Shown piece after piece: positions 1 through 64,000 of a stretch of DNA of 64,000 nt (position 1 is the first letter of the stretch; the number at the start of each line of letters is the position of its first letter). The notes beneath the pieces were generated by a model. The model saw only the letters and a list, made by a program, of their open reading frames with translations, ran no database searches and was not told the DNA's origin. The stretch lies in assembly GCF_025725665.1 (NCBI RefSeq), contig NZ_CP107009.1, positions 2,232,001-2,296,000 on the forward strand. Reading direction: 5' to 3'. Source of the stretch: Halomonas sp. LR3S48. Its GTDB lineage: Bacteria > Pseudomonadota > Gammaproteobacteria > Pseudomonadales > Halomonadaceae. Position numbers and translations under genes: made by a program.

Positions 1-1016
<1,016 letters not shown>

Positions 1017-1097
1017 CGCCTTGTCTCTTGTTGACGTTGTGATAGCTGACCGGTCGCCACGCAACGAATGGTCGGCGCTCGACCGGATCACTGCGAG

Positions 1098-1113
1098 TTG
1101 ACCAAATGGTCAG
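1098..1113. promoter_or_regulatory. RutR-type operator between xdhA and the TetR gene
   Basis: TTGACCAAATGGTCAG is an almost perfect inverted repeat with half sites TTGACCA and TGGTCA. It matches, from memory, the E. coli RutR consensus TTGACCA-N2-TGGTCAA except for the last base. It lies 82 bp upstream of xdhA and 185 bp upstream of the divergent RutR-like gene, so it could serve either promoter. Confidence 0.7.
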
Positions 1114-1297
1114 GATGATCTCAGCATGGGCCAGAATGTCGCACTTTGCAAGTGCCATATGGCGATAAGGGTAGGTGGCAATGGTCATGTCGGCCGCACG
1201 CCACTTGAGGCGCCGCCGATGGTCTCATTTGCAGGAACCGCTGCGGTGGGGCACTCTCTTGGCTTCCCACCACCATTCACAGGGCAGGGGCCTGTCG

Positions 1298-1972
1298 ATG
1301 ACCGACATGACCGAAACCGAGACCTTGCCGCCAGCGCGGCAGGGGGGCGAGAGCAATGGCGCCACTCGCGAGCGCAACGAGCGCGAGATTCTCGAAGCCG
1401 CCGAGCGGGTCTTCGCCCAGTACGGCTATCGCGGCGCCAGCGTTCAGGCCATTGCCGAGGAGGCGGGGCTGCCCAAGTCCAACGTGCTCTACTACATGGG
1501 TAACAAGCGTGGCCTCTACGTGCGCCTGCTCGAGCGCATGATGGCGCGCTGGAATGCCCTGCTCGACGACATCAGCGTGGAGGACGACCCGGCCGAAGTG
1601 CTCGAGGCGTTCATCCGCAGCAAGATGCAGCTTTCCCGCCGCCACCCCGAGGGCTCGCGACTGTTCGCGGCCGAGATCCTCGGCGGAGCGCCATTCCTGC
1701 AGGAGTACCTGCGCGGCGAGCTGCGCGAATGGGTGCAGACCCGGGCCAAGGTCTTCGAGCGGTGGGCGGAGCGCGGACTGATGGATCCGGTCGACCCGGT
1801 ATGGCTGATCTTTTTGATCTGGTCGGCCACCCAGCACTACGCCGACTTCGAGGCCCAGGTACTGGGTATTACCGGCAAGGATGAGATATCCGATGCCGAC
1901 GTGGAACGGATCACCCAGTTCCTGACCCAGGTGATCCTGAAGGGTTGCGGCGTACAGTCACGGAAGGACTAG
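1298..1972 (+). CDS. rutR: TetR-family regulator, RutR-like
   Basis: A 224-residue one-component repressor. The N-terminal TetR helix-turn-helix spans roughly residues 25-70 (ILEAAERVFAQYGYRG, then LPKSNVLYYMGNKRGLY). The C-terminal half carries features I recall from E. coli RutR: SRLFAAEILGGAP, and DPVWLIFLIWSATQHYADF. RutR senses uracil/thymine and controls pyrimidine and purine degradation. An adjacent RutR box and a divergent xanthine dehydrogenase gene fit that role. ATG 1298 was chosen because TetR proteins have a short N-terminal arm; longer in-frame starts upstream would add an unrelated basic extension. The ligand is inferred, not shown. Confidence 0.85.
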   Translation: MTDMTETETLPPARQGGESNGATRERNEREILEAAERVFAQYGYRGASVQAIAEEAGLPKSNVLYYMGNKRGLYVRLLERMMARWNALLDDISVEDDPAEVLEAFIRSKMQLSRRHPEGSRLFAAEILGGAPFLQEYLRGELREWVQTRAKVFERWAERGLMDPVDPVWLIFLIWSATQHYADFEAQVLGITGKDEISDADVERITQFLTQVILKGCGVQSRKD

Positions 1973-2046
1973 AACCGTGGCTTGCAGCAGCAACTGCACG
2001 GCGGCCGCCTTGGCCTTGCCCGTTATGTTCGTATGATGACCTTCCC

Positions 2047-4524
2047 ATGAAGATGGCCGAGCTGCCGATCGAAGCGCGCCTGGACGCGTTGCGCTGCGCC
2101 CTGGCGCGGCATGCGCGCGTTCTGCTGGTGGCCGCACCGGGGGCGGGCAAGACCACTCGAGTGCCGCTGGCGCTTCTCGGCGAGACCTGGTGTTCAGGAC
2201 CGAGCGGGAGCGGCAAGCTATTGCTGCTCGAGCCGCGGCGTGTGGCTGCGCGATTGGCGGCCGGCCACATGGCGCAACTACTGGGCGAAGCAGTGGGGGA
2301 AACGGTCGGCTACCGCATGCGGGGCGAGAGCCGGACAGGGCCGACCACGCGCATCGAGGTCATTACCCAGGGCGTGCTGACGCGCATGCTGCAGGACGAT
2401 CCGCTGCTCGACGGGGTGACCGGCATCGTCTTCGACGAATTCCACGAGCGCAGCCTGGAGGCCGACCTGGGCCTGGCGCTGGCGCTCGACGCCCAGTCGG
2501 TACGCGATGACCTGCGCCTGCTGGTGATGTCGGCGACACTCGACGTCGAGGCCCTGCTTGGCGTGCTGGGCGAGGATGCGCCGTTGGTCGACTGCGAGGG
2601 ACGTCAATTCCCGGTCGACACCCGTTACCGCCCGCTCGGCTCTTCCCTCAATTCACGCGAGGACACGGCTCGCCAGCAAGCCGCGGCGGTGGGCGAGGCG
2701 CTTGCCCATGCCGAGAGTGATGCCTTGGTGTTCCTGCCCGGTGTGGCCGAGATTCGCCGCCTGGCCCGGGAGCTTGGTCAACGAATGCCAGAGCTGGCGA
2801 TTCGCGAGCTTCACGGCCGCTTGCCTCTGGAAGAGCAGCGTCGCGCACTGCGTCCCGAGCCGGATGGCCGGCGGCGGGTGGTACTGGCTACCGCCATTGC
2901 CGAATCGAGCGTCACCGTCGATGGCGTTCGTATCGTGATCGATGCCGGCCAGGAGCGCGTGCCGGTGTTTCAGCCTCGCAGCGGTCTCACGCGTCTTGAG
3001 ACCCGCCGCGTCAATCGTGCCAGCGCCGATCAGCGTCGCGGCCGCGCCGGGCGCCAGGGCCCGGGGCTGTGCCTGCGGCTGTGGGCCGAGGAGCAGCCGC
3101 TCGTGCCTCATGGCGAACCCGAGATCCGCCAGGCCGACCTGGCGCCGCTGGCTTTCGAGCTGGCCCGCTGGGGCATCGTCGACCCGGCTGATCTGTCCTG
3201 GGTCACGCCACCGCCAACCGCCGCGCTGGCGGCGGGGCGGGAGCTGCTGCAGCGGCTCGGCGTGCTGGACGAGGCCTTCCTGCTCACTGCGCTGGGACGT
3301 GCGTGCGTTCGCTGGCCCACCCATCCGCGGCTGGCAGTGATGCTGGAGCGGGCCGGCGGACTCGACGCGCGGCCCTTGGCCTGTGCACTGGTCGCGGCGC
3401 TGGAGACCCGGGACCTGGACGACGAGCAGGATCTCGAGCGTGGGCTGGAAGCGCGTCTGGCGAACCCGCGTGCTCATCCGCAGTGGCAGCGTGAGGCCCA
3501 GCGCCTGGCCCGCCTCGCCGGCGTACGCCTCGATGTGGGTAGTCTGGCCCCGCTGGGTGAATTGCTGGCATTGGCTTACCCCGAGCGCGTGGCGCAGCGA
3601 ACTGCTCATCAGTTCGGGCCGGGGCGCTTCCGTCTGGCGTCCGGCGGCCTCGCCACCTTGCCTGAGCGACATCCGCTGGCCCATGCCGAGCTGCTGGTGG
3701 CCGCCGACCTCGACGGTCAGGTCAGCGGTGCGCGAATCTTTCGCGGCGTGGCCATCGAGCGGGAGCGGCTCGAGGCGCTGTTCCCCGAAACGCGTGAATG
3801 GCAGGCCAGCCTGGAGTGGTCGGACGAGCAGGGGCGCCTGGTCGGCGAGCAGGTTCGCGGCCTGGGGGCTGTGGTGCTCGAACGCAAGCCTTTGCAGACG
3901 CTGCCGCCCGAAGCGGTACGGCGGGCGCTGCTGGATGCACTTCGCCGTCGCGGCGAGCTGCCCTTCGGCGACAACGACGAGCAACTGCGTGGGCGTTTGG
4001 CGCTGCTGCGTCGAGAACTGGGCGACACCTGGCCCGATTGGTCAGTGCCGGTGCTGCTGGATACGCTCGAGACATGGCTGGGGCCGCACCTCGACGGTAT
4101 AAGAAGCCTCGACGCGGTGGCGCGACTACCATTGGGGCGCCTGCTGATCGACAGCCTCGAGTGGCCGCTGCGCGCTCGGCTCGACGAATTGGCGCCGGAG
4201 CGGCTCGCGGTGCCCAGCGGCTCGCAGATCAGGCTCGACTACACGCCGTGCCTGGACGGAAGGGCACCGGTACTGGCAGTGAAGCTGCAAGAAACCTTCG
4301 GTTGGCGCGACTCGCCGCGTATTGCCGAAGGGCGGGTCGCGGTTCTGTTGCATCTGCTCTCGCCGGCGAGGCGGCCGCTGCAGGTCACCGCGGACCTGGC
4401 GAGCTTCTGGGCCAACGGCTACCCCGAAGTGCGTCGCGAGATGCGCGGTCGCTATCCCAAGCACCCCTGGCCGGAGGATCCTCTAGCCGCCGAAGCCACG
4501 GCGCGGACCAAGCGCCGGGGGTAG
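2047..4524 (+). CDS. hrpB: ATP-dependent RNA helicase HrpB
   Basis: An 825-residue DEAH-box superfamily 2 helicase of the HrpB family. Motif I (GAGKTTR) is at about residues 32-38 and motif II reads DEFHER at about 130-135, the DEFH variant rather than DEAH. Motif III (SATLD) is near 162. Motif VI is QRRGRAGRQGPGLCLRLW. Winged-helix/ratchet regions and a full HrpB C-terminal domain follow, so length is typical (about 820). A short insert (CSGPSGSGKLL, residues 49-60) between motifs I and Ia resembles a second P-loop by chance. ATG 2047 starts just before the conserved N-terminus. The cellular role of HrpB is poorly defined; RNA remodelling is the family expectation. No operon partner is apparent. 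Confidence 0.95.
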   Translation: MKMAELPIEARLDALRCALARHARVLLVAAPGAGKTTRVPLALLGETWCSGPSGSGKLLLLEPRRVAARLAAGHMAQLLGEAVGETVGYRMRGESRTGPTTRIEVITQGVLTRMLQDDPLLDGVTGIVFDEFHERSLEADLGLALALDAQSVRDDLRLLVMSATLDVEALLGVLGEDAPLVDCEGRQFPVDTRYRPLGSSLNSREDTARQQAAAVGEALAHAESDALVFLPGVAEIRRLARELGQRMPELAIRELHGRLPLEEQRRALRPEPDGRRRVVLATAIAESSVTVDGVRIVIDAGQERVPVFQPRSGLTRLETRRVNRASADQRRGRAGRQGPGLCLRLWAEEQPLVPHGEPEIRQADLAPLAFELARWGIVDPADLSWVTPPPTAALAAGRELLQRLGVLDEAFLLTALGRACVRWPTHPRLAVMLERAGGLDARPLACALVAALETRDLDDEQDLERGLEARLANPRAHPQWQREAQRLARLAGVRLDVGSLAPLGELLALAYPERVAQRTAHQFGPGRFRLASGGLATLPERHPLAHAELLVAADLDGQVSGARIFRGVAIERERLEALFPETREWQASLEWSDEQGRLVGEQVRGLGAVVLERKPLQTLPPEAVRRALLDALRRRGELPFGDNDEQLRGRLALLRRELGDTWPDWSVPVLLDTLETWLGPHLDGIRSLDAVARLPLGRLLIDSLEWPLRARLDELAPERLAVPSGSQIRLDYTPCLDGRAPVLAVKLQETFGWRDSPRIAEGRVAVLLHLLSPARRPLQVTADLASFWANGYPEVRREMRGRYPKHPWPEDPLAAEATARTKRRG

Positions 4525-4742
4525 CCTTCGCTCGATGCTACGATCAGGCTTGGCCAGGTTGTCGCTTCACCTTTCATTCAGCAAGAGGGGCGGTGCACTG
4601 GGGACGGCCAGCGACCTTCCGGGGCAACCGTTCGCCGAGCCAATCTGCCGTTCACCGAGTTCTCGTGGCAGCCGTCGCGATGACGCCATATGGTGCAGGC
4701 AACGGCGCCAGTGGCGCGCCAGTGCATGAGCGAGGCGAGACA

Positions 4743-5423
4743 ATGCTGTCGGCGATTCGGGATGTCCTGTTGCCACTGACCTTGCCGCGGGGCGATAGCG
4801 TGGCACTCTATGATCGGCTGGCGCCACGGTACGACCGCATGCATCGCCGCTGGCTGGAGCGGGCAGGTGCCGAATCGCTCGCGGCGCTCCAGGGTTGTCT
4901 CGCTGCCGAGCTCGAGCCCGGTCGCCGGGTGCTCGATGCCGGTTGCGGCCCCGGGACGCTTGCGCACTGGGTCATGGGAGCGGAGCCCAGGGCAGACTTG
5001 ACCCTGGTCGACCTGGCGCCCGCTATGCTGGAAAGGGCGAGCAGCGTGCCGGGCCGACATGTTCACGCGGACCTGCTGGCCTTGCCCTTCAGCGAGGCGG
5101 AGTTCGACATCGTGATCTGTGCTTGGGCCCTGGAAACCACCGCAGAACCGGACCGGGCCGTCACTGAGCTCATTCGCGTCCTGGCGCCGGGTGGCCTGTT
5201 GTGCCTCTGCTTTTGTACCCAACCGGTGGCAGTGGGTGAACGGCTCCGTTCCCTGCCGCTCCGGCTGTCGGTCAGGTACGGCTTCGGGGGCCTGTTCCTG
5301 CAGGGCAACTTCCCGCAGTGGCTGCCTCACCGACAGCCGCGCCGGCTGGTATCGCGGCGGCAGCTTGCCTCTTTCGCCTGCTGGCGGAAACCCACGGGGT
5401 CGCCGGCTGGGGAGGCACCATGA
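4743..5423 (+). CDS. Class I SAM-dependent methyltransferase
   Basis: A 226-residue Rossmann-fold methyltransferase (Methyltransf_11/UbiE type). SAM motif I is VLDAGCGPGTLAHW at about residues 63-76, followed by an acidic strand end (LTLVDLAP). Motif II is ALPFSEAEFDIVICAWALE, and a post-motif strand follows (VLAPGGLLCLCF). The N-terminal YDRLAPRYDRMHRRW is typical of small-molecule methyltransferases. ATG 4743 is preceded by GAGGCGAG. Its TGA overlaps the ATG of the next gene (ATGA at 5420-5423), so it heads an operon with the LytS/LytR-type two-component system. The substrate is unknown. Confidence 0.85.
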   Translation: MLSAIRDVLLPLTLPRGDSVALYDRLAPRYDRMHRRWLERAGAESLAALQGCLAAELEPGRRVLDAGCGPGTLAHWVMGAEPRADLTLVDLAPAMLERASSVPGRHVHADLLALPFSEAEFDIVICAWALETTAEPDRAVTELIRVLAPGGLLCLCFCTQPVAVGERLRSLPLRLSVRYGFGGLFLQGNFPQWLPHRQPRRLVSRRQLASFACWRKPTGSPAGEAP

Positions 5424-6472
5424 GAGCGAAACTCGACGCTTGGCGCCGTTCGCCCATTCTCCTTGCCCTCGTCATCCTGGCGGGGACTGCTCTGCTGGTT
5501 CCCGTCTACCTTGGGCAGGGGCTGCCCTGGGGCCATGCGATCGCGGCCGCCCTGATGGTGGCCGTGCCCGGCGTCTTGCTCGGCGGCTGTGCCTGGCGCT
5601 TCGCTCGGCGGCCACGTAAAGGTCTCGGTCGGAGGCGAGCGCTGGTCGTCCATGGCCTGGCAGCGATGGGCTTCGCCGTCGCGTGGATGGCTTCCATCTA
5701 CCTGCTGGCGCTGCCGGTCCACCGGGAAGCCGCGCAGGCCTTTTTGTATAACGGCGCCCCCTGGCAGCTAGTGGGCGGTTTGATCCTCTATGCGGCGATT
5801 GCGGCCAATGCACAATGGCTGCGGACGCGAGAGCAATTGACCGAGCAGGCCCTCGTCGCCACGCGCGCCGAACTCCAGGCCCTGCGCGCGCAGCTCGATC
5901 CCCATTTCCTGTTCAATACCCTGCACTCCTTGACTCAACTGGCGCGGGACGACAGTGCGGCAACCGAACAGGCGCTCGAGCGTTTCGGTGATCTCATGCG
6001 CTATGTACTGCATAGCGGCCGCAACGAGACGCCAGAGGTGGCCCTGGAAGACGAGCTCGCTTTCATCCGTCATTACCTGGCCCTGGAGCAGCTGCGACTG
6101 GGGGAGCGGCTGGGCGTCGAAGAAGCGCTGGAAACGGAGGCTCTCGAGCTTGCCGTACCGTCGCTACTGCTGCAGCCGCTGGTCGAGAATGCCGTGCGCC
6201 ACGGTATCGCGCCAAGACTCGAAGGCGGTACGCTTCGCCTGTTCGCCGCCGTGGAGGAGGATTCCCTTGTTGTCGAGGTGGTGGACGATGGCCAGGGCGC
6301 CGATCCCGAAGGATGCTGGCTTGGCAGGGGGCTCGGCCTCTCGACCGTACGTCGCCAACTCGAACTGCACTACCCGGGCAGCAGCCGGATGGAGGTCACG
6401 ACCGCGCCAGGGCGTGGCTTCGCGGTCCGCCTCGTGCTGCCGGGGCATCTGCCACAGGAGAGGGTGTCATGA
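5420..6472 (+). CDS. Sensor histidine kinase, LytS/AlgZ (His_kinase) family
   Basis: A 350-residue membrane kinase. Four hydrophobic segments lie at roughly residues 12-31, 38-57, 76-97 and 115-132, with no obvious periplasmic domain. A short coiled stretch follows, and then the His_kinase signature QLDPHFLFNTLHSL with the phospho-acceptor His162. The ATPase domain has an N-box (QPLVENAVRHGI) and glycine-rich loops (DDGQGAD, GRGLGLSTV). This architecture matches AlgZ/FimS and YpdA-type kinases that pair with LytTR regulators. The start is fixed by the ATGA overlap with the methyltransferase gene and a GGAGG immediately upstream. The signal is unknown. Confidence 0.9.
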   Translation: MRAKLDAWRRSPILLALVILAGTALLVPVYLGQGLPWGHAIAAALMVAVPGVLLGGCAWRFARRPRKGLGRRRALVVHGLAAMGFAVAWMASIYLLALPVHREAAQAFLYNGAPWQLVGGLILYAAIAANAQWLRTREQLTEQALVATRAELQALRAQLDPHFLFNTLHSLTQLARDDSAATEQALERFGDLMRYVLHSGRNETPEVALEDELAFIRHYLALEQLRLGERLGVEEALETEALELAVPSLLLQPLVENAVRHGIAPRLEGGTLRLFAAVEEDSLVVEVVDDGQGADPEGCWLGRGLGLSTVRRQLELHYPGSSRMEVTTAPGRGFAVRLVLPGHLPQERVS

Positions 6473-7227
6473 GCCTGTCGGTGTTGGTGGTGGATGACGA
6501 GCCGTTGGCGCGTCGGCGGCTTCGCGCTTTGCTCGCCGAGGTGGCGTGGGTCGATTTGGTGGGCGAGGCCGGCGACGGTGCCACGGCCCTGGACGAGATC
6601 CGGCGCCGGCAGCCCGATGTCGTGTTCCTGGACATTCGTATGCCGGGGCTCTCCGGTCTGGAGGTCATCGAGCGACTGCACGCCTTCGAGCAGGTGCCGG
6701 CGGTGGTCTTCACAACGGCATTCGATGAGTACGCGGTGACCGCCTTCGAGCTGGAAGCGGTCGACTACCTGCTGAAACCCTTCGGCACGCAGCGGTTCCG
6801 AACGGCCATCGAGCGAGCCCGCATGACCGTCGAGAGTCGGGCGGCCGTCGCGATGCTGGATCGAGCGCGTAGCGTGCTCGGCGAACAAGGCGTGCCGGCA
6901 CCCCTGGCCCGCATTCTAGTGCGCGATCGGGGGGTGGTGGTACCGATCGCGCCGCACGAGATCGTGCGTATCGAGGCCCAGGACGACTATGCCATGGTAC
7001 ATGCGCGCGGTCGTGGCTATCTGATCAGCGTGCGGCTCGGTGAACTGGCGGACCGTTTGCCACGCCCTCCCTTCCTTCGTGTGCACCGCTCCCACATCGT
7101 CAATCTGGATCACGTCGAGTGCATGGAGCCGCAGGAGGACGGCCGTTACCTGGTCAAGCTGAAGGACGGTAGCCGCGTTCAGGCCAGCCGTGCCCGCTCG
7201 CAGGTGATTCGTCGACAGTCCCGCTGA
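6469..7227 (+). CDS. LytTR-family response regulator (AlgR/LytR type)
   Basis: A 252-residue response regulator. The receiver domain (1-120) has the acidic pocket DDE at 9-11, phospho-acceptor Asp55 in VVFLDIRMPG, a conserved Thr (VFTTAFDEYAV) and the KPF lysine. The C-terminal LytTR DNA-binding domain (about 150-250) contains EIVRIEAQDDYAMVHARG and FLRVHRSHIVNLDHV. ATG 6469 overlaps the kinase stop (ATGA), so the pair is translationally coupled and almost certainly cognate. LytTR domains bind paired direct repeats. I cannot name the target promoters. Confidence 0.93.
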   Translation: MSLSVLVVDDEPLARRRLRALLAEVAWVDLVGEAGDGATALDEIRRRQPDVVFLDIRMPGLSGLEVIERLHAFEQVPAVVFTTAFDEYAVTAFELEAVDYLLKPFGTQRFRTAIERARMTVESRAAVAMLDRARSVLGEQGVPAPLARILVRDRGVVVPIAPHEIVRIEAQDDYAMVHARGRGYLISVRLGELADRLPRPPFLRVHRSHIVNLDHVECMEPQEDGRYLVKLKDGSRVQASRARSQVIRRQSR

Positions 7228-7278
7228 CGGTGAGGTGTGGGTTGCCCAGGCCTACAGCCAACGAGAGGAGCGTGCTGC

Positions 7279-8415
7279 ATGCCGGTTGTTCACCCCTGCC
7301 ATCGGGTCGTGATCGTCGGAGCCGGTCTTTCCGGGCTTGCCTTGGCTTATCGGCTGGAGCGTCTTGGCGTCCGCTCCAAGATCCTCGACGCGGCGCCACG
7401 GATCGCGGAGACCTGGCGGCGACGACACCCCCAGCTTCGTCTCAATACGCACCGGCACTTCTCGCAGCTGCCGGGGCGGTCGCTTCCCCGCAGCGCAGGA
7501 GTGTTTGCCGGCCGCGATAGCGTGATCCGCTATCTGGAAGCCTATGCGCAAGCTCTCGGCTCGCCCATCGAATTCGGTGTATCGGTATCGCGTATCGAAC
7601 CTTGCGATGACGGCTGGTACCTCGAGACGAGTGCCGGACAGATCGTGACATCTCAAGTCGTGGTCGCCACCGGACGGGAACGCGTCCCTGTCATTCCCGA
7701 CTGGCCTGGGCGCGAGGGGTTCCGCGGGAGGGTGCGGCACGCCGCCGACTTCGGCTCCCTCGACGACTACCGCGATCGTCGCGTGCTCGTCGTCGGTGCA
7801 GGCAACTCTGGCGTGGACGTACTGAATCATCTCGTGCACCAGTACACTCGCCGTCTGTGGGTCTCCGTTCGCAGCGGCACCGCCATCCTGCCCAAGCGAT
7901 TGCTAGGTGTTCCCGTGCAGCGACTGTCCGGTGTGATCAGCCGCCTGCCAACGGTCGTCACCGACCGCCTGCTCGCCATGACCGAGCGCCTCGCCTTCGG
8001 CGATCTGCGGCGTGTGGGTCTGCCCCGTCATTCGCTTGGCGCGGCCACTCGCTTGGCACGAGACGGTGTGGCGCCCGCCATCGACGATGGCTTCGTCCGT
8101 GCACTCGAGCGTGGCATTGTCACCGTGGTCCCCAAGGTCGTCGAGTTCGAGCACCAGAAGGTGGTGCTCGACGACGGACAGCGGCTGCGGCCCGATATCG
8201 TCATCTGTGCCACGGGGTACCGGCCGGGGCTGGAGGACATGGTGGGACATCTGAAGGTGCTCGATGATCGGGGTGTCCCCCGGTGCCAGGGCGCCGAGCC
8301 GCTCCCAGGGCTCCCGGGGCTCTGGTTCCTCGGCATGCGCCCGCGCCTGTTCGGCCAGTTTCATGCCGCCCGTCGTGACAGTCGTGCGCTCGCACGATGT
8401 ATCTCGCGCCCCTGA
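7279..8415 (+). CDS. Flavin-containing monooxygenase-like oxidoreductase (CzcO/YUCCA type)
   Basis: A 378-residue FAD/NADPH enzyme. The FAD dinucleotide fold opens the protein (VVIVGAGLSGLALAYRLE). The FMO fingerprint FxGxxxHxxxF appears as FRGRVRHAADF, directly before the NADPH fold (VLVVGAGNSGVDVLNHL). A late ATGYRPG matches the ATGY motif of the family. Such enzymes oxygenate soft nucleophiles (N or S). Close relatives are often annotated as potassium-transport flavoproteins (CzcO) without proof. ATG 7279 was chosen for the GAGAGGAG upstream. It follows the LytTR gene by 51 bp on the same strand. It is convergent and stop-to-stop with the P-type ATPase gene at 8416. Confidence 0.83.
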   Translation: MPVVHPCHRVVIVGAGLSGLALAYRLERLGVRSKILDAAPRIAETWRRRHPQLRLNTHRHFSQLPGRSLPRSAGVFAGRDSVIRYLEAYAQALGSPIEFGVSVSRIEPCDDGWYLETSAGQIVTSQVVVATGRERVPVIPDWPGREGFRGRVRHAADFGSLDDYRDRRVLVVGAGNSGVDVLNHLVHQYTRRLWVSVRSGTAILPKRLLGVPVQRLSGVISRLPTVVTDRLLAMTERLAFGDLRRVGLPRHSLGAATRLARDGVAPAIDDGFVRALERGIVTVVPKVVEFEHQKVVLDDGQRLRPDIVICATGYRPGLEDMVGHLKVLDDRGVPRCQGAEPLPGLPGLWFLGMRPRLFGQFHAARRDSRALARCISRP

Positions 8416-11205
8416 TCAGCCGGCGTGGGCCTTCTCCTTCTCTTTGCGCGAGGGTGCCGCTTCCGCCGCTGCATCGCCTTGGCGTCGGCGCAGCAGCCAC
8501 TTCTCCGCCTCCACGACGAGAAACACCGCAACGCTGGCGACGGCGATGACCGCCCAGTGCAGCAGGGAGAGGCCCTCTGTTCCGAAGATCATTTGCATGA
8601 AGGGCAGGTAGGTCCAGCCGAGCTGGAACAGTACCACCATCGCAATGGCGATCAGCGCGGCGCGGCTGCCGAACAGCCCCCGCCACGACAGGCTGCTGTC
8701 GAGCAGGTAACGGCTGTTGATCAGATAGACGATCTCGCCCGCCACCAGCATGTTGACCGCCCCGCTGCGCGCCAGCGCCTCGCTGCCGCCCTGGCCGTGC
8801 AGGATCCAGGCGAAGATGCCGAACACGCCGAGCACCAGCAACAGCGAGACGAGGATCACACGCCACAGCATGAACATGTCGAGCAGCGGGGCGTGAGGGT
8901 CGCGCGGCTGGCGTGTCATGACGTTCTCCTCGGCGGACTCGAAGACCAGTGCGATACCCAGCGTCACGGCGGTGATCATGTTGACCCACAGCACCTGCAG
9001 CCCGGTGATCGGCAAGGTAAGGCCCGCCACGATCGCCAGCAGGATGGCCAGGCTCTCGGCGCCGTTGGTCGGCAAAATGAAGGTGATCGATTTGCGAATG
9101 TTGTCGTAGACCTTTCGCCCCTCGGCCACGGCGGCGACGATGGTGGCGAAGTTGTCGTCGGTGAGGACCATCTCGGCGGCCTCCTTGGCCGCCTCAGTGC
9201 CCTGGACGCCCATCGCCACGCCGACGTCGGCGCGTTTCAGCGCCGGCCCGTCGTTGACCCCGTCGCCGGTCATCGCGCAGATGCCGCCGCGCGCCTGCAT
9301 CGCCTTGACCAGGCGCAGCTTGTGCTCGGGAGCCGCCCGGGCGTAGACATCGACCTCGGTGATCTCGCGCTCCAGCTCCTCGTCGCTCATCTCTTCGATC
9401 TCGTGGCCGCTCAGGGCACGATCCGTGCGGGCGAAGCCAAGCTGGTCGGCGATGGCCCGCGCGGTGACCGCATGGTCGCCAGTGACCATCACCGGACGGA
9501 TTCCGGCCTGTTGACAGTTCTTGACCGCCTCGATGGCGGCCTCACGTGGTGGGTCGAGCAGGCCCACGATGCCGAGCAGCACCAGCCCCTCTTCGGCGTC
9601 GGCATCGCTGAGCTCTCCCGTCAGGTCGTCGGCCGGTTTCTCGGCCAGGGCGAGCACGCGCAGCCCACGGGAGGAGAGTTCATGGATGCGCTCCTCCCAG
9701 GCTTCTCGGTCAAGCTCGGCGTCGCCGTCGCTACCACGCTCGCGGGAACACATCTCAAGCAGGCGATCGGGGGCGCCCTTGACCAGCAGGCGCTTGCCGT
9801 CGTGCTCGTTGAGGGTGGCCATGTACTTGCGCTCGGAGTCGAAGGGGATGGCATCCTGGCGGGCATGGGCGTCGTGCAGTTCACGCGTGTCGATACCCGC
9901 CTTGGCGGCCGCCACGACCAGCGCGCCCTCGGTGGGGTCGCCGTTGATGCACCAGCCATTGTCCTCCTGGTCGAGGTCGGCGTCGTTGCATAACGCCCCG
10001 ACTTCGAGGAAGCGGGCCAGGGCGGGGTAGTCCTGCAGCGATATCGCCTCGCCGAACTCGTTCTCCTTGTTCTCTTCGTCGCGCGGCGCCAGGTGCAGGT
10101 CGCCCTCGGGAGCAAAGCCGATACCGGAGAGTCGGAACTCGCCCTCGGGCAGCCAAATGGCCTGGGCAGTCATCTCGTTGCGGGTCAGGGTGCCGGTCTT
10201 GTCGGAAAAGATCGTCGAGATCGAACCCAGCGTTTCGACCGCCGGCAGGCGCCGCACAATGGCATTCTTGCGGGCCATGGCCTGCACGCCGAGCGCCAGC
10301 GAGATGGTCACGATTGCCGGCAGCCCTTCGGGGATGGCGGCCACCGCGAGCCCTACGCTGGCCATGAACATTTCGGTCCACGGCTGGCCATGAACCAGCA
10401 CGCCAAAGGCCCCCGTCAGCAGCGCGGCGCCGACGATGAACAGCGCCAGGATGCGCCCGGCGCGATCGAGCTGCTCGACCAGCGGCGTCTTGAGCTTTTC
10501 CACGCCTCTCAGCATCTCCGAGATGCGGCCGATCTCGGTATGCTCGCCCGTTTCAACCACGACCCCGGTCGCGGTGCCCTTGGCCACGATGGTGCCGGCG
10601 AACAGCATGTCGCTGCGCTCGGCCAGATCCACATCTTCGTCGACTGCCTCACCGGCCTTGTCCACCGGCGTAGACTCGCCGGTCAGGGCCGCTTCCTCCG
10701 TACTCAGCCGCTTGGCCTCGAGAATGCGCAGGTCGGCGGGCACGCGGTTGCCGCTTTCCACCTGCACGATATCGCCGGGAACGAGCTCCTCGGCGTCGAT
10801 CTGGATCTCACGCCCGCTGCGCAGGACCGAGGCCTGGGGCGAGAGCATGCCGCGAATGCTATCCAGGGCCTTCTCGGCCTTGCCCTCCTGAAAGAAACCG
10901 ATCAGGGCGATGATCACCACCACGCCGAGGATGACGGCGGCATCGAGGGGCTTGCCCAGCAGCAGGCTGGCAACCGCCGCGACGATCAGAATCAGCATCA
11001 GCACGTTGTTGAACTGCGCCAGCAGCCGTTTCCACCAAGGCTGGGCCTCTTCCTGCTGCAATCGGTTGGGGCCGTACTGCTCCAGCCGCCGCTTGGCCTC
11101 GTCGTCGTCCAGACCTTTCGATTCGGCCTCGAGGCGTTCGAGCGCCTCGTCAGCGGTCATGGCGTGCCAAGGCGTACGCTCATCCTGTTCGTCGCGTGCG
11201 GGCAT
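8416..11205 (-). CDS. P-type cation-transporting ATPase (type II, PEGLP), copy 1
   Basis: A 929-residue P-type ATPase with the cation-ATPase N-terminal domain, actuator motif LTGES (about 174-178), membrane motif IPEGLPA (about 291-297) and phosphorylation site DKTGTL with Asp335. The hinge motif is TGDGVNDGPALK, and six C-terminal helices close the protein. PEGLP marks type II pumps of the Ca2+ (SERCA/PMR1-like) or Na+/K+ class rather than MgtA (PEMLP). Ion specificity cannot be read here. ATG 11205 has an AGGAG 6-10 nt upstream; a longer open frame extends to 11298 but lacks a site. The downstream member of a tandem pair, about 90 bp after its paralogue. It probably supports ion homeostasis in a salt-tolerant cell. 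Confidence 0.9.
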   Translation of the reverse strand: MPARDEQDERTPWHAMTADEALERLEAESKGLDDDEAKRRLEQYGPNRLQQEEAQPWWKRLLAQFNNVLMLILIVAAVASLLLGKPLDAAVILGVVVIIALIGFFQEGKAEKALDSIRGMLSPQASVLRSGREIQIDAEELVPGDIVQVESGNRVPADLRILEAKRLSTEEAALTGESTPVDKAGEAVDEDVDLAERSDMLFAGTIVAKGTATGVVVETGEHTEIGRISEMLRGVEKLKTPLVEQLDRAGRILALFIVGAALLTGAFGVLVHGQPWTEMFMASVGLAVAAIPEGLPAIVTISLALGVQAMARKNAIVRRLPAVETLGSISTIFSDKTGTLTRNEMTAQAIWLPEGEFRLSGIGFAPEGDLHLAPRDEENKENEFGEAISLQDYPALARFLEVGALCNDADLDQEDNGWCINGDPTEGALVVAAAKAGIDTRELHDAHARQDAIPFDSERKYMATLNEHDGKRLLVKGAPDRLLEMCSRERGSDGDAELDREAWEERIHELSSRGLRVLALAEKPADDLTGELSDADAEEGLVLLGIVGLLDPPREAAIEAVKNCQQAGIRPVMVTGDHAVTARAIADQLGFARTDRALSGHEIEEMSDEELEREITEVDVYARAAPEHKLRLVKAMQARGGICAMTGDGVNDGPALKRADVGVAMGVQGTEAAKEAAEMVLTDDNFATIVAAVAEGRKVYDNIRKSITFILPTNGAESLAILLAIVAGLTLPITGLQVLWVNMITAVTLGIALVFESAEENVMTRQPRDPHAPLLDMFMLWRVILVSLLLVLGVFGIFAWILHGQGGSEALARSGAVNMLVAGEIVYLINSRYLLDSSLSWRGLFGSRAALIAIAMVVLFQLGWTYLPFMQMIFGTEGLSLLHWAVIAVASVAVFLVVEAEKWLLRRRQGDAAAEAAPSRKEKEKAHAG

Positions 11206-11294
11206 GTTGCTCCTCCTGAGCTCTGGTTCCTCCCCGGTGTTTCTAGGGGTAGCACACTCAAGGCGAAGCTGCAGGTGGGGCGGGTAGCGTAATG

Positions 11295-14072
11295 TCACTG
11301 CGTCCTGGGCGTCGTGCCTCGCGGTCTTGCGCTATCGGAGTGGCGTCTCTTCGGCCCGTTTTTCGCCCTGCTGCGCAACAGGCACTTCTCCAGCTCGACG
11401 ACGAGAAACAGGGCGATGCTGCAACCGACTACGAGCAACCAATGGCGCGGACCGAGCGCAGCGCTATCGAATACCGCCTGCATGAAGGGCAGGTAGGTCC
11501 AGGCGAGCTGCAACACCAGTACGAGCCCGATGGCGATCCACACCGGACGGCTGCCGAAAAGTCCCTGCAGGGAGAGGTTGCTGCGCAGCAGGTAGCGGCT
11601 GTTGATCAGGTAGGCCGCACTGCCCATGACCAGCGTATTGACGGCACCGGCGCGAGCGACGGCTTCGTCGCCTTCGACGTGAAGCAGCCAACTGAACATG
11701 CCGAACACGGCGATGAGCAGTAGCAGGGAGACGAAAGCGACGCGCCAGAGCAGGAACAGATCGAGCAGGGCGGCGGTGGGGTCGCGTGGACGCCGCCGCA
11801 TCAGGTTTTCCTCTCCCTTCTCGAAGGCCAGCGCCAGGCCCAGGGTCACGGCGACCACCATGTTGACCCACAGCGCCTGCAGCGGAGTGATGGGCAGCTG
11901 CGTCCCGGCCAGCACGGCGAGCATGATCGCCAGGCCCTGGGCACCGTTGGTGGGCAGCAGGAAGGTCACCGTCTTGCGGATATTGTCGTAGACCTTGCGA
12001 CCCTCCTCGATGGCGCCAACGATGGTGGCGAAGTTGTCGTCGGCCAATACCATCTCGGCGGCTTCCTTGGCCGCCTCGGTGCCCTGGATGCCCATCGCCA
12101 CGCCGACGTCGGCGCGCTTGAGCGCCGGACCGTCGTTGACACCGTCACCGGTCATCGCGCAGATGCCGCCGCGGGCCTGCATCGCCCTGACCAGGCGCAG
12201 CTTGTGCTCGGGGGCGGCACGGGCGAACACGTCCACCTCGTCGATGCATCTCTCCAGCTCGGCGTCGCTCATGGCCTCCACGTCGCGGCCGGTCAGGGCG
12301 CGTTCGGTATTGTCGAAGCCGAGCTGCCGGGCGATGGTCAGCGCCGTGACGGCATGGTCCCCGGTAACCATGATCGGGCGGATGCCGGCCGAGAGGCAGC
12401 GCTCGACCGCCCGTATCGCCTCTTCCCTGGGCGGGTCGAGCAAGCCGACGAGACCCAGGAGGACCAGGCCTTCCTCGGCATGTGTCTCGTCAAGTTCCGA
12501 GGCGGCATGGATCGGCTTCTCTGCCAGTGCCAGTACGCGCAAGCCGCGGGCGGAGAGGGCATGGATCCTCTGCTCCCATTCGCTCGGATCGAGTTCGGCA
12601 TCGCCAGCCTCGGTGCGCACTCGGTGGCACATCTCGAGCAGCCGGTCCGGCGCCCCCTTCACCATCAGCGTGGGCTGGCCGTCCACCTCGTGCAGGGTGG
12701 CCATGTACTTGCGCTCGGACTCGAAGGGGATGGCATCGTGGCGGTCGTGGCGGCCCCGCAGCGTGCCGGCATCCAGACCCGCCTTGGCCGCCGCCACGAC
12801 CAGGGCGCCCTCCGTGGGGTCGCCGTGGATCCGCCAGAGCCCTGTCTCGTCCCTGGCCAGTTCGGCATCGTTGCAGAGCACGCCCACCTTGAGGAAGTGG
12901 CGCAGGGCATGATGGTTGTCCAGGTCCAGCGGTTCGCATGCGGCAATGCCATCGCCGGCGGGCAGAAAACTGCCCTCGGGAGCGAAGCCGACGCCGGTCA
13001 CGGCAATCTCGCCCTCCGGTAGCCAGATGGCCTGGGCGGTCATCTCGTTGCGGGTCAGTGTGCCGGTCTTGTCGGTGAAGATGGTGGAGATGGACCCCAG
13101 CGTCTCGACGGCGGGCAGGCGGCGAATGATGGCATTGCGCCGGGCCATGGCCTGGACACCCAGCGCCAGGCCGATGGTGACGATGGCCGGTAGCCCTTCG
13201 GGAATGGCCGCCACCGCGAGCCCTACGGCCGCCATGAACATTTCGCTGGCGGGCTGGCCATGGACGAACGCGCCGATCGCCGCGGTGACGACGGCAGCGC
13301 CCAGAATGAAGATGGCCAGCACGCGACCGGCGCGGTCGAGCTGACGCAGCAGTGGCGTCTTGAGCTTCTCCACGCCGCGCAGCATCTCGGAGATGCGCCC
13401 GATCTCGGTCTCGATTCCGGTGGCCACGACGACGCCCTGGGCGGTGCCCTGGGCAACGATGGTGCTGGCGTAGGCCATGCTGCTGCGTTCGGCCAGATCG
13501 GTCGCCTCGGCGACCGGCGCGGTCAGCTTGTCGACGGCCACCGATTCGCCCGTGAGGGCGGCCTCCTCGGTGCGCAGTCGGTTGGCCTGCAGCAGGCGCA
13601 GGTCGGCGGGCACCCGGTCACCGCTCTCGAGCAGCACGATGTCGCCCGGCACCAGCGTCTCGGCCGGGACGGTCTGGCGGTGTCCGTCGCGCATTACCTT
13701 GGCCTGCGGCGATAGCATGCCGCGAATGCTCTCCAGGGCATGCTCGGCCTTGCCTTCCTGAACGAAGCCGATCAGCGCGATGATCGTCACCACGCCGACG
13801 ATGGCCAGGGCATCGAGACGGTGCCCCAGCGCCAGGCTGGCGATAGCGGCGACGATCAGGATCATCATGAGCAGGTTGTTGAACTGCTCCAGCAGGCGCT
13901 TCCACCAGGGTCGCGCGGCCTGTTCCCGTAGTTGATTGGGACCATGCTCGGCGAGACGTTCAGCGGCAGCCTCGGTGGCGAGACCTTCGGGACGACTCTC
14001 AAGCCTCGTCAGCGCCTCATCGGCAGAGACGGCGTGCCAGGAACACCGTGGGGGTTGGGTGGGCATGTCCAT
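11295..14072 (-). CDS. P-type cation-transporting ATPase (type II, PEGLP), copy 2
   Basis: A 925-residue paralogue of the neighbouring pump, closely similar over its whole length. LTGES lies at about 173-177, IPEGLPA at about 290-296 and DKTGTL with Asp334; TGDGVNDGPALK is identical. ATG 14072 and ATG 14066 are both possible, two codons apart, with GCGGAG just upstream. It precedes copy 1 on the same strand, so the two may be cotranscribed. The main differences lie in the nucleotide-binding domain around residues 370-400 and the extreme ends. The tandem arrangement implies duplication followed by partial divergence; whether the ions differ is unknown. Confidence 0.9.
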   Translation of the reverse strand: MDMPTQPPRCSWHAVSADEALTRLESRPEGLATEAAAERLAEHGPNQLREQAARPWWKRLLEQFNNLLMMILIVAAIASLALGHRLDALAIVGVVTIIALIGFVQEGKAEHALESIRGMLSPQAKVMRDGHRQTVPAETLVPGDIVLLESGDRVPADLRLLQANRLRTEEAALTGESVAVDKLTAPVAEATDLAERSSMAYASTIVAQGTAQGVVVATGIETEIGRISEMLRGVEKLKTPLLRQLDRAGRVLAIFILGAAVVTAAIGAFVHGQPASEMFMAAVGLAVAAIPEGLPAIVTIGLALGVQAMARRNAIIRRLPAVETLGSISTIFTDKTGTLTRNEMTAQAIWLPEGEIAVTGVGFAPEGSFLPAGDGIAACEPLDLDNHHALRHFLKVGVLCNDAELARDETGLWRIHGDPTEGALVVAAAKAGLDAGTLRGRHDRHDAIPFESERKYMATLHEVDGQPTLMVKGAPDRLLEMCHRVRTEAGDAELDPSEWEQRIHALSARGLRVLALAEKPIHAASELDETHAEEGLVLLGLVGLLDPPREEAIRAVERCLSAGIRPIMVTGDHAVTALTIARQLGFDNTERALTGRDVEAMSDAELERCIDEVDVFARAAPEHKLRLVRAMQARGGICAMTGDGVNDGPALKRADVGVAMGIQGTEAAKEAAEMVLADDNFATIVGAIEEGRKVYDNIRKTVTFLLPTNGAQGLAIMLAVLAGTQLPITPLQALWVNMVVAVTLGLALAFEKGEENLMRRRPRDPTAALLDLFLLWRVAFVSLLLLIAVFGMFSWLLHVEGDEAVARAGAVNTLVMGSAAYLINSRYLLRSNLSLQGLFGSRPVWIAIGLVLVLQLAWTYLPFMQAVFDSAALGPRHWLLVVGCSIALFLVVELEKCLLRSRAKNGPKRRHSDSARPRGTTPRTQ

Positions 14073-14235
14073 ATCTCCGCAGAACTATACCCTTGTTATT
14101 AGCATGGCCGATGCTGCAGTGCGGTGATGTAGGACAAGAATCGAGCCGCAAGCTGATACGGAGAGAGGATTGAGGGATGCTCGGCATTGGCGAGCCGGGT
14201 ATGCTGCCGGCACTACGACTGACCGGGAGATTCCC

Positions 14236-14712
14236 ATGCCATCCGCCGATACCTCCTCATGCGCCGGGAAGCTTTGCCCTTGCGGCAGTGGCCAGCATTA
14301 TGCGGCGTGTTGCGGCCGTTACCATGGCGGTGTGCCGGCACTGACGCCGGAAGCGCTGATGCGTTCCCGCTATAGCGCTTTCGCCCTGGACCTGCACGAC
14401 TACTTGCTGGCGACCTGGCACGCCAGTACTCGACCGACGGCGCTGGAGCTGGACGAGTCGACACGCTGGGTGCGGCTGGAGGTGCTTGACCAGAGGCAGG
14501 ACGGCGACAAGGGTCGTGTGCACTTTCGCGCCACCTTTCAGGAAGGTCGTCGCTGGGCGGTACTGGAAGAGAACTCCCGCTTCGTGCATGAGGCCGGGCG
14601 CTGGTTCTATGTCGATGGCAAACCCGTCATCGAACGCATCAAGCCCGGCCGCAACGACGCCTGCCCCTGTGGCAGCGGGCGCAAGTTCAAGAGTTGCTGC
14701 GGCCTGAGTTGA
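14236..14712 (+). CDS. ychJ: YchJ-family SEC-C motif protein
   Basis: A 158-residue UPF0225/YchJ protein. A zinc-binding SEC-C motif sits at each end: [17 protein letters not shown] near the N-terminus and [14 protein letters not shown] at the C-terminus. The central NTF2-like domain begins [20 protein letters not shown] is the zinc motif that contacts SecB/ribosome in SecA; the function of YchJ itself is unknown. ATG 14236 follows GGGAGA. It is convergent with the carrier gene at 14745, with 32 bp between the stops. Confidence 0.9.
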
Positions 14713-14744
14713 CCCAGCCAGATGAGTCCTGTCGTTGAGACCCG

Positions 14745-16091
14745 TCAGAGCATCATCGCTGCCAGCCAGCCGAAACCGATCAGCGGCAAGTTGTAGTGCA
14801 GGAAGGTGGGCACCACAGTATCCCAGATGTGGTCGTGCTGGCCGTCGGCGTTGAGCCCGGCGGTGGGGCCGAGAGTCGAGTCCGAGGCCGGCGAGCCGGC
14901 GTCGCCCAGGGCGGCGGCGGTGCCCACCAGGGCGATAGTGGCCATGGGCGAGAAACCGAAGCTCAGCGCCAGCGGCACGTAGAGCGAGGCGATGATCGGC
15001 ACGGTGGAGAATGACGAGCCGATGCCCATGGTGATGAAGAGCCCGACGAGCAGCATGATCAATGCCGCCAGCCCTTTGTTGTCACCGATCAGCTCGGCCG
15101 AGCCTTCCACCAGCGCGGACACCTCGCCGGTCGCCTGCATCACCCCGGCGAAGCCGGCCGCGCTGATCATGATGAAACCTACCTGCGCCATCATGCGCAT
15201 GCCTTCGGTGAAGATACCGTCCTGCTCATGCCAGCGGAACACGCCGCTGACCGAGAGCAGGGCGAAGCCGAAGAGTCCGCCGAGCACCATCGAGCCGGAG
15301 AGCAACTGGGTGACGACCGTGCCTACCAGCGCCGCAGTGAGCACCGCCATCTGCCAAGGCGCCAGATGCCGGGCGGCCTGGGCCGGCGTCTCGTCGCCGT
15401 GGGCCAGGTCGCGGTCTTCATAATGGCGCGGCCGACGGTAGCTTAGGAGTGCCGCCACCGCGAGCCCCAGCGCCATGCCGCCGATGGGGATCAACATGGC
15501 CATGGGCACCATCCCCCGGGTGACCTCGAGGCCGAGTTCTGCGCCGCTCTCGTTGAGGTTGGCGAGCAGGATGTCGTTGAGAAAGATCGAGCCGAAGCCC
15601 ACCGGCAGCAACATGTAGGGAGCGGTGATGCCGAAGGTGATCACACAGGCGGCAAGTCGGCGATCCAGGCGCAGGTGGTTCATCAGCTTGAGCAGGGGCG
15701 GCACCAGCACCGGGATGAAGGCGATGTGCACCGGGATCAGGTTCTGCGAGCTCACCGCCGTGGCCAGCAGGGCGCCGAGCAGGGTGAAGGCGACCCAGCG
15801 TCGGTTCGCCGGCTGGTCATCGATATGCAGGCCGCGGATGGCACGCTCGGCCAGCAGCTCGGTGATGCCGGAGCGCGACAGGGCCACGGCGAAGGCACCC
15901 AGCACGGCGTAGGAGAGGGCGACGGTGGCGCCGTTGCCCAGCCCCTGGTTGAAAGCGTCCATGATGTCGCCAATGGGCAGGCCTGCCACCAGGCCTCCCA
16001 CCAGACTGGCGGCGATCAGGGCGAAAACGACGGAGACGCGGGCAAGGCTGAGGGTGACCATGACCAGGATGGCCAGAACGATGGCATTCAT
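14745..16091 (-). CDS. Na+/H+ antiporter-family carrier (NhaC/YuiF-like), possible histidine permease
   Basis: A 448-residue integral membrane protein with about 11-12 hydrophobic segments and a family-typical N-terminus (LVGGLVAGLPIGDIMDAFNQGLGNG). The C-terminus holds the conserved GDAGSPASDSTLGPTAG. The family is named for Na+/H+ exchange, but the B. subtilis YuiF relative has been described as a histidine permease. Its place directly after hutH favours amino-acid uptake. A terminator separates it from hutH, so it is probably expressed from its own promoter or by read-through. Substrate is inference. Confidence 0.8.
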   Translation of the reverse strand: MNAIVLAILVMVTLSLARVSVVFALIAASLVGGLVAGLPIGDIMDAFNQGLGNGATVALSYAVLGAFAVALSRSGITELLAERAIRGLHIDDQPANRRWVAFTLLGALLATAVSSQNLIPVHIAFIPVLVPPLLKLMNHLRLDRRLAACVITFGITAPYMLLPVGFGSIFLNDILLANLNESGAELGLEVTRGMVPMAMLIPIGGMALGLAVAALLSYRRPRHYEDRDLAHGDETPAQAARHLAPWQMAVLTAALVGTVVTQLLSGSMVLGGLFGFALLSVSGVFRWHEQDGIFTEGMRMMAQVGFIMISAAGFAGVMQATGEVSALVEGSAELIGDNKGLAALIMLLVGLFITMGIGSSFSTVPIIASLYVPLALSFGFSPMATIALVGTAAALGDAGSPASDSTLGPTAGLNADGQHDHIWDTVVPTFLHYNLPLIGFGWLAAMML

Positions 16092-16140
16092 GTTGGCTCA
16101 CTGAGGCAGGAAAGGTAGTGTCAGTAGCGTTTCGGGCAGA

Positions 16141-16168
16141 ATAAAGCCCCGGGCCGAAGCGCCGGGGC
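16141..16168 (-). terminator. Rho-independent terminator after hutH
   Basis: On the minus strand, arms GCCCCGG and CCGGGGC enclose a 9-nt loop containing CTTCG and are followed by TTTATT. The stem covers 16146-16168 and the T-rich tail runs to 16141. It lies 31 bp past the hutH stop and before the carrier gene, so it should end the hut operon transcript. Confidence 0.82.
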
Positions 16169-16198
16169 AGCGTATCTTACCTCAGCCGGCCCGTCGGG

Positions 16199-17746
16199 TC
16201 AGTGGCTTGGCAGAAGCTCCAATGGCATCAGCTCGTTGAGCGCCCGCGTTGCGAGCAGCTGGATGGCACTCTCGATGTCCGGGGCGAAGAAGCGATCATG
16301 GTCGTAGTAGGACACCTGCTCGCGCAGGGCACGCCGCGCCTGTTCCAGGCGCGGCGTGCTCTTCATGCGCTGCTGATTCGAATCGAGTCGAAAATCGAGC
16401 CCTTGGCAAGCCGCCAGCCATTCGATGGCAACGATGCCACGCACATTGTCGGCCATTTCCCACAGCCGCTTGCCGGCGGCCGGGGCCATGGAGACGTGGT
16501 CCTCCTGGTTGGCCGAGGTGGGCAGGCTGTCGACGCTGTGGGGGTGAGCCAGGGCCTTGTTCTCGCTGGCCAGTGCGGCGGCGGTGACCTGGGCGATCAT
16601 GAAGCCGGAATTGACGCCGCCGTTCTCCACCAGAAAGGGCGGTAGCTGCGACATGTGAGTGTCCATCATCAATGACACGCGACGCTCGGTGAGCGAGCCG
16701 ATCTCGGCCAGCGCCAGGGCCAGGTTATCGGCGGCCATGGCTACCGGCTCGGCGTGGAAGTTACCACCGGAGAGGATGTCGCCTTCCTCGCTGAATACCA
16801 GCGGATTGTCCGATACCGCATTCACCTCGACGGCCAGCACCTCGGCGGCCTGGCGGATCTGGGTCAGCACCGCGCCCATCACCTGGGGCTGGCAACGCAG
16901 CGAGTAGGGGTCCTGCACCTTGTCGCAGTGGGCGTGGGAGTCGCTGATCTCGCTACGCTCGCCCAGCAGGTGGCGATAGGCCGCGGCGGCGTCGATCTGG
17001 CCGCGCTGGCCGCGGGCATCGTGGATGCGGGCATCGAAGGGCGCGCGCGAGCTGAGCGTGGCCTCCACGGTCAATGCGCCGCACACCGTGGCGGCGGCGT
17101 AGAGGTCCTCGGCCTCGAACAGGCCCTTGAGCGCGTAGGCGGTGGAGACCTGGGTGCCGTTGAGCAGCGCCAGGCCTTCCTTGGGCGCGAGGCTGAGCGG
17201 CTGGAGCCCGGCGATCTCGAGCGCCTGGCGGGCTGGTATCCATTCGCCGCGATGGCGGGCCTTGCCTTCGCCGAGCAGCACCACGCTCATGTGCGCGAGC
17301 GGCGCCAGGTCGCCGGAAGCGCCCACCGAGCCCTTGAGGGGAATGTGCGGGTAGACCTCGGCGTTGACCAGGGCGAGCAAGGCGTCGAGCACCTCGCGGC
17401 GGATGCCGGAGAAACCGCGCGCCAGGCTGTTGACCTTGAGCACCATGATCAGGCGCACCAGGGCGTCTTCCATGGGCTGGCCGACGCCGGTGGCATGCGA
17501 CAGCACCAGCGAGCGCTGCAGGTCTTCCAGATGATCGTGGTCGATGCGTGTCTGGGCCAGCAGGCCGAAGCCGGTATTGATGCCGTAGACCGTGCGATCC
17601 TCGGCCACGACGCGATTGACGCAGTCGACGGCGCGTTGAATGGCGGTGTCGGCGCTTTCGGGCAGCGTCACGTGCAGCGGCGCCTCGAAGACCTGGCGTG
17701 CCTGGGCCAGGGTCATGCTGCCGGGATTGATACTAAGATTAGACAT
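16199..17746 (-). CDS. hutH: Histidine ammonia-lyase
   Basis: A 515-residue histidase that deaminates L-histidine to urocanate. It has the intact MIO-forming Ala-Ser-Gly triad at 143-145 in [12 protein letters not shown]. The other active-site positions known from Pseudomonas HutH are present: Tyr in [10 protein letters not shown], His in LSHATGVG, Asn in LLNGTQ, Tyr and Arg in DPYSLRCQP, Phe in GNFHAEP, and Glu in NQEDHVSM. Last gene of the hut operon. Its start lies inside the end of the preceding lyase paralogue (34-nt overlap), suggesting translational coupling. A terminator follows. Confidence 0.97.
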
Positions 17747-19296
17747 GTCTGCCTCTTTCCAGGGTACAGGTGGGGGGCAAGTTTGATGAAGGCAGCCTGT
17801 CGAGACGTATCCTGAAGCAAGTGGCGAGCTGTCTGCAGATCCCGATGTAGGGGATGCTCTTCCTCATAATAGGGAATCACCTCTCGCAGTGCTTTCCAGG
17901 CCAACTCAGTACCTGGGGCGAAATCCTGGTCATCGATCAGGTCGAAAGCCTGGGAAGCCATCAGGTATTCAATGGCAATTAGCTGGAAAGCATTGTCGAG
18001 GGCCTGATCCAGCTTCAGGGCGGCGCTTTCCCCCAGGCTCAAGTGATCTTCTTGCAGTCCTGAGGTCAGGAAATTATCGATGACTGCGGGCTGGGCTAAG
18101 CGCTTATTGTCGGCGACCAACGAGGCTGCCGTGTACTGGGCAATCATCATGCCCGATTTGACTCCGCCGTCGTTGGTCAGGAACGGCGGCAGCCGACTGG
18201 CCTGGGGCGTCACGAGGCGATAGGCGCGGCGTTCGGAAATCGAGCCCCACTCGCACACGGCGATTGCCAATAGGTCGCATGCCATGGCAACTGAGGCACC
18301 ATGTGGGTTGGCGTTCGACACGACGCGGTAGCCATGCTCCGTCGCAACTACCAAGGGATTGTCGGTCGCCGAATCCAACTCACTGTCGATCTGCTTTGCT
18401 GCATGCGCGAATTGATCGCGGCAGGCGCCATGCACCTGGGGCATCGAGCGCAGGCTGAGAGCGTCTTGGAGGTGCTGGCCTTGACAGCGTGCGAGGCGCC
18501 GGCTGCCCTGCAACAGTCGGTACAGGTTGTCCCCAGCGTGCTGGACACCCTCATGCCGCTTGAGGCCCGTCACTTGGGGTAGCAGCGCATCCAACTGGCC
18601 GCCCAAGGCCTCGAAGCTCATGGCACCGACAATGTCGGCCCAGGCAGCCAGGCGGGCGGCATCCTCGAGGGCGAGGCAGGCCAGGCCGGTCATGGCCGGA
18701 GTGCCATTGACCAGGCTCAGGCCATCCTTGGGACCAAGGGTTAGTGGGGGCATGCCGATGACATCCAACGCCCGTCTGGCCGACATACGCTGGCCGTTGA
18801 ATTCGACCTCGCCGTGACCAATTAGCACCAGGCCGATGTGGGCCATATGGGTGAGGTAGCCGACCGAGCCTCGTGAGGGCACGATAGGTGTGATCTGCTC
18901 GTTCAGTAGTTGTAGCAGCCCTTTCACGACTGCAGGGCTGATGCCGGAGTAGCCGTGGCTGTAATTGATGACGGCGCAGCACATGATCGCCCGGACCTGC
19001 TCCGTCCGCAGTGGCGTACCCACACCACAAGCATGGCTCATCAGCGTATGGTGAGAGAGCCGCCGCAACTCGTCTCGCTCGAGTACTACATCGCAGAGGG
19101 CGCCCAATCCGGTATTGATCCCGTAGTGCGGTACCGTGGAAGATGCTATTTCCTCTACGGCCTGGCGCGCCGCGGCGATCCTCTCCCATGCGACCTGAGA
19201 CAGCGACAGGAGCGCGCCGTGACGCGCCACCCGGACCACTTGCTGCCATTCAACCGGCGTTGCGCCGAGCTCGATGCATTCGGCATGGTCATTCAT
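17713..19296 (-). CDS. Aromatic amino-acid lyase paralogue lacking the MIO triad; candidate betaine (trimethylamine) lyase
   Basis: A 527-residue HAL/PAL-fold protein that aligns with HutH end to end. The MIO-forming segment is deleted: residues 143-150 read GSVGYLTH where HutH reads [14 protein letters not shown]. Two further HutH active-site positions differ: the Tyr of DPYSLR is Ala278 (DALSLR) and the Phe of GNFHAEP is replaced (NANPHGA). Tyr58 (HYGINTG), His88, Asn196, Arg282 and Glu415 remain. It therefore cannot use MIO chemistry. Ergothionase, a HAL-family enzyme that eliminates trimethylamine, is the best precedent. The upstream, overlapping gene is a betaine-type carrier (ATGAATGA at 19296-19289). 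ATG 19296 was preferred over 19344 because GGAAAG precedes it at good spacing. Alternatives are a non-catalytic HutH partner or a decaying copy, but the intact frame argues against decay. Confidence 0.8.
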
Positions 19297-20881
19297 GGGC
19301 ACTTTCCGCCAATTGGCCCACTGCGTCTGGCTGATATTGTTCATGAGCCCCCCGCATAATGAAAGTTCTGGCCGCAGAGGCCACGATCAGTGCGAACAGG
19401 AATAGCACGGTGAATCCTCCTGCTGCGGCCAGGAACTTGATGCCATCCACGCCCTGGGCACCGCCGCCAAAGGCCACCATGATGTAGGCGATGACACCGA
19501 TCGAGAGGCCCCAGAGGATCTTCTGCTTGCGGGGTGCCTCTTCATCCGCCGTCATGTTCTTTGTGCAAATGGTGGCGATGGTCGATGACATCGAATCCGC
19601 GGCGGTCGAGAAGGAGATGATCAAGGTCAAGATGGCCAGCGGAATCAGCAGGGTGGATAGCGGCAAGTGCTGCAGGAAGCCCCATAACCCCGATACCGCG
19701 CCGCTCTCGGTTACTACCCCGATCAGGTCCAGGGTTCCGTCCATCTGCCACTTGATGGCCGACCCTCCCCAGATGGCGAACCAGACGATGCCGAATGCCG
19801 AGGGCAAGATCCAGTTGATGACGAGGAATTCGCGCAGTGTCCTACCGTAGGAGATGCGAGCCAGGAACAGCCCCATCAGCGGTGCATAAGCGATCCAGAT
19901 CGACCAGTCGTACAGGGTCCACCAGGTTACTAGAGCCTCGCCTCCCGACTCCTTTGTGTCGAATGACCACAGGAAGAAGTTGTCGAGCCAATAACCCAGG
20001 CTGGTTACCGACAGGCTGAGGATGTAGTTCAGCGGTCCGATAATCAGCAGGATGGCAACAAAGGCATAGAAGATGTAGGCATTGACCGATGACAGGACGC
20101 GGATGCCGCGCTTGAGCCCGGAGACCGCCGAGGTGATGAAGATGGCCGAAATGACCAGCGTCAGGATCAACCAGGTGGTGGGGTTCGAGGCGATGCCGTA
20201 TTCGACCTCGAGACCGGAGCTGATCAGGGTCAGGCCGGCGCCCAGAGACGAGGCGAGCCCCAGGGCAATCGCCAGTATGGAGATGACATCAACCACCGCG
20301 CGAACGAAGGGCTTGCGTTCGGTATTACCAAGAATGGGTATCAGAGTCGACGAGATTGAAAAGCGCTGTTGGCGGTTGAAGTGCATGTAGCCGATCATCA
20401 AGCCGACTATGGAATACATGGCGTAGGGAATGAAGCTCCAATTGTGAAAGCTCCTGGCCAACGCAAATATCGCGGCTTCGGCACTGCCAGGCTCGAAGGC
20501 TTGATTGCCAATCTCACCATAGACGTTGCCAAGGTAGATGATCGGCTCGTTGACCGAATAGGTCACTACGCCCGTGGCGATGCCGCCGGTTAGTGCCATG
20601 GCGAATGTCGATGCCATTGAAAATGTCGGCTTGGCGTTCTCTCCGCCTAGCCGAATATTGCCGACCTTGGAGAAGAATATGTAGGCTGTGACGCCCAGCG
20701 CCGCCACAGCCAATAGTTGGTAGAGCCAGCCGAAATCGGACAGAGATAGGTAGAACAACTGCTTGGCGACGCTGACTAGCAGCTCGTTATTAGCAAGACC
20801 AATGGTGACGGCCAGCAAGATGATGGCAAAGGCTGGAATGAATACGCTTCGATTCAGACTTTTCTTGGTTGGAATTGACAT
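19289..20881 (-). CDS. BCCT-family transporter in the hut operon
   Basis: A secondary carrier of the betaine/choline/carnitine family, about 530 residues with 12 expected helices. The family signature is visible: a glycine-rich helix (TGGIATGVVTYSVNEP), the TM8 block (DWSIWIAYAPLMGLFLARIS) and a late helix FSTAADSMSSTIA. Compared with BetP as I remember it (YWAWWISWSP), the TM8 aromatic box is altered, so the substrate may not be glycine betaine. BCCT carriers move trimethylammonium compounds. It is cotranscribed with, and overlaps, the MIO-less lyase gene. ATG 20881 was chosen over 20935 because the longer form would place an inverted repeat inside the coding sequence; the start is uncertain by 18 codons. 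Confidence 0.85.
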   Translation of the reverse strand: MSIPTKKSLNRSVFIPAFAIILLAVTIGLANNELLVSVAKQLFYLSLSDFGWLYQLLAVAALGVTAYIFFSKVGNIRLGGENAKPTFSMASTFAMALTGGIATGVVTYSVNEPIIYLGNVYGEIGNQAFEPGSAEAAIFALARSFHNWSFIPYAMYSIVGLMIGYMHFNRQQRFSISSTLIPILGNTERKPFVRAVVDVISILAIALGLASSLGAGLTLISSGLEVEYGIASNPTTWLILTLVISAIFITSAVSGLKRGIRVLSSVNAYIFYAFVAILLIIGPLNYILSLSVTSLGYWLDNFFLWSFDTKESGGEALVTWWTLYDWSIWIAYAPLMGLFLARISYGRTLREFLVINWILPSAFGIVWFAIWGGSAIKWQMDGTLDLIGVVTESGAVSGLWGFLQHLPLSTLLIPLAILTLIISFSTAADSMSSTIATICTKNMTADEEAPRKQKILWGLSIGVIAYIMVAFGGGAQGVDGIKFLAAAGGFTVLFLFALIVASAARTFIMRGAHEQYQPDAVGQLAESAHE

Positions 20882-20922
20882 TAGAAGATCCATTATTAGG
20901 GATTGTTGTGCGGGTGCTGCAA

Positions 20923-20957
20923 ACGTTACCGACATGTTGATGACATGACGGTAACGT
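20923..20957. promoter_or_regulatory. Inverted repeat upstream of the BCCT gene
   Basis: Perfect 9-bp arms ACGTTACCG and CGGTAACGT are separated by 17 bp and lie 42 bp before the BCCT start. They sit in the 114-bp gap after hutU, by far the widest gap in the operon. This could be an internal operator or an RNA hairpin that sets differential expression of the BCCT/lyase pair. No bound factor is known. Confidence 0.5.
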
Positions 20958-20995
20958 GAGGTGTCGTATCAGCGGAGCAGATATAAGTGTGAGGT

Positions 20996-22684
<1,689 letters not shown>

Positions 22685-22753
22685 CGGTGTGTTCTCTCTT
22701 TGTTGCAGCTATGTCGTCGGCTTTGCCGTGTCGGCATGCCGTTCGGCGTTCGA

Positions 22754-23731
22754 TCAGTTATCCAGCGTGAGCTGGTGGATCAGGCGCGCCGCCGCCCGGG
22801 CGGTACGGCCATCGATATCGAAGCTGGGGTTGAGTTCGGCGATGTCGGCCAGGCGCAGCTTGCCGCTGTCGCGCACGGTCTCGACCAGCGTCTCGATCAT
22901 GGCCAGCGCTACGCCGCGCGCGGCGGGAGCACTGACGCCGGGCGCCTCGGAGGCCGGCAGCACGTCGAGATCGACGGTCAGGTAAAGGTGGTCGCAGTGC
23001 GCCATGAAGCGCTCCAGCTCTCGCTGAATGGCCTCGAGGCGGTGCGGCAGGAACTCGCGGTCCTCCTTGACCAGTACGCCGAGTTCGCGGGCGCGAGCAA
23101 ACAGTGCTCGGGTATTGCTGGCCCGACTGACACCCAGGCAGGCGTAGCGGAACGGCCAGCCGCGAGCCTGGCATGCATCGGCAATCTGGGCGAAGGGCGT
23201 GCCCGATGAGCGCACCTGGCCGGGGTCGCGCAGGTCGAAGTGGGCGTCGAGATTGATGATGCCGATCCGCGGCGTGGTTGCGCCACGCGATTCCATATGG
23301 CGAGCCAGGCCCGACCAACTGCCGAAGGCGACCTCATGGCCACCGCCTAGCACCAGCGGCAGGTGGCCGCTTTCCAGCAGGACGCTTACGCGCTCGGCCA
23401 GACGCTGCTGTGCCTTCTCCAGATCGTCGTTGCCGTGACAGGCCACGTCGCCGGCGTCAAAGACCGGTGCTGCACGATGCCAGGCCAGCGGCGCCAGGGC
23501 GTGGCGCAGCGCACGGGGGGCTGCGGCGGCACCGACACGTCCCTGGTTGCGTGCCACGCCGGCATCGCTGGCAAAGCCGAGCAGGGCGACACCCGGGCTG
23601 GCGTCGCGCTTGAGCGGCGTGACGACCTGGTGCCAGCGCTGGCTGTCGGGCTCCGGGTCTTCGCGTCCGGCCCACGGCGACATGTCGATGGCCGGGTCGG
23701 CCAAGTGAAGGTCGGTATTGGTTTCAGCCAT
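22754..23731 (-). CDS. hutG: Formimidoylglutamase
   Basis: A 325-residue ureohydrolase-superfamily enzyme that hydrolyses N-formimidoyl-L-glutamate to glutamate and formamide, the last step of this version of the pathway. The binuclear Mn2+ ligands are visible: [18 protein letters not shown] and [10 protein letters not shown] 23731 overlaps the hutI stop by 8 nt and follows GGGGGAG. Absence of hutF, and position in the hut operon, support direct formimidoylglutamate hydrolysis. It is about 70 bp upstream of hutU. Confidence 0.94.
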
Positions 23732-24947
23732 GGCTCGGCTCCCCCTTGAAAATGCGCTGACGCAGGCGGCCCGGCTGAACGGCGTAGGCCAGCTCGGCGG
23801 GCGATTCGACGTCCCACAGACACAAATCCGCCGGCGCCCCTTCCACGATGCGACCCAGCGAGCGATCGTGAAGGCCCAGGGCACGTGCGCCGTGAGCGGT
23901 CATGCCGGCCAAGGCCTCGCGTGGTGTCAGGCGGAACAGGGTGCAGGCGAGATTGAGCATCAGCGTGGGCATGAACAACGGCGAGCTGCCGGGGTTGGCA
24001 TCGGTGGCCACCGCCATGGGCACACCAGCCTCGCGCAGCGCGACGATCGGCGGGCGCTGGGTCTCGCGCAGGGTGTGGAAGGCGCCGGGAAGCAGCACCG
24101 CCGTGCTGCCGGCCTCTCGCAGGGCGGCGACACCGGCCTCGTCGAGGTATTCGATATGATCGGCGGAGAGGGCGCCATGGCGCGCCGCCATGGCGCTGCC
24201 ACCGAGATTGGAGAGCTGCTCGGCATGGGCCTTGATCGGCAGGCCATGGGCCTCGGCGGCTTCGAACACGCGCTCGCACTGCGCCACCGAGAAGGCGATC
24301 TTCTCGCAGAAGACGTCCACTGCATCGGCCAGGCGCTGTTCGGCGGCAGCGGGAATCATCTCGCGGCATACCAGATCGATGTAGCCATCGCTGTCGCCCT
24401 GGTACTCCGGCGGCAGGGCGTGAGCGCCGAGCAGCGTGGTGACCACCCGCACCGGTAGCGCTTCGCCCAGTCGTCGGGCCACGCGCAGCATCTTGAACTC
24501 GTCGTCGACGGTCAGGCCATAGCCGGACTTGATCTCCACCGTGGTGACGCCATCGTGCAGCAGCGCCTCCAGGCGTGGCTGGGCCAGCCGGAAGAGCTCT
24601 TCTTCGCTGGCGCCCCGGGTGGCGTGAACGGTGCTGAGGATGCCGCCGCCCTGGCGGGCGATCTCCTCGTAGCTCACGCCTTCCAGCCGCTTCTCGAACT
24701 CCCCGGCACGCGAGCCACCGAATACCAGGTGGGTGTGGCAATCGATCAGGCCCGGTGTCATCACGCCGCCACGGCCCAGTGTGTCGCAGGCTTCCGCTGT
24801 GGCGCGGTCGAGTTCGCGCATGGGTATGACGCGCTCGATTTTCTCTCCTGCCACCATCACTGCCATCGGCTCGGGCAAGGTGTCGTGGCCATCGAAGAGG
24901 GTGACGTCTCGCCACAGTCGGCGCGGCTGGTAGGGCTGTGCTGGCAT
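23724..24947 (-). CDS. hutI: Imidazolonepropionase
   Basis: A 407-residue amidohydrolase that opens 4-imidazolone-5-propionate to N-formimidoylglutamate. The metal site is HTHLVFGG. Other conserved blocks are [23 protein letters not shown] and TDANPGSSP, and the C-terminal amidohydrolase tail is complete. ATG 24947 was chosen because GGAG lies 6-9 nt upstream; in-frame ATG codons at 24959 and 24986 lack good sites, and the second would place the start within the operator region. First gene of the hut operon, 29 bp from a HutC operator. Confidence 0.95.
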
Positions 24948-24975
24948 TGTGGTCTCCATCTCGTTGTCACCGTAA

Positions 24976-24985
24976 TGTATATACA
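24976..24985. promoter_or_regulatory. HutC operator, hutI side
   Basis: TGTATATACA, embedded in a perfect 14-bp palindrome (AATGTATATACATT, 24974-24987). It matches the HutC/GntR-type hut operator core as I recall it. It lies 29 bp before the hutI start, where bound HutC would block initiation of the hut operon. Confidence 0.82.
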
Positions 24986-25195
24986 TTTAAGCGGTCCCGG
25001 TGTCAGCGTCAAGTCGATCACGTGACGTTTCGGGAGTCGAAGTCGCTTTGCCAGTTTCATGGTTCTTTCATCTTATTGTTATTTAAAGGGCAAAAGAAAA
25101 TTTTCGATGAATGACATTAGCGTGTCGGCAATCAGGATTAGACCAAGGTATAAGTCTTGCCGAGAGGCGGAGGGTGGCGTATGGATATCCCTTAA

Positions 25196-25205
25196 TGTAT
25201 ATACA
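25196..25205. promoter_or_regulatory. HutC operator, yjiH side
   Basis: A second exact TGTATATACA, 220 bp from the first and 73 bp before the yjiH start. Flanks are less symmetrical (CTTAA on the left, AATAAGG on the right). It suggests that the YjiH-family gene belongs to the HutC regulon. Confidence 0.8.
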
Positions 25206-25277
25206 AATAAGGCGCCCCGACATGACGTCGATGCAGGCCATCGAAGTCGCAGACAATCACAACGCGAGGTAAGCACC

Positions 25278-26609
25278 ATGGCGATACCGGAACCGGCCAC
25301 GCGCAATATTCGCAATGGCAGTTGGCTCACGGCGGCCAAGCTGTTCGTGCCCAGCCTGCTGGGTATCCTGATCTTCTTCGTCCCCGTCACCCTCGGTGGG
25401 AGACAGACCATCCTGCTCGACCACATGGTCACCGCCGCCCGTGGCTTGCTGGGCGAGGCTGCTGGCCTCTACGCGCTGGCGTTGATCGTGGCGGGGGCCG
25501 CCTATCCGCTGGTGGTAGGAAGTTGGAGGCACAGCGTGACGGAGCGCATCTTCACCGTGCTGAAGCTGGCCGGCGTGGCCGTGGCGGTAATGGCGTTGAC
25601 GGGATGGGGGCCGGCACTGCTGCATGAGCCGGACATGTTGCCGTTCCTGTTCGACAAGCTGGTGATACCCGTCGGGCTGATCGTGCCGATCGGTGCGGTA
25701 TTCCTGGCGCTGCTGATCGGTTACGGCCTGCTGGAACTCGTCGGTGTGCTGCTGCAGCCCGTCATGCGACCGATCTGGCGAACGCCGGGCCGCTCGGCCA
25801 TCGATGCGGTGGCATCGTTCGTCGGCAGCTACTCGATCGGGCTGTTGATTACCAATCGGGTCTACCAGGCGGGGCAGTACTCGGCGCGCGAGGCGGCCAT
25901 CATCGCCACCGGTTTTTCCACGGTGTCGGCCACCTTCATGATCATCGTGGCACGCACGCTCGAACTGATGAGCGTATGGAACCTGTACTTCTGGCTGACG
26001 CTGGCGATTACTTTCCTGGTGACCGCCATTACCGTGCGCTTGCCACCGCTTTCCCGCTTGGACGATGCCAAGACGGACGGCGAGCCCGAGTCCCTTGCGG
26101 GCAAGCGCATGGCAACCGCCTGGCGCACCGGACTGGACGTTGCCGGTCAGGCCCCGGCCTTGCATCGCAGCGTGGCGCTCAACGTGCGCGAGGGCCTGCT
26201 GATGGCGATCAGCATCCTGCCGTCGATCATGTCGGTGGGGCTGCTGGGGTTGCTCATCGCCAAGTACACACCGCTGTTCGAGTGGCTGGGCCTGCTGTTC
26301 TATCCCTTCGTGGCGATCTGGGGACTCGAGGATGGCATGGCGCTGGCCCAGGCCTCAGCGGCGGGGTTGGCCGAGATGTTCCTGCCGGCGCTGCTGATGA
26401 GCGAGGCCGAGTTCGTCGCCCGCTTTGCTGCTGGAGTGGTGTCGGTGTCCGCAGTGCTGTTTTTCTCCGCCTCCATTCCCTGCATTCTTGCCACCAGCAT
26501 TCCGCTGTCGGTGGGACGGATCGTGGCAGTCTGGTTCCTGCGCGTGGCGCTCAGCCTGATGCTGGCCGTGCCGGCAGGGTACCTGGCGCAGGCGCTGAGT
26601 GGCGGGTAG
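25278..26609 (+). CDS. YjiH-family membrane protein of the hut regulon
   Basis: A 443-residue polytopic protein with nucleoside-recognition/Gate-type repeats, as in YjiH. Early helices (LLGILIFFVPVTLGG) are followed by a conserved block (GRSAIDAVASFVGSYSIGLLITNRVYQAGQYSAREAA, residues about 172-208). A second block sits near the C-terminus (FLPALLMSEAEFVARF). Transport activity is suspected but no substrate is established. ATG 25278 follows GAGGT; upstream in-frame codons run through the HutC operator and are unlikely to be translated. Its divergent position and its own operator imply a role in uptake of histidine or a derivative. A paralogue lies at 43364-44746. Confidence 0.85.
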   Translation: MAIPEPATRNIRNGSWLTAAKLFVPSLLGILIFFVPVTLGGRQTILLDHMVTAARGLLGEAAGLYALALIVAGAAYPLVVGSWRHSVTERIFTVLKLAGVAVAVMALTGWGPALLHEPDMLPFLFDKLVIPVGLIVPIGAVFLALLIGYGLLELVGVLLQPVMRPIWRTPGRSAIDAVASFVGSYSIGLLITNRVYQAGQYSAREAAIIATGFSTVSATFMIIVARTLELMSVWNLYFWLTLAITFLVTAITVRLPPLSRLDDAKTDGEPESLAGKRMATAWRTGLDVAGQAPALHRSVALNVREGLLMAISILPSIMSVGLLGLLIAKYTPLFEWLGLLFYPFVAIWGLEDGMALAQASAAGLAEMFLPALLMSEAEFVARFAAGVVSVSAVLFFSASIPCILATSIPLSVGRIVAVWFLRVALSLMLAVPAGYLAQALSGG

Positions 26610-26657
26610 GCGATGAAGCCATCCAGGTTGGCTTCAAGGGAATCGCGCCCGAGAGGT

Positions 26658-27905
26658 TCAGCCTTGGGTAACGATTTCGGTCAAGCGCTGCTGGGCGACG
26701 CGGCTGGAGATGGCGTCGTCATTGAAGAATTCGGCGAGGGTGTTGATCCAGGCTGCCATGACATGAGAGGGCAATGCTCTCGACTGCACACCGCCGTGGT
26801 GTGATTCGTCCCGGATTCGCTGCAGGCCCAACTGGCCGCAGCGATCCAGCTCCGCGGGGTCGATGTCGGTTCTGACTGGCAGCGATCCCTTCCGGCGACT
26901 GAAGGCGAGCTGATTCTCCGGTTCGAGTACCATGCTGGCAAAGTTGTGTTGAGCATGCACTGCCCCATCTCGGGTGGTCAGTGGAAAGGCGAAACCGTCG
27001 ATCGCCATGAAATGTGAGACGGAGGTGCCCGGGGTGAAGGCGCAGCCAAAGTCCCGGTCCGCCGTATAACCCAGGGAAGCGAGCTCCCCCTTGGCCCAAT
27101 CGCCCATGAGCTGCATGCCGGCCTCGCCGCGCCCTATCATCCGGGTGGCGTCCGCCCAGGTTCTGCCCGCGCGAGCAGACAGTGGCTCGACGAAGCGCGA
27201 TACGCGACGCAACAGGTCGAGCGCCTCCAGCATCTGCGAACCGGGCACGGCTTCCATATCGCCACGAAAGACGGCCGCATACCCTTCGGCGCCCAGCGCG
27301 AAGTACATGATGTTGTGGAAGATCAAGGCCACTTCCCACGGAGCCGAGCCGATGACAATGGCCGGATAGCCTGCCGCCTCGATTCGTTCGGCGGCAGCAA
27401 GGATCTCCTCCCAGGTTTCGGGGGGAGCGAGACCGAGTTCGTCGAAGATCTTCTGGCTGGTCCAGAGCCAATTTTCCAGGTGAATGTTCGACGGCGCGAA
27501 ATACACCCTGTCACGATAACTGACGAGATCGATCACGAAGGCAGGCAGCAGGTCGCGCCAGCCGTCCCGCAGGGCGAGTGCCTCGATGTCCTGAACGACC
27601 CCGAAATCGGGTAGCTCGGTAGCCCTGGCGTCGAGATTCCACTGTGTCACCGTAGGGGGGTAGCCATTGGCTATTCGCTTGCTGACGACTTTCTTCAAGG
27701 CGGCCTCGTTCTGCACGGGCAAGTCGGTCCAGCGATTGCCGGCAGCGATCCAGGCATCCCGGTACACGCCGACCGCCGCGGATTCGCTCTGGGATAGCCA
27801 GTAGTGCACGACATCGACTGCCAGCTCCGGGGCGACAACGGGCTCTTGAGCGTTTGCGGTTGATACGACTGTTGCCAGCCAAAGCCCTCTCAACAGCGGT
27901 TTCAT
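26658..27905 (-). CDS. Orphan ABC-type sugar-binding protein next to a GGDEF-EAL gene
   Basis: A 415-residue extracellular solute-binding protein (family 1, sugar type). A signal peptide occupies residues 1-19 with cleavage after ANA (TANA|QEP). The mature domain shows WTDLPVQNEAALKKVV, a Trp-rich pocket strand (LENWLWTSQKIFDELG) and WEEILAAAERIEAAGYPAI, typical of glucose/mannose binders. No permease or ATPase gene lies nearby. It starts 23 bp after the stop of the GGDEF-EAL gene on the same strand, so it most likely acts as that protein's periplasmic sensor subunit, as NspS does for MbaA in Vibrio. The ligand is unknown. ATG 27905 gives the signal peptide; the frame is open further upstream. 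Confidence 0.82.
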   Translation of the reverse strand: MKPLLRGLWLATVVSTANAQEPVVAPELAVDVVHYWLSQSESAAVGVYRDAWIAAGNRWTDLPVQNEAALKKVVSKRIANGYPPTVTQWNLDARATELPDFGVVQDIEALALRDGWRDLLPAFVIDLVSYRDRVYFAPSNIHLENWLWTSQKIFDELGLAPPETWEEILAAAERIEAAGYPAIVIGSAPWEVALIFHNIMYFALGAEGYAAVFRGDMEAVPGSQMLEALDLLRRVSRFVEPLSARAGRTWADATRMIGRGEAGMQLMGDWAKGELASLGYTADRDFGCAFTPGTSVSHFMAIDGFAFPLTTRDGAVHAQHNFASMVLEPENQLAFSRRKGSLPVRTDIDPAELDRCGQLGLQRIRDESHHGGVQSRALPSHVMAAWINTLAEFFNDDAISSRVAQQRLTEIVTQG

Positions 27906-27928
27906 CGGCTTATCCTTCCATCGTGCGA

Positions 27929-29989
27929 TCAATTGGCTTCCACGGCAGAGTGCTGCTTCAACCATCGCTTCGTGACGTCGCTGGACGGCATCGGCCTGGC
28001 GAACCAATACCCCTGGCCGGTCGTACAGCCTGCCTCGAGCAGGAACTGTCGCTGCGCTTCCGTCTCGATGCCTTCCGCGATACAGCTTTTACCCAGATTC
28101 CGCGACAGGTCGATGATCGCGTTGATGATCTGCTCCGAGCGGCTGTCCCGGCCGATATCGGCGACGAAACCGCGATCAATCTTCAACTCATCGAAGGGGA
28201 AGTCACGCAGATGCAGCAGCGAGGCGAAGCCTGTGCCGAAATCGTCGAGCGAAACGGATGCGCCTTGCTCGCGAAAGCGTGTCATGGAGGCGCGCATCTG
28301 TTCGGCTTGGCGGTTGAGGAAAACGTCTTCCGTCACTTCGATGGTCAGGTCGTGCCAGTCAAGCCCGCACTCACTGAGCGTGGAAGCGAGCATCTCGAAT
28401 CCATGCTCGTTGATGAGGAGTGCCTCCGGCAGGTTGATGGCAACCGGGCCGGGGGAAAGATTTGCTGCCTTCCAAGCCTTGAGGTCTCGACATACGTTCC
28501 GGATGACGGCGAGGGTCATGTCGCCAATCGGTTGCGGACCTTCCATCAAGGGCAGGAAGGCTCCCGGCGCCAACAGGCCGAGCGTGGGATGGTTCCAGCG
28601 GACGAGCGCCTCGAATCCCAAGTGGCTGCCCGAGGCGAGGTCGACCTTCGGCTGATAGTGCACGACGAACTCGTCACGCTGTGCGGCGTCGGCGAGGGCC
28701 AAGGCCAGTTCATTCTGTTCGAGCCGCGCAGCGAGAGTTTCCTCGTCGAAGATAAAGGCGTCGCTATTGCTGGCCTTGGCGGCATACAGCGCCAGGTCGG
28801 CGACACGTACGAGGCCGGCCTCATCGGTTGCATGGATGGGAACGATGGCACCGCCTGCGCTTGCCGATGTCCGCAGAATCTTGCCTTCGTAGGAGAAATC
28901 CACCGAGAGTGCCTCGATGGCTCGATTGGCGATGGTGTCGAGGCGTACTTCATCGTCGATATCGGGCAGCAGGATGGCGAACTCGTCACCTCCGATCCGG
29001 GCAATGACGTCGTTGGCTTGGAAAGCGTTCTGGAAGGCGCGAGCGACGTGGAGAAGCGTGGCATCGCCAGCCGGATGGCCAAATCCGTCATTGATCGACT
29101 TGAAGTTGTCGAGATCGATCAGCAGCATGGAAAAACCGGTGCCACTCTTCCTGTAGCGATAGAGAAGTCCGTTCAGTGCAGAACTGAAATAGGCGCGGTT
29201 CTTGAGTCGAGTGAGCGGATCCGTTTGGGAGAGATGGGTGAGTCTGTGCTCGAACTCCATCTTGCGCTGATGTTCGCTGCGCAGTTTCATCAACAACGGA
29301 AAGAACAGGAGTACGCTTGCCAGAATGAAAAGTACGGCAAGCATGAGTAAAAGCGCAGTACTTATCGAAACGGCATTGCCGATACTGGTTTCGCTGCGAT
29401 TGTTGGCGTGCTGGATGATACTGCTGAACTGGCGCATGAGGAGGCTGTCGGCCGAGACGGAAAAATCGATCGGCCCCCAATAGGTATAGCGCCGCTGTCG
29501 ATCCTCATGGTTGGCGGCGACGATACTTTCGGCACGTGAAAGAAAATCCTCGAGTCGTCGATCGAGGTCGACGTAGAGCGCTTCGGTCGCCGGGCTCTGG
29601 CGACTTGCCCGCTCCAGTAGATTGCTGTCGAGGCGGCTACGTACGGTCCTGAGCCGTTTCATGACGGCTCGGATATCGATGATGGCCGTTTCTACCTCGT
29701 CAAGCATCGGCTGGATGACACCCAGCGGTAGCGAGGAATCGGCGGAGGCACTCATGATGGCACGGGTTTGCTGAACAAGCTGCTGAAAACGAATGAATTT
29801 CTGGTTGGTCAGGAAGCTGATTTCCTGCTGGATCGCGTGGCGGTCGAGGGCAATCTTCACCGTCAGGTACGTAGCCCCGATGAGCAGTGTCATGATGACG
29901 GCGATGCCTATGTAATAACGACCAATGGAGCGTATATAGCCTTCGATCGAAGAGCCGGGCTTGGGTGAGGGAAACGAAGTTTCAGGCAT
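27929..29989 (-). CDS. Membrane GGDEF-EAL protein with periplasmic sensor domain
   Basis: A 686-residue c-di-GMP enzyme. Transmembrane helices at about 25-45 and 206-234 bracket a helical periplasmic domain of about 160 residues. The GGDEF motif is intact at 333-337 (ARIGGDEFAIL), with substrate loop FKSINDGFGHPAGD. The usual RxxD inhibitory site is QAND (325-328), so product inhibition is probably lost. The EAL domain has FEALVRWNHP (about 459-468), IEVTEDVFL, DDFGTGFASL, KIDRGFV and EGIETEAQ, all expected metal and catalytic residues. Both activities look possible. It is cotranscribed with a downstream periplasmic sugar-binding protein, which probably tunes its output. Confidence 0.92.
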   Translation of the reverse strand: MPETSFPSPKPGSSIEGYIRSIGRYYIGIAVIMTLLIGATYLTVKIALDRHAIQQEISFLTNQKFIRFQQLVQQTRAIMSASADSSLPLGVIQPMLDEVETAIIDIRAVMKRLRTVRSRLDSNLLERASRQSPATEALYVDLDRRLEDFLSRAESIVAANHEDRQRRYTYWGPIDFSVSADSLLMRQFSSIIQHANNRSETSIGNAVSISTALLLMLAVLFILASVLLFFPLLMKLRSEHQRKMEFEHRLTHLSQTDPLTRLKNRAYFSSALNGLLYRYRKSGTGFSMLLIDLDNFKSINDGFGHPAGDATLLHVARAFQNAFQANDVIARIGGDEFAILLPDIDDEVRLDTIANRAIEALSVDFSYEGKILRTSASAGGAIVPIHATDEAGLVRVADLALYAAKASNSDAFIFDEETLAARLEQNELALALADAAQRDEFVVHYQPKVDLASGSHLGFEALVRWNHPTLGLLAPGAFLPLMEGPQPIGDMTLAVIRNVCRDLKAWKAANLSPGPVAINLPEALLINEHGFEMLASTLSECGLDWHDLTIEVTEDVFLNRQAEQMRASMTRFREQGASVSLDDFGTGFASLLHLRDFPFDELKIDRGFVADIGRDSRSEQIINAIIDLSRNLGKSCIAEGIETEAQRQFLLEAGCTTGQGYWFARPMPSSDVTKRWLKQHSAVEAN

Positions 29990-30257
29990 GCTCGACTACT
30001 ATGCGTTGTGTTTTCTCAGCCATGCGGCTCTCTCCTTGACCAACTTGAAAAGCCAAGCATCCCCGAGAGTCGAATCGTTCAGATTTTTCTCATTTTATTT
30101 AAGGGTGGCCAACGTCAACATGGGTATGGAAGGATGATTTTCTCTTGCTCGAACTGAACCGGGCGGCTCAGGCGATCGATGTCAGTATATCTTGCGACAT
30201 TGCGGCGGCGGTAGGCTTAAAAAAATAGTAAGACAACGATGATTTCAACGCCGCATG

Positions 30258-30968
30258 TCAGCTTCGGTGCAAGGAAGAACGCAGCTTGTAGCGCTCACCC
30301 GGGTGGATCAGCCGGGCATAGCTGATCAAGTGCTCGCCGGACCAGGTGCGTCGCGTCATGCTCAGGCAGGGGCGGCTTACCTCGGTCTCGAGTCGCTCGG
30401 CGGTGACGCCGTCGACCAGTACCGCTTCGACCACGTGCTCGATATCGGTGATGGGGCATGCCGCCACCAGCACCTCGTTGGGGGTACGCTGGCGAAAATC
30501 GTTTTCCAGGTAATCGGGTACCCAGCGGGGATTGACGAAGCGCTCCTCGAGCTGGATCGGTACGCCATTCTCGCGATGCACGATGCGGGTATGGAACACC
30601 CGGGTCCCGAGGCGAACGCCCAGGCGTAGCGCCACTTCGTCGTCGGCGGCGATGGCTTCGGCGAGCAACACGTCGTTGCTGTAGAGATGGCCGCGTCCGC
30701 GAACCTCCTCGGCAATGTTGTGCACGTCGACCAGCGAAGATTCCACCTTGCGATCGGTGACGAAGGTGCCGAGGCCCGGCTGTCGCGTCAGGTAGCCCTG
30801 TTGCACGAGATCGCGGATCGCCTTGTTGGCGGTCATGCGGCTGACACCGAAATCCCGCGCCAGTTGCTCTTCCGGTGGTATCTGGTGATGTGCCGGCCAG
30901 GCGCCGTCATTGATCTTCTTCAGCAGGTGTTGCTGAATCTGCAGGTAGAGTGGAATCGTGCTCCCCAT
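30258..30968 (-). CDS. hutC: Histidine utilisation repressor HutC
   Basis: A 236-residue GntR/HutC-subfamily regulator. The winged helix-turn-helix spans about 1-75 (PLYLQIQQHLLKKI, LARDFGVSRMTANKAIRDLVQQGYLTRQPGLGTFV). The UTRA effector domain follows (LGVRLGTRVFHTRIVHRENGVPIQLEERFVNP). HutC represses hut genes and is released by urocanate. It lies about 6 kb from the hut operon, separated by yjiH and the binding-protein/GGDEF-EAL pair. A TGTCTATACA site 33 bp upstream of its start suggests autoregulation. The 268 bp downstream of it (29990-30257) hold an A7 run but no convincing hairpin. Confidence 0.93.
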   Translation of the reverse strand: MGSTIPLYLQIQQHLLKKINDGAWPAHHQIPPEEQLARDFGVSRMTANKAIRDLVQQGYLTRQPGLGTFVTDRKVESSLVDVHNIAEEVRGRGHLYSNDVLLAEAIAADDEVALRLGVRLGTRVFHTRIVHRENGVPIQLEERFVNPRWVPDYLENDFRQRTPNEVLVAACPITDIEHVVEAVLVDGVTAERLETEVSRPCLSMTRRTWSGEHLISYARLIHPGERYKLRSSLHRS

Positions 30969-31000
30969 GCTGCGCTGAATCCTTCTGGCAACGAACGAAT

Positions 31001-31010
31001 TGTCTATACA
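31001..31010. promoter_or_regulatory. HutC operator at the hutC promoter
   Basis: TGTCTATACA, one base different from the two TGTATATACA sites in the hut divergent promoter, 33 bp upstream of the hutC start. It fits a HutC autoregulatory operator. The divergent rluF gene begins 162 bp away on the other side and is probably unaffected. Confidence 0.68.
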
Positions 31011-31171
31011 GTCTAGCCCGATGACGAGGACAAGGCACCTGCCGCCAAGTACCCGCAGCAGCGCTTCGAGGTGTTACGTTGCCTCCAGCGCCGCCTTGGC
31101 CTTTCGCCGATCAGGCGTAGCATGCTTGAATGCCTGGCAGATACCCCGTCCTAAATTCTGGTAAGCGCACT

Positions 31172-32200
31172 ATGGCCTTCGGTTCTTCTACACGCATCAA
31201 CAAGTACATCAGCGAAAGCGGCATGTGTTCCAGACGGGAGGCCGACCGCTATGTCGAGCAGGGCAATGTGCTCCTCAACGGCAAGCGTGCCAAGACGGGA
31301 GATCAGGTGTATCCGGGGGATGAGGTCAAGGTCAATGGGCAGCGTATCGAACCCCAGGAAGCCGAAGATCTGGTTTTCATCGCCCTGAACAAACCGGTAG
31401 GCATTGTCAGTACCACCGAGCCGGGTGAGAAGGACAACATCGTCGACTTCGTCAAGCATGGCGCCCGCATCTTCCCCATCGGCCGGCTGGACAAGGACTC
31501 CCAGGGTCTCATCTTCCTGACCAACAACGGTGATTTGGTCAACAAGATCCTGCGGGCCAGCAACAATCATGAGAAGGAGTATCGGGTCACCGTCAACAAG
31601 CCGATCACCGATGAGTTTATCGTGGGGATGAGTTCCGGCGTGCGCATCCTGGGGGAGGTGACGAAGCGATGTACCGTGGTCAAGGAGTCGACCTTCGTTT
31701 TCAATATCACCCTGGTGCAGGGGCTGAATCGCCAGATCCGCCGGATGTGTGAAAAGTTCGGTTATGAAGTCACCAGGCTCGAACGAATACGGATCATGAA
31801 CGTGTCCCTGAAGGGGCTGGCACTCGGCGACTGGCGTGATCTGACCGGCAAGGAGATCGACACCATCATCGCCTTGACCGAGGGATCGAGGTCCGACGCT
31901 CCGGCCGAAGGCAGGAAGGCATCGCCATCCCGGGCACCAAGCAAGCGCAAGACGGCCAAGTTCGCAAAAGGGGCAGAGGCCACGGGAAGGCAGGGCAATA
32001 GAGGCAAGTCATCTTCGAGCGGCAATGCCAAGGGCAAGGCGCCCAAGGCCAAGACGTCAAAGAGCGCAACCGCCGGCAAGGGGGCCGGAGCGAAGCAGGC
32101 GGCCAAGGCGCGAGGCAAGCCAGTGCAGGGGAAGCCCAAGCCGACCCGAGGCCAGGCAGGAAGCGGAGGAAAGCCCCGTCGGGCCAAGCCGGGCAGGTAA
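31172..32200 (+). CDS. rluF: 23S rRNA pseudouridine synthase RluF-like with basic tail
   Basis: A 342-residue RsuA/RluB/RluF-family enzyme. An N-terminal S4 RNA-binding domain occupies about 7-60 ([30 protein letters not shown]). The catalytic motif is [18 protein letters not shown] with the essential Asp. A further family signature is [21 protein letters not shown]. coli RluF modifies U2604 of 23S rRNA. From about residue 245 the protein ends in a Lys/Ala/Gly/Ser-rich, probably disordered tail of about 97 residues that may add RNA affinity. ATG 31172 is the start adjacent to the S4 domain; the ribosome-binding site is weak. Confidence 0.9.
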
Positions 32201-32244
32201 GACCCTGCATTTTCATCGACAACAAATGCCAGATAGGCCACCTC

Positions 32245-33636
32245 ATGTCCCGGACGACGCGGCTATTCGATCTCATGCAATCCCTGCGACATCACCGACG
32301 GCCAGTCAGCGGTATGGTGCTGGCGAATGAGCTGGGAATCTCGCTGCGGACGCTGTATCGGGACATTGCGGCGCTCAAGGCCATCGGTGCCGAGATCGAG
32401 GGAGAGGCGGGACTGGGGTATGTGCTGAAGCCGGGATTGCTGCTGCCGCCGTTGATGTTCTCCGAAGAGGAGCTCGAAGCCGTAGCCCTGGGCTTGAAAT
32501 GGGTGGAAAGCCGAGCCGACGACGGGCTGGCCGTGGCCGCCGGCGAAGCCTTGGCCAAGGTTGCGGCCGTGCTGCCCGGTGAACAGCGTCACCAACTGGA
32601 GGAGTCGGCGCTCCTCATCGGCCCCGGCTGGGAGCGGCCGCAGGCCGTCGACCTGCAGATTTTCCGTCGCGCGATACGCGACGAGCAGAAGCTCGAGATC
32701 AGCTATCGCGACCAGCAGGGGCGACGCTCTTCTCGTATCATCTGGCCTTGTGCGATCGCCTTCTTCGAATCGACCCGGATCGTTGCCGCCTGGTGCGAGC
32801 TGCGCGAAGAGTATCGTCATTTTCGTGCCGATCGCATTGAAGCGGCAGAGAGGACAGGCCAGCGCTATCCGCGGCGCCGGCACACGCTTCACAAGGAGTG
32901 GCTGAAAACACTGCTGCCATGTTCTGTCACTACCACGGTCTATCCTGTTTCCACCTCAAGCCGAGAGAAGGAGCAGTCGAAAATGGAACAGGAACTCGTC
33001 TTTTATACCAACCCCCTGTCGCGGGCCGGCATCGTTCATTGGATGCTGGAGGAGATCGGACAGCCCTATCGCATGGAGGTGCTCGAGTTCGGGACTTCGA
33101 TGAAGTCACCGGAGTATCTGGCCGTCAACCCGATGGGCAAGGTGCCGGCAATTCGCCATGGCGATACCGTAGTGACCGAGGCCGCAGCGATCTGCGCTTA
33201 TCTGGCCGAGGCCTTTCCGCAGGCGGGGCTGCTGCCGAGCCCCGAGGCGCGTGGAGATTATTTCCGCTGGCTGTTCTTTGCCGCCGGGCCCATGGAAATG
33301 GCTTTGTCGCTCAAGCATGCTGGCTTCTCGCTAACGCCGGAGCACGAGTTGCAGTTCGGCTGCGGCAAGTACGAGACGGTGGTCGAGACCCTGGCCGGCG
33401 CGGTGGCGGGCCGCAAGTACATCGCCGGCGATACCTTTACCGCCGCGGACGTGTATGTCGGTTCGCATATTGGTTGGGGCATGCAGTTCGGTACGCTGGA
33501 AAGGCGGCCCGAGTTCGAAGCCTACTGGGCGGGTCTGAAGGATCGTCCGGCCAATCGCCGAAGCGAGGCGTTCATGGCCGAGGCCATGGCGTCCCAGGCG
33601 GGGGGAGCCGGCAACGAGCAATCAACAGCTTCCTGA
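32245..33636 (+). CDS. YafY-type HTH/WYL regulator, open in frame into the GST gene
   Basis: The first about 235 residues are a complete YafY-family regulator: an HTH_11 domain (1-60, VLANELGISLRTLYRDIAALKAIGAEIEGE) and a WYL domain (about 135-230, LEISYRDQQGRRSSRIIWP, IVAAWCELREEYRHFRADRI). The usual C-terminus YPRRRHTLHKEWL is followed by no stop codon. The frame continues through about 15 linker codons into a whole glutathione S-transferase, giving 463 codons. Either the cell makes a regulator-GST fusion, or most GST comes from the internal start at 32983, which has its own AAGGAG. In related genomes I would expect two adjacent genes. Assembly error or loss of the stop are both possible. 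Confidence 0.72.
   Translation: MSRTTRLFDLMQSLRHHRRPVSGMVLANELGISLRTLYRDIAALKAIGAEIEGEAGLGYVLKPGLLLPPLMFSEEELEAVALGLKWVESRADDGLAVAAGEALAKVAAVLPGEQRHQLEESALLIGPGWERPQAVDLQIFRRAIRDEQKLEISYRDQQGRRSSRIIWPCAIAFFESTRIVAAWCELREEYRHFRADRIEAAERTGQRYPRRRHTLHKEWLKTLLPCSVTTTVYPVSTSSREKEQSKMEQELVFYTNPLSRAGIVHWMLEEIGQPYRMEVLEFGTSMKSPEYLAVNPMGKVPAIRHGDTVVTEAAAICAYLAEAFPQAGLLPSPEARGDYFRWLFFAAGPMEMALSLKHAGFSLTPEHELQFGCGKYETVVETLAGAVAGRKYIAGDTFTAADVYVGSHIGWGMQFGTLERRPEFEAYWAGLKDRPANRRSEAFMAEAMASQAGGAGNEQSTAS
32983..33636 (+). CDS. Glutathione S-transferase
   Basis: A 217-residue GST. The thioredoxin-like N-terminal domain begins ELVFYTNPLSRAGIVHWMLEE, with Ser/Arg in the position of the catalytic hydroxyl. 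It continues with NPMGKVPAI and the glutathione gamma-glutamyl site TEAAAICAYLAE. The helical C-terminal domain has the N-capping region FTAADVYVGSHIGWG. ATG 32983 is preceded by AAGGAG 10 bp upstream, a good reason to accept an independent start even though the frame is open from the WYL regulator gene. The regulator probably controls this gene. The xenobiotic or endogenous substrate is unknown. Confidence 0.85.
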   Translation: MEQELVFYTNPLSRAGIVHWMLEEIGQPYRMEVLEFGTSMKSPEYLAVNPMGKVPAIRHGDTVVTEAAAICAYLAEAFPQAGLLPSPEARGDYFRWLFFAAGPMEMALSLKHAGFSLTPEHELQFGCGKYETVVETLAGAVAGRKYIAGDTFTAADVYVGSHIGWGMQFGTLERRPEFEAYWAGLKDRPANRRSEAFMAEAMASQAGGAGNEQSTAS

Positions 33637-33699
33637 GCCCGCGACTCGTCCCCATGCGCTGGCCCGGCGTGCCGTCAGGCGGCTACGCCGGGCGGTCAG

Positions 33700-33951
33700 T
33701 CATGAGAGATCCTTGCCTCCCTGCGGATCGGAGGCATCGTAATCCTGGGTGTCGTCGGGTGGAGAGCCTGGCTCCAGCGATGTCTCATGCTCGTACTCGC
33801 GGGCGGCGCGGATTGCCTCCGGCTCGCTGTCGTGGCGCGAAACCTCTTGAGGCTGGTCGGGGTCGGTCACGTCGACCACCCGCCAGCCGCTCACCAGTAT
33901 CGCCTCATGGTTTTCTTCCCTGATCGGCTCGACACGTGCGGTTCGTGTCAT
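33700..33951 (-). CDS. Small acidic hypothetical protein
   Basis: An 83-residue protein with no family I recognise. It has an N-terminal beta-rich part (ARVEPIREENHEAILVSGWRVVDVTDP) and an acidic, Asp/Glu/Ser/Pro-rich C-terminal half, a composition common in halophile proteins. ATG 33951 was chosen over 33987 because a GGAGG lies 6-10 bp upstream, which strongly supports translation. It stands alone on the minus strand between the GST gene and the small plus-strand gene at 34107. Confidence 0.65.
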   Translation of the reverse strand: MTRTARVEPIREENHEAILVSGWRVVDVTDPDQPQEVSRHDSEPEAIRAAREYEHETSLEPGSPPDDTQDYDASDPQGGKDLS

Positions 33952-34106
33952 GGCAACCTCCATGGTGGCTGAATCCACAGTAACCATGGCAGAGGATGCC
34001 TGGATTGGCTAACGGCCGTATCGCGTCGGAAGCCACGCGGCGCTTGACCTGGCCCATGGCAACGTCCATACAGGAAGAGGCATCAGCCCGACAGTTGGAG
34101 GTCAGG

Positions 34107-34259
34107 ATGAAGAAACTGATAGGACTCGCAGCAGCCTGGTGGTTGCGCAAGCCGGAGAATCGCGCGAGGTTGAAGCGCAAGGGCAAGCAGATGCTGGATG
34201 GTTTTCGCGGGCGCCAGGCCCGGACAACGACGGAACACGAGCGCCGCCGTCACCCTTGA
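34107..34259 (+). CDS. Small basic hypothetical protein (50 aa)
   Basis: Short but well supported: a strong GGAGGTC lies 7-13 bp before ATG 34107 and a terminator begins just after the stop. The sequence has a short hydrophobic start (MKKLIGLAAAWWL) and a strongly Arg/Lys-rich remainder. Function unknown; a membrane- or nucleic-acid-associated peptide are both possible. Confidence 0.6.
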   Translation: MKKLIGLAAAWWLRKPENRARLKRKGKQMLDGFRGRQARTTTEHERRRHP

Positions 34260-34265
34260 ATGATC

Positions 34266-34291
34266 GGCCCCGGGCATGTACCGGGGCCTTT
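34266..34291 (+). terminator. Rho-independent terminator
   Basis: GGCCCCGG and CCGGGGCC are perfect 8-bp arms around a 7-nt loop (GCATGTA), followed by TTT. It begins 7 bp after the stop of the 50-residue gene. Confidence 0.75.
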
Positions 34292-34334
34292 AGCATACAC
34301 ACCGATCCTTACTCGAACGAGGCAGACCGAGCGC

Positions 34335-34934
34335 ATGAGTCGCCGTATGAAGAGCCCTGCTGCGGCTCGCAATCGCCAGCCGATATTCGATGTCCTGAAT
34401 GCGATGCTGCCCGAGCGGGCTCGAATCCTCGAGGTCGCCAGCGGCAGCGGTGAGCACGCCGTGTACATGGCCGAAGCCCGACCTGACTGGACCTGGCAGC
34501 CCAGCGATCCCAACGCGGATGCCCGAGACTCCATCAGCGCCTGGCGTGAGCATGCGGGGCTCGGCAATCTACTCGAGCCGCTGCCGCTGGATGTGGCTGG
34601 AATATGGCCTGCCGGCCCCTTCGATGCCGTGGTAGCGATCAATCTCGTGCATATCTCGCCCTGGGACGTTACCGAGGCGCTGATGGCGAGGTCCGCCGAG
34701 CGCCTGCGGGAGGGCGGGATGCTCTATCTCTACGGCCCCTATCGCCGTGACGGCCGGCATACGGCGGAGAGCAACGCTGCCTTCGATGCCGACCTCAAGG
34801 CGCGCGATCCGCGTTGGGGTGTACGCGATCTCGAAAGCGTCGTGGCCGAGGCGCAGCCGCATGGTTTCATGCTGGAGCGAACCATCGAGATGCCGGCCAA
34901 CAACCTCAGCGTGGTGCTGCGCCTGCATGCCTGA
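34335..34934 (+). CDS. DUF938 SAM-dependent methyltransferase-like protein
   Basis: A 199-residue protein of the DUF938 (methyltransferase-like 26) family. The start SPAAARNRQPIFDVLNAMLPERARILEVASGSGEHAVYMA holds the nucleotide motif EVASGSGEH. Other family blocks are WQPSDPN, INLVHISPWDVTEALM, LYLYGPYRRDGRHTAESN, FDADLKARDPRWGVRD and MPANNLSVVLR. The substrate is not known for any member. ATG 34335 was taken; ATG 34347 is four codons downstream. It is convergent with the lipoprotein gene, 9 bp apart. Confidence 0.88.
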   Translation: MSRRMKSPAAARNRQPIFDVLNAMLPERARILEVASGSGEHAVYMAEARPDWTWQPSDPNADARDSISAWREHAGLGNLLEPLPLDVAGIWPAGPFDAVVAINLVHISPWDVTEALMARSAERLREGGMLYLYGPYRRDGRHTAESNAAFDADLKARDPRWGVRDLESVVAEAQPHGFMLERTIEMPANNLSVVLRLHA

Positions 34935-34943
34935 GTAGTAGTG

Positions 34944-35156
34944 TTACTGCTCCGCTTCGCTGCGGTTCTCCTCGATCTGGCCCGGAACGCGATAGCGCAC
35001 GCCTTCGGCCTGGCGGTCGTCTTCAAAGCGTCGGGTCTCCTCTTCGGCAGGTACTCCCCATAATGTCTGGCGATTGCCGTCCTCGTAGGTGTAGGTAGTG
35101 CAGCCGGCGAGCAGGGCGAGGGTCAGGGGAATGGCGATGCGAAACATGAGTGTCAC
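34944..35156 (-). CDS. Small lipoprotein
   Basis: A 70-residue predicted lipoprotein. The signal peptide MTLMFRIAIPLTLALLAGC ends in a clear lipobox (LLAGC) with Cys19 as the lipidated residue. The remaining 51 residues are charged and Glu/Arg-rich. ATG 35156 and an in-frame ATG three codons later are both possible. Function unknown. Confidence 0.78.
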   Translation of the reverse strand: MTLMFRIAIPLTLALLAGCTTYTYEDGNRQTLWGVPAEEETRRFEDDRQAEGVRYRVPGQIEENRSEAEQ

Positions 35157-35232
35157 GGGGAATCCCTTCGTCAGGTGGCGATCATGCGGCCAGCCTGAGG
35201 CCGGGCCGCACGGTCGTCAAGCGTAACTTCTT

Positions 35233-36492
35233 TCAGCCGGAGAGGCCCAGCAGGATCTGTCCATAGACCACCAGCAGCAGTACCGCGATGAGTCCCAACA
35301 GATAGGGCAGGATGGCGCGGGTGATGCGCTCCAGCGGCAGTTGGGTCACCGACGAGGCGACATAGAGATTGATCGCCACGGGCGGCGTTATCATGCCGAT
35401 CGCCAGGCCCATCACGATGATGATGCCGAAATGGATCGGGTCGATGCCGAGCTGCAGTACCAGCGGCAGCAGTACCGGAGTGAGAATGATCAGCGCACTG
35501 GCGGTTTCGATGAACACGCCGGTGAGAAGGATCACCGCCACCACCAGCAGCATGATCACGTAGGGGTCGGTGGAGAGCGACAGCACCGCCTGGGCGATGG
35601 CGCTCGGAACCTGCCAGCTCGAGAGCGTCCAGCTCAGCACCGCCGAGGTGGCGATGACCAGCATGATGACGGACGTGGTGATCGCCGAGCGGATCAGGAT
35701 GCGGTAGACGTCGCCCAGGCTCAGGTCGCGATAGACGAACAGCGATACCAGCAGGGCATAGTTGACCGCCACTACGGCCGCTTCACTGGGCGTGAAAATG
35801 CCCGAAAAGATCCCACCCAATATGATCACCGGGGTCATCAGGCCCCAACTGGCTCCCTTGAAGGTGCGCCATATCGTGGCCGGCGACAGCGCGGTACCGC
35901 GCGGGTAGTTGCGCCGGTAGGCCTGGACGATGGCGATGGCGGCCAGCCCGATGCCCATCAGGATGCCGGGCACGATGCCGTTGAGGAACAGCTTCGATAC
36001 CGACTGCTGTGCGATCACGGCATAGATGATCATCGGCACCGAGGGTGGGATCACCACGCCAATGGTACCGCTGGCGGCGATCAGGCTCGCCGCCGAGGCG
36101 GGGTCATAGCCCTTGCGCCTGAGTTCCGGCACCAGGCTGGAACCGACGGCGGCGGTGGTGGCGGCACCGGAGCCGGAAATGGCGGCGAAGAACATGCCGG
36201 CACCGACCGAAACGATGGACAGGCCGCCCTTGAGGAAGCCGAACAGCGAGTCGGCGAAGTCGACCAGCTTCGCACTGACCTTGCCCTGCGCCATCAGGTC
36301 GCCGGCGAGGATGAACATGGGTACCGCCACCAGGGCGAAAGAGTTGATGCCCTGGAACATCTGCTGGGTGACCACCATCAGCGGCACGCCTTGGGCATCG
36401 AGAGCGAGCAGGGTACTGGCGCCGATGGCTAGCGCGATGGGCACGCCGAGCAGCATGAAGAAGAAGAACAGGATGAAGAGCAGGGCCGTCAT
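35233..36492 (-). CDS. dctM: TRAP transporter large permease, DctM type
   Basis: A 419-residue polytopic permease with about 12 helices. Family signatures include FFFMLLGVPIALAIG at the start, an internal AGDLMAQGKVSAKLVDFADSLFG, GSGAATTAAVGSSLVPELRRKGYD, and GIIIVMGLAIGMITPPVAINLYV near the C-terminus. It works with the small DctQ membrane subunit and periplasmic DctP to import an organic acid with Na+. ATG 36492 overlaps the dctQ stop (ATGA). Confidence 0.94.
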   Translation of the reverse strand: MTALLFILFFFFMLLGVPIALAIGASTLLALDAQGVPLMVVTQQMFQGINSFALVAVPMFILAGDLMAQGKVSAKLVDFADSLFGFLKGGLSIVSVGAGMFFAAISGSGAATTAAVGSSLVPELRRKGYDPASAASLIAASGTIGVVIPPSVPMIIYAVIAQQSVSKLFLNGIVPGILMGIGLAAIAIVQAYRRNYPRGTALSPATIWRTFKGASWGLMTPVIILGGIFSGIFTPSEAAVVAVNYALLVSLFVYRDLSLGDVYRILIRSAITTSVIMLVIATSAVLSWTLSSWQVPSAIAQAVLSLSTDPYVIMLLVVAVILLTGVFIETASALIILTPVLLPLVLQLGIDPIHFGIIIVMGLAIGMITPPVAINLYVASSVTQLPLERITRAILPYLLGLIAVLLLVVYGQILLGLSG

Positions 36493-37031
36493 GCCGGTGG
36501 CTCCTCGGCGTTGTCGCTGCCGGTATCAACCGCCCGGGGACCTTCGACGATGAGTTCGATGACATCGACCAGCGCATACCAGGCCATGATCGCGGCGGAA
36601 ATCGGCATCACGGCGTAGACATAGGTCATCGAGAGGCGCAGCGAAGCAGAGCGCTGGAAGCTCTGTACCTGCATGTAGCGATAGCCGATCACGATCAGTG
36701 CGACCAGGAAGCCCAGTGCCACCAGCACCGCGGCGATCCGCGCCAACTGGGCCAGGCGCAGGGGCAGGGCGTCGACGACGAAGGTCACGGCGATATGGCG
36801 CCCGCGCTGGAAGGCCAGGGTGGCACCGAGAAAGGTGACCCAGATCAGCAGGAAGCGGGCCACCTCCTCGGTCCAGCCCACCGCGGTGAAGAAGACCCGG
36901 GAGACGATCTGCAGCGTGATCACGCCGATCAACGCCGCCATGCCCAGGAACACAATGGGCTGGATGACGGCGTCGAGAGCACGTTCGCTACGCTGCAGCA
37001 GGCCCATCAGGACATGCGGCAGGGAGCTCAC
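36489..37031 (-). CDS. dctQ: TRAP transporter small permease, DctQ type
   Basis: A 180-residue protein with four helices, and the DctQ signature GWTEEVARFLLIWVTFLGATLAFQRGRHIAV. The frame opens with GTG at 37031, immediately after the dctP stop. An alternative ATG at 37007 would shorten the N-terminus by eight residues. Neither start has a strong ribosome-binding site, consistent with translational coupling to dctP. Confidence 0.9.
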   Translation of the reverse strand: MSSLPHVLMGLLQRSERALDAVIQPIVFLGMAALIGVITLQIVSRVFFTAVGWTEEVARFLLIWVTFLGATLAFQRGRHIAVTFVVDALPLRLAQLARIAAVLVALGFLVALIVIGYRYMQVQSFQRSASLRLSMTYVYAVMPISAAIMAWYALVDVIELIVEGPRAVDTGSDNAEEPPA

Positions 37032-38027
37032 TTACTGCAGTGCCTCCCGAATGCGCGCGAGATAGTCGCCGAACTGCTCGCCGTACTTCTCGTAGACCGG
37101 CTCCACGGCAGCCTGGAAGGCTTCGAGATCGGGCTCTTCGACGATCTCCATGCCGGCGGCTCGCAGCTCGTCGAGCTGCTCGGCCTCCATCTCGGCGTTC
37201 ATGCGGCGCTCGTGCTCGGCGGCTTCCTGGGCGGCTTCCACCAGCACCTCCTGGGCGGCTTCGGGCAACTGGTTCCACGCCGGCATCCCCATGACGAAGA
37301 TCGCCGGCGCATAGGTATGGCGCGACAGCGTCATGTGGTCCTGGGTTTCGTAGAGCTTGAACGAGTGGATGACGTTGACCGGGTTCTCCTGGCCGTCGAT
37401 GGTGCCCTGCTGCATGGCAGTGAGCGCTTCGGTCCAGGCCATGGGAATGGCATTGGCGCCGAGTTCGCGGAAGGTGTCGGTGTAGACGGGGTTTTCCATC
37501 ACGCGGATGCGCAGGCCGTCGATGTCGTCGGGGCTGGTCACCGCGCGCTCGCTGTTGGTCAGGTTGCGAAAGCCGCGCTCGGCATAGGCCAGGCCCTTGA
37601 GGTTGACGTCGGCGAGCTTGTCGAGCAGCTCCTGGCCGATGTCGCCGTCGAGGATCTCGTAGGCGGCTTCCGGCGAGGGGAACAGGAACGGCAGTTCGAA
37701 CACCGCCATCTCCTCGACGAAATTGGCCACCGGGCCATTGGTGATAACGCCCATGTCGACGGTGCCGATCTGCATGCCCTCGAGTAGGGTGCGCTCGTCG
37801 CCCAACGAGGCGTTGGGGTAGATATCGATGGAAACGGCACCCTCGGTGCGCTCCGCGACCAGCTCCTGGAACTTGACCGCGGCGATGTGGAAGCCGTCCT
37901 GCTCGTTTACCACGTGGGCCAGGCGCAGGGTGACCGGATCCATGTCCTCGAATTCGGAAGCCTGAGCGGCGGAGGTCAGCGCGAGGGAGATGCCGAGTGC
38001 CAGCGTGCGGCGTGCAAACGTTTTCAT
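37032..38027 (-). CDS. dctP: TRAP transporter substrate-binding protein, DctP type
   Basis: A 331-residue periplasmic protein. A signal peptide ends near LTSAAQA. The mature domain shows LAHVVNEQDGFHIAAVKFQELV, IYPNASLGDERTLLEGMQIGTVDMG, the conserved Arg loop DIDGLRIRVMENPV (its Arg normally binds the substrate carboxylate) and MQQGTIDGQENPVNVI. Substrate cannot be read beyond an organic acid. ATG 38027 follows AAAGGAA. First gene of the dctPQM operon; no regulator is adjacent. Confidence 0.94.
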   Translation of the reverse strand: MKTFARRTLALGISLALTSAAQASEFEDMDPVTLRLAHVVNEQDGFHIAAVKFQELVAERTEGAVSIDIYPNASLGDERTLLEGMQIGTVDMGVITNGPVANFVEEMAVFELPFLFPSPEAAYEILDGDIGQELLDKLADVNLKGLAYAERGFRNLTNSERAVTSPDDIDGLRIRVMENPVYTDTFRELGANAIPMAWTEALTAMQQGTIDGQENPVNVIHSFKLYETQDHMTLSRHTYAPAIFVMGMPAWNQLPEAAQEVLVEAAQEAAEHERRMNAEMEAEQLDELRAAGMEIVEEPDLEAFQAAVEPVYEKYGEQFGDYLARIREALQ

Positions 38028-38315
38028 TTTAATTTTCCTTTGTCGGGTCAAACCGTTGAGAGGATGCCCCAGCCAACCCGACAGGGTCAATCGATAGGGA
38101 AACACTGCACAAATGCCTGCGCGAGCGAATCGCTGCGTTGCGCGGTGCTCGGAATCCTCACATATACCCCATATGCTCCGGTTCCTGTGCTCCGTGCGCC
38201 TTGCGCTTCATCACGCTCGTCGATTTGTTCAGCGCTTCCTCAGACCAGCATCAAGTAATAGGCTAACTAACGAGCTGGCGGCCATGGCGCGGCGATGCGC
38301 TCGCGCCGGCCTTTC
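38028..38315. other. Non-coding gap upstream of dctP, with repeat-like segment
   Basis: A 288-bp gap between dctP and the GNAT gene. The part from about 38110 to 38235 (GAATCCTCACATATACC and CCGGTTCCTGTGCTCCG among others) resembles intergenic sequence I have seen repeated in proteobacterial genomes. It has no coding signal. The dctP promoter must lie in the right-hand part. I could not confirm a repeat inside this window. Confidence 0.35.
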
Positions 38316-38804
38316 TCACAGCAGGCGGTACATGACGTGGGCGTCGACCAGCCCCTGCTGTGGGTGGCGAAAAGCGCAGGGCAGGGTGCCGACGATCTCG
38401 AAGCCGTGCTTTTGCCACTGGCGGATCGCCACCTCGTTGGTCGAGACAACCATGTTGAACTGCATGGCGGTGAAGCCGAGCTCGCGGGCGACGCGCAGGG
38501 AATCCTCGCACAGCTTGTTGGCGATGCCCTGGCCGCGCGCCTTCTCGGCCACCAGGTAGCCGCAGTTGCAGACGTGATCGCCGGGCCCTGGCTGGTTCGG
38601 CTTGAGGTAGTACACGCCGAGCAGGTTGCCGGCGGAGTCTTCGGCCACACGTACTGCACGCGGCAGCTCCACCCACATGCGATAGGCATCGGGTTCGCTG
38701 ATCCGGCTGGGCACGGCATAGCTGTCGCCTGCGTGCAGTACCGGGGCGATGAAGGCCCACATGGCAGGCCAGTCGCCCGACTGGTAGGGGCGGATGCGAA
38801 TCAT
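38316..38804 (-). CDS. GNAT-family N-acetyltransferase
   Basis: A 162-residue GCN5-type acetyltransferase. N-terminal strand IRIRPYQSGDWPAMWAFI, central strands VAEDSAGNLLGVYYLKPN and the acetyl-CoA pyrophosphate loop VAEKARGQGIANKLCEDS, then NEVAIRQWQKHGFEIVGTLP. ATG 38804 follows AAGGAGG. The acceptor is unknown. It lies 74 bp after the aldehyde dehydrogenase gene of the guanidino operon and could be its last member, but the gap and the strong site also allow independence. Confidence 0.88.
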   Translation of the reverse strand: MIRIRPYQSGDWPAMWAFIAPVLHAGDSYAVPSRISEPDAYRMWVELPRAVRVAEDSAGNLLGVYYLKPNQPGPGDHVCNCGYLVAEKARGQGIANKLCEDSLRVARELGFTAMQFNMVVSTNEVAIRQWQKHGFEIVGTLPCAFRHPQQGLVDAHVMYRLL

Positions 38805-38878
38805 CGGTGTCCTCCTTGATACCTGGCATCGGCCCTCGATTCTATGTCATGACTGCGTGAAAAGGTTATTCCTCCTGT

Positions 38879-40324
38879 TCAAGCTGGGCCAACGATATGT
38901 TTAACGGCCAAGTACGCCGAGAGCCCCCATGGACCGAGTTCGCGTCCGATGCCGCTGCGCTTGAAGCCGCCCCAGCCGGTTTCGGGCAGCACCAGTTGCT
39001 CACTGTTGAACCAGATGCTGCCTGCCTGTAGCTGGCGTCCGATGCGTCGGGCTCGCTCGCCATCGCCGCTCACGACGGTTGCCGCCAGGCCGAAGTCGCA
39101 GTCGTTGGCCAGGTCGATCGCCTCTTGTTCGCTGGCCACATTGTGCGCGCAGAGAACCGGGCCGAAGATTTCCTCACGCCATAGCCGGCTATGTGACGGT
39201 ACGTCGCGATAGAGGGTAGGGGCGACGAAGTAGCCCCGTTCGGGCAACTTTCGATGGCTGGCATCGCGTACTGCTCTAAGCCCTTCCCGTTCGGCGACGG
39301 CGAGATAGGCGTGAACGCTCTCGCGCTGGCGGGCACTGGTCAACGGGCCCATGTCGATCGCTTCGTCCAGCGGATCGCCGAGCGTCAGCGCATCGATGCG
39401 TTCCGCAAGGGCGGCGTAAAGCGGCTCGGCGACGGCTTCATGCACGATCAGCCGCGAGGTGGCCGAGCAGATCTGCCCGGCATTGAAGTAGATGCCGGCC
39501 ATGACCCAATCGGCCGCCTGCGCGGGGTCGGCATCCTCCATCACCAGGATCGGCGACTTGCCGCCGAGTTCCAGCGAAACGTCGGCGGTGCGCTCGGAGG
39601 CGGCGCGCATGACCGCCTCACCGACCCGGTTGCTGCCGGTGAAGGAGACCTTGTCGATAGCGGGGTGAGCGGCGAGTGGGGCACCGATGCCTTCGCCGTC
39701 GCCGAACAGCAGGTTGAATACGCCGGCGGGAAGGCCGATCTCCTGGGCGATCTCGGCCAGCGTCCGCTCGGGCAGCGGCGTCACCTCGGAGGGCTTGAGC
39801 ACTGCCGTACAGCCGGCGGCCAGCGCCGGGGCGAGCTTCCAGGCGCTGGTCACCAGCGGGAAGTTCCACGGGGTGATCAGGCCAACCACGCCCACCGGAT
39901 CGTGATAGCAGCGCGCCTCGACGCCTTCCATTTCAAGCTCGACGAGGCGGCCCTGGCGTTTGTCGAGTTCACGTGCCTGGCCAGCATAGTAGCGGTAGCA
40001 GGCGATGGCATCGTCGAGGTCGATGCCGGCTTCGGCCAGCACCTTTCCGTTGTTGGTCGAGGAGAGCCGAATCAGCGCGTCGCGGCGCCGGGCGAGACCT
40101 TCGGCGAAGCCTTCGAGATAAACGGCGCGCTCGGCACCGGAAAGTGCACGCCAGGCGGGCAGGGCGCGGCGTGCTGCGGCAACGGCATCGTCGACATCGT
40201 CCGGGTGGCCGGCGATGACCTCGGCGATCACCTCTTCGCGATAGGGGTTCATCACTGCCAGGCGGCGTTCTCCCCGTGAGGGTACCCAGCAATTGGCGAT
40301 GAACTGGTGATCCAACTGTTGCAT
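38879..40324 (-). CDS. Aldehyde dehydrogenase of the guanidino-acid operon
   Basis: A 481-residue NAD(P)-dependent aldehyde dehydrogenase. Conserved elements are ITPWNFPL, the cofactor site (KPSEVTPL), FTGSNRVGEAV, catalytic-base LELGGKSP, the nucleophile in YFNAGQICSATSRL, and EEIFGPVL. The nearest families are betaine aldehyde and 4-guanidinobutyraldehyde/4-aminobutyraldehyde dehydrogenases (KauB-like). In context it most likely oxidises 4-guanidinobutyraldehyde from the ThDP decarboxylase to 4-guanidinobutyrate, the substrate of GbuA. Last clear gene of the operon, 21 bp after the NCS1 permease gene. The specific substrate is inferred from neighbours. Confidence 0.9.
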   Translation of the reverse strand: MQQLDHQFIANCWVPSRGERRLAVMNPYREEVIAEVIAGHPDDVDDAVAAARRALPAWRALSGAERAVYLEGFAEGLARRRDALIRLSSTNNGKVLAEAGIDLDDAIACYRYYAGQARELDKRQGRLVELEMEGVEARCYHDPVGVVGLITPWNFPLVTSAWKLAPALAAGCTAVLKPSEVTPLPERTLAEIAQEIGLPAGVFNLLFGDGEGIGAPLAAHPAIDKVSFTGSNRVGEAVMRAASERTADVSLELGGKSPILVMEDADPAQAADWVMAGIYFNAGQICSATSRLIVHEAVAEPLYAALAERIDALTLGDPLDEAIDMGPLTSARQRESVHAYLAVAEREGLRAVRDASHRKLPERGYFVAPTLYRDVPSHSRLWREEIFGPVLCAHNVASEQEAIDLANDCDFGLAATVVSGDGERARRIGRQLQAGSIWFNSEQLVLPETGWGGFKRSGIGRELGPWGLSAYLAVKHIVGPA

Positions 40325-40345
40325 GTTCTTTCCTCGTCGAATGAA

Positions 40346-41656
40346 TCAGGCTGGCAATGGACGGGCCAAGACCTTGCTGGCGACATAGTAGAGGGCGCCA
40401 GTGATCAGGAAGACAGGCAGGGAGGCACCGAACTCCAGTGGGGCTACCCAGTTCCAGTAGTAGGCCAGGGCGGCACCTAGCAGGTAACTGCCCAAGGCCT
40501 TGCCATTGATGGCGGGCAGGGAGTCATGGCCGTGGATCAGACGCGCGGCTGTATAGCGTTCCCTGTCGATCAGGTAGTAGTCGACGATCATCAACGAGAA
40601 GGCCGGGATAAAGAGGCTGCCGATGATCAGCAGGAAGGTCTGGAACTGATCGAGAATACCTGGGATAAGCGCACCCACGATGGAGACCACGCCAATCATC
40701 AAGGCGGGTTTCCAGAACGGAGTGGCGGGCCGAACGCTCATGAAGGAGAGCGTGGCACTGTAGACGCACATGACATTGGTGGTCAGCACCGAGAAGAAGA
40801 TTACCAGTGCCGCCGGCAGGCCGAAGCCGAAGCCGCTCAGCAGTTCCGTGGGGTCGTAGGACTGCGGGAAACCGATGGCTACTGACAGTGCCGAGACGGT
40901 CGCACCGAGGCCCATGGCAATCAGGGTGGCTGTCACATAGCCGCCCCATGTGCCGACAACGGCGGCCTTGAGGCTATGGCAGTGGCGGTTATAGTCGGCG
41001 GCTAGGGGAATCCAGGAGAAAGCGGTGGCGATGACAATGTCGAAGGCCACGCCGGCACCAAGCACCCCGGTGGCATCGAGTTCGGTAATCGTCGGCAGGT
41101 CGTAGTGCCGATTGAGGGCGAATAGGACGACCGCGGAGAGGGCCAACATCAGCACGGCGGCCAGTTTCTCGGCTTTCTCGATGCTCAGGTGGCCGCGCAG
41201 GGCAATGGCCACCACCAAGGTTTCACAGATGACCGTGAAGAGTGCCACGTTCGAGTAGCCGGTTAGTGTCGAGACGGCATAGTCGAGGCTCATGCCAGCC
41301 AGGAGTGCTTGGATCCAGCTCCAGGCGATGAGCGCCAGCAGATTGACCCAGGCGGGAAATGCGGCGCCGAGACGGCCGAAGGTGCCTCTGGCCAGGACCA
41401 TGGTGGTCATGCCCGTACGCTGCCCCATGGCGCCGATCAACACCAGGGGGATGATGCCTATGGCCGAGCCGATGAATACCAGGGTCATGGCATGCTGGAA
41501 GGTCAGGTCGGGAACCAGCAGCATTCCAGTCAGGATGGTGGTGACAACCACATTGGCTCCGAGCCACAGAGCAAAGGTGCCGGGGATGCCAAGGCTGCGT
41601 TCTACGTCATCGGCTGACAGGGTGTCATGGCCGAGGAAGGTGGGTTCATGGCTCAT
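40346..41656 (-). CDS. NCS1-family purine/cytosine-type permease
   Basis: A 436-residue NCS1 carrier (CodB-like), about 12 helices. Family features are the start WLGANVVVTTILTGMLLVPDL, the QRTGMTTMVLARGTFG loop, helix-6 FSWIPLAADYNRH and SLFIPAFSLMIVDYYLI. NCS1 members take up nucleobases, allantoin, hydantoins or thiamine by Na+ or H+ symport. Embedded between the ThDP decarboxylase and aldehyde dehydrogenase genes, it may take up a guanidino compound, though that would be new for the family. About 78 bp separates it from the upstream gene. Confidence 0.87.
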   Translation of the reverse strand: MSHEPTFLGHDTLSADDVERSLGIPGTFALWLGANVVVTTILTGMLLVPDLTFQHAMTLVFIGSAIGIIPLVLIGAMGQRTGMTTMVLARGTFGRLGAAFPAWVNLLALIAWSWIQALLAGMSLDYAVSTLTGYSNVALFTVICETLVVAIALRGHLSIEKAEKLAAVLMLALSAVVLFALNRHYDLPTITELDATGVLGAGVAFDIVIATAFSWIPLAADYNRHCHSLKAAVVGTWGGYVTATLIAMGLGATVSALSVAIGFPQSYDPTELLSGFGFGLPAALVIFFSVLTTNVMCVYSATLSFMSVRPATPFWKPALMIGVVSIVGALIPGILDQFQTFLLIIGSLFIPAFSLMIVDYYLIDRERYTAARLIHGHDSLPAINGKALGSYLLGAALAYYWNWVAPLEFGASLPVFLITGALYYVASKVLARPLPA

Positions 41657-41734
41657 GATGTTGTGTCCTTGGAAGTTGGCAGGGGCGCGTGAGGCTGGCG
41701 TGCGCCCGTGATCTTGTTGTTGTTCTAAATGCGC

Positions 41735-43354
41735 TCAGTTCAGGCCGTTCTGCCAGGCGTTGGCGTCCACTTCGATCAGCAAGGGGCCGTCGCTGGGGCG
41801 AATGGCGAGGGCTCGGGCCAGCTCGGCGGGATTGCCGATCCGGGTGGCCAGGCAGCCGAAGCCGGCGGCGACGGTCTGGAAGTCCGGCGCTTGGATGTCG
41901 ACGCCGCAGCGAGCCACGCCATGGGCATCCATGAAGCGGCGGATCTCTTCATAGCCCTGGTTGTGCCACAGCACGATCACCACCGGCAGGTTCTGCTCCA
42001 CGGCGGTGGCGAGTTCACTGAGGGTGAACATCACGCCACCGTCGCCGACCAATGCCACCACGGGCAGCATCGGCTGGCCCAGTTGGGCGCCGAGTGCCGC
42101 CGGCAGGCCATAGCCGAGGGTGCCGTAGCCGGTGGAGGCGTTGAAGTAGCGCCGCGGGGCGGGCTGCGAGACGAGGTGGTTGCCGGCATAGACCGGGGCG
42201 GTGGAATCGCCGACCAGGATCGCCTCGGGAAGTGCTTCGCGCAGAGCGGCGTAGAGCGGCACGAAGGGAGCGAAGGCAGGGTCTGCTTCGAGTCCGAGCG
42301 CCAGAAGCGTGGCGGCTGTGCGTGCGGCGCCGTCGCGTGAGAGCGGTTCGGTAAAATACTCGGCGAGCAAGGCCAGGCTGCGTCCGGCATCGCCCACCAG
42401 GCCCAGCGCGACTTGCTGATTGCGCACCAGCTGCTGAGCGTCGAGGTCGATGCGAATCAGTCTGCCGCGCAGCTCGAAGCCGTCGTCGAACACCACGTCG
42501 TAGTCGGTCTCGCCGAGTTCGGTGCCCACGGCCAGGATGACGTCGGCCTTACGGGCCAGCTCGCGCACAGCCGGCAGCGCCGCGTTGGCGCCCAGATCGA
42601 GAGGATGATTGCGACCCAGCAGACCCTTGGCATTGATGGTGGTCACGGTGGGTGCATCGAGCCTTTCGACCAACGTCCTGGCCGCCTCGGGTGCATCCAC
42701 GCAGCCACCGCCCAGCAGCACCAGTGGGCGCTTTGCTTCACGCAGCCATTCGGCAGCCAGTGCCAGCCCCTCGGGGTCGGGCGCCGGGCGGTACAGCCGC
42801 GCCGGCGGCTGCAGTTCTGTCATCTCCACTGGCGAGTCGAACAGATCGATGGGGATCTCGATGTGAACCGGGCCGGGGCGTTGGCCCTGGAACACGGCAA
42901 AGGCACGGGCCAGCACTTCGGGCAGGGCGGCGGGGTCGAGCAGGGTGTGGCTGAAGCGGGAGACGCCCGCCATCAGCTGCTGCTGGCTCGCAAGCTCGTG
43001 CAATCGGCCCTGGCCGCGGCCCAGGGTGTCGCGGCGATTGACGCTGGAGATCACCAGCATGGGAATCGAGTCGGCCAGCGCCTGGCCCATGGCGGTGGCA
43101 ATGTTGGTCATGCCGGGCCCGGTGATGATCAGGCAGACGCCGGGCTTGCCGGTGGCGCGGGCGTAGCCATCGGCCATGAAGCCGGCGCCCTGTTCGTGGC
43201 GCGGCGTGACGTGGCGCACGCCACCGTCCTCCAGCCCACGGTAGAGCGCCACCGTATGCACGCCGGGGATGCCGAACACGGTGTCGACCCCATAGCGCTT
43301 GCTCAAGAGCGTCAAAAGCAACTGAGCGCAGGTCATCGTTGGTTGGTTGGCCAT
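41735..43354 (-). CDS. aruI: ThDP-dependent 2-oxoacid decarboxylase, 5-guanidino-2-oxopentanoate type
   Basis: A 539-residue thiamine-diphosphate enzyme of the acetolactate-synthase superfamily. The N-terminal Pyr domain has the catalytic Glu54 in PRHEQGAGFMADGYARATG, then GPGMTNIATAMGQAL. The C-terminal domain has STGYGTLGYGLPAALGA and the Mg/ThDP loop VALVGDGGVMFT...WHNQGYEEI. AruI converts 2-ketoarginine to 4-guanidinobutyraldehyde in the arginine transaminase pathway. A guanidinobutyrase and an aldehyde dehydrogenase in the same operon make that the best fit over a true acetolactate synthase, which would normally have an IlvN partner. It lies 9 bp after the YjiH gene. Symbol by analogy. 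Confidence 0.78.
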   Translation of the reverse strand: MANQPTMTCAQLLLTLLSKRYGVDTVFGIPGVHTVALYRGLEDGGVRHVTPRHEQGAGFMADGYARATGKPGVCLIITGPGMTNIATAMGQALADSIPMLVISSVNRRDTLGRGQGRLHELASQQQLMAGVSRFSHTLLDPAALPEVLARAFAVFQGQRPGPVHIEIPIDLFDSPVEMTELQPPARLYRPAPDPEGLALAAEWLREAKRPLVLLGGGCVDAPEAARTLVERLDAPTVTTINAKGLLGRNHPLDLGANAALPAVRELARKADVILAVGTELGETDYDVVFDDGFELRGRLIRIDLDAQQLVRNQQVALGLVGDAGRSLALLAEYFTEPLSRDGAARTAATLLALGLEADPAFAPFVPLYAALREALPEAILVGDSTAPVYAGNHLVSQPAPRRYFNASTGYGTLGYGLPAALGAQLGQPMLPVVALVGDGGVMFTLSELATAVEQNLPVVIVLWHNQGYEEIRRFMDAHGVARCGVDIQAPDFQTVAAGFGCLATRIGNPAELARALAIRPSDGPLLIEVDANAWQNGLN

Positions 43355-43363
43355 CGTCGAACC

Positions 43364-44746
43364 TCAGAAGAAGAAGGTGTGGGCCATGAAGGCGATGATC
43401 GGCAGCGTGATGGCCGTGCGTAGCAGGAAGATGGCTACCAGTTCCCACAGCTTGAGGGGGATCTTGGACTTGAGCAGCAGCGCACCGATCTCCGACATGT
43501 AGATCAACTGTGTCAGCGACAGGCAGGCGATGACGAAGCGGGTCAACTCGCTCTCGATGTTGGTGGCCAGCACCGCCGGCAGGAACATGTCGGCAAAGCC
43601 CACCAGGGTAGCAGGGGCAGCCGCCTCGGCCTCGGGAATGCGCAGCAGTTCGAGCACCGGCACCATGGGGTAGGAGAGCCAGGTGAACAGCGGCGTGAAC
43701 TCGGCGAGTATCAGCGCCACGGTACCGATGGCGAAGACCAGCGGCAGCAGGCCGAGGAAGATGTCGGCCACGTTGAACAGCGCGTTGCGGGCGAGCTCTC
43801 TGGGGCCTGGGGCGTGCTCGGCGCGGCGTACCGCCTGGGTCAGGCTGTAGCGCAGCAGGCCCATCTCGTCGGTGCGCTTTTCGGCCAGCTGGCAGCCGAC
43901 CGGCTCGTAGTAGGTGTCGGGCTTGCGTGACAGGGGTGGGAGGCGCGGCACGATGACCGCGGCGATCAGCCCGGCCACCACCACGGTGAAGTAGAACTGC
44001 ACGAACATGTGGTTGAGGTCGACGAAGCTGGTGATCAGCAGGCTGAAGGCGATCGACACGATGGAGAAATTGGTCGCGATGACCGAGGCTTCGCGGCGGC
44101 TGTAGTAACCCTGCTCGTATTGCTGGGTCGTGATCAGTACGCCCACGGTGCCCGAGCCCATCCACGAGGCGGTGGCATCGATTGCGCTGCGGCCTGGCAG
44201 GTTGAAGATCACCCGGAACGGCTTGCGTACCAGGCTGCCGATGAACTCCATGAAACCGAACTCGACCAGGAACGGCAGCAGCAGGGCGGCAAAGAAGAAG
44301 AAGGTCAGCAGCACCGGTGCCAGGTCGTTGAGCATCACCCCACCGGTGAAGGAGGCGGTGACGAACTCGGGTCCGAACTGGAAGAAGGTCATCAGGGCGA
44401 AGGCCGCCCCCAGGAGGCGCATGCCGAACCACACCGGGCCGACGTGGAACATGTCGTGCAGCACCCCTTGATCGGCCCAGCGAGGGCGTACGAGCTTGAC
44501 CCAGGAGGTCGCCAGCACCGAGAGCACCAGCACGATCACGGCAATGGCCGGCAGAGCGCCGCCGAGCAGTGCCTTGAGCCCGTCGGCCATCAGCCCCATG
44601 CCAATGTTGATGGTGTCGCCGACCTGGAACGGCACCAGGAACAGGCCGACGCCGATGGCCGAGGGAATAATGAATTTCAGCAGGTTGCCGCGTTCGAAAG
44701 GCGCCGGGACGGCGGCGCTTCGGCGGGTGGTGTCAGTGGTGGACAT
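43364..44746 (-). CDS. YjiH-family membrane protein of the guanidino operon
   Basis: A 460-residue paralogue of the hut-linked YjiH protein at 25278-26609. It shares FIIPSAIGVGLFLVPFQVGDT near the start, the block GRSAIDATASWMGSGTVGVLITTQQYEQGYYSRREASVIATNFS, and FADMFLPAVLATNIESELTRF. About ten helices. ATG 44746 was chosen for GGGAGAG upstream. It sits between gbuA and the ThDP decarboxylase gene, so a role in uptake of arginine or a guanidino acid is the natural inference, but no YjiH substrate is established. Confidence 0.85.
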   Translation of the reverse strand: MSTTDTTRRSAAVPAPFERGNLLKFIIPSAIGVGLFLVPFQVGDTINIGMGLMADGLKALLGGALPAIAVIVLVLSVLATSWVKLVRPRWADQGVLHDMFHVGPVWFGMRLLGAAFALMTFFQFGPEFVTASFTGGVMLNDLAPVLLTFFFFAALLLPFLVEFGFMEFIGSLVRKPFRVIFNLPGRSAIDATASWMGSGTVGVLITTQQYEQGYYSRREASVIATNFSIVSIAFSLLITSFVDLNHMFVQFYFTVVVAGLIAAVIVPRLPPLSRKPDTYYEPVGCQLAEKRTDEMGLLRYSLTQAVRRAEHAPGPRELARNALFNVADIFLGLLPLVFAIGTVALILAEFTPLFTWLSYPMVPVLELLRIPEAEAAAPATLVGFADMFLPAVLATNIESELTRFVIACLSLTQLIYMSEIGALLLKSKIPLKLWELVAIFLLRTAITLPIIAFMAHTFFF

Positions 44747-44790
44747 GGGCTCTCCCTTGGGTTGTCGTTGTAGTGTCATGCAATGTCATG

Positions 44791-45741
44791 TCAGTCGCGG
44801 CGCTTGACGCCCGGCAAGACGCACAGCATTTCGTAGAGCAGGGTGGCGCCCATCAGCGCCGTGTTGCCGCTGGTGTCGTAGGGCGGCGAGACCTCGACCA
44901 TGTCACCACCGACGATGTTGAGCCCGGCGGCGCCACGCACGATCTCGAGCCCCTGGGCCGAGGTCAGCCCACCCATCTCGACGGTGCCGGTGCCAGGGGC
45001 GACGGAGGGGTCCAGCCCGTCGATGTCGAAGGTGATGTAGACAGGGGTATTGCCCATCTGCTCGCGAACTTCCGACATCAGCGGCTCGAGTGAGCGGTAC
45101 CAGCACTCCTCGGCGGTGACGACGCGGAAACCCTGCTGGCGGCACCAGTCGAAGTCCTCGGCGGCGTAGCCGGTCCCGCGCAGGCCGATCTGCACCACCT
45201 TGCCCTTGGCCAGCAGCCCTTCTTCCTGGGCGCGGCGAAACGGCGTGCCATGGGCGAGGGGCTCGCCGAACATGTGCTCGTTGACGTCGGCGTGGGCATC
45301 GATATGGATCAGCCCCACCGGACCATGCTTGTTAGCGATGGCGCGCAGGATCGGCAGGGTGATCAGGTGGTCGCCGCCAAGCGTGAGCGGGATGCAGCCG
45401 TGGCTGAGCACCTCGTCGTAGAAGCGGCTGATGATGTCCACCGTCTTGGGCAGATGGAAGGTGTTGATCGGTACGTCTCCGATATCGGCCACCTGCAGGC
45501 TGTCGAAGGGGGCGGCGCGTGTGGCCATGTTGTAGGGACGCAGCATGCGCGACTCGTCGCGTATCTGGCGCGGCCCCAGGCGCGTTCCCGGGCGATTGGA
45601 TGTTCCGACGTCGAGCGGCACGCCGATGAAGGCGGCATCCAACCCTTCAGCAGTGGGCTGGGTGGGCAGGCGCATCATGGTGGCGGGGCCGCCGAAGCGG
45701 GGCATCTCGTTGCCGCCGAGCGGCTGGTTGTAGTCGGTCAT
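44791..45741 (-). CDS. gbuA: Guanidinobutyrase
   Basis: A 316-residue ureohydrolase. The start YNQPLGGNEMPRFGGPATMMRLP matches Pseudomonas guanidinobutyrase as I remember it, and is closer to it than to guanidinopropionase. Mn2+ ligands are visible: LGGDHLIT (His125), HIDAHADVNEH (Asp148, His150, Asp152) and FDIDGLDPSVAPGTG. Product family: 4-guanidinobutyrate to 4-aminobutyrate plus urea. First gene of a five-gene operon driven by a sigma-54 promoter 54 bp upstream. Agmatinase remains an alternative from the fold alone, but the decarboxylase and dehydrogenase partners favour guanidinobutyrate. Confidence 0.87.
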   Translation of the reverse strand: MTDYNQPLGGNEMPRFGGPATMMRLPTQPTAEGLDAAFIGVPLDVGTSNRPGTRLGPRQIRDESRMLRPYNMATRAAPFDSLQVADIGDVPINTFHLPKTVDIISRFYDEVLSHGCIPLTLGGDHLITLPILRAIANKHGPVGLIHIDAHADVNEHMFGEPLAHGTPFRRAQEEGLLAKGKVVQIGLRGTGYAAEDFDWCRQQGFRVVTAEECWYRSLEPLMSEVREQMGNTPVYITFDIDGLDPSVAPGTGTVEMGGLTSAQGLEIVRGAAGLNIVGGDMVEVSPPYDTSGNTALMGATLLYEMLCVLPGVKRRD

Positions 45742-45750
45742 GGGTAGCCT

Positions 45751-45790
45751 CTGCTTTGCTTTGTCATGATCTGCTTTACTTTGTCATGAC
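45751..45790. repeat. 20-bp tandem duplication in the gbuA leader
   Basis: Two adjacent copies, CTGCTTTGCTTTGTCATGAT and CTGCTTTACTTTGTCATGAC, differ at two bases. They lie between the sigma-54 promoter and the gbuA start, so they fall in or at the start of the mRNA leader. Confidence 0.8.
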
Positions 45791-45794
45791 GAGT

Positions 45795-45810
45795 TGCAGT
45801 TTCCGTGCCA
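45795..45810 (-). promoter_or_regulatory. Sigma-54 promoter of the gbuA operon
   Basis: On the minus strand TGGCACGGAAACTGCA carries the -24 GG and -12 GC exactly 12 bp apart. It matches the TGGCACG-N4-TTGCA consensus in all but one base. Predicted start about 45784, in front of gbuA. A sigma-54 activator gene is divergently placed. Confidence 0.85.
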
Positions 45811-45942
45811 ACCCTGGAGTGCCGATTTCATGGGCTTGAGAGCAGCGTGACAATTCATAATTGGATCGAGTCGACCGCGGGTTGATACACTCATGCATCG
45901 CGATACAAAAATGAATCCCGGTTCTTGAGCAGCGTGAGCGAA

Positions 45943-47345
<1,403 letters not shown>

Positions 47346-47355
<10 letters not shown>

Positions 47356-48464
47356 GCCGAGTTCTCCATGATGGCCCGCTCGAGGATCTCGAAGCGGCCG
47401 GGCATCAGGGCGTCCTCCACCGCGGTGATGCGCAGCACATGCCCAAGGTCCGGGTGAGCGGGACGGGCAATGAGCCGGCCGGCCTCGAGTAGCTCTTGAT
47501 TCAACCGCCCTGCCAGCTCCGCGCTGGGCAGGCGTAGGGCGATGAAGTTGGTCGCGCTGGGCAGCACCTCGCCGCCCAGGTCGCGGAAGTGGGAGGCCAG
47601 CCGCTCGCGGCGCTGCTTCACCGCATGGATGTGCGCCTCGACCTCGCTGTGATGGTCGAGCACGGTCTCGGCGGCGGCCTGGGTCAGGGTCGAGACGGCA
47701 TAATGGATGCGTACCTTCATCATCATGGCCAGCGTCTCTGGCTCGGCAATGGCATAGCCGATGCGCAGCCCCGCCAGGCCGTGGGCCTTGGAGAGCGTGC
47801 GCAGGCGGATCACCCCCGGCATCACCTCGCGGCTGAAGGCGGAGTCGGCATCGTCGCGAAAGTCGTGGTAGGCCTCGTCGATCAGCAACCAGCAATCTTC
47901 GGGAAGGTCGGCACGCAGTCGGTGGATCTCATCGTTGCTGTGCAGATGGCCGCTGGGGTTGTCGGGATTGGCAACGTAGACGAGCCGGGCCCCATGCTCG
48001 TGGGCGGAGGCCAGCAGGGCATCGAAATCCGGTGAGAGCAGCCCCGGAGCCTCACGATAGGGCCGCTCGACGAGCTGGCAGCCCTGGCCTCGTGCAAAGT
48101 AGCCGAAGGTGGGATAGGTACCGCTGGCGCTCACCACCGTGCAGCCCGGCGTGGCCACGGTGCGCAGCGCCAGCGCGATCAGGCTGTCGGCGCCGGCATC
48201 CACCAGGGTGGCTTCCAGCGGCACCCCATAGAGCGAGGCGAGGCGCTGTCTCACGCCCAGTGCCTCCGAGTCGCCATAGCAGTAGACGTGCTCGACCATG
48301 GCGTCGCCGAAGCGTTCGCGCAGTGCCCGATGGGGCATGTCGAGGCCCTCGTTGGAACCCAGGCGGTGAGGAATCTCGCGGCCTATGCGTCGTTCCAGCA
48401 CCTTGATGCCGGGAAAGGGGTTGCTGGGGCCGGAGCCGGTCAAATGGGTGGGGAAGCGAGGCAT
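47346..48464 (-). CDS. HisC-like class I/II aminotransferase
   Basis: A 372-residue PLP enzyme resembling histidinol-phosphate aminotransferase. Visible elements are LGSNEGLDMPHRAL, the cofactor loop GADSLIALALRT, NPDNPSGHLHS, DEAYHDF, and the Schiff-base lysine in RTLSKAHGLAGLRIGYA. It lies last in the ABC-transporter operon on the minus strand, after the EamA gene, far from any his genes. A catabolic or amino-acid-forming transaminase is therefore likelier than histidine synthesis. Its stop overlaps the end of the sigma-54 activator gene by 10 bp (convergent). It could also supply 2-ketoarginine to the neighbouring guanidino operon. Confidence 0.85.
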
Positions 48465-48522
48465 TCAAGACTCCAGTACTGGTAATCAATATGAGCGATC
48501 GTCGCAGGAGGCAGAGACTGGC

Positions 48523-49449
48523 TCAAGCCGGCGGCTTGCGCTGGGTCATGACGATGGCCACCGCCGAGAGTATCAGGCACAAGGCCAATAGCAGCCGCAG
48601 CGTGAGCGGCTCGTCAAGCAGTACCACGGCGCTTGCCACGCCGACCACCGGGATGATCAACGTACTGATGGTGGACTGGCCGATGGTGAGGCGATTGACG
48701 TTGCGAAACCACAGCATCTGCGCCAGGCAGATGGCGAAGACGAGATGGTAGCCGAGGCCGAACCAGGTCGAGGAGCGCCAGGTGCCGGGGGCGCTCGGCG
48801 AGTCGATCAGGACGGCAAGCAGCGCCATCGGCAGTGCGGAGAGAGCGAACTGCCAGCCGGTGATGACCACGGGGTGACCCTGCCAGCCGCCGCGGCGCTT
48901 GGTCAGCACGGTTCCCAGTGCCCAGGAGAGCGCCGCGCCGAGTACGAACAGCGGGCCAGTGAGGCCGGCGAAGCCGGCCTGCCAGGCAGCCGGGCCAAGC
49001 AGAACCAGCAGCCCGGCCTGGCCGAGGCCAAGGCCGAGCCACTGTCGTGGAGTGACCCGTTCGCCGAGCAGTCCTATCGCCAGCAGCAGGGCCCAGCAGG
49101 GCATGGTGAAGGCGACGACGGCGGCCTGGGACGTCGGCATGTGCAGCTGGCCGAAGGCGGTACCCAGGTTGAAGCCGAGAATGGTGAAGAGGCCGGTTGC
49201 GGCCAGCCATGCACGTTCACTCGCGACAATGATCAAGGGCCAGCCTTTCAGCCACGCCCAGCTCAGCAGTACGAGTGCGCCCACGCTGAAGCCGATGGCG
49301 CGCAGGCTGAAGGGAGGGATGTCCATCAGGCTGAAACGTACCGCCGGCCAGTTGCCGCCCCAGAACAGCCCGATCGCGGCGATCAGCACCAACGTGACGA
49401 CGTCGTGGCGTCGCAGCGTCGAGGCGGAAGAGGGGGCCTGGGTCGACAT
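48523..49449 (-). CDS. EamA/DMT-family transporter
   Basis: A 308-residue carrier of the drug/metabolite superfamily with ten predicted helices in two EamA repeats (about 18-150 and 160-300). Typical elements are IGLFWGGNWPAVRFSL in helix 1 and PVVGVASAVVLLDEPLT near the end. Many family members export amino acids or related metabolites. It lies 5 bp after the FAD-linked dehydrogenase gene, clearly in the same operon. Confidence 0.88.
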   Translation of the reverse strand: MSTQAPSSASTLRRHDVVTLVLIAAIGLFWGGNWPAVRFSLMDIPPFSLRAIGFSVGALVLLSWAWLKGWPLIIVASERAWLAATGLFTILGFNLGTAFGQLHMPTSQAAVVAFTMPCWALLLAIGLLGERVTPRQWLGLGLGQAGLLVLLGPAAWQAGFAGLTGPLFVLGAALSWALGTVLTKRRGGWQGHPVVITGWQFALSALPMALLAVLIDSPSAPGTWRSSTWFGLGYHLVFAICLAQMLWFRNVNRLTIGQSTISTLIIPVVGVASAVVLLDEPLTLRLLLALCLILSAVAIVMTQRKPPA

Positions 49450-49454
49450 GCCGT

Positions 49455-50846
49455 TCAGCCTTCCGCGACCAGGATCTTGTGCCGGTTGAGCAGGCTCTGG
49501 GGATCCAGGGCTCGCTTGAGCGTACGCATCAGGGCAATCTCCTCCGCGGTGCGTGACAGCGCCAGATAGTCCCGCTTCTCGAGACCGATGCCGTGCTCGG
49601 CGGACACCGAGCCGCCCAGCTCGGCCAGCGGTCCGTAGACGATCTGTTCCACGGCGCGCCGGGTGTCGGCTCCGCTGTCGCCCACGCCGATCGAGACGTG
49701 CAGGTTGCCGTCACCCAGGTGGCCGAACACCACGATGCGTCCTTGGGGCCAGCGCTCGCGTATGGCGTGCTCCAGCCCCTCGGCGTAGACCGGCATGTCG
49801 GGAATCGGCAGGCTGACGTCGAAGGTGAAGAGCGGGGCGAGCTGCTCTATCAGCCCCTCGATGTCCTCGCGAATACCCCAGATCCCTTGACGCTGCGCAT
49901 CGGACTGGGCGAGCACCGCGTCTTCGATCAAGCCAGCCTCGAGCGCCGACTCCAGGGCGGCACCCAACTGAGCAGCATTGACCGCGTCGTCGTTGCCCAG
50001 GGATTCGACGATGACGTAGTAGGGCCAGCGGACCGGCAGCGGGGGCGTGTTGCGGCCGCTCTCCTCGGTGAGCAACGAATAGTGGTTGCGCCACATTACC
50101 TCGAAGGTGCCCAGGTTGCCGCCAAGTTCGCGGCCCAGGTGTCGCAGCAGGCCGGTGACCCCGTCGAAGTCGGGACAGGCGACCAGCGCGGTGCGTTCGC
50201 TTGCCATCCTGGGCTGCAGCCTGAGTACCGCCCGGGTCACGATGCCCAGTGTGCCTTCGCTGCCGATGAAAAGCTGCTTGAGATCATAGCCGGCATTGTT
50301 CTTGAGCATGCGGTTCATCGAGCTGATCACGGTGCCGTCGGCCAGTACCGCCTCCAGTCCCAGTACCTGCTGACGCATCATGCCGTAGCGGATCACCCGC
50401 ACGCCGCCGGCGTTGGTGGAAATATTGCCGCCGATGGTGCAGGAACCGCGTGCCCCCAGATTGAGCGGAAACACCATGCCATGGGCTTCGGCGGCCTCCT
50501 GGACCGCTTGCAGCGGTGAGCCGGCCTGAACGGTCATGGTGCCTCCGACGGGGTCGATCGATTCGATGGCGCTCATGCGCTCGAGCGATACGACCAGTTC
50601 ATCGGGCTCCGCTGCGCCGCCATGTACCAGTCCGGTGAGTCCTCCATGGGTGACCACGGGCTGGCCGACGGCATGGCACAGGCGCATCACCTCGGCCAGC
50701 TCGCCGGTGCTGCCGGGGCGCACGATGGCGCCAGCACGGCAGGGGGTACCGGTCATCCAGTCGACCCGGCGTTGTCTCACATCCTCTCCGGTCAGCACGT
50801 TGCCCGCGCCGACGACGGCGGCCATTTCCTTCAATAACGCTTGCAT
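49455..50846 (-). CDS. FAD-linked 2-hydroxyacid dehydrogenase (GlcD/D2HGDH family)
   Basis: A 463-residue flavoprotein with a PCMH-type FAD domain (PGSTGELAEVMRLC, THGGLTGLVHGG, GARGSCTIGGNISTNAGG) and a VAO-type C-terminal domain with the metal-site signature FGHLGDGNLHVSI and SAEHGIGLEKRDYL. Relatives oxidise D-lactate, glycolate or D-2-hydroxyglutarate to the 2-oxoacid. ATG 50846 follows AAGGAAG. It lies 28 bp after the ABC ATPase gene and 5 bp before the EamA gene, so the imported substrate is probably a 2-hydroxyacid or yields one. Confidence 0.9.
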   Translation of the reverse strand: MQALLKEMAAVVGAGNVLTGEDVRQRRVDWMTGTPCRAGAIVRPGSTGELAEVMRLCHAVGQPVVTHGGLTGLVHGGAAEPDELVVSLERMSAIESIDPVGGTMTVQAGSPLQAVQEAAEAHGMVFPLNLGARGSCTIGGNISTNAGGVRVIRYGMMRQQVLGLEAVLADGTVISSMNRMLKNNAGYDLKQLFIGSEGTLGIVTRAVLRLQPRMASERTALVACPDFDGVTGLLRHLGRELGGNLGTFEVMWRNHYSLLTEESGRNTPPLPVRWPYYVIVESLGNDDAVNAAQLGAALESALEAGLIEDAVLAQSDAQRQGIWGIREDIEGLIEQLAPLFTFDVSLPIPDMPVYAEGLEHAIRERWPQGRIVVFGHLGDGNLHVSIGVGDSGADTRRAVEQIVYGPLAELGGSVSAEHGIGLEKRDYLALSRTAEEIALMRTLKRALDPQSLLNRHKILVAEG

Positions 50847-50874
50847 CGATCTTCCTTCTCTTCGTCGTCGTGTC

Positions 50875-52497
50875 TCAGGCCATGGCTGCTTCATGCGCCC
50901 GACCGGGAATGGCATCGAGCAACTGCCGGGTATACGCCTCTCTGGGATTGAGGAATACCTCCTTGGCCGTACCCTGCTCGACGATGCGACCATGTTGCAT
51001 GACGATGATGGTGTCGCAGATTTGAGCCGCGACACGCAGGTCGTGGGTAATGAACAGCAACGACAGCGATAGCTTCTGCTTGAGTTCCTCGAGCAGTTCG
51101 AGCACCTGGGCCTGGATCGACACGTCGAGTGCCGAGACTGCCTCGTCGGCAACGATCAGCTCCGGGTTCAGCGCCAAGGCCCGGGCAATGCCGATGCGCT
51201 GACGCTGGCCGCCGGAAAACTCGTGGGGGAAGCGGTCCACGGCCACGGCGCCGAGCCCCACCAACTCGAGCAGTTCCTCGGCCTGACGCATGGCCTGGAC
51301 GCGAGGCACGCCGTTGGCCATGGGTCCCTGGGCGATGGCATAGCCCACCCGATGGCGCGGGTTGAGCGAGGCGTAGGGGTCCTGGAAAATCATCTGCACG
51401 CGGTGACGCTCCCGGCGCAGTGCATCTCCCCGCAGGGCAGAAAGATCGGTGCCTGCCAGGCTCAGCGAGCCGCTGTCCGGACGCTCCAGACGCACCACGC
51501 AGCGCCCCAGGGTCGACTTTCCCGAACCGGATTCGCCGACGATTCCTACCGTCTCGCCCCTGGCCAGGGTAAAGCTGACGTCGTCCAGGGCGCGGACCTC
51601 GCGGGCCGGCCTGAACAAGCCGCCACGAGAGCGGAACACCTTGTCGAGGTGACACACCTTCAGTAGCGGCTGCGGTCTTTCTCCTTCACGGATGTCGGGG
51701 ATGACGTTGCTGGGAATGGCCTCGAGCAGGGCCCGGGTATATTCGTGACGGGGATTGCCGAGCACCTCTGCCGCCGTGCCGAGCTCGACGATCCGGCCGT
51801 AGCGCATCACGCAGACACGTGTGGCGACCTCGGCCACGACGCCGAAGTCGTGGGTGATGAACATCACCGCCATGCCGCGGCGCTGCTGCAGGTCGCGAAT
51901 CAGCTCGAGGATCTGCGCCTGGGTGGTGACGTCGAGCGCGGTAGTCGGCTCGTCGGCGATCAATAGTTCAGGCTCGAGCGCCAGCGCCATGGCGATCATC
52001 ACGCGCTGGCGCTGGCCGCCGGAGAGCTGGAAAGGGTAGGCGCGGATGGCTCGGTCGGGTTGAGGAATGCCCACCTCCTCGAGCAGCGCCAGTGCCCTGT
52101 CCTGTCGTTCGCGGCCGTTGTACTTGCCATGCGCCTCGAACACTTCGGCGATCTGGGCGCCGACACGCATCAGCGGGTTGAGCGCCGTCATCGGTTCCTG
52201 GAAGATCATGCCGATGCGCAGGCCGCGTAGCTGGCGGTGCTGTTTTTCGCTCAGCGTGAGCAAGTCCTGGCCATCGAACAGTACCTCGCCGGAAGTCGGG
52301 CGTACGCCCTTGGGCAGCAGGCCCATCACCGCGTTGGCGGCCATCGACTTGCCGGAGCCCGACTCGCCTACCACGCACAGGATCTCGCCGCGTGCCACGT
52401 CGTAACTGACCTCCTCGACCGCATAGTCGCGATCCGCCCCCTTGGGCAGGGCCAGGGTCAGGTCGCGAATGCTCAGTACCGGAGTCGTGTCTGTCAT
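50875..52497 (-). CDS. Fused two-domain ABC ATPase (DppD-DppF type)
   Basis: A 540-residue protein holding two complete nucleotide-binding domains of the oligopeptide/dipeptide class. Domain 1: Walker A GESGSGKS at 44-51, signature LSGGQRQR near 158, Walker [13 protein letters not shown]. Domain 2: Walker A GESGSGKS at 321-328, signature FSGGQRQR near 428, Walker [13 protein letters not shown], where the usual Pro after Glu is Ala. Each is followed by the oligopeptide-transporter C-terminal extension. It powers the DppB/DppC-type permeases just upstream. Confidence 0.93.
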
Positions 52498-52508
52498 CTT
52501 TCGTCTCC

Positions 52509-53345
52509 TCAGGAGCGTTCACGCGCGAGCTTGGGATTCAGGGCGTCGTCAAGCCCCTCGCCGACCAGATTGAGCGCCAGTACGGTGAGCAGGATCGCCA
52601 CGCCGGGGAAGAAGCTCAGCCACCAGGCCTGGCGGATCACGGTGCGGGCGGCGCCGATCATGTAGCCCCACGACATCACGTTGGGATCGCCCAGGCCGAG
52701 GAAGGAGAGCGCCGACTCCAGCAGGATGGCAGTGGCCACCATCAACGAGGCGAGCACGATGATCGGCGACAGGGTGTTGGGCAGGATCTGGCGCAGGATG
52801 ATGGTGCGGTGGGTCTGGCCGACGAGCCGCGCTGCTTCCACGTATTCGCGATGGCGCAGCGACATGAACTCGGCACGCACCAGGCGCGCCACCGGCGGCC
52901 AGCTGACGATGGCGATGGCCAGCACGATGGAGGTCACACTGGGCTGCATGATCGCCACCAGCACGATGGCCAGGGCGAAGTTGGGAATGGTCTGGAAGAA
53001 CTCGGTGAAGCGCATCAGGCCGTCGTCGATCAGCCCGCCGTAGTAGCCCGCGACGGCGCCCAGGGGCACGCCGATCAACAGTGCCACGATGGTCGAGACC
53101 AGGCCGATCAGCAGCGACACCCAGGCGCCATGCATCAGGCCGGCGGTGACGTCGCGGCCCATGGTGTCGGTACCCAGCCAGAAGCCTTCTGCCTCCATGG
53201 GGGCGAGAAACGGCCGCTGCACCATGCGCCAGGGCGACTCGGGATAGAGCAGAGGGGCCAGGATCGCCATAGCGATGATGACGATCAGGATAAGCAGGCC
53301 GACCAGGGCACCCCGATTCTGCGCGAAGCGTGCAAAGAAGCTCAT
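52509..53345 (-). CDS. ABC peptide-type permease, DppC family
   Basis: A 278-residue inner-membrane permease with six helices. The N-terminal OppC domain is FARFAQNRGALVGLLILIVIIAMAILAPLLYP, followed by WLGTDTMGRDV. The EAA loop reads EYVEAARLVGQTHRTIILRQILPN. ATG 53345 overlaps the stop of the DppB gene (ATGA). Partner of DppB in the importer. Confidence 0.93.
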   Translation of the reverse strand: MSFFARFAQNRGALVGLLILIVIIAMAILAPLLYPESPWRMVQRPFLAPMEAEGFWLGTDTMGRDVTAGLMHGAWVSLLIGLVSTIVALLIGVPLGAVAGYYGGLIDDGLMRFTEFFQTIPNFALAIVLVAIMQPSVTSIVLAIAIVSWPPVARLVRAEFMSLRHREYVEAARLVGQTHRTIILRQILPNTLSPIIVLASLMVATAILLESALSFLGLGDPNVMSWGYMIGAARTVIRQAWWLSFFPGVAILLTVLALNLVGEGLDDALNPKLARERS

Positions 53346-54319
53346 GAGCCCTCCTTGATGCGCGGATCCGCCAGGCGGTAGACGAGGTCGGTAATGATGT
53401 TGAAGACGATGACCAGGGCGGCGGAGAAGAAGAAGATACCGAGCAAGAGGTTGTAGTCGCGCTGCTGCAGCGCCTCGAACATCAGGCGGCCGATGCCGGG
53501 CCAGGCGAAGACGGTCTCGGTGAGGATGGCGCCGCCGACCATCTGGCCTGCCTGCAGGCCGGCCAGGGTGATGATCGGCAGCAAGGCGTTGCGCAGGATA
53601 TGACGGCGCTGAATCACTCGCGGGGAGAGCCCCTTGGCGCGGGCGGTCTTGACGTAGTCCTGCTGGCTCGCCTCCAGCATCGAGGCGCGGGTCATGCGGG
53701 TATAGATGGCCATGAAGAACAGCGCCAGGGTGGTGGCGGGCAGGACGAGGTGCTTGGCGACATCGAGCACCAAGGCCAGCCCGCTATGACCTGCACCCAC
53801 CGTATACATGCCATAGGCGGGCAGCCAGTCGAGATAGACCGAGAACAGCACTACCGACATCAGGGCGACCCAGAACAGCGGCGTGGCATAGAAGATCAGC
53901 GCCAGCGCCATGATCAGCGAGCCCGAGGGTTTCTTGACCCGGGCCGCAGCCATGGAACCGGCCAGGATGCCCAACCCCAGCGACAGCACGAAAGCGGTGC
54001 CGGTGAGCAGCAGTGTCGCCGGCAGCCGCGCCAGGATGAGGTCGAGTACCGGCATGCCCTGGCGGTAGGACCAGCCGAAATCGAGCGTGGCGATACCTGA
54101 AACGTAGCGCCACAGTTGCACGTAGAGGGGCTGGTCGAGACCGAAGCGCTCGCGCAGTTGGCGCAGGAATTCTTCATCGGTGGCGCCTGCCTCGCCGGCG
54201 AGGATGGCGGCGGGGTCTCCCGGTGCCAGTTGAATCAGGATGAAGTTGAAGATGATGATCAAGAACAGCACGACGACGGCCTTGAGCAGCCGCATCACGA
54301 TCAAGCGGGCATAGAGCAT
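53342..54319 (-). CDS. ABC peptide-type permease, DppB family
   Basis: A 325-residue permease with six helices. The DppB signature LIIIFNFILIQLAPGDPAA lies near the start. The EAA loop is QQDYVKTARAKGLSPRVIQRRHILRNALLP, and the conserved VFAWPGIGRLMFEALQQRDY follows. It lies 66 bp after the binding-protein gene, across a hairpin that probably lowers permease expression relative to the binding protein. Confidence 0.93.
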   Translation of the reverse strand: MLYARLIVMRLLKAVVVLFLIIIFNFILIQLAPGDPAAILAGEAGATDEEFLRQLRERFGLDQPLYVQLWRYVSGIATLDFGWSYRQGMPVLDLILARLPATLLLTGTAFVLSLGLGILAGSMAAARVKKPSGSLIMALALIFYATPLFWVALMSVVLFSVYLDWLPAYGMYTVGAGHSGLALVLDVAKHLVLPATTLALFFMAIYTRMTRASMLEASQQDYVKTARAKGLSPRVIQRRHILRNALLPIITLAGLQAGQMVGGAILTETVFAWPGIGRLMFEALQQRDYNLLLGIFFFSAALVIVFNIITDLVYRLADPRIKEGS

Positions 54320-54346
54320 GCAGCAAGCCTCTGGGGTCGAAAGAGT

Positions 54347-54369
54347 GGGGCGGCCGGCAGGGCCGCCCC
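54347..54369 (-). terminator. Intercistronic hairpin after the binding-protein gene
   Basis: GGGGCGGCC and GGCCGCCCC form perfect 9-bp arms around GGCAG, starting 17 bp after the binding-protein stop. On the minus strand it is followed by ACTCTTTC, a weak T tract. Probably a partial terminator or 3'-end stabiliser. Confidence 0.68.
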
Positions 54370-54385
54370 TGTCACGCGAGAGCGA

Positions 54386-55942
54386 TCAGCGATCGAGCCA
54401 GGCGTCCCGGAAGGCATCGTTGATGCCGACGCCCGACGTGATCAGATCCTTCACGTCGCAGCGGTAGATCGTCGGGAAACCGAGCTCCATCAACCAGCCC
54501 ACCGGTACATCCTCGTGGAGGATCTCCTGAGCCTCATGGTAGAGCGCCTCTCGCTCCTCCTCGGGATAGGCGGTAGCGGCCTCGTCGAACAGCTCGTCGA
54601 TACGCTCGTTCTCGTAGCCCTCGACGTTGTTCCAGGGCGAGCCCTTCTCGATGTTGTCCGAGCGGTAGGAGCGGGTGATGCCTAGCGCCGGGTCGCCATA
54701 CTGGTAGAGGTAGGTGAAGGCGAGATCGAAGTCCCAGTCGCCGAGGCGCTGGTTCCAGCCGCCCACGTCGGTGGCGACCGTGCGTACGTTGACGCCGACC
54801 TCGCGAAGATTCTGCTGCACGGCCTCGGCCCAGCGAGTCCAGGTCTCACCGTAGGGTAGCGGCAGCAGGCGTATCTCTTCGCCGTCGTAGCCCATCTCGT
54901 CGAGCAGCTCGCGGGCGCGCTCGGGGTCGTGATCGTAGGGCTCGAGGCCGTCGTGCTGGAACTTGGCGTTCGAGCCGAATGCCGAGAGCGGTACCTGGCC
55001 CATGCCGTTCCACAGCACGTCGCGGGCGAACTCACGGTTCATGGCGTACATCACCGCCTGGCGGAAGCGCTTGTCGGCTGTGGGGCCTTCGCGATTGTTC
55101 ATCCACAACATGGCGAAGGGGCTGAAGTACTCGTTGCCCTTGTCAGTGATGCAGGAATTTTCCATTTCCGAGAGACGGGGGATATCGAAGTTCTCCACCG
55201 TACCGTTGGGCAGTACGTCGACGGTGCCGTTCTCGAAGGCCACCGCGCGGGAGGCGCCGTCGGGAATGATGTGCCAGTTCACGCCGTCGAGGTAGGGCAG
55301 GCCTTCCTCGTAGTAGTCGTCGTTGCGTACCAGTTGGATCACGGTACCGCGATCCCAGCTGTCGAACTTGAACGGGCCGGTTCCGATGGGGTGGTTGTTG
55401 GCCTCGTTGTCGCGAAAGTCGGTGCCCTCATAGATGTGCCTGGGCACCATGGTGAAAGTACCGGCCTCGAACGAAATCAGGAACGGGCCGAAGGGCTCGG
55501 CCAGCGTGAAGACGACGGTATGTTCGTCGGTCGCCTCGATGCTCTCCACGTGCTGCAGCACGGCGCGGGCACTGGGGTTGAGCTCGCGATGGAAGACGTC
55601 GGCCGAGAACACCACGTCCTCGGCGGTGAAGGGCTCGCCATCATGCCATAGCACGCCCTCGCGCAGGTGGAAGGTATAGGTCAGGCCATCGTCGCTGACT
55701 TCCCAGGATTCGGCCAACTGCGGTGTCGGCTCGAGGTCGGTGGAGTAACGCAGCAGCCCCTCGTAGATGTTGCCGGCGACCTTGCGGGTCGGGTCGTTCT
55801 GGACCATGCCCAGCACCAGTCCGGGAGGCTCGGGCTGGATGATGGTATCGATGACACCGCCACGCTTGGGTTCGTCGGCGGTGGCGAAGGTGGCAGTGAA
55901 GGCCAGAGCAGCGAGAGCCGCGGCCAAGGGCGTCTTTCTCAT
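54386..55942 (-). CDS. ABC peptide/nickel-type substrate-binding protein
   Basis: A 518-residue family 5 binding protein. The signal peptide MRKTPLAAALAALAFTATFATA|DEP is clear. Family blocks are NIYEGLLRYS, PQLAESWEVSDDGLTYTFHLREGVLWHDGEPFTAEDVVFS, and VMYAMNRE. The protein is acidic, as expected in the periplasm of a halotolerant bacterium. Ligands of this family include peptides, opines and other amides. First gene of a seven-gene minus-strand operon, preceded by a GntR-type operator. Confidence 0.93.
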   Translation of the reverse strand: MRKTPLAAALAALAFTATFATADEPKRGGVIDTIIQPEPPGLVLGMVQNDPTRKVAGNIYEGLLRYSTDLEPTPQLAESWEVSDDGLTYTFHLREGVLWHDGEPFTAEDVVFSADVFHRELNPSARAVLQHVESIEATDEHTVVFTLAEPFGPFLISFEAGTFTMVPRHIYEGTDFRDNEANNHPIGTGPFKFDSWDRGTVIQLVRNDDYYEEGLPYLDGVNWHIIPDGASRAVAFENGTVDVLPNGTVENFDIPRLSEMENSCITDKGNEYFSPFAMLWMNNREGPTADKRFRQAVMYAMNREFARDVLWNGMGQVPLSAFGSNAKFQHDGLEPYDHDPERARELLDEMGYDGEEIRLLPLPYGETWTRWAEAVQQNLREVGVNVRTVATDVGGWNQRLGDWDFDLAFTYLYQYGDPALGITRSYRSDNIEKGSPWNNVEGYENERIDELFDEAATAYPEEEREALYHEAQEILHEDVPVGWLMELGFPTIYRCDVKDLITSGVGINDAFRDAWLDR

Positions 55943-56028
55943 TGTCGGTTCCTTCTTGTTGTCTCGGCTTTTGTTTGCGTTGGATGCCGCTAATGAACCT
56001 TATTGACCTTAGCAGCGCCTTCCCAAAC

Positions 56029-56057
56029 TGTCGACAGTCGTCAATCGACGGTCGACA
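56029..56057. promoter_or_regulatory. Operator of the FadR-type regulator
   Basis: Inverted repeat TGTCGACAGTCG - TCAAT - CGACGGTCGACA: 12-bp arms with one mismatch around a 5-bp spacer. It lies centrally in the 168-bp region between the divergent binding-protein and GntR genes, and could control both. Confidence 0.72.
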
Positions 56058-56110
56058 GAATGTCGCTTTGCGTCATACTGTAGCGGAGTCAACTTCGAGA
56101 GCTTCGGTGA

Positions 56111-56791
56111 ATGACAGCTTCCAAGGAATTCGGGCAGGGCATGGTCATACAGCAGCGCAACTTGGTGGAGCAGGTGGCCGATTTCCTGACCCAGGCCATC
56201 ATCCGTCAGCATTACGCACCCGGCGAGCGGCTATCGGAAATGCAGTTGGCGCGCGATCTCGGGGTGAGCCGGGCGCCGGTCCGCGAGGCGGCGCGTCTGC
56301 TGGAAAGTCGCGGCTTGCTGGTATCGCAACCGCGGCGCGGCTTCTTCGTGCGCGCCCTGGACGCCACCGAACTCAACGACGTATTCGACCTGCGTCTGTG
56401 CCTGGAGCGCCATGCACTGGCGCGGTTGATCGAGACCTACGATACCGAGAAAGAACTCGCCCTGCGCCAGCAAGTGGAGCTCATGTGCGAAGTGGCCCTG
56501 AAGGACAGTGATAGCCGCAAGATCGAGGAGGACCTGGTCTTTCACCGCATGCTGATCGCTTTTGCCGGCAACCGACGCCTGCTCAAGGCGTTTGACGACA
56601 TCACTCACGAGTTGCGGCTGTGCATCGCGCTGATCGGCAAGACCCATGCCGAACCCGACAGCATAGCGACCTCCCACTGGGCGCTGCTTGACGCCTTGGC
56701 CAGCGGAGATCCCGGGCATTGCCGGGAAGCCATCGACTACCATATCGGCGTGGCGCAGCACTACGTGGTGAAGGGGATCGGCGATACCTGA
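56111..56791 (+). CDS. GntR-family regulator, FadR/FCD subfamily
   Basis: A 226-residue regulator. The N-terminal winged HTH (about 13-80) has GERLSEMQLARDLGVSRAPVREAARLLESRGLLVSQPRRGFFV. The C-terminal FCD all-helical effector domain has DVFDLRLCLERHAL, DLVFHRMLIAFAGNRRLLKAFDDI and SHWALLDALASGD, with the Asp/His metal ligands of the FCD family. ATG 56111 was taken; ATG 56141 is possible. It is divergent from the ABC operon with a 29-bp inverted repeat between, so local repression by an imported carboxylate is expected. Confidence 0.92.
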   Translation: MTASKEFGQGMVIQQRNLVEQVADFLTQAIIRQHYAPGERLSEMQLARDLGVSRAPVREAARLLESRGLLVSQPRRGFFVRALDATELNDVFDLRLCLERHALARLIETYDTEKELALRQQVELMCEVALKDSDSRKIEEDLVFHRMLIAFAGNRRLLKAFDDITHELRLCIALIGKTHAEPDSIATSHWALLDALASGDPGHCREAIDYHIGVAQHYVVKGIGDT

Positions 56792-56852
56792 CGCGGCACG
56801 GAACAAGCGGGGCTGCCTTGGGTCAGAGGCGATAGACGGCTAGGGGACGATC

Positions 56853-57308
56853 ATGCTTGCAACCATACAGCGCTTCTTCCAGCAGGCCCTGTCCGAACCC
56901 GAGGGTTCGGACAGGAGCGTACCGACGCTCGAACGCGCTACAGCGGCCCTGCTGTGCGAAGTGGTGCGAGCCGATTACCGCACCGACGAGGCGGAACTCG
57001 CTGCGCTGCGGGAGATGCTGCAGAGACATTTCCACCTCTCCGACGCCGAAGTCCAGGAGTTGATGGAGTTGGCTCGCGAGGAGATCGAGACCTCGGTCGA
57101 TCATTACCAATTCGTCAGCTTGATCAAGCAACACTACGACTACCCGCAGCGCTGCGAGCTGGTGCGCATGATGTGGTCCCTGGCCTATGCCGATGGCGAA
57201 TCGCATCACCTTGAGGAGCATCGTATCCGGCGCCTGGCCGAGCTGCTGCATGTCAGCCACTCCGATTTCATCCGCACCAAGCTGCAGGTACAGGACAAGG
57301 CCGAATAG
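56853..57308 (+). CDS. TerB-like protein
   Basis: A 151-residue helical protein of the tellurite-resistance TerB/co-chaperone superfamily. Two acidic metal-type sites are visible: LLCEVVRADYRTDEAELAALREML and LVRMMWSLAYADGESHHLEEHRIRRLAELL. No other ter genes are nearby, so tellurite resistance should not be assumed. Stand-alone TerB proteins are common and uncharacterised. Confidence 0.85.
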   Translation: MLATIQRFFQQALSEPEGSDRSVPTLERATAALLCEVVRADYRTDEAELAALREMLQRHFHLSDAEVQELMELAREEIETSVDHYQFVSLIKQHYDYPQRCELVRMMWSLAYADGESHHLEEHRIRRLAELLHVSHSDFIRTKLQVQDKAE

Positions 57309-57425
57309 ATCCCTTGATACGGGACATGAAACGAGGGATCTGAGCGGCTCCGGCTGTACCGTACTGCTAGACTTGGCGCTCGTTCCGGTAATGTGCCGGA
57401 AGATCTGGCCAACCGGAGAAGTGGC

Positions 57426-58670
57426 ATGTCTCGTCAAACCGTCGTTCTGGGTGCCGGCATGGTCGGCGTCTCCATCGCCTGGCATCTGGCCCGGCGCGGC
57501 CGCTCGGTGCTGCTGGTGGATCGGCGTCCGCCCGGGCAGGAGACCTCCTACGGCAACGGTGGGCTGATTCAGCGCGAGGCGGTGCGACCCTATACGTTTC
57601 CCCGCGAGTTCGGCAAGTTGTTGAGCGCGTTGCCCAACCGCCGAGTGGACGTGCGCTACCAGTTGAGCGGCATGCTGCAGTTCGCCGGGCCGCTGTTCGG
57701 CTATTGGCGCCATTCGGCGCCGCGCTACTATGAGCAGATCATTGCCGAGTATGCCTCGTTGATCATGCTCTCGACTCAAGAGCATGAGCCCATGATCGAG
57801 GCGGCTGGAGCGGCCGAACTGATCGGCAAGGAGGGCTGGCTGGAAGTGCATCGCAGCCAGGCCGAACTCGCGCGCCGGCAGCACGAGGCCGAGGATGCCG
57901 CCAGGCGCTTCGGGGTGACTCACGACCTGCTCGACGACAAGGGGTTGGCGAACCGGGAGCCCCATCTCGGGGCAGATCTGGCCGGGGCGATTCATTGGAC
58001 CAACTCATGGAGCGTGGCCGACCCCGGCGCCCTGGTCGCGGCCTACGCCGCCAGTTTCCAGCAGCAGGGGGGCGAGCTGCTGCAAGCAGGCGTCCACCAC
58101 ATGAGCCAGGACGGGGAAGGCTGGCGAATCGATACCGATGCTGGCAGGCTCGATGCCCAGGAGGTGGTGGTGGCATTGGGGCCCTGGGCGGGGGAATGGC
58201 TCCAAGGGCTCGGCTACCGTCTGCCGGCCTTCGTCAAGCGTGGCTATCACATGCACTATGGCGCTGCGGAGGGGCAACGCTTGCGCCACTGGATCGCCGA
58301 TGCCGATGTCGGCTATATCCTGGCCCCGATGCGCGCCGGCATTCGCCTGACCACGGGTGCCGAACTTGCCCGTCTCGATGCGCCTCCCTCCCAGGGCCAA
58401 TTGAATGCCGCCGAGCGCAAGGCGCGCGAACTCTACCCGGCATTGGGCGAGCGCCTGGAAGCGGAACCCTGGAAGGGGGCGCGTCCTTGCCTGCCGGACA
58501 TGAAGCCGGTGATTGGACCGGCGCCACGGCACAAAGGGTTATGGCTCGCTTTCGGCCACGGTCATCAAGGCTTTACCATGGGGCCGGTGACGGGGCGGCT
58601 GATGGCGGAGATGATGGAAGGGGAGCCGACGGCGGTGGACATGGCACCGTTTCGAGCGGATCGCTTCTGA
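57426..58670 (+). CDS. FAD-dependent D-amino-acid dehydrogenase-like oxidoreductase (DAO family)
   Basis: A 414-residue flavoenzyme. The FAD dinucleotide motif opens the protein (VVLGAGMVGVSIAWHLARRG) with VDRRPPGQETSYGNGG, the DadA-type signature. The substrate half includes NSWSVADPGALVAAYAASF and VALGPWAGEWLQGLGY. The C-terminus has ARPCLPDMKPVIGPAP and FGHGHQGFTMGPVTGRL. D-amino acids are oxidised to 2-oxoacids in the family. ATG 57426 places the FAD motif at residues 5-10. It is not adjacent to a racemase. The 57308-57340 region just upstream has a 7-bp inverted repeat (GATCCCT/AGGGATC) of unknown meaning. Confidence 0.88.
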   Translation: MSRQTVVLGAGMVGVSIAWHLARRGRSVLLVDRRPPGQETSYGNGGLIQREAVRPYTFPREFGKLLSALPNRRVDVRYQLSGMLQFAGPLFGYWRHSAPRYYEQIIAEYASLIMLSTQEHEPMIEAAGAAELIGKEGWLEVHRSQAELARRQHEAEDAARRFGVTHDLLDDKGLANREPHLGADLAGAIHWTNSWSVADPGALVAAYAASFQQQGGELLQAGVHHMSQDGEGWRIDTDAGRLDAQEVVVALGPWAGEWLQGLGYRLPAFVKRGYHMHYGAAEGQRLRHWIADADVGYILAPMRAGIRLTTGAELARLDAPPSQGQLNAAERKARELYPALGERLEAEPWKGARPCLPDMKPVIGPAPRHKGLWLAFGHGHQGFTMGPVTGRLMAEMMEGEPTAVDMAPFRADRF

Positions 58671-58679
58671 TTCCCGGGA

Positions 58680-59102
58680 TCAGGGTCGGCTGCGGCGCTG
58701 GCGCCACTGGTGGTGGAAGAACTTGAACACCAGGGTCATCACATAGACCACCCAGCCGGCGGTGGCGAGCACGTTGAACAGCAGCATCTTCTGTTGCCCG
58801 CTCATGGGGGCGAGCAGGGTTTCGATGAGTACACCGAGCACCAGGGCCAGCGCCATGGGCAGGGCCAGGATATGCATCCACATCTCGGTGCGACGCTTGC
58901 GTACGTGGTAGCGGCTGAGGTGAACGCGAAACGGACGATGCATGAAACTGACCAAAATCATGGCGCCCAGCGCCAGCATGGTGGCCAGGGTGGGTTCGAC
59001 ACTGTCCATCCTGGCCGAGACGCTGATCGACCAGAAGAAGACGATCCACATCAGTCCGGCCAGGATGGCGACAATATCGGCGTAGTGGCGAACCCGGGGC
59101 AT
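58680..59102 (-). CDS. Conserved small membrane protein, function unknown
   Basis: A 140-residue protein with four hydrophobic segments, at about 9-27, 38-54, 76-97 and 107-127. A basic cytoplasmic loop (RPFRVHLSRYHVRKRRTEM) lies between the second and third, and the C-terminus is basic (HHQWRQRRSRP). No recognisable domain. It stands alone, convergent with the DadA-like gene (9 bp between stops). Confidence 0.75.
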   Translation of the reverse strand: MPRVRHYADIVAILAGLMWIVFFWSISVSARMDSVEPTLATMLALGAMILVSFMHRPFRVHLSRYHVRKRRTEMWMHILALPMALALVLGVLIETLLAPMSGQQKMLLFNVLATAGWVVYVMTLVFKFFHHQWRQRRSRP

Positions 59103-59248
59103 TGGCAGCGTCTCTCACGGCAAAATCGGCGTCGATGATACGGCAAATCGGCCTCTGTTGCTGCCGCTGGGGCAACTTTCTCGACGTTACCCCTCATCCC
59201 CCCGTTATAATCCGGTCTCGACATTCATGCTGAACGACAGGACATGCC

Positions 59249-60286
59249 GTGACTGCTATCACCCTGACCCGCCCCGACGACTGGCATCTTCACCTGCGCG
59301 ACGGAGAGGTGCTCGAGGCCGTGGTGCCCGCGACCGCCCGGCAGATGGGGCGGGCGATCGTCATGCCCAATCTCAAGCCACCGGTCACCACCACCGAGCA
59401 GGCCCTCAGCTATCGCGAGCGGATCCTGGCGGCGCGCCCCGAGGGATCGGCCTTCGAGCCACTGATGACGCTTTATCTCACCGACAATACGCCCGCCGAG
59501 GAGATCGAGCGCGCCGTAGCCAGCGGCCTGGTTCACGCGGTGAAGCTCTATCCGGCCGGGGCGACCACCAACTCCGACTCCGGCGTCACCGACCTGGCGC
59601 ACTGCGAGGCGGCGGTTGCCGCCATGGCGCGCCTGGGCCTGCCGCTGCTGGTTCATGGTGAAGTCACCGATGCCGAGATCGACATCTTCGATCGCGAAGC
59701 CGTGTTCATCGAGCGCGTGATGAAGCCGCTGCTCGAGCGCCACCCGAGCCTCAAGGTGGTGTTCGAACACATCACCACCGCCGATGCGGCCGAGTTCGTC
59801 GCCCAGGCTCCGGCCAACGTGGCGGCGACCATTACCGCGCACCACCTGCTGTTCAACCGCAACCATATGCTGGTTGGCGGCATTCGCCCCCATTACTACT
59901 GCCTGCCGATCCTCAAGCGTGAACGCCACCGCGAGGCACTGCTGGCAGCCGCCACCTCGGGAAGCGGCAAGTTTTTCCTGGGCACCGACAGCGCTCCTCA
60001 TGCCCAGGGCGACAAGGAGTCGGCCTGCGGATGTGCCGGAGCCTACACGGCACCGGCGGCGATCGAACTCTATGCCACGGCCTTCGAGCAGGTTGGCGCA
60101 TTGGAGCGCCTCGAGGGCTTTGCCAGCCACTTCGGCCCCGACTTCTATGGCCTGCCGCGTAATGGTGACACCATCACCCTGGTGCGCGAGGAGTGGACGC
60201 TGCCGGCATCGCTGCCCTACGCCGAGGGGCAGCGAATCGTGCCTCTGAAAGCGGGTGAAACCCTGGGGTGGAAGCTGCGCGACTAA
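59249..60286 (+). CDS. pyrC: Dihydroorotase
   Basis: A 345-residue class II dihydroorotase, third step of de novo pyrimidine synthesis. Zinc ligands HLHLRD open the enzyme. The carboxylated lysine is in HAVKLYPAG. Further His ligands occur in LLVHGEV and VFEHITT, and the catalytic Asp in FLGTDSAPH. The start is GTG 59249 with AGGAC upstream. A large hairpin terminator follows the stop. Confidence 0.97.
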
Positions 60287-60301
60287 GTCGTTTGGCTTAA
60301 A

Positions 60302-60332
60302 GACAACGGCCGCCGAGAAGGCGGCCGCTGTC
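60302..60332. terminator. Convergent-gene terminator between pyrC and mtnN
   Basis: GACAACGGCCGCC and GGCGGCCGCTGTC are 13-bp arms with one mismatch around GAGAA. It lies 16 bp after the pyrC stop and 2 bp beyond the mtnN stop. It is T-richer on the minus-strand side (TTGTCTTTAA), but could serve both convergent transcripts. Confidence 0.78.
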
Positions 60333-60333
60333 A

Positions 60334-61089
60334 TTATGAAGCGAGGGGGTCAGTCAGCAGCGAGTTCAGCCTTGACCTGGGGGCGGCTTCGGCGAGTCGC
60401 ACGATCATGGCCTCGACCATGCGTGCCGAGTGGACGGCAGCCTGTTCGAGGAATTGCTCGAAAGAGAGGTGGTTGTCGCCGCCGCCTGCAATGTCGGACA
60501 GCGAGCGGATAACCACGAATGGGCAGCCGTAGAGGTGGCAGGTCTGGGCGATGGCGGCGGCTTCCATTTCGGCCGCCAGCATGGTCGGGAAGCGCGACCG
60601 GGTCTTCGTGACCAGCTCCGGGCAGGCCATGAAGACATCGCCGGTGGCGATCAACCCCTCCACCACTTTGACTTCGCCCAATGCCTCGACGCACTCCCGG
60701 GCAAGGGTGACCAGGCGTTCATCGGGGAGGTAGGCGGCAGGCATCTGCGGCACCTGGCCATGTTCGTAGCCGAACACCACGGCATCCACGTCGTGGTGGC
60801 GTACTTCGCTCGAGACCACCACGTCGCCGATCTCTAGCCCCTCGCCGAAGCCACCGGCCGAGCCGGTGTTGATGATCGCTTCAGGGTGGTAGACATCGAG
60901 CAGCAATGTGGTGCCGATGGCGGCGTTCACCTTGCCGATCCCCGACTGCAGGATCACCACGTCGACCCCGTGCATCTTGCCGTGGTGGAAGGTGCAGCCT
61001 ACGTGGGTTCGAGTGCGGCGGTCTTCCAGCAGAGAGGCGAGATGTTCTACTTCCTGGGCCATGGCGCCGATGATGCCGATGCGTTTCAT
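60334..61089 (-). CDS. mtnN: 5'-methylthioadenosine/S-adenosylhomocysteine nucleosidase
   Basis: A 251-residue nucleosidase that cleaves adenine from SAH, MTA and 5'-deoxyadenosine. The N-terminal glycine-rich motif is MKRIGIIGAMAQEVEHL. The catalytic Glu and substrate loop are in AAEMEAAAIAQTC, and the catalytic Asp in RSLSDIAGGG. It follows luxS by 50 bp in the same direction, which places SAH hydrolysis and S-ribosylhomocysteine cleavage in one transcript. Confidence 0.96.
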   Translation of the reverse strand: MKRIGIIGAMAQEVEHLASLLEDRRTRTHVGCTFHHGKMHGVDVVILQSGIGKVNAAIGTTLLLDVYHPEAIINTGSAGGFGEGLEIGDVVVSSEVRHHDVDAVVFGYEHGQVPQMPAAYLPDERLVTLARECVEALGEVKVVEGLIATGDVFMACPELVTKTRSRFPTMLAAEMEAAAIAQTCHLYGCPFVVIRSLSDIAGGGDNHLSFEQFLEQAAVHSARMVEAMIVRLAEAAPRSRLNSLLTDPLAS

Positions 61090-61139
61090 CTTGTGTTACT
61101 TGCTCCGATTGGGCGACGCTGGGCCGCCGTGCGTACGGT

Positions 61140-61610
61140 TCAGGCGTCGGCGAAGACTTGCGTCCACTCGTCGCGCTTGGCCAGGAAGTCGCGGGCGATC
61201 CGTTTGGCCCCTTCCAGGCTGTGGCTGGCCGCCCAGCCGCACTGGACCTCGTTGCAGGCCGGCACTTCGTTGGCCTCCAGCACGTCTTCCAGTGTCTTCT
61301 GCAGCAGGTTCAGCACGTCGTCGTAGTCGTCGTGATTGATCAAGGCTACGTAAAAACCGGTCTGGCAGCCCATGGGGCTGATATCGACGATACGGTCGGA
61401 ATGGTTGCGCGAGAGTTCGGCCAGCAGATGCTCCAGGGAGTGCAGTGCCGGCATCTCCATGTGCGCCTGGTTGGGTTGGCAGATGCGCATGTCGTACTTG
61501 TGAATGTGGTCGCCGTTGAGCCCGGTCTTGATGTCGGCCAGGCGTACGTAGGGTGCCTTCACCTTGGTGTGATCAAGGTTGAAGCTTTCGACGTTCATCT
61601 TGTCGCTCAT
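61140..61610 (-). CDS. luxS: S-ribosylhomocysteine lyase (AI-2 synthase)
   Basis: A 156-residue metalloenzyme that splits S-ribosylhomocysteine into homocysteine and DPD, the precursor of AI-2. The metal site HxxEH appears as [10 protein letters not shown]. The catalytic Cys is in [11 protein letters not shown], and the C-terminal metal Cys in [13 protein letters not shown]. With mtnN downstream, it completes SAH recycling. Whether AI-2 is used as a signal cannot be read. Confidence 0.97.
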
Positions 61611-61688
61611 GAGCGGTCTCGCGGCAGGGGATGGTGAAGAAGGAGGCGCGCATTCTAGCCGAGTGGCGCGTCGATGTCAGGCCGCGGT

Positions 61689-62567
61689 TCAGAGCAGAGA
61701 GACCTCCTGCTCCATGGCGTCGTGACGTTCGGCGGCATAGAGGGTGTTCTCCAGCAGTGAGGCGACGGTCATCGGCCCGACACCACCCGGTACCGGCGTG
61801 ATCCAGCCGGCCCGCTCGGCGGCCGGGCCGAACTCCACGTCGCCGACCAGGCGGCCGTCCTCTTCACGGTTGATGCCCACGTCGATCACGATGGCGCCGT
61901 CACGTACCCACTTTCCCTTGACCAGCCCCGGCTTGCCCACTGCCACCACCAGCAGCTCGGCGCGTCGCACGTGCGCCTCCAGATCGCGCGTGAAACGATG
62001 GCAGACGGTGGTGGTGCAACCCGCCAGCATCAGTTCCATGGCCATGGGGCGGCCGACGATGTTGGAAGCGCCGACTATCGTGGCGTCCAGGCCACGGACC
62101 TTCAGACCACTGGCTTGCAGCAGGGTCATGATGCCCTTGGGCGTGCACGGGCGTAGCACCGGCAGGCGCTGGGCCAGCCGGCCCAGGTTGTAGGGGTGAA
62201 AACCGTCCACGTCCTTGTGCGGCAGGATTCGCTCGAGGAGCGGACGTGAATCCAGGTGGGCCGGCAGTGGCAATTGCAGCAGGATCCCATCGATACGAGG
62301 ATCGGCATTGAGTTCGTCGATCAGCCGTTCGAGTGTCTGCTGGCTGGTGTCGCTCGGCAGCGCGTGCCGGAAGGAGTGGATGCCCGCCTGTTCGCAGGCG
62401 CGGTGCTTGTGGCTGACGTAGACATGGGAAGCAGGATCCTCGCCCACCAGGACGACGGCGAGGCCGGGGGTGCGCTTGCCCTCGGTGCGACGCAGCTCCA
62501 CCTGGCGTGCAACCTGTTCGCGGACCTGCGCGGCAATGGCCCTGCCATCGATGAGTTGGGCGGTCAT
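61689..62567 (-). CDS. folD: Bifunctional methylenetetrahydrofolate dehydrogenase/cyclohydrolase
   Basis: A 292-residue FolD. The catalytic Lys is in [15 protein letters not shown] and the folate loop in [12 protein letters not shown]. The dinucleotide motif is [12 protein letters not shown], and the C-terminal signature is [19 protein letters not shown]. It supplies one-carbon units. It starts 207 bp from the tRNA cluster, divergently. Confidence 0.97.
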
Positions 62568-62695
62568 CGTGTCTCCCCCATGGTGTATGCTGTGAGCGGC
62601 ACTCGTGAGGCCGGCTGCGGATTCCGAAGGGTGCCGATTTTCGCATGACGCGCCCGCGAGGCAAAGCGCAAAAGCCTCGCCGTGTCAGGAAGCTA

Positions 62696-62723
62696 TTGAC
62701 CACGGTCGATTCTCGCGTAGAAT
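62696..62723 (+). promoter_or_regulatory. Promoter of the tRNA cluster
   Basis: TTGACC at 62696-62701 and TAGAAT at 62718-62723 are separated by 16 bp, followed by a GC-rich discriminator (ACGCAGCGC) typical of stringently controlled stable-RNA promoters. tRNA-Pro begins about 52 bp past the -10 box. Confidence 0.72.
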
Positions 62724-62774
62724 ACGCAGCGCTCGGCGAGGCCCGTTTGGGCGCCGGGGCCGTGCGAAGGCCGG

Positions 62775-62851
62775 CGGGGTGTAGCGCAGTCTGGTAGCGC
62801 GCCTGCTTTGGGAGCAGGATGTCGGGGGTTCGAATCCCTCCACCCCGACCA
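62775..62851 (+). tRNA. tRNA-Pro (TGG)
   Basis: Acceptor arms CGGGGTG and CACCCCG pair fully. The anticodon stem is CCTGC/GCAGG with loop TTTGGGA, anticodon TGG. The T loop is GGTTCGAATCC, and CCA is encoded at 62849-62851. Confidence 0.97.
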
Positions 62852-62919
62852 CAACCTTTTGTTTATGCTATGAAAATAGCGTGCGCAAGGTTGCGGTCAG
62901 ACGCCATGGAACGTAGAAT

Positions 62920-62996
62920 GCGCCCATAGCTCAACCGGATAGAGCAACGGCCTTCTAAGCCGTAGGTTGCAGGTTCGAGTCCTGCTGGGCGTGCCA
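62920..62996 (+). tRNA. tRNA-Arg (TCT)
   Basis: Acceptor arms GCGCCCA and TGGGCGT pair with one G-U. The anticodon stem is ACGGC/GCCGT with loop CTTCTAA, anticodon TCT. The T loop is GGTTCGAGTCC, and CCA is encoded at 62994-62996. Confidence 0.97.
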
Positions 62997-63055
62997 GTCT
63001 GGCGTAAGGCCTGGTGGGTAGAAGGACCTTGGTTCGAGCAGTGTCGAGTCGATAT

Positions 63056-63131
63056 GGTGGATGTAGCTCAGTGGTAGAGCCCCGGATTGTGGCTCCGGTG
63101 GTCGTGGGTTCGATCCCCATCATCCACCCCA
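63056..63131 (+). tRNA. tRNA-His (GTG), copy 1
   Basis: Acceptor arms GTGGATG and CATCCAC pair fully, with the extra 5' G (G-1) opposite the C discriminator that marks tRNA-His. Anticodon GTG sits in GGATTGTGGCTCC. CCA is encoded. Confidence 0.97.
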
Positions 63132-63161
63132 ATCGATGTCTTGGTGGTACCTGTTTGCAAT

Positions 63162-63237
63162 GGTGGATGTAGCTCAGTGGTAGAGCCCCGGATTGTGGCT
63201 CCGGTGGTCGTGGGTTCGATCCCCATCATCCACCCCA
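63162..63237 (+). tRNA. tRNA-His (GTG), copy 2
   Basis: Identical over the whole tRNA to copy 1, 106 bp downstream. The 30-bp spacer differs from the sequence upstream of copy 1, so only the gene itself was conserved after duplication. Confidence 0.97.
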
Positions 63238-63534
63238 TTGCAACCAGTTCTTGCGCTGTGTCTGCGCACTGTCTCCGCGGATTGTCCCGTTTCCTCAGCA
63301 TTCCCTGCTTTCCGAACGAGTCCTCTCGTCCGGATGGTGTTCGTTTGTGAGGCCGTGCTCCTGAGTCATCCAGGTTGACGGCGCATCATGCAGGCAGCAC
63401 CAAGTGGCCTTGTAAAATGCCCAATCGCCCCCATCCTATGGGCGTAACGCTTGCCAGCGTAGGGCGGGATTCTTAGAATCTCTTTTTTCATTCCGCGCTT
63501 TTCAAGAACGCCCCCAGTCGGTAGAGGACCATTC

Positions 63535-64000
63535 ATGCAAGTTTCCGTCGAAACGACCTCCCAGATCGAGCGCCGTGTCACGTTCCAAGTGCCGGCCGCC
63601 GAGGTCGACGAGGCCGTCGAAGCCCGCCTCAAGGACACGGCGAAGAACATTCGCCTCAACGGTTTCCGCAAGGGCCGGGTACCCATGTCCGTGGTGCGCC
63701 AGCGTTATGGCCGCGGCGTGCGTGACGAGGTCGTGGGCGAGCTGATGCGTGAGCGCTACGTGCGCGCTATCACCGAGCAGAACCTCAACCCGGCCGGCTT
63801 CCCGAGCATCGAGCCCAAGGTCGACGAGGAGGGCCAGGATCTCGAGTTCGTGGCTTCCCTCGAAGTCTACCCGGAAATCGAGCTCTCCTCGATCGAAGGC
63901 GCCGAGGTGGAACGCCCGGTCGTCGAAGTCAGCGACGCCGATCTGGAGGAAATGGTCGAGACTCTGCGCAAGCAGAATGCTTCCTGGGAAGAGGTCGACC
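63535..64000 (+). CDS. tig: Trigger factor (5' part, runs off the window)
   Basis: The first 155 codons of the ribosome-bound chaperone and peptidyl-prolyl isomerase. The ribosome-docking loop GFRKGRVPMSVV is intact at about residues 43-54. The N-terminal domain (MQVSVETTSQIERRVTFQVP) is typical, and the linker EFVASLEVYPEIEL leads to the PPIase domain beyond the edge. ATG 63535 is preceded by AGAGGA. tRNA genes directly upstream of tig are usual in gammaproteobacteria. The 297 bp before it hold no gene I can support. Confidence 0.95.
   Translation, partial: MQVSVETTSQIERRVTFQVPAAEVDEAVEARLKDTAKNIRLNGFRKGRVPMSVVRQRYGRGVRDEVVGELMRERYVRAITEQNLNPAGFPSIEPKVDEEGQDLEFVASLEVYPEIELSSIEGAEVERPVVEVSDADLEEMVETLRKQNASWEEVD

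Follow-up and report, generated by a model that had tools for sequence, protein, structure and literature searches.

Between hutU and hutH in the hut operon of Halomonas sp. LR3S48 lies a second histidase-like gene, whose product has lost the MIO-forming triad and which is coupled to a BCCT carrier gene. Weighing its residues, neighbors and distribution, we consider import of hercynine (histidine betaine) with elimination of trimethylamine to urocanate to be probably the best reading of this locus.

The hut operon and its second lyase gene

Within the window (the whole analyzed stretch of 64,000 nucleotides), the gene order hutI-hutG-hutU-BCCT-lyase-hutH, with every gene on the minus strand, bears out the earlier note's placement of carrier and lyase between hutU and hutH:

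16199..17746, minus strand: hutH, canonical histidine ammonia-lyase with MIO triad (TIGR01225 716.7 bits, cut-off 539.15)
17713..19296, minus strand: MIO-less HutH-like lyase, proposed hercynine trimethylamine-lyase (PF00221 533.7 bits, plus motif and residues)
18847..18870, minus strand: GSVGYLTH, a loop with three residues fewer than HAL's, at the site of the MIO-forming ASG
19289..20881, minus strand: BCCT carrier, proposed hercynine importer (ORF open to 20935; PF02028 396.3 bits, cut-off 27)
20996..22684, minus strand: hutU, urocanate hydratase (TIGR01228 990.6 bits, cut-off 375)
22754..23884, minus strand: hutG, formimidoylglutamase (ORF as listed, start probably further in; TIGR01227 334.8 bits, cut-off 229.15)
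23724..24986, minus strand: hutI, imidazolonepropionase (TIGR01224 462.4 bits, cut-off 298.15)

The lyase ORF (17713-19344, minus strand, 543 aa) is open to its first ATG at 19344, with the likely start at 19296, and from this likely start it overlaps the carrier's stop (TGA, 19291-19289) by 8 nt, as previously described, or by 56 nt from the first ATG; at its other end it overlaps hutH (lyase stop, hutH ATG) by 34 nt. The lyase passes the Pfam cut-off and has the fold of the aromatic amino acid lyases (PF00221), a family with two genes in the source genome, this one and hutH. Its AlphaFold model (pLDDT 88.3) showed a complete HAL fold, and ergothionase (Treponema denticola, PDB 6s7j) ranked eleventh in the fold comparison, less than 3 Z units short of the best HAL, so the fold does not discriminate between these enzymes.

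The carrier shares the BCCT family with BetP and the trimethylamine transporter, but the closest solved chains reached only about 200 bits (8zw8 207.7, BetP 203.9), and the glycine betaine BCCT equivalog (NF047988) gave 328.6 bits, under its cut-off of 650. Aligned to BetP, the carrier stays aromatic at all four aromatic-box positions, with one Trp being Tyr.

Active-site residues and the comparison with ergothionase

Lyase residues 159-169 read [11 protein letters not shown] where the HutH counterpart reads [14 protein letters not shown], and with the MIO-forming triad missing, MIO formation is impossible. This loss of the ASG triad, first read from the window alone, extends to its relatives, with GSVGYLxHMAH present in 120 of 120 homologues among the matches listed. 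Because of this conservation and a dN/dS of about 0.12-0.15 against three close relatives, chance is ruled out, and the feature is confirmed as real and as belonging to a conserved clade.

Outside the loop, the lyase has Tyr, His, Asn, Arg and Glu at ORF positions 74, 104, 213, 299 and 432, or 58, 88, 197, 283 and 416 counted from Met17. The earlier note had all five identities right, and Tyr58 and His88 stand, while its Asn196, Arg282 and Glu415 are numbered one too low, since the Met17 count gives 197, 283 and 416. Tyr, His, Asn, Gln, Arg and Glu at HAL 53, 83, 195, 277, 283 and 414 were invariant (120/120 among the matches listed). The Ala and Pro replacements claimed at two HutH sites were located at HAL Pro279 (Ala) and HAL Phe329 (Pro), the former of little weight because three MIO-bearing HALs compared have Ala there too. 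HAL Tyr280, absent from the earlier note, is replaced by Leu in 119 of the 120 homologues among the matches listed, the remaining one having Met. The base, imidazole and carboxylate residues are invariant, and it is around the amino group that the changes gather, with MIO gone and with Leu for Tyr280 and Pro for Phe329. Compared with HutH of P. putida (1b8f), the lyase lacks Ala-Ser-Gly and Asp145, carries these replacements at Tyr280 and Phe329, and is coupled to a carrier.

With ergothionase the lyase shares the HAL fold, the lack of MIO, Leu at HAL 280 (also in the two relatives of 6s7j), retained Tyr53, His83, Gln277, Arg283 and Glu414 and, as a proposal for the lyase, trimethylamine as leaving group. 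The two differ in overall sequence (about 30% identity), in the loop (SSIGEGDITT in 6s7j versus GSVGY-LTH), at HAL 195 (Ser versus Asn) and HAL 330 (Glu versus His), at 6s7j Lys383 (Tyr in the lyase), and in that the lyase's partner is a urocanate hydratase. A loop Glu/Gln plus Asp, Ser at HAL 195 and Glu at HAL 330 are common to 6s7j and the two nearest relatives compared, and Lys at 383 occurs in two of the three ergothionase-type sequences (Ala in one relative); these loop residues, Ser194, Glu327 and Lys383 (6s7j numbers) are the ones we presume essential. Aligning the lyase with the Treponema enzyme, as the earlier note had suggested, revealed that these ergothionase-specific residues are not conserved in the lyase clade, being replaced in 120 of 120 members among the matches listed by Tyr and a deletion (loop), Asn, His and Tyr. 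In the tree, 21 MIO-less rows, 6s7j included, grouped together (support 65/89) with the 22nd placed elsewhere, and the tree did not demonstrate a single MIO loss shared with ergothionase.

Carrier coupling and distribution across genomes

With genus and family labels assigned from named homologues, the lyase gene occurred in 137 of 199 sampled Pseudomonas-type genomes (30 matches returned as loci) and in 23 of 275 from Halomonadaceae; when 274 genomes were sampled class-wide, the matches were the source genome itself and two others at 41-43% identity, both of the latter with the MIO triad. A survey of the BCCT/lyase pair, also suggested earlier, upheld the coupling for the carrier class and only in part for BCCT: a quaternary-ammonium-type carrier gene lay directly upstream of the lyase in 49 of 54 other loci, as BCCT in 26 and as ProXWV-like genes in the others (ProV 22, ProW 1). 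Amino-acid-type ABC genes were found in four of these loci, hutU lay within 8 kb of the lyase in 43 and hutH within 8 kb in 26, and BCCT-lyase pairs also stood without recognized hut genes (L005, L006, L207, L213). The 54 loci include regions from 5 Pseudomonas-type lyase genomes and from 18 of 20 in a second set of such genomes. Set aside were the window, seven repeat loci from genomes already represented, and L236 and L237, both second-copy loci of a different type.

In the window's family (275 genomes), each of the 22 genomes with a BCCT orthologue (E up to 1e-150) also has the lyase, which occurs in 23, whereas most Pseudomonas-type loci examined had a ProXWV-like ABC instead. Across the Pseudomonas-type genus (n=199), the OpuAC binding protein and the lyase occurred together in 128 genomes, lyase only in 9, OpuAC only in 1 and neither in 61, and among the 186 HutH-positive genomes OpuAC was present in 127 of 136 with the lyase versus 0 of 50 without it, although Fisher values for these and the neighborhood counts overstate significance because related genomes are not independent. 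The binding protein in this genus tracks the lyase, not HutH. Shared hut presence as the cause of carrier-lyase coupling was rejected for the genus, since all 50 HutH-positive genomes without lyase have no OpuAC (E up to 1e-120).

Candidate substrates and the proposed hercynine route

Because mono- or dimethylamine should leave less readily without MIO, and because a quaternary-ammonium-recognizing carrier class accompanies the lyase in most loci, we consider it unlikely that the substrate is another N-substituted histidine (mono- or dimethylhistidine, ring-methylated or S-substituted betaines) whose acrylate goes to the hut pathway or an exporter, even though the residue pattern specifies only an imidazole, a carboxylate and an altered amino site, and the four amino-acid-type ABC loci would suit it. 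That the lyase is a histidine ammonia-lyase operating without MIO appears quite unlikely. It barely exceeds one histidine ammonia-lyase cut-off (NF006871, 524.3 bits against 524) and, among 27 distinct lyase genomes, five (G130, G561, G569, G574, G576) have a hut operon with no HutH of at least 50% identity to the window's, their best match to it being the lyase (38-39%). Against this, the MIO loop, Tyr280 and Phe329 are all altered, the HutH equivalog score (TIGR01225, 513.6 bits) is under the cut-off of 539.15, the other 22 genomes have a separate HutH of at least 50% identity (one broken; MIO triad in the loci read), and the motif of the HutH-less genomes is that of the rest (L266-L269). 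In the window's family, where 5 of 23 lyase genomes have no recognizable HutH, hutU-BCCT-lyase-hutI is kept, as expected if the operon's entry substrate need not be histidine.

An ergothionase converting ergothioneine to thiourocanate and trimethylamine is very unlikely by our assessment. Lack of MIO, Leu at HAL 280 and, weakly, a common clade favor it, as does EgtU, an ergothioneine importer (PMC9732360) showing that carriers of its quaternary-amine class can take histidine betaines. Its own residues are replaced throughout the lyase clade, however, and HutU scored under the thiourocanate hydratase cut-offs in all three cases scored (window, L109, L011), the window's HutU reaching 678.1 bits against 930 for thiourocanate hydratase and 709.2 against 880 for the S-methyl form (NF058530/NF058531). 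On these HutU scores and residues, ergothioneine ranks below hercynine as substrate, so that of the two betaines named in the earlier interpretation the first is favored and the second is not. HAL active sites are composed of several subunits, which would leave room for the lyase to be an inactive paralogue or to regulate HutH within mixed tetramers, but this we regard as highly improbable: the catalytic residues outside the amino site are invariant, the dN/dS is that given above, some BCCT-lyase pairs lie apart from hutH, which is near the lyase in only the 26 of 54 loci noted above, and five genomes offer no recognizable HutH to partner. A simple pseudogene was rejected on residue invariance and dN/dS.

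The evidence supports, by inference, a MIO-less lyase whose substrate should be an imidazole amino acid carrying a group that leaves more readily than ammonia, served by a trimethylammonium-class carrier and passing urocanate into hut. The substrate, leaving group and transport direction that we infer make up the hercynine route: the BCCT carrier would import hercynine (N-alpha-trimethylhistidine), and the lyase, which retains the scaffold of histidase with its imidazole pocket and its base for the beta proton, would expel trimethylamine instead of ammonia, making MIO unnecessary. Urocanate would be its product, converted by HutU, HutI and HutG to glutamate, and in most Pseudomonas-type loci examined a ProXWV-like ABC importer would supply the same enzyme. 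EgtU offers a precedent for the Pseudomonas binding-protein partner, differing from the window's BCCT carrier, although its affinity for hercynine is about 10,000-fold weaker than for ergothioneine (PMC9732360).

The lyase probably enables some bacteria to feed on trimethylated histidine. Fungi and actinobacteria produce hercynine, the precursor of ergothioneine. No hercynine-breakdown gene turned up in the literature searched, and the 10 neighboring ORFs scanned of L005, L006, L009 and L010 held no trimethylamine-use genes. At close to even odds, we would extend this reading to a dual histidine/hercynine pathway in the hut locus of most Pseudomonas-type species and a set of halophiles, with the 'second HutH' as a MIO-free hercynine trimethylamine-lyase, the adjoining ProXWV-like carrier as an importer of hercynine, not histidine, and the enzyme as one branch of a wider MIO-less set (GYL, GAAD and ergothionase types) splitting different aromatic betaines. 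If true, gene databases call histidase what is a different enzyme in well over a hundred sampled genomes, the hutH duplication in Pseudomonas has an explanation, two carrier kinds gain a substrate, and environmental trimethylamine has one more source. The adjoining genes, the same scaffold with and without MIO in one operon, would then also form a clean natural test of MIO's purpose.

The lyase and its active site

The window's hut genes include a HutH-like lyase besides hutH itself, and these two are the only PF00221 genes in the genome. The features are as follows:

23724-24986, minus strand: hutI
end at 22754, minus strand: hutG
20996-22684, minus strand: hutU
19289-20881 (ORF to 20935), minus strand: BCCT carrier
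17713-19296 (ORF to 19344), minus strand: lyase
16199-17746, minus strand: hutH

Alignment with HutH revealed that the lyase loop is replaced and three residues shorter, so that the MIO-making Ala-Ser-Gly of histidine ammonia-lyase (HAL) is lost, which bears out the earlier note's claim of a missing triad. A protein search with the lyase returned 7413 relatives at E <1e-20, and the best 120 of these all carry GSVGYLxHMAH, retain HAL Tyr53, His83, Asn195, Gln277, Arg283, His330, Gln413 and Glu414, and have Tyr at the Ala142 position, with Leu (119) or Met (1) at Tyr280 and Pro (114), Cys (5) or Ala (1) at Phe329. In HAL, the imidazole is bound by His83 and Glu414 and the carboxylate by Arg283, while Tyr53 takes the beta-proton; given these roles, the lyase would retain all that an imidazole amino acid and beta-elimination need, the changes sitting at the amino group. 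The gene is not decaying, since its dN/dS against three related loci (L003, L198, L200) is 0.15, 0.13 and 0.12, beside 0.09, 0.08 and 0.17 for hutH against the same three. In the NCBIfam scan, the lyase barely passed the histidine ammonia-lyase subfamily model (524.3 vs cut-off 524), failed the HutH equivalog (513.6 vs 539.15) and had no dedicated model; this may explain its database name.

Genome scanning found 222 loci, and among the best 80 of these, 11 carry the GYL motif (55-90% identity) and the remaining 69 an Ala/Ser/Cys-Ser-Gly triad (37-47% identity). The lyase is present in 12 of 390 genomes sampled from the order, 23 of 275 from the window's family (taken as Halomonadaceae from named relatives) and 137 of 199 from a genus labelled Pseudomonas-type from the names of homologues, as well as on an Erwinia plasmid, and its own genome was the sole carrier in a class-wide sample of 274. 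One Halomonas genome (L012 3641-9779 and L217) has hutU, lyase, hutI and hutF broken across frames, possibly through sequencing error, the genome being given as 86% complete.

Carriers accompanying the lyase

The coordinates agree with the earlier description of a lyase start overlapping the BCCT stop and a pair lying between hutU and hutH: the lyase ATG at 19296 shares 8 nt with that stop, and at the other end the lyase runs 34 nt into hutH, past its ATG. Co-occurrence of the BCCT/lyase pair proved partial across 54 loci besides that of the window, where the gene immediately upstream of the lyase is a BCCT carrier in 26 but a ProV-like ATPase in 22, with amino-acid ABC genes in 4 and a ProW-like permease and hutU in 1 each. 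At L109, the locus taken as type for the ABC arrangement, the binding protein is OpuAC (PF04069, 208.3 bits) and the permease is similar to those for choline and glycine betaine. PMC9732360 describes EgtU as a quaternary-amine-class importer whose aromatic cage binds ergothioneine.

BCCT orthologues occur in 22 of the 275 family genomes, all among the 23 with the lyase. The 199 Pseudomonas-type genomes divide into 128 with OpuAC protein and lyase, 9 with lyase alone, 1 with OpuAC alone and 61 with neither; with HutH as control, OpuAC protein is found in 127 of 136 HutH-positive genomes with the lyase and 0 of 50 without, and therefore the carrier accompanies the lyase rather than histidine use as such. 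Five of the nine lyase-only genomes were examined, revealing BCCT in three (G697, G719, G787), amino-acid ABC in G774 and a ProW-like permease in G680. Four BCCT-lyase pairs (L005, of the same genome as L208; L006; L207; L213) have no recognised hut gene in their stretch.

A Na+/H+ antiporter-family carrier (14745-16091, minus strand) and a Gate-domain membrane protein (25059-26609, plus strand) flank the hut genes here and adjoin them in several relatives, and are possible histidine or urocanate carriers. PMC7096432 lists P. putida hutXW (PP_3558/PP_3559) as putative histidine transporter genes, which might correspond to the lyase-linked carrier described above. Translation also reveals a tandem pair of long, similar cation-ATPase-like ORFs (8416-14072, minus strand).

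Probable product and substrate, and genomes without a recognisable HutH

The earlier proposal named hercynine or ergothioneine as substrate, and the hercynine half is the one favoured. hutU lies within 8 kb of the lyase in 43 of 54 loci, and HutU of the window, L109 and a further lyase locus (L011) scores 987-1012 bits as urocanate hydratase but does not reach the cut-off of either thiourocanate hydratase or S-methyl thiourocanate hydratase, which speaks against ergothioneine. The Erwinia plasmid has an NCS1 permease gene next after the lyase, its product sharing 51% identity with the permease behind hutU in L109; we infer that the NCS1 permease is orthologous to P. aeruginosa PA5099, named a urocanate transporter in PMC12977541. 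Together these observations point to urocanate as product and hence hercynine as substrate. The lyase is real and conserved and probably misnamed, the likeliest reading being a hercynine trimethylamine-lyase paired with its importer. Its own genome has adjacent EgtB (C1:1683665-1684891) and EgtD (1684968-1685852) and is thus probably able to form hercynine on the way to ergothioneine. Among 23 lyase genomes, 5 have an EgtD above the cut-off, so endogenous hercynine is not the general source.

Each of 23 lyase genomes searched has at least one further PF00221 match, not always HutH. Using the window's HutH as query on 32 handles (27 distinct genomes, five repeats), we found HutH at ≥50% identity in 22 of 27, fragmented in G608 and with the MIO triad in those copies that were read, and none at that identity in G130, G561, G569, G574 and G576, all of one genus. 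At their loci (L104, L211, L215, L210/L020 and L214, respectively) hutU, BCCT, lyase and hutI are consecutive, the MIO-less lyase occupying the HutH place beside hutU and hutI. Their other copies are a tyrosine-lyase-like protein, which in G130 and G574 groups with the Pseudoalteromonas L102 lyase, and in G130 also a GAAD-type lyase. Five genomes with a hut operon and no recognisable HutH lend support to the lyase acting as histidase there and slightly lower our confidence in the hercynine reading, but because the identical active site coexists with HutH in other genomes, we hold this less likely than an operon dedicated to hercynine.

P. aeruginosa PA5093 may be a second HutH-like gene, but PMC12772324, which describes poorer growth of this species on histidine upon hutH deletion, names it hutG. 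PMC8069873 describes a Pseudomonas isolate with two hutH genes side by side. Ergothionase, per PMC13405746, has no MIO and is known from few genera. A literature search for hercynine breakdown or a hercynine lyase, Pseudomonas included and subscription journals mostly outside coverage, found no such enzyme reported among the matches listed, 20 of 13,292 in one case.

Other MIO-less lyases

A second MIO-less lyase in L104 (3978-6445, minus strand; GSLGAADLAQLAQ) lies downstream of hutG with an OsmF-like binding protein; its Arg at the HAL His83 position would perhaps fit a non-imidazole betaine lyase. Rhizobium L101 holds the same type beside CoA-transferase, MaoC and glycine-betaine binding protein genes. 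A Klebsiella plasmid (L100 2995-4527, plus strand) carries a lyase whose loop reads GSVGYLIATAH and which bears the name aromatic amino acid ammonia-lyase; near it are hutC, hutD, a formimidoylglutamate deiminase and a binding protein of the OsmF-like kind. Two Pseudomonas-type genomes have additional lyases (L236 59-1432 and 8522-10039; L237 8571-10088), the GYL-type one reading GSVGYISHMAH and being 47% identical to the window lyase and 56% identical to the type found in Rhizobium L096, and L236 also holds a third kind, without MIO and with Tyr280 retained. Ergothionase-type lyases on Sinorhizobium (L098 6001-7530) and Paraburkholderia (L099 6001-7479) replicons have no gene entry in the plasmid table, and both find their best PDB match in the Treponema denticola ergothionase 6s7j.
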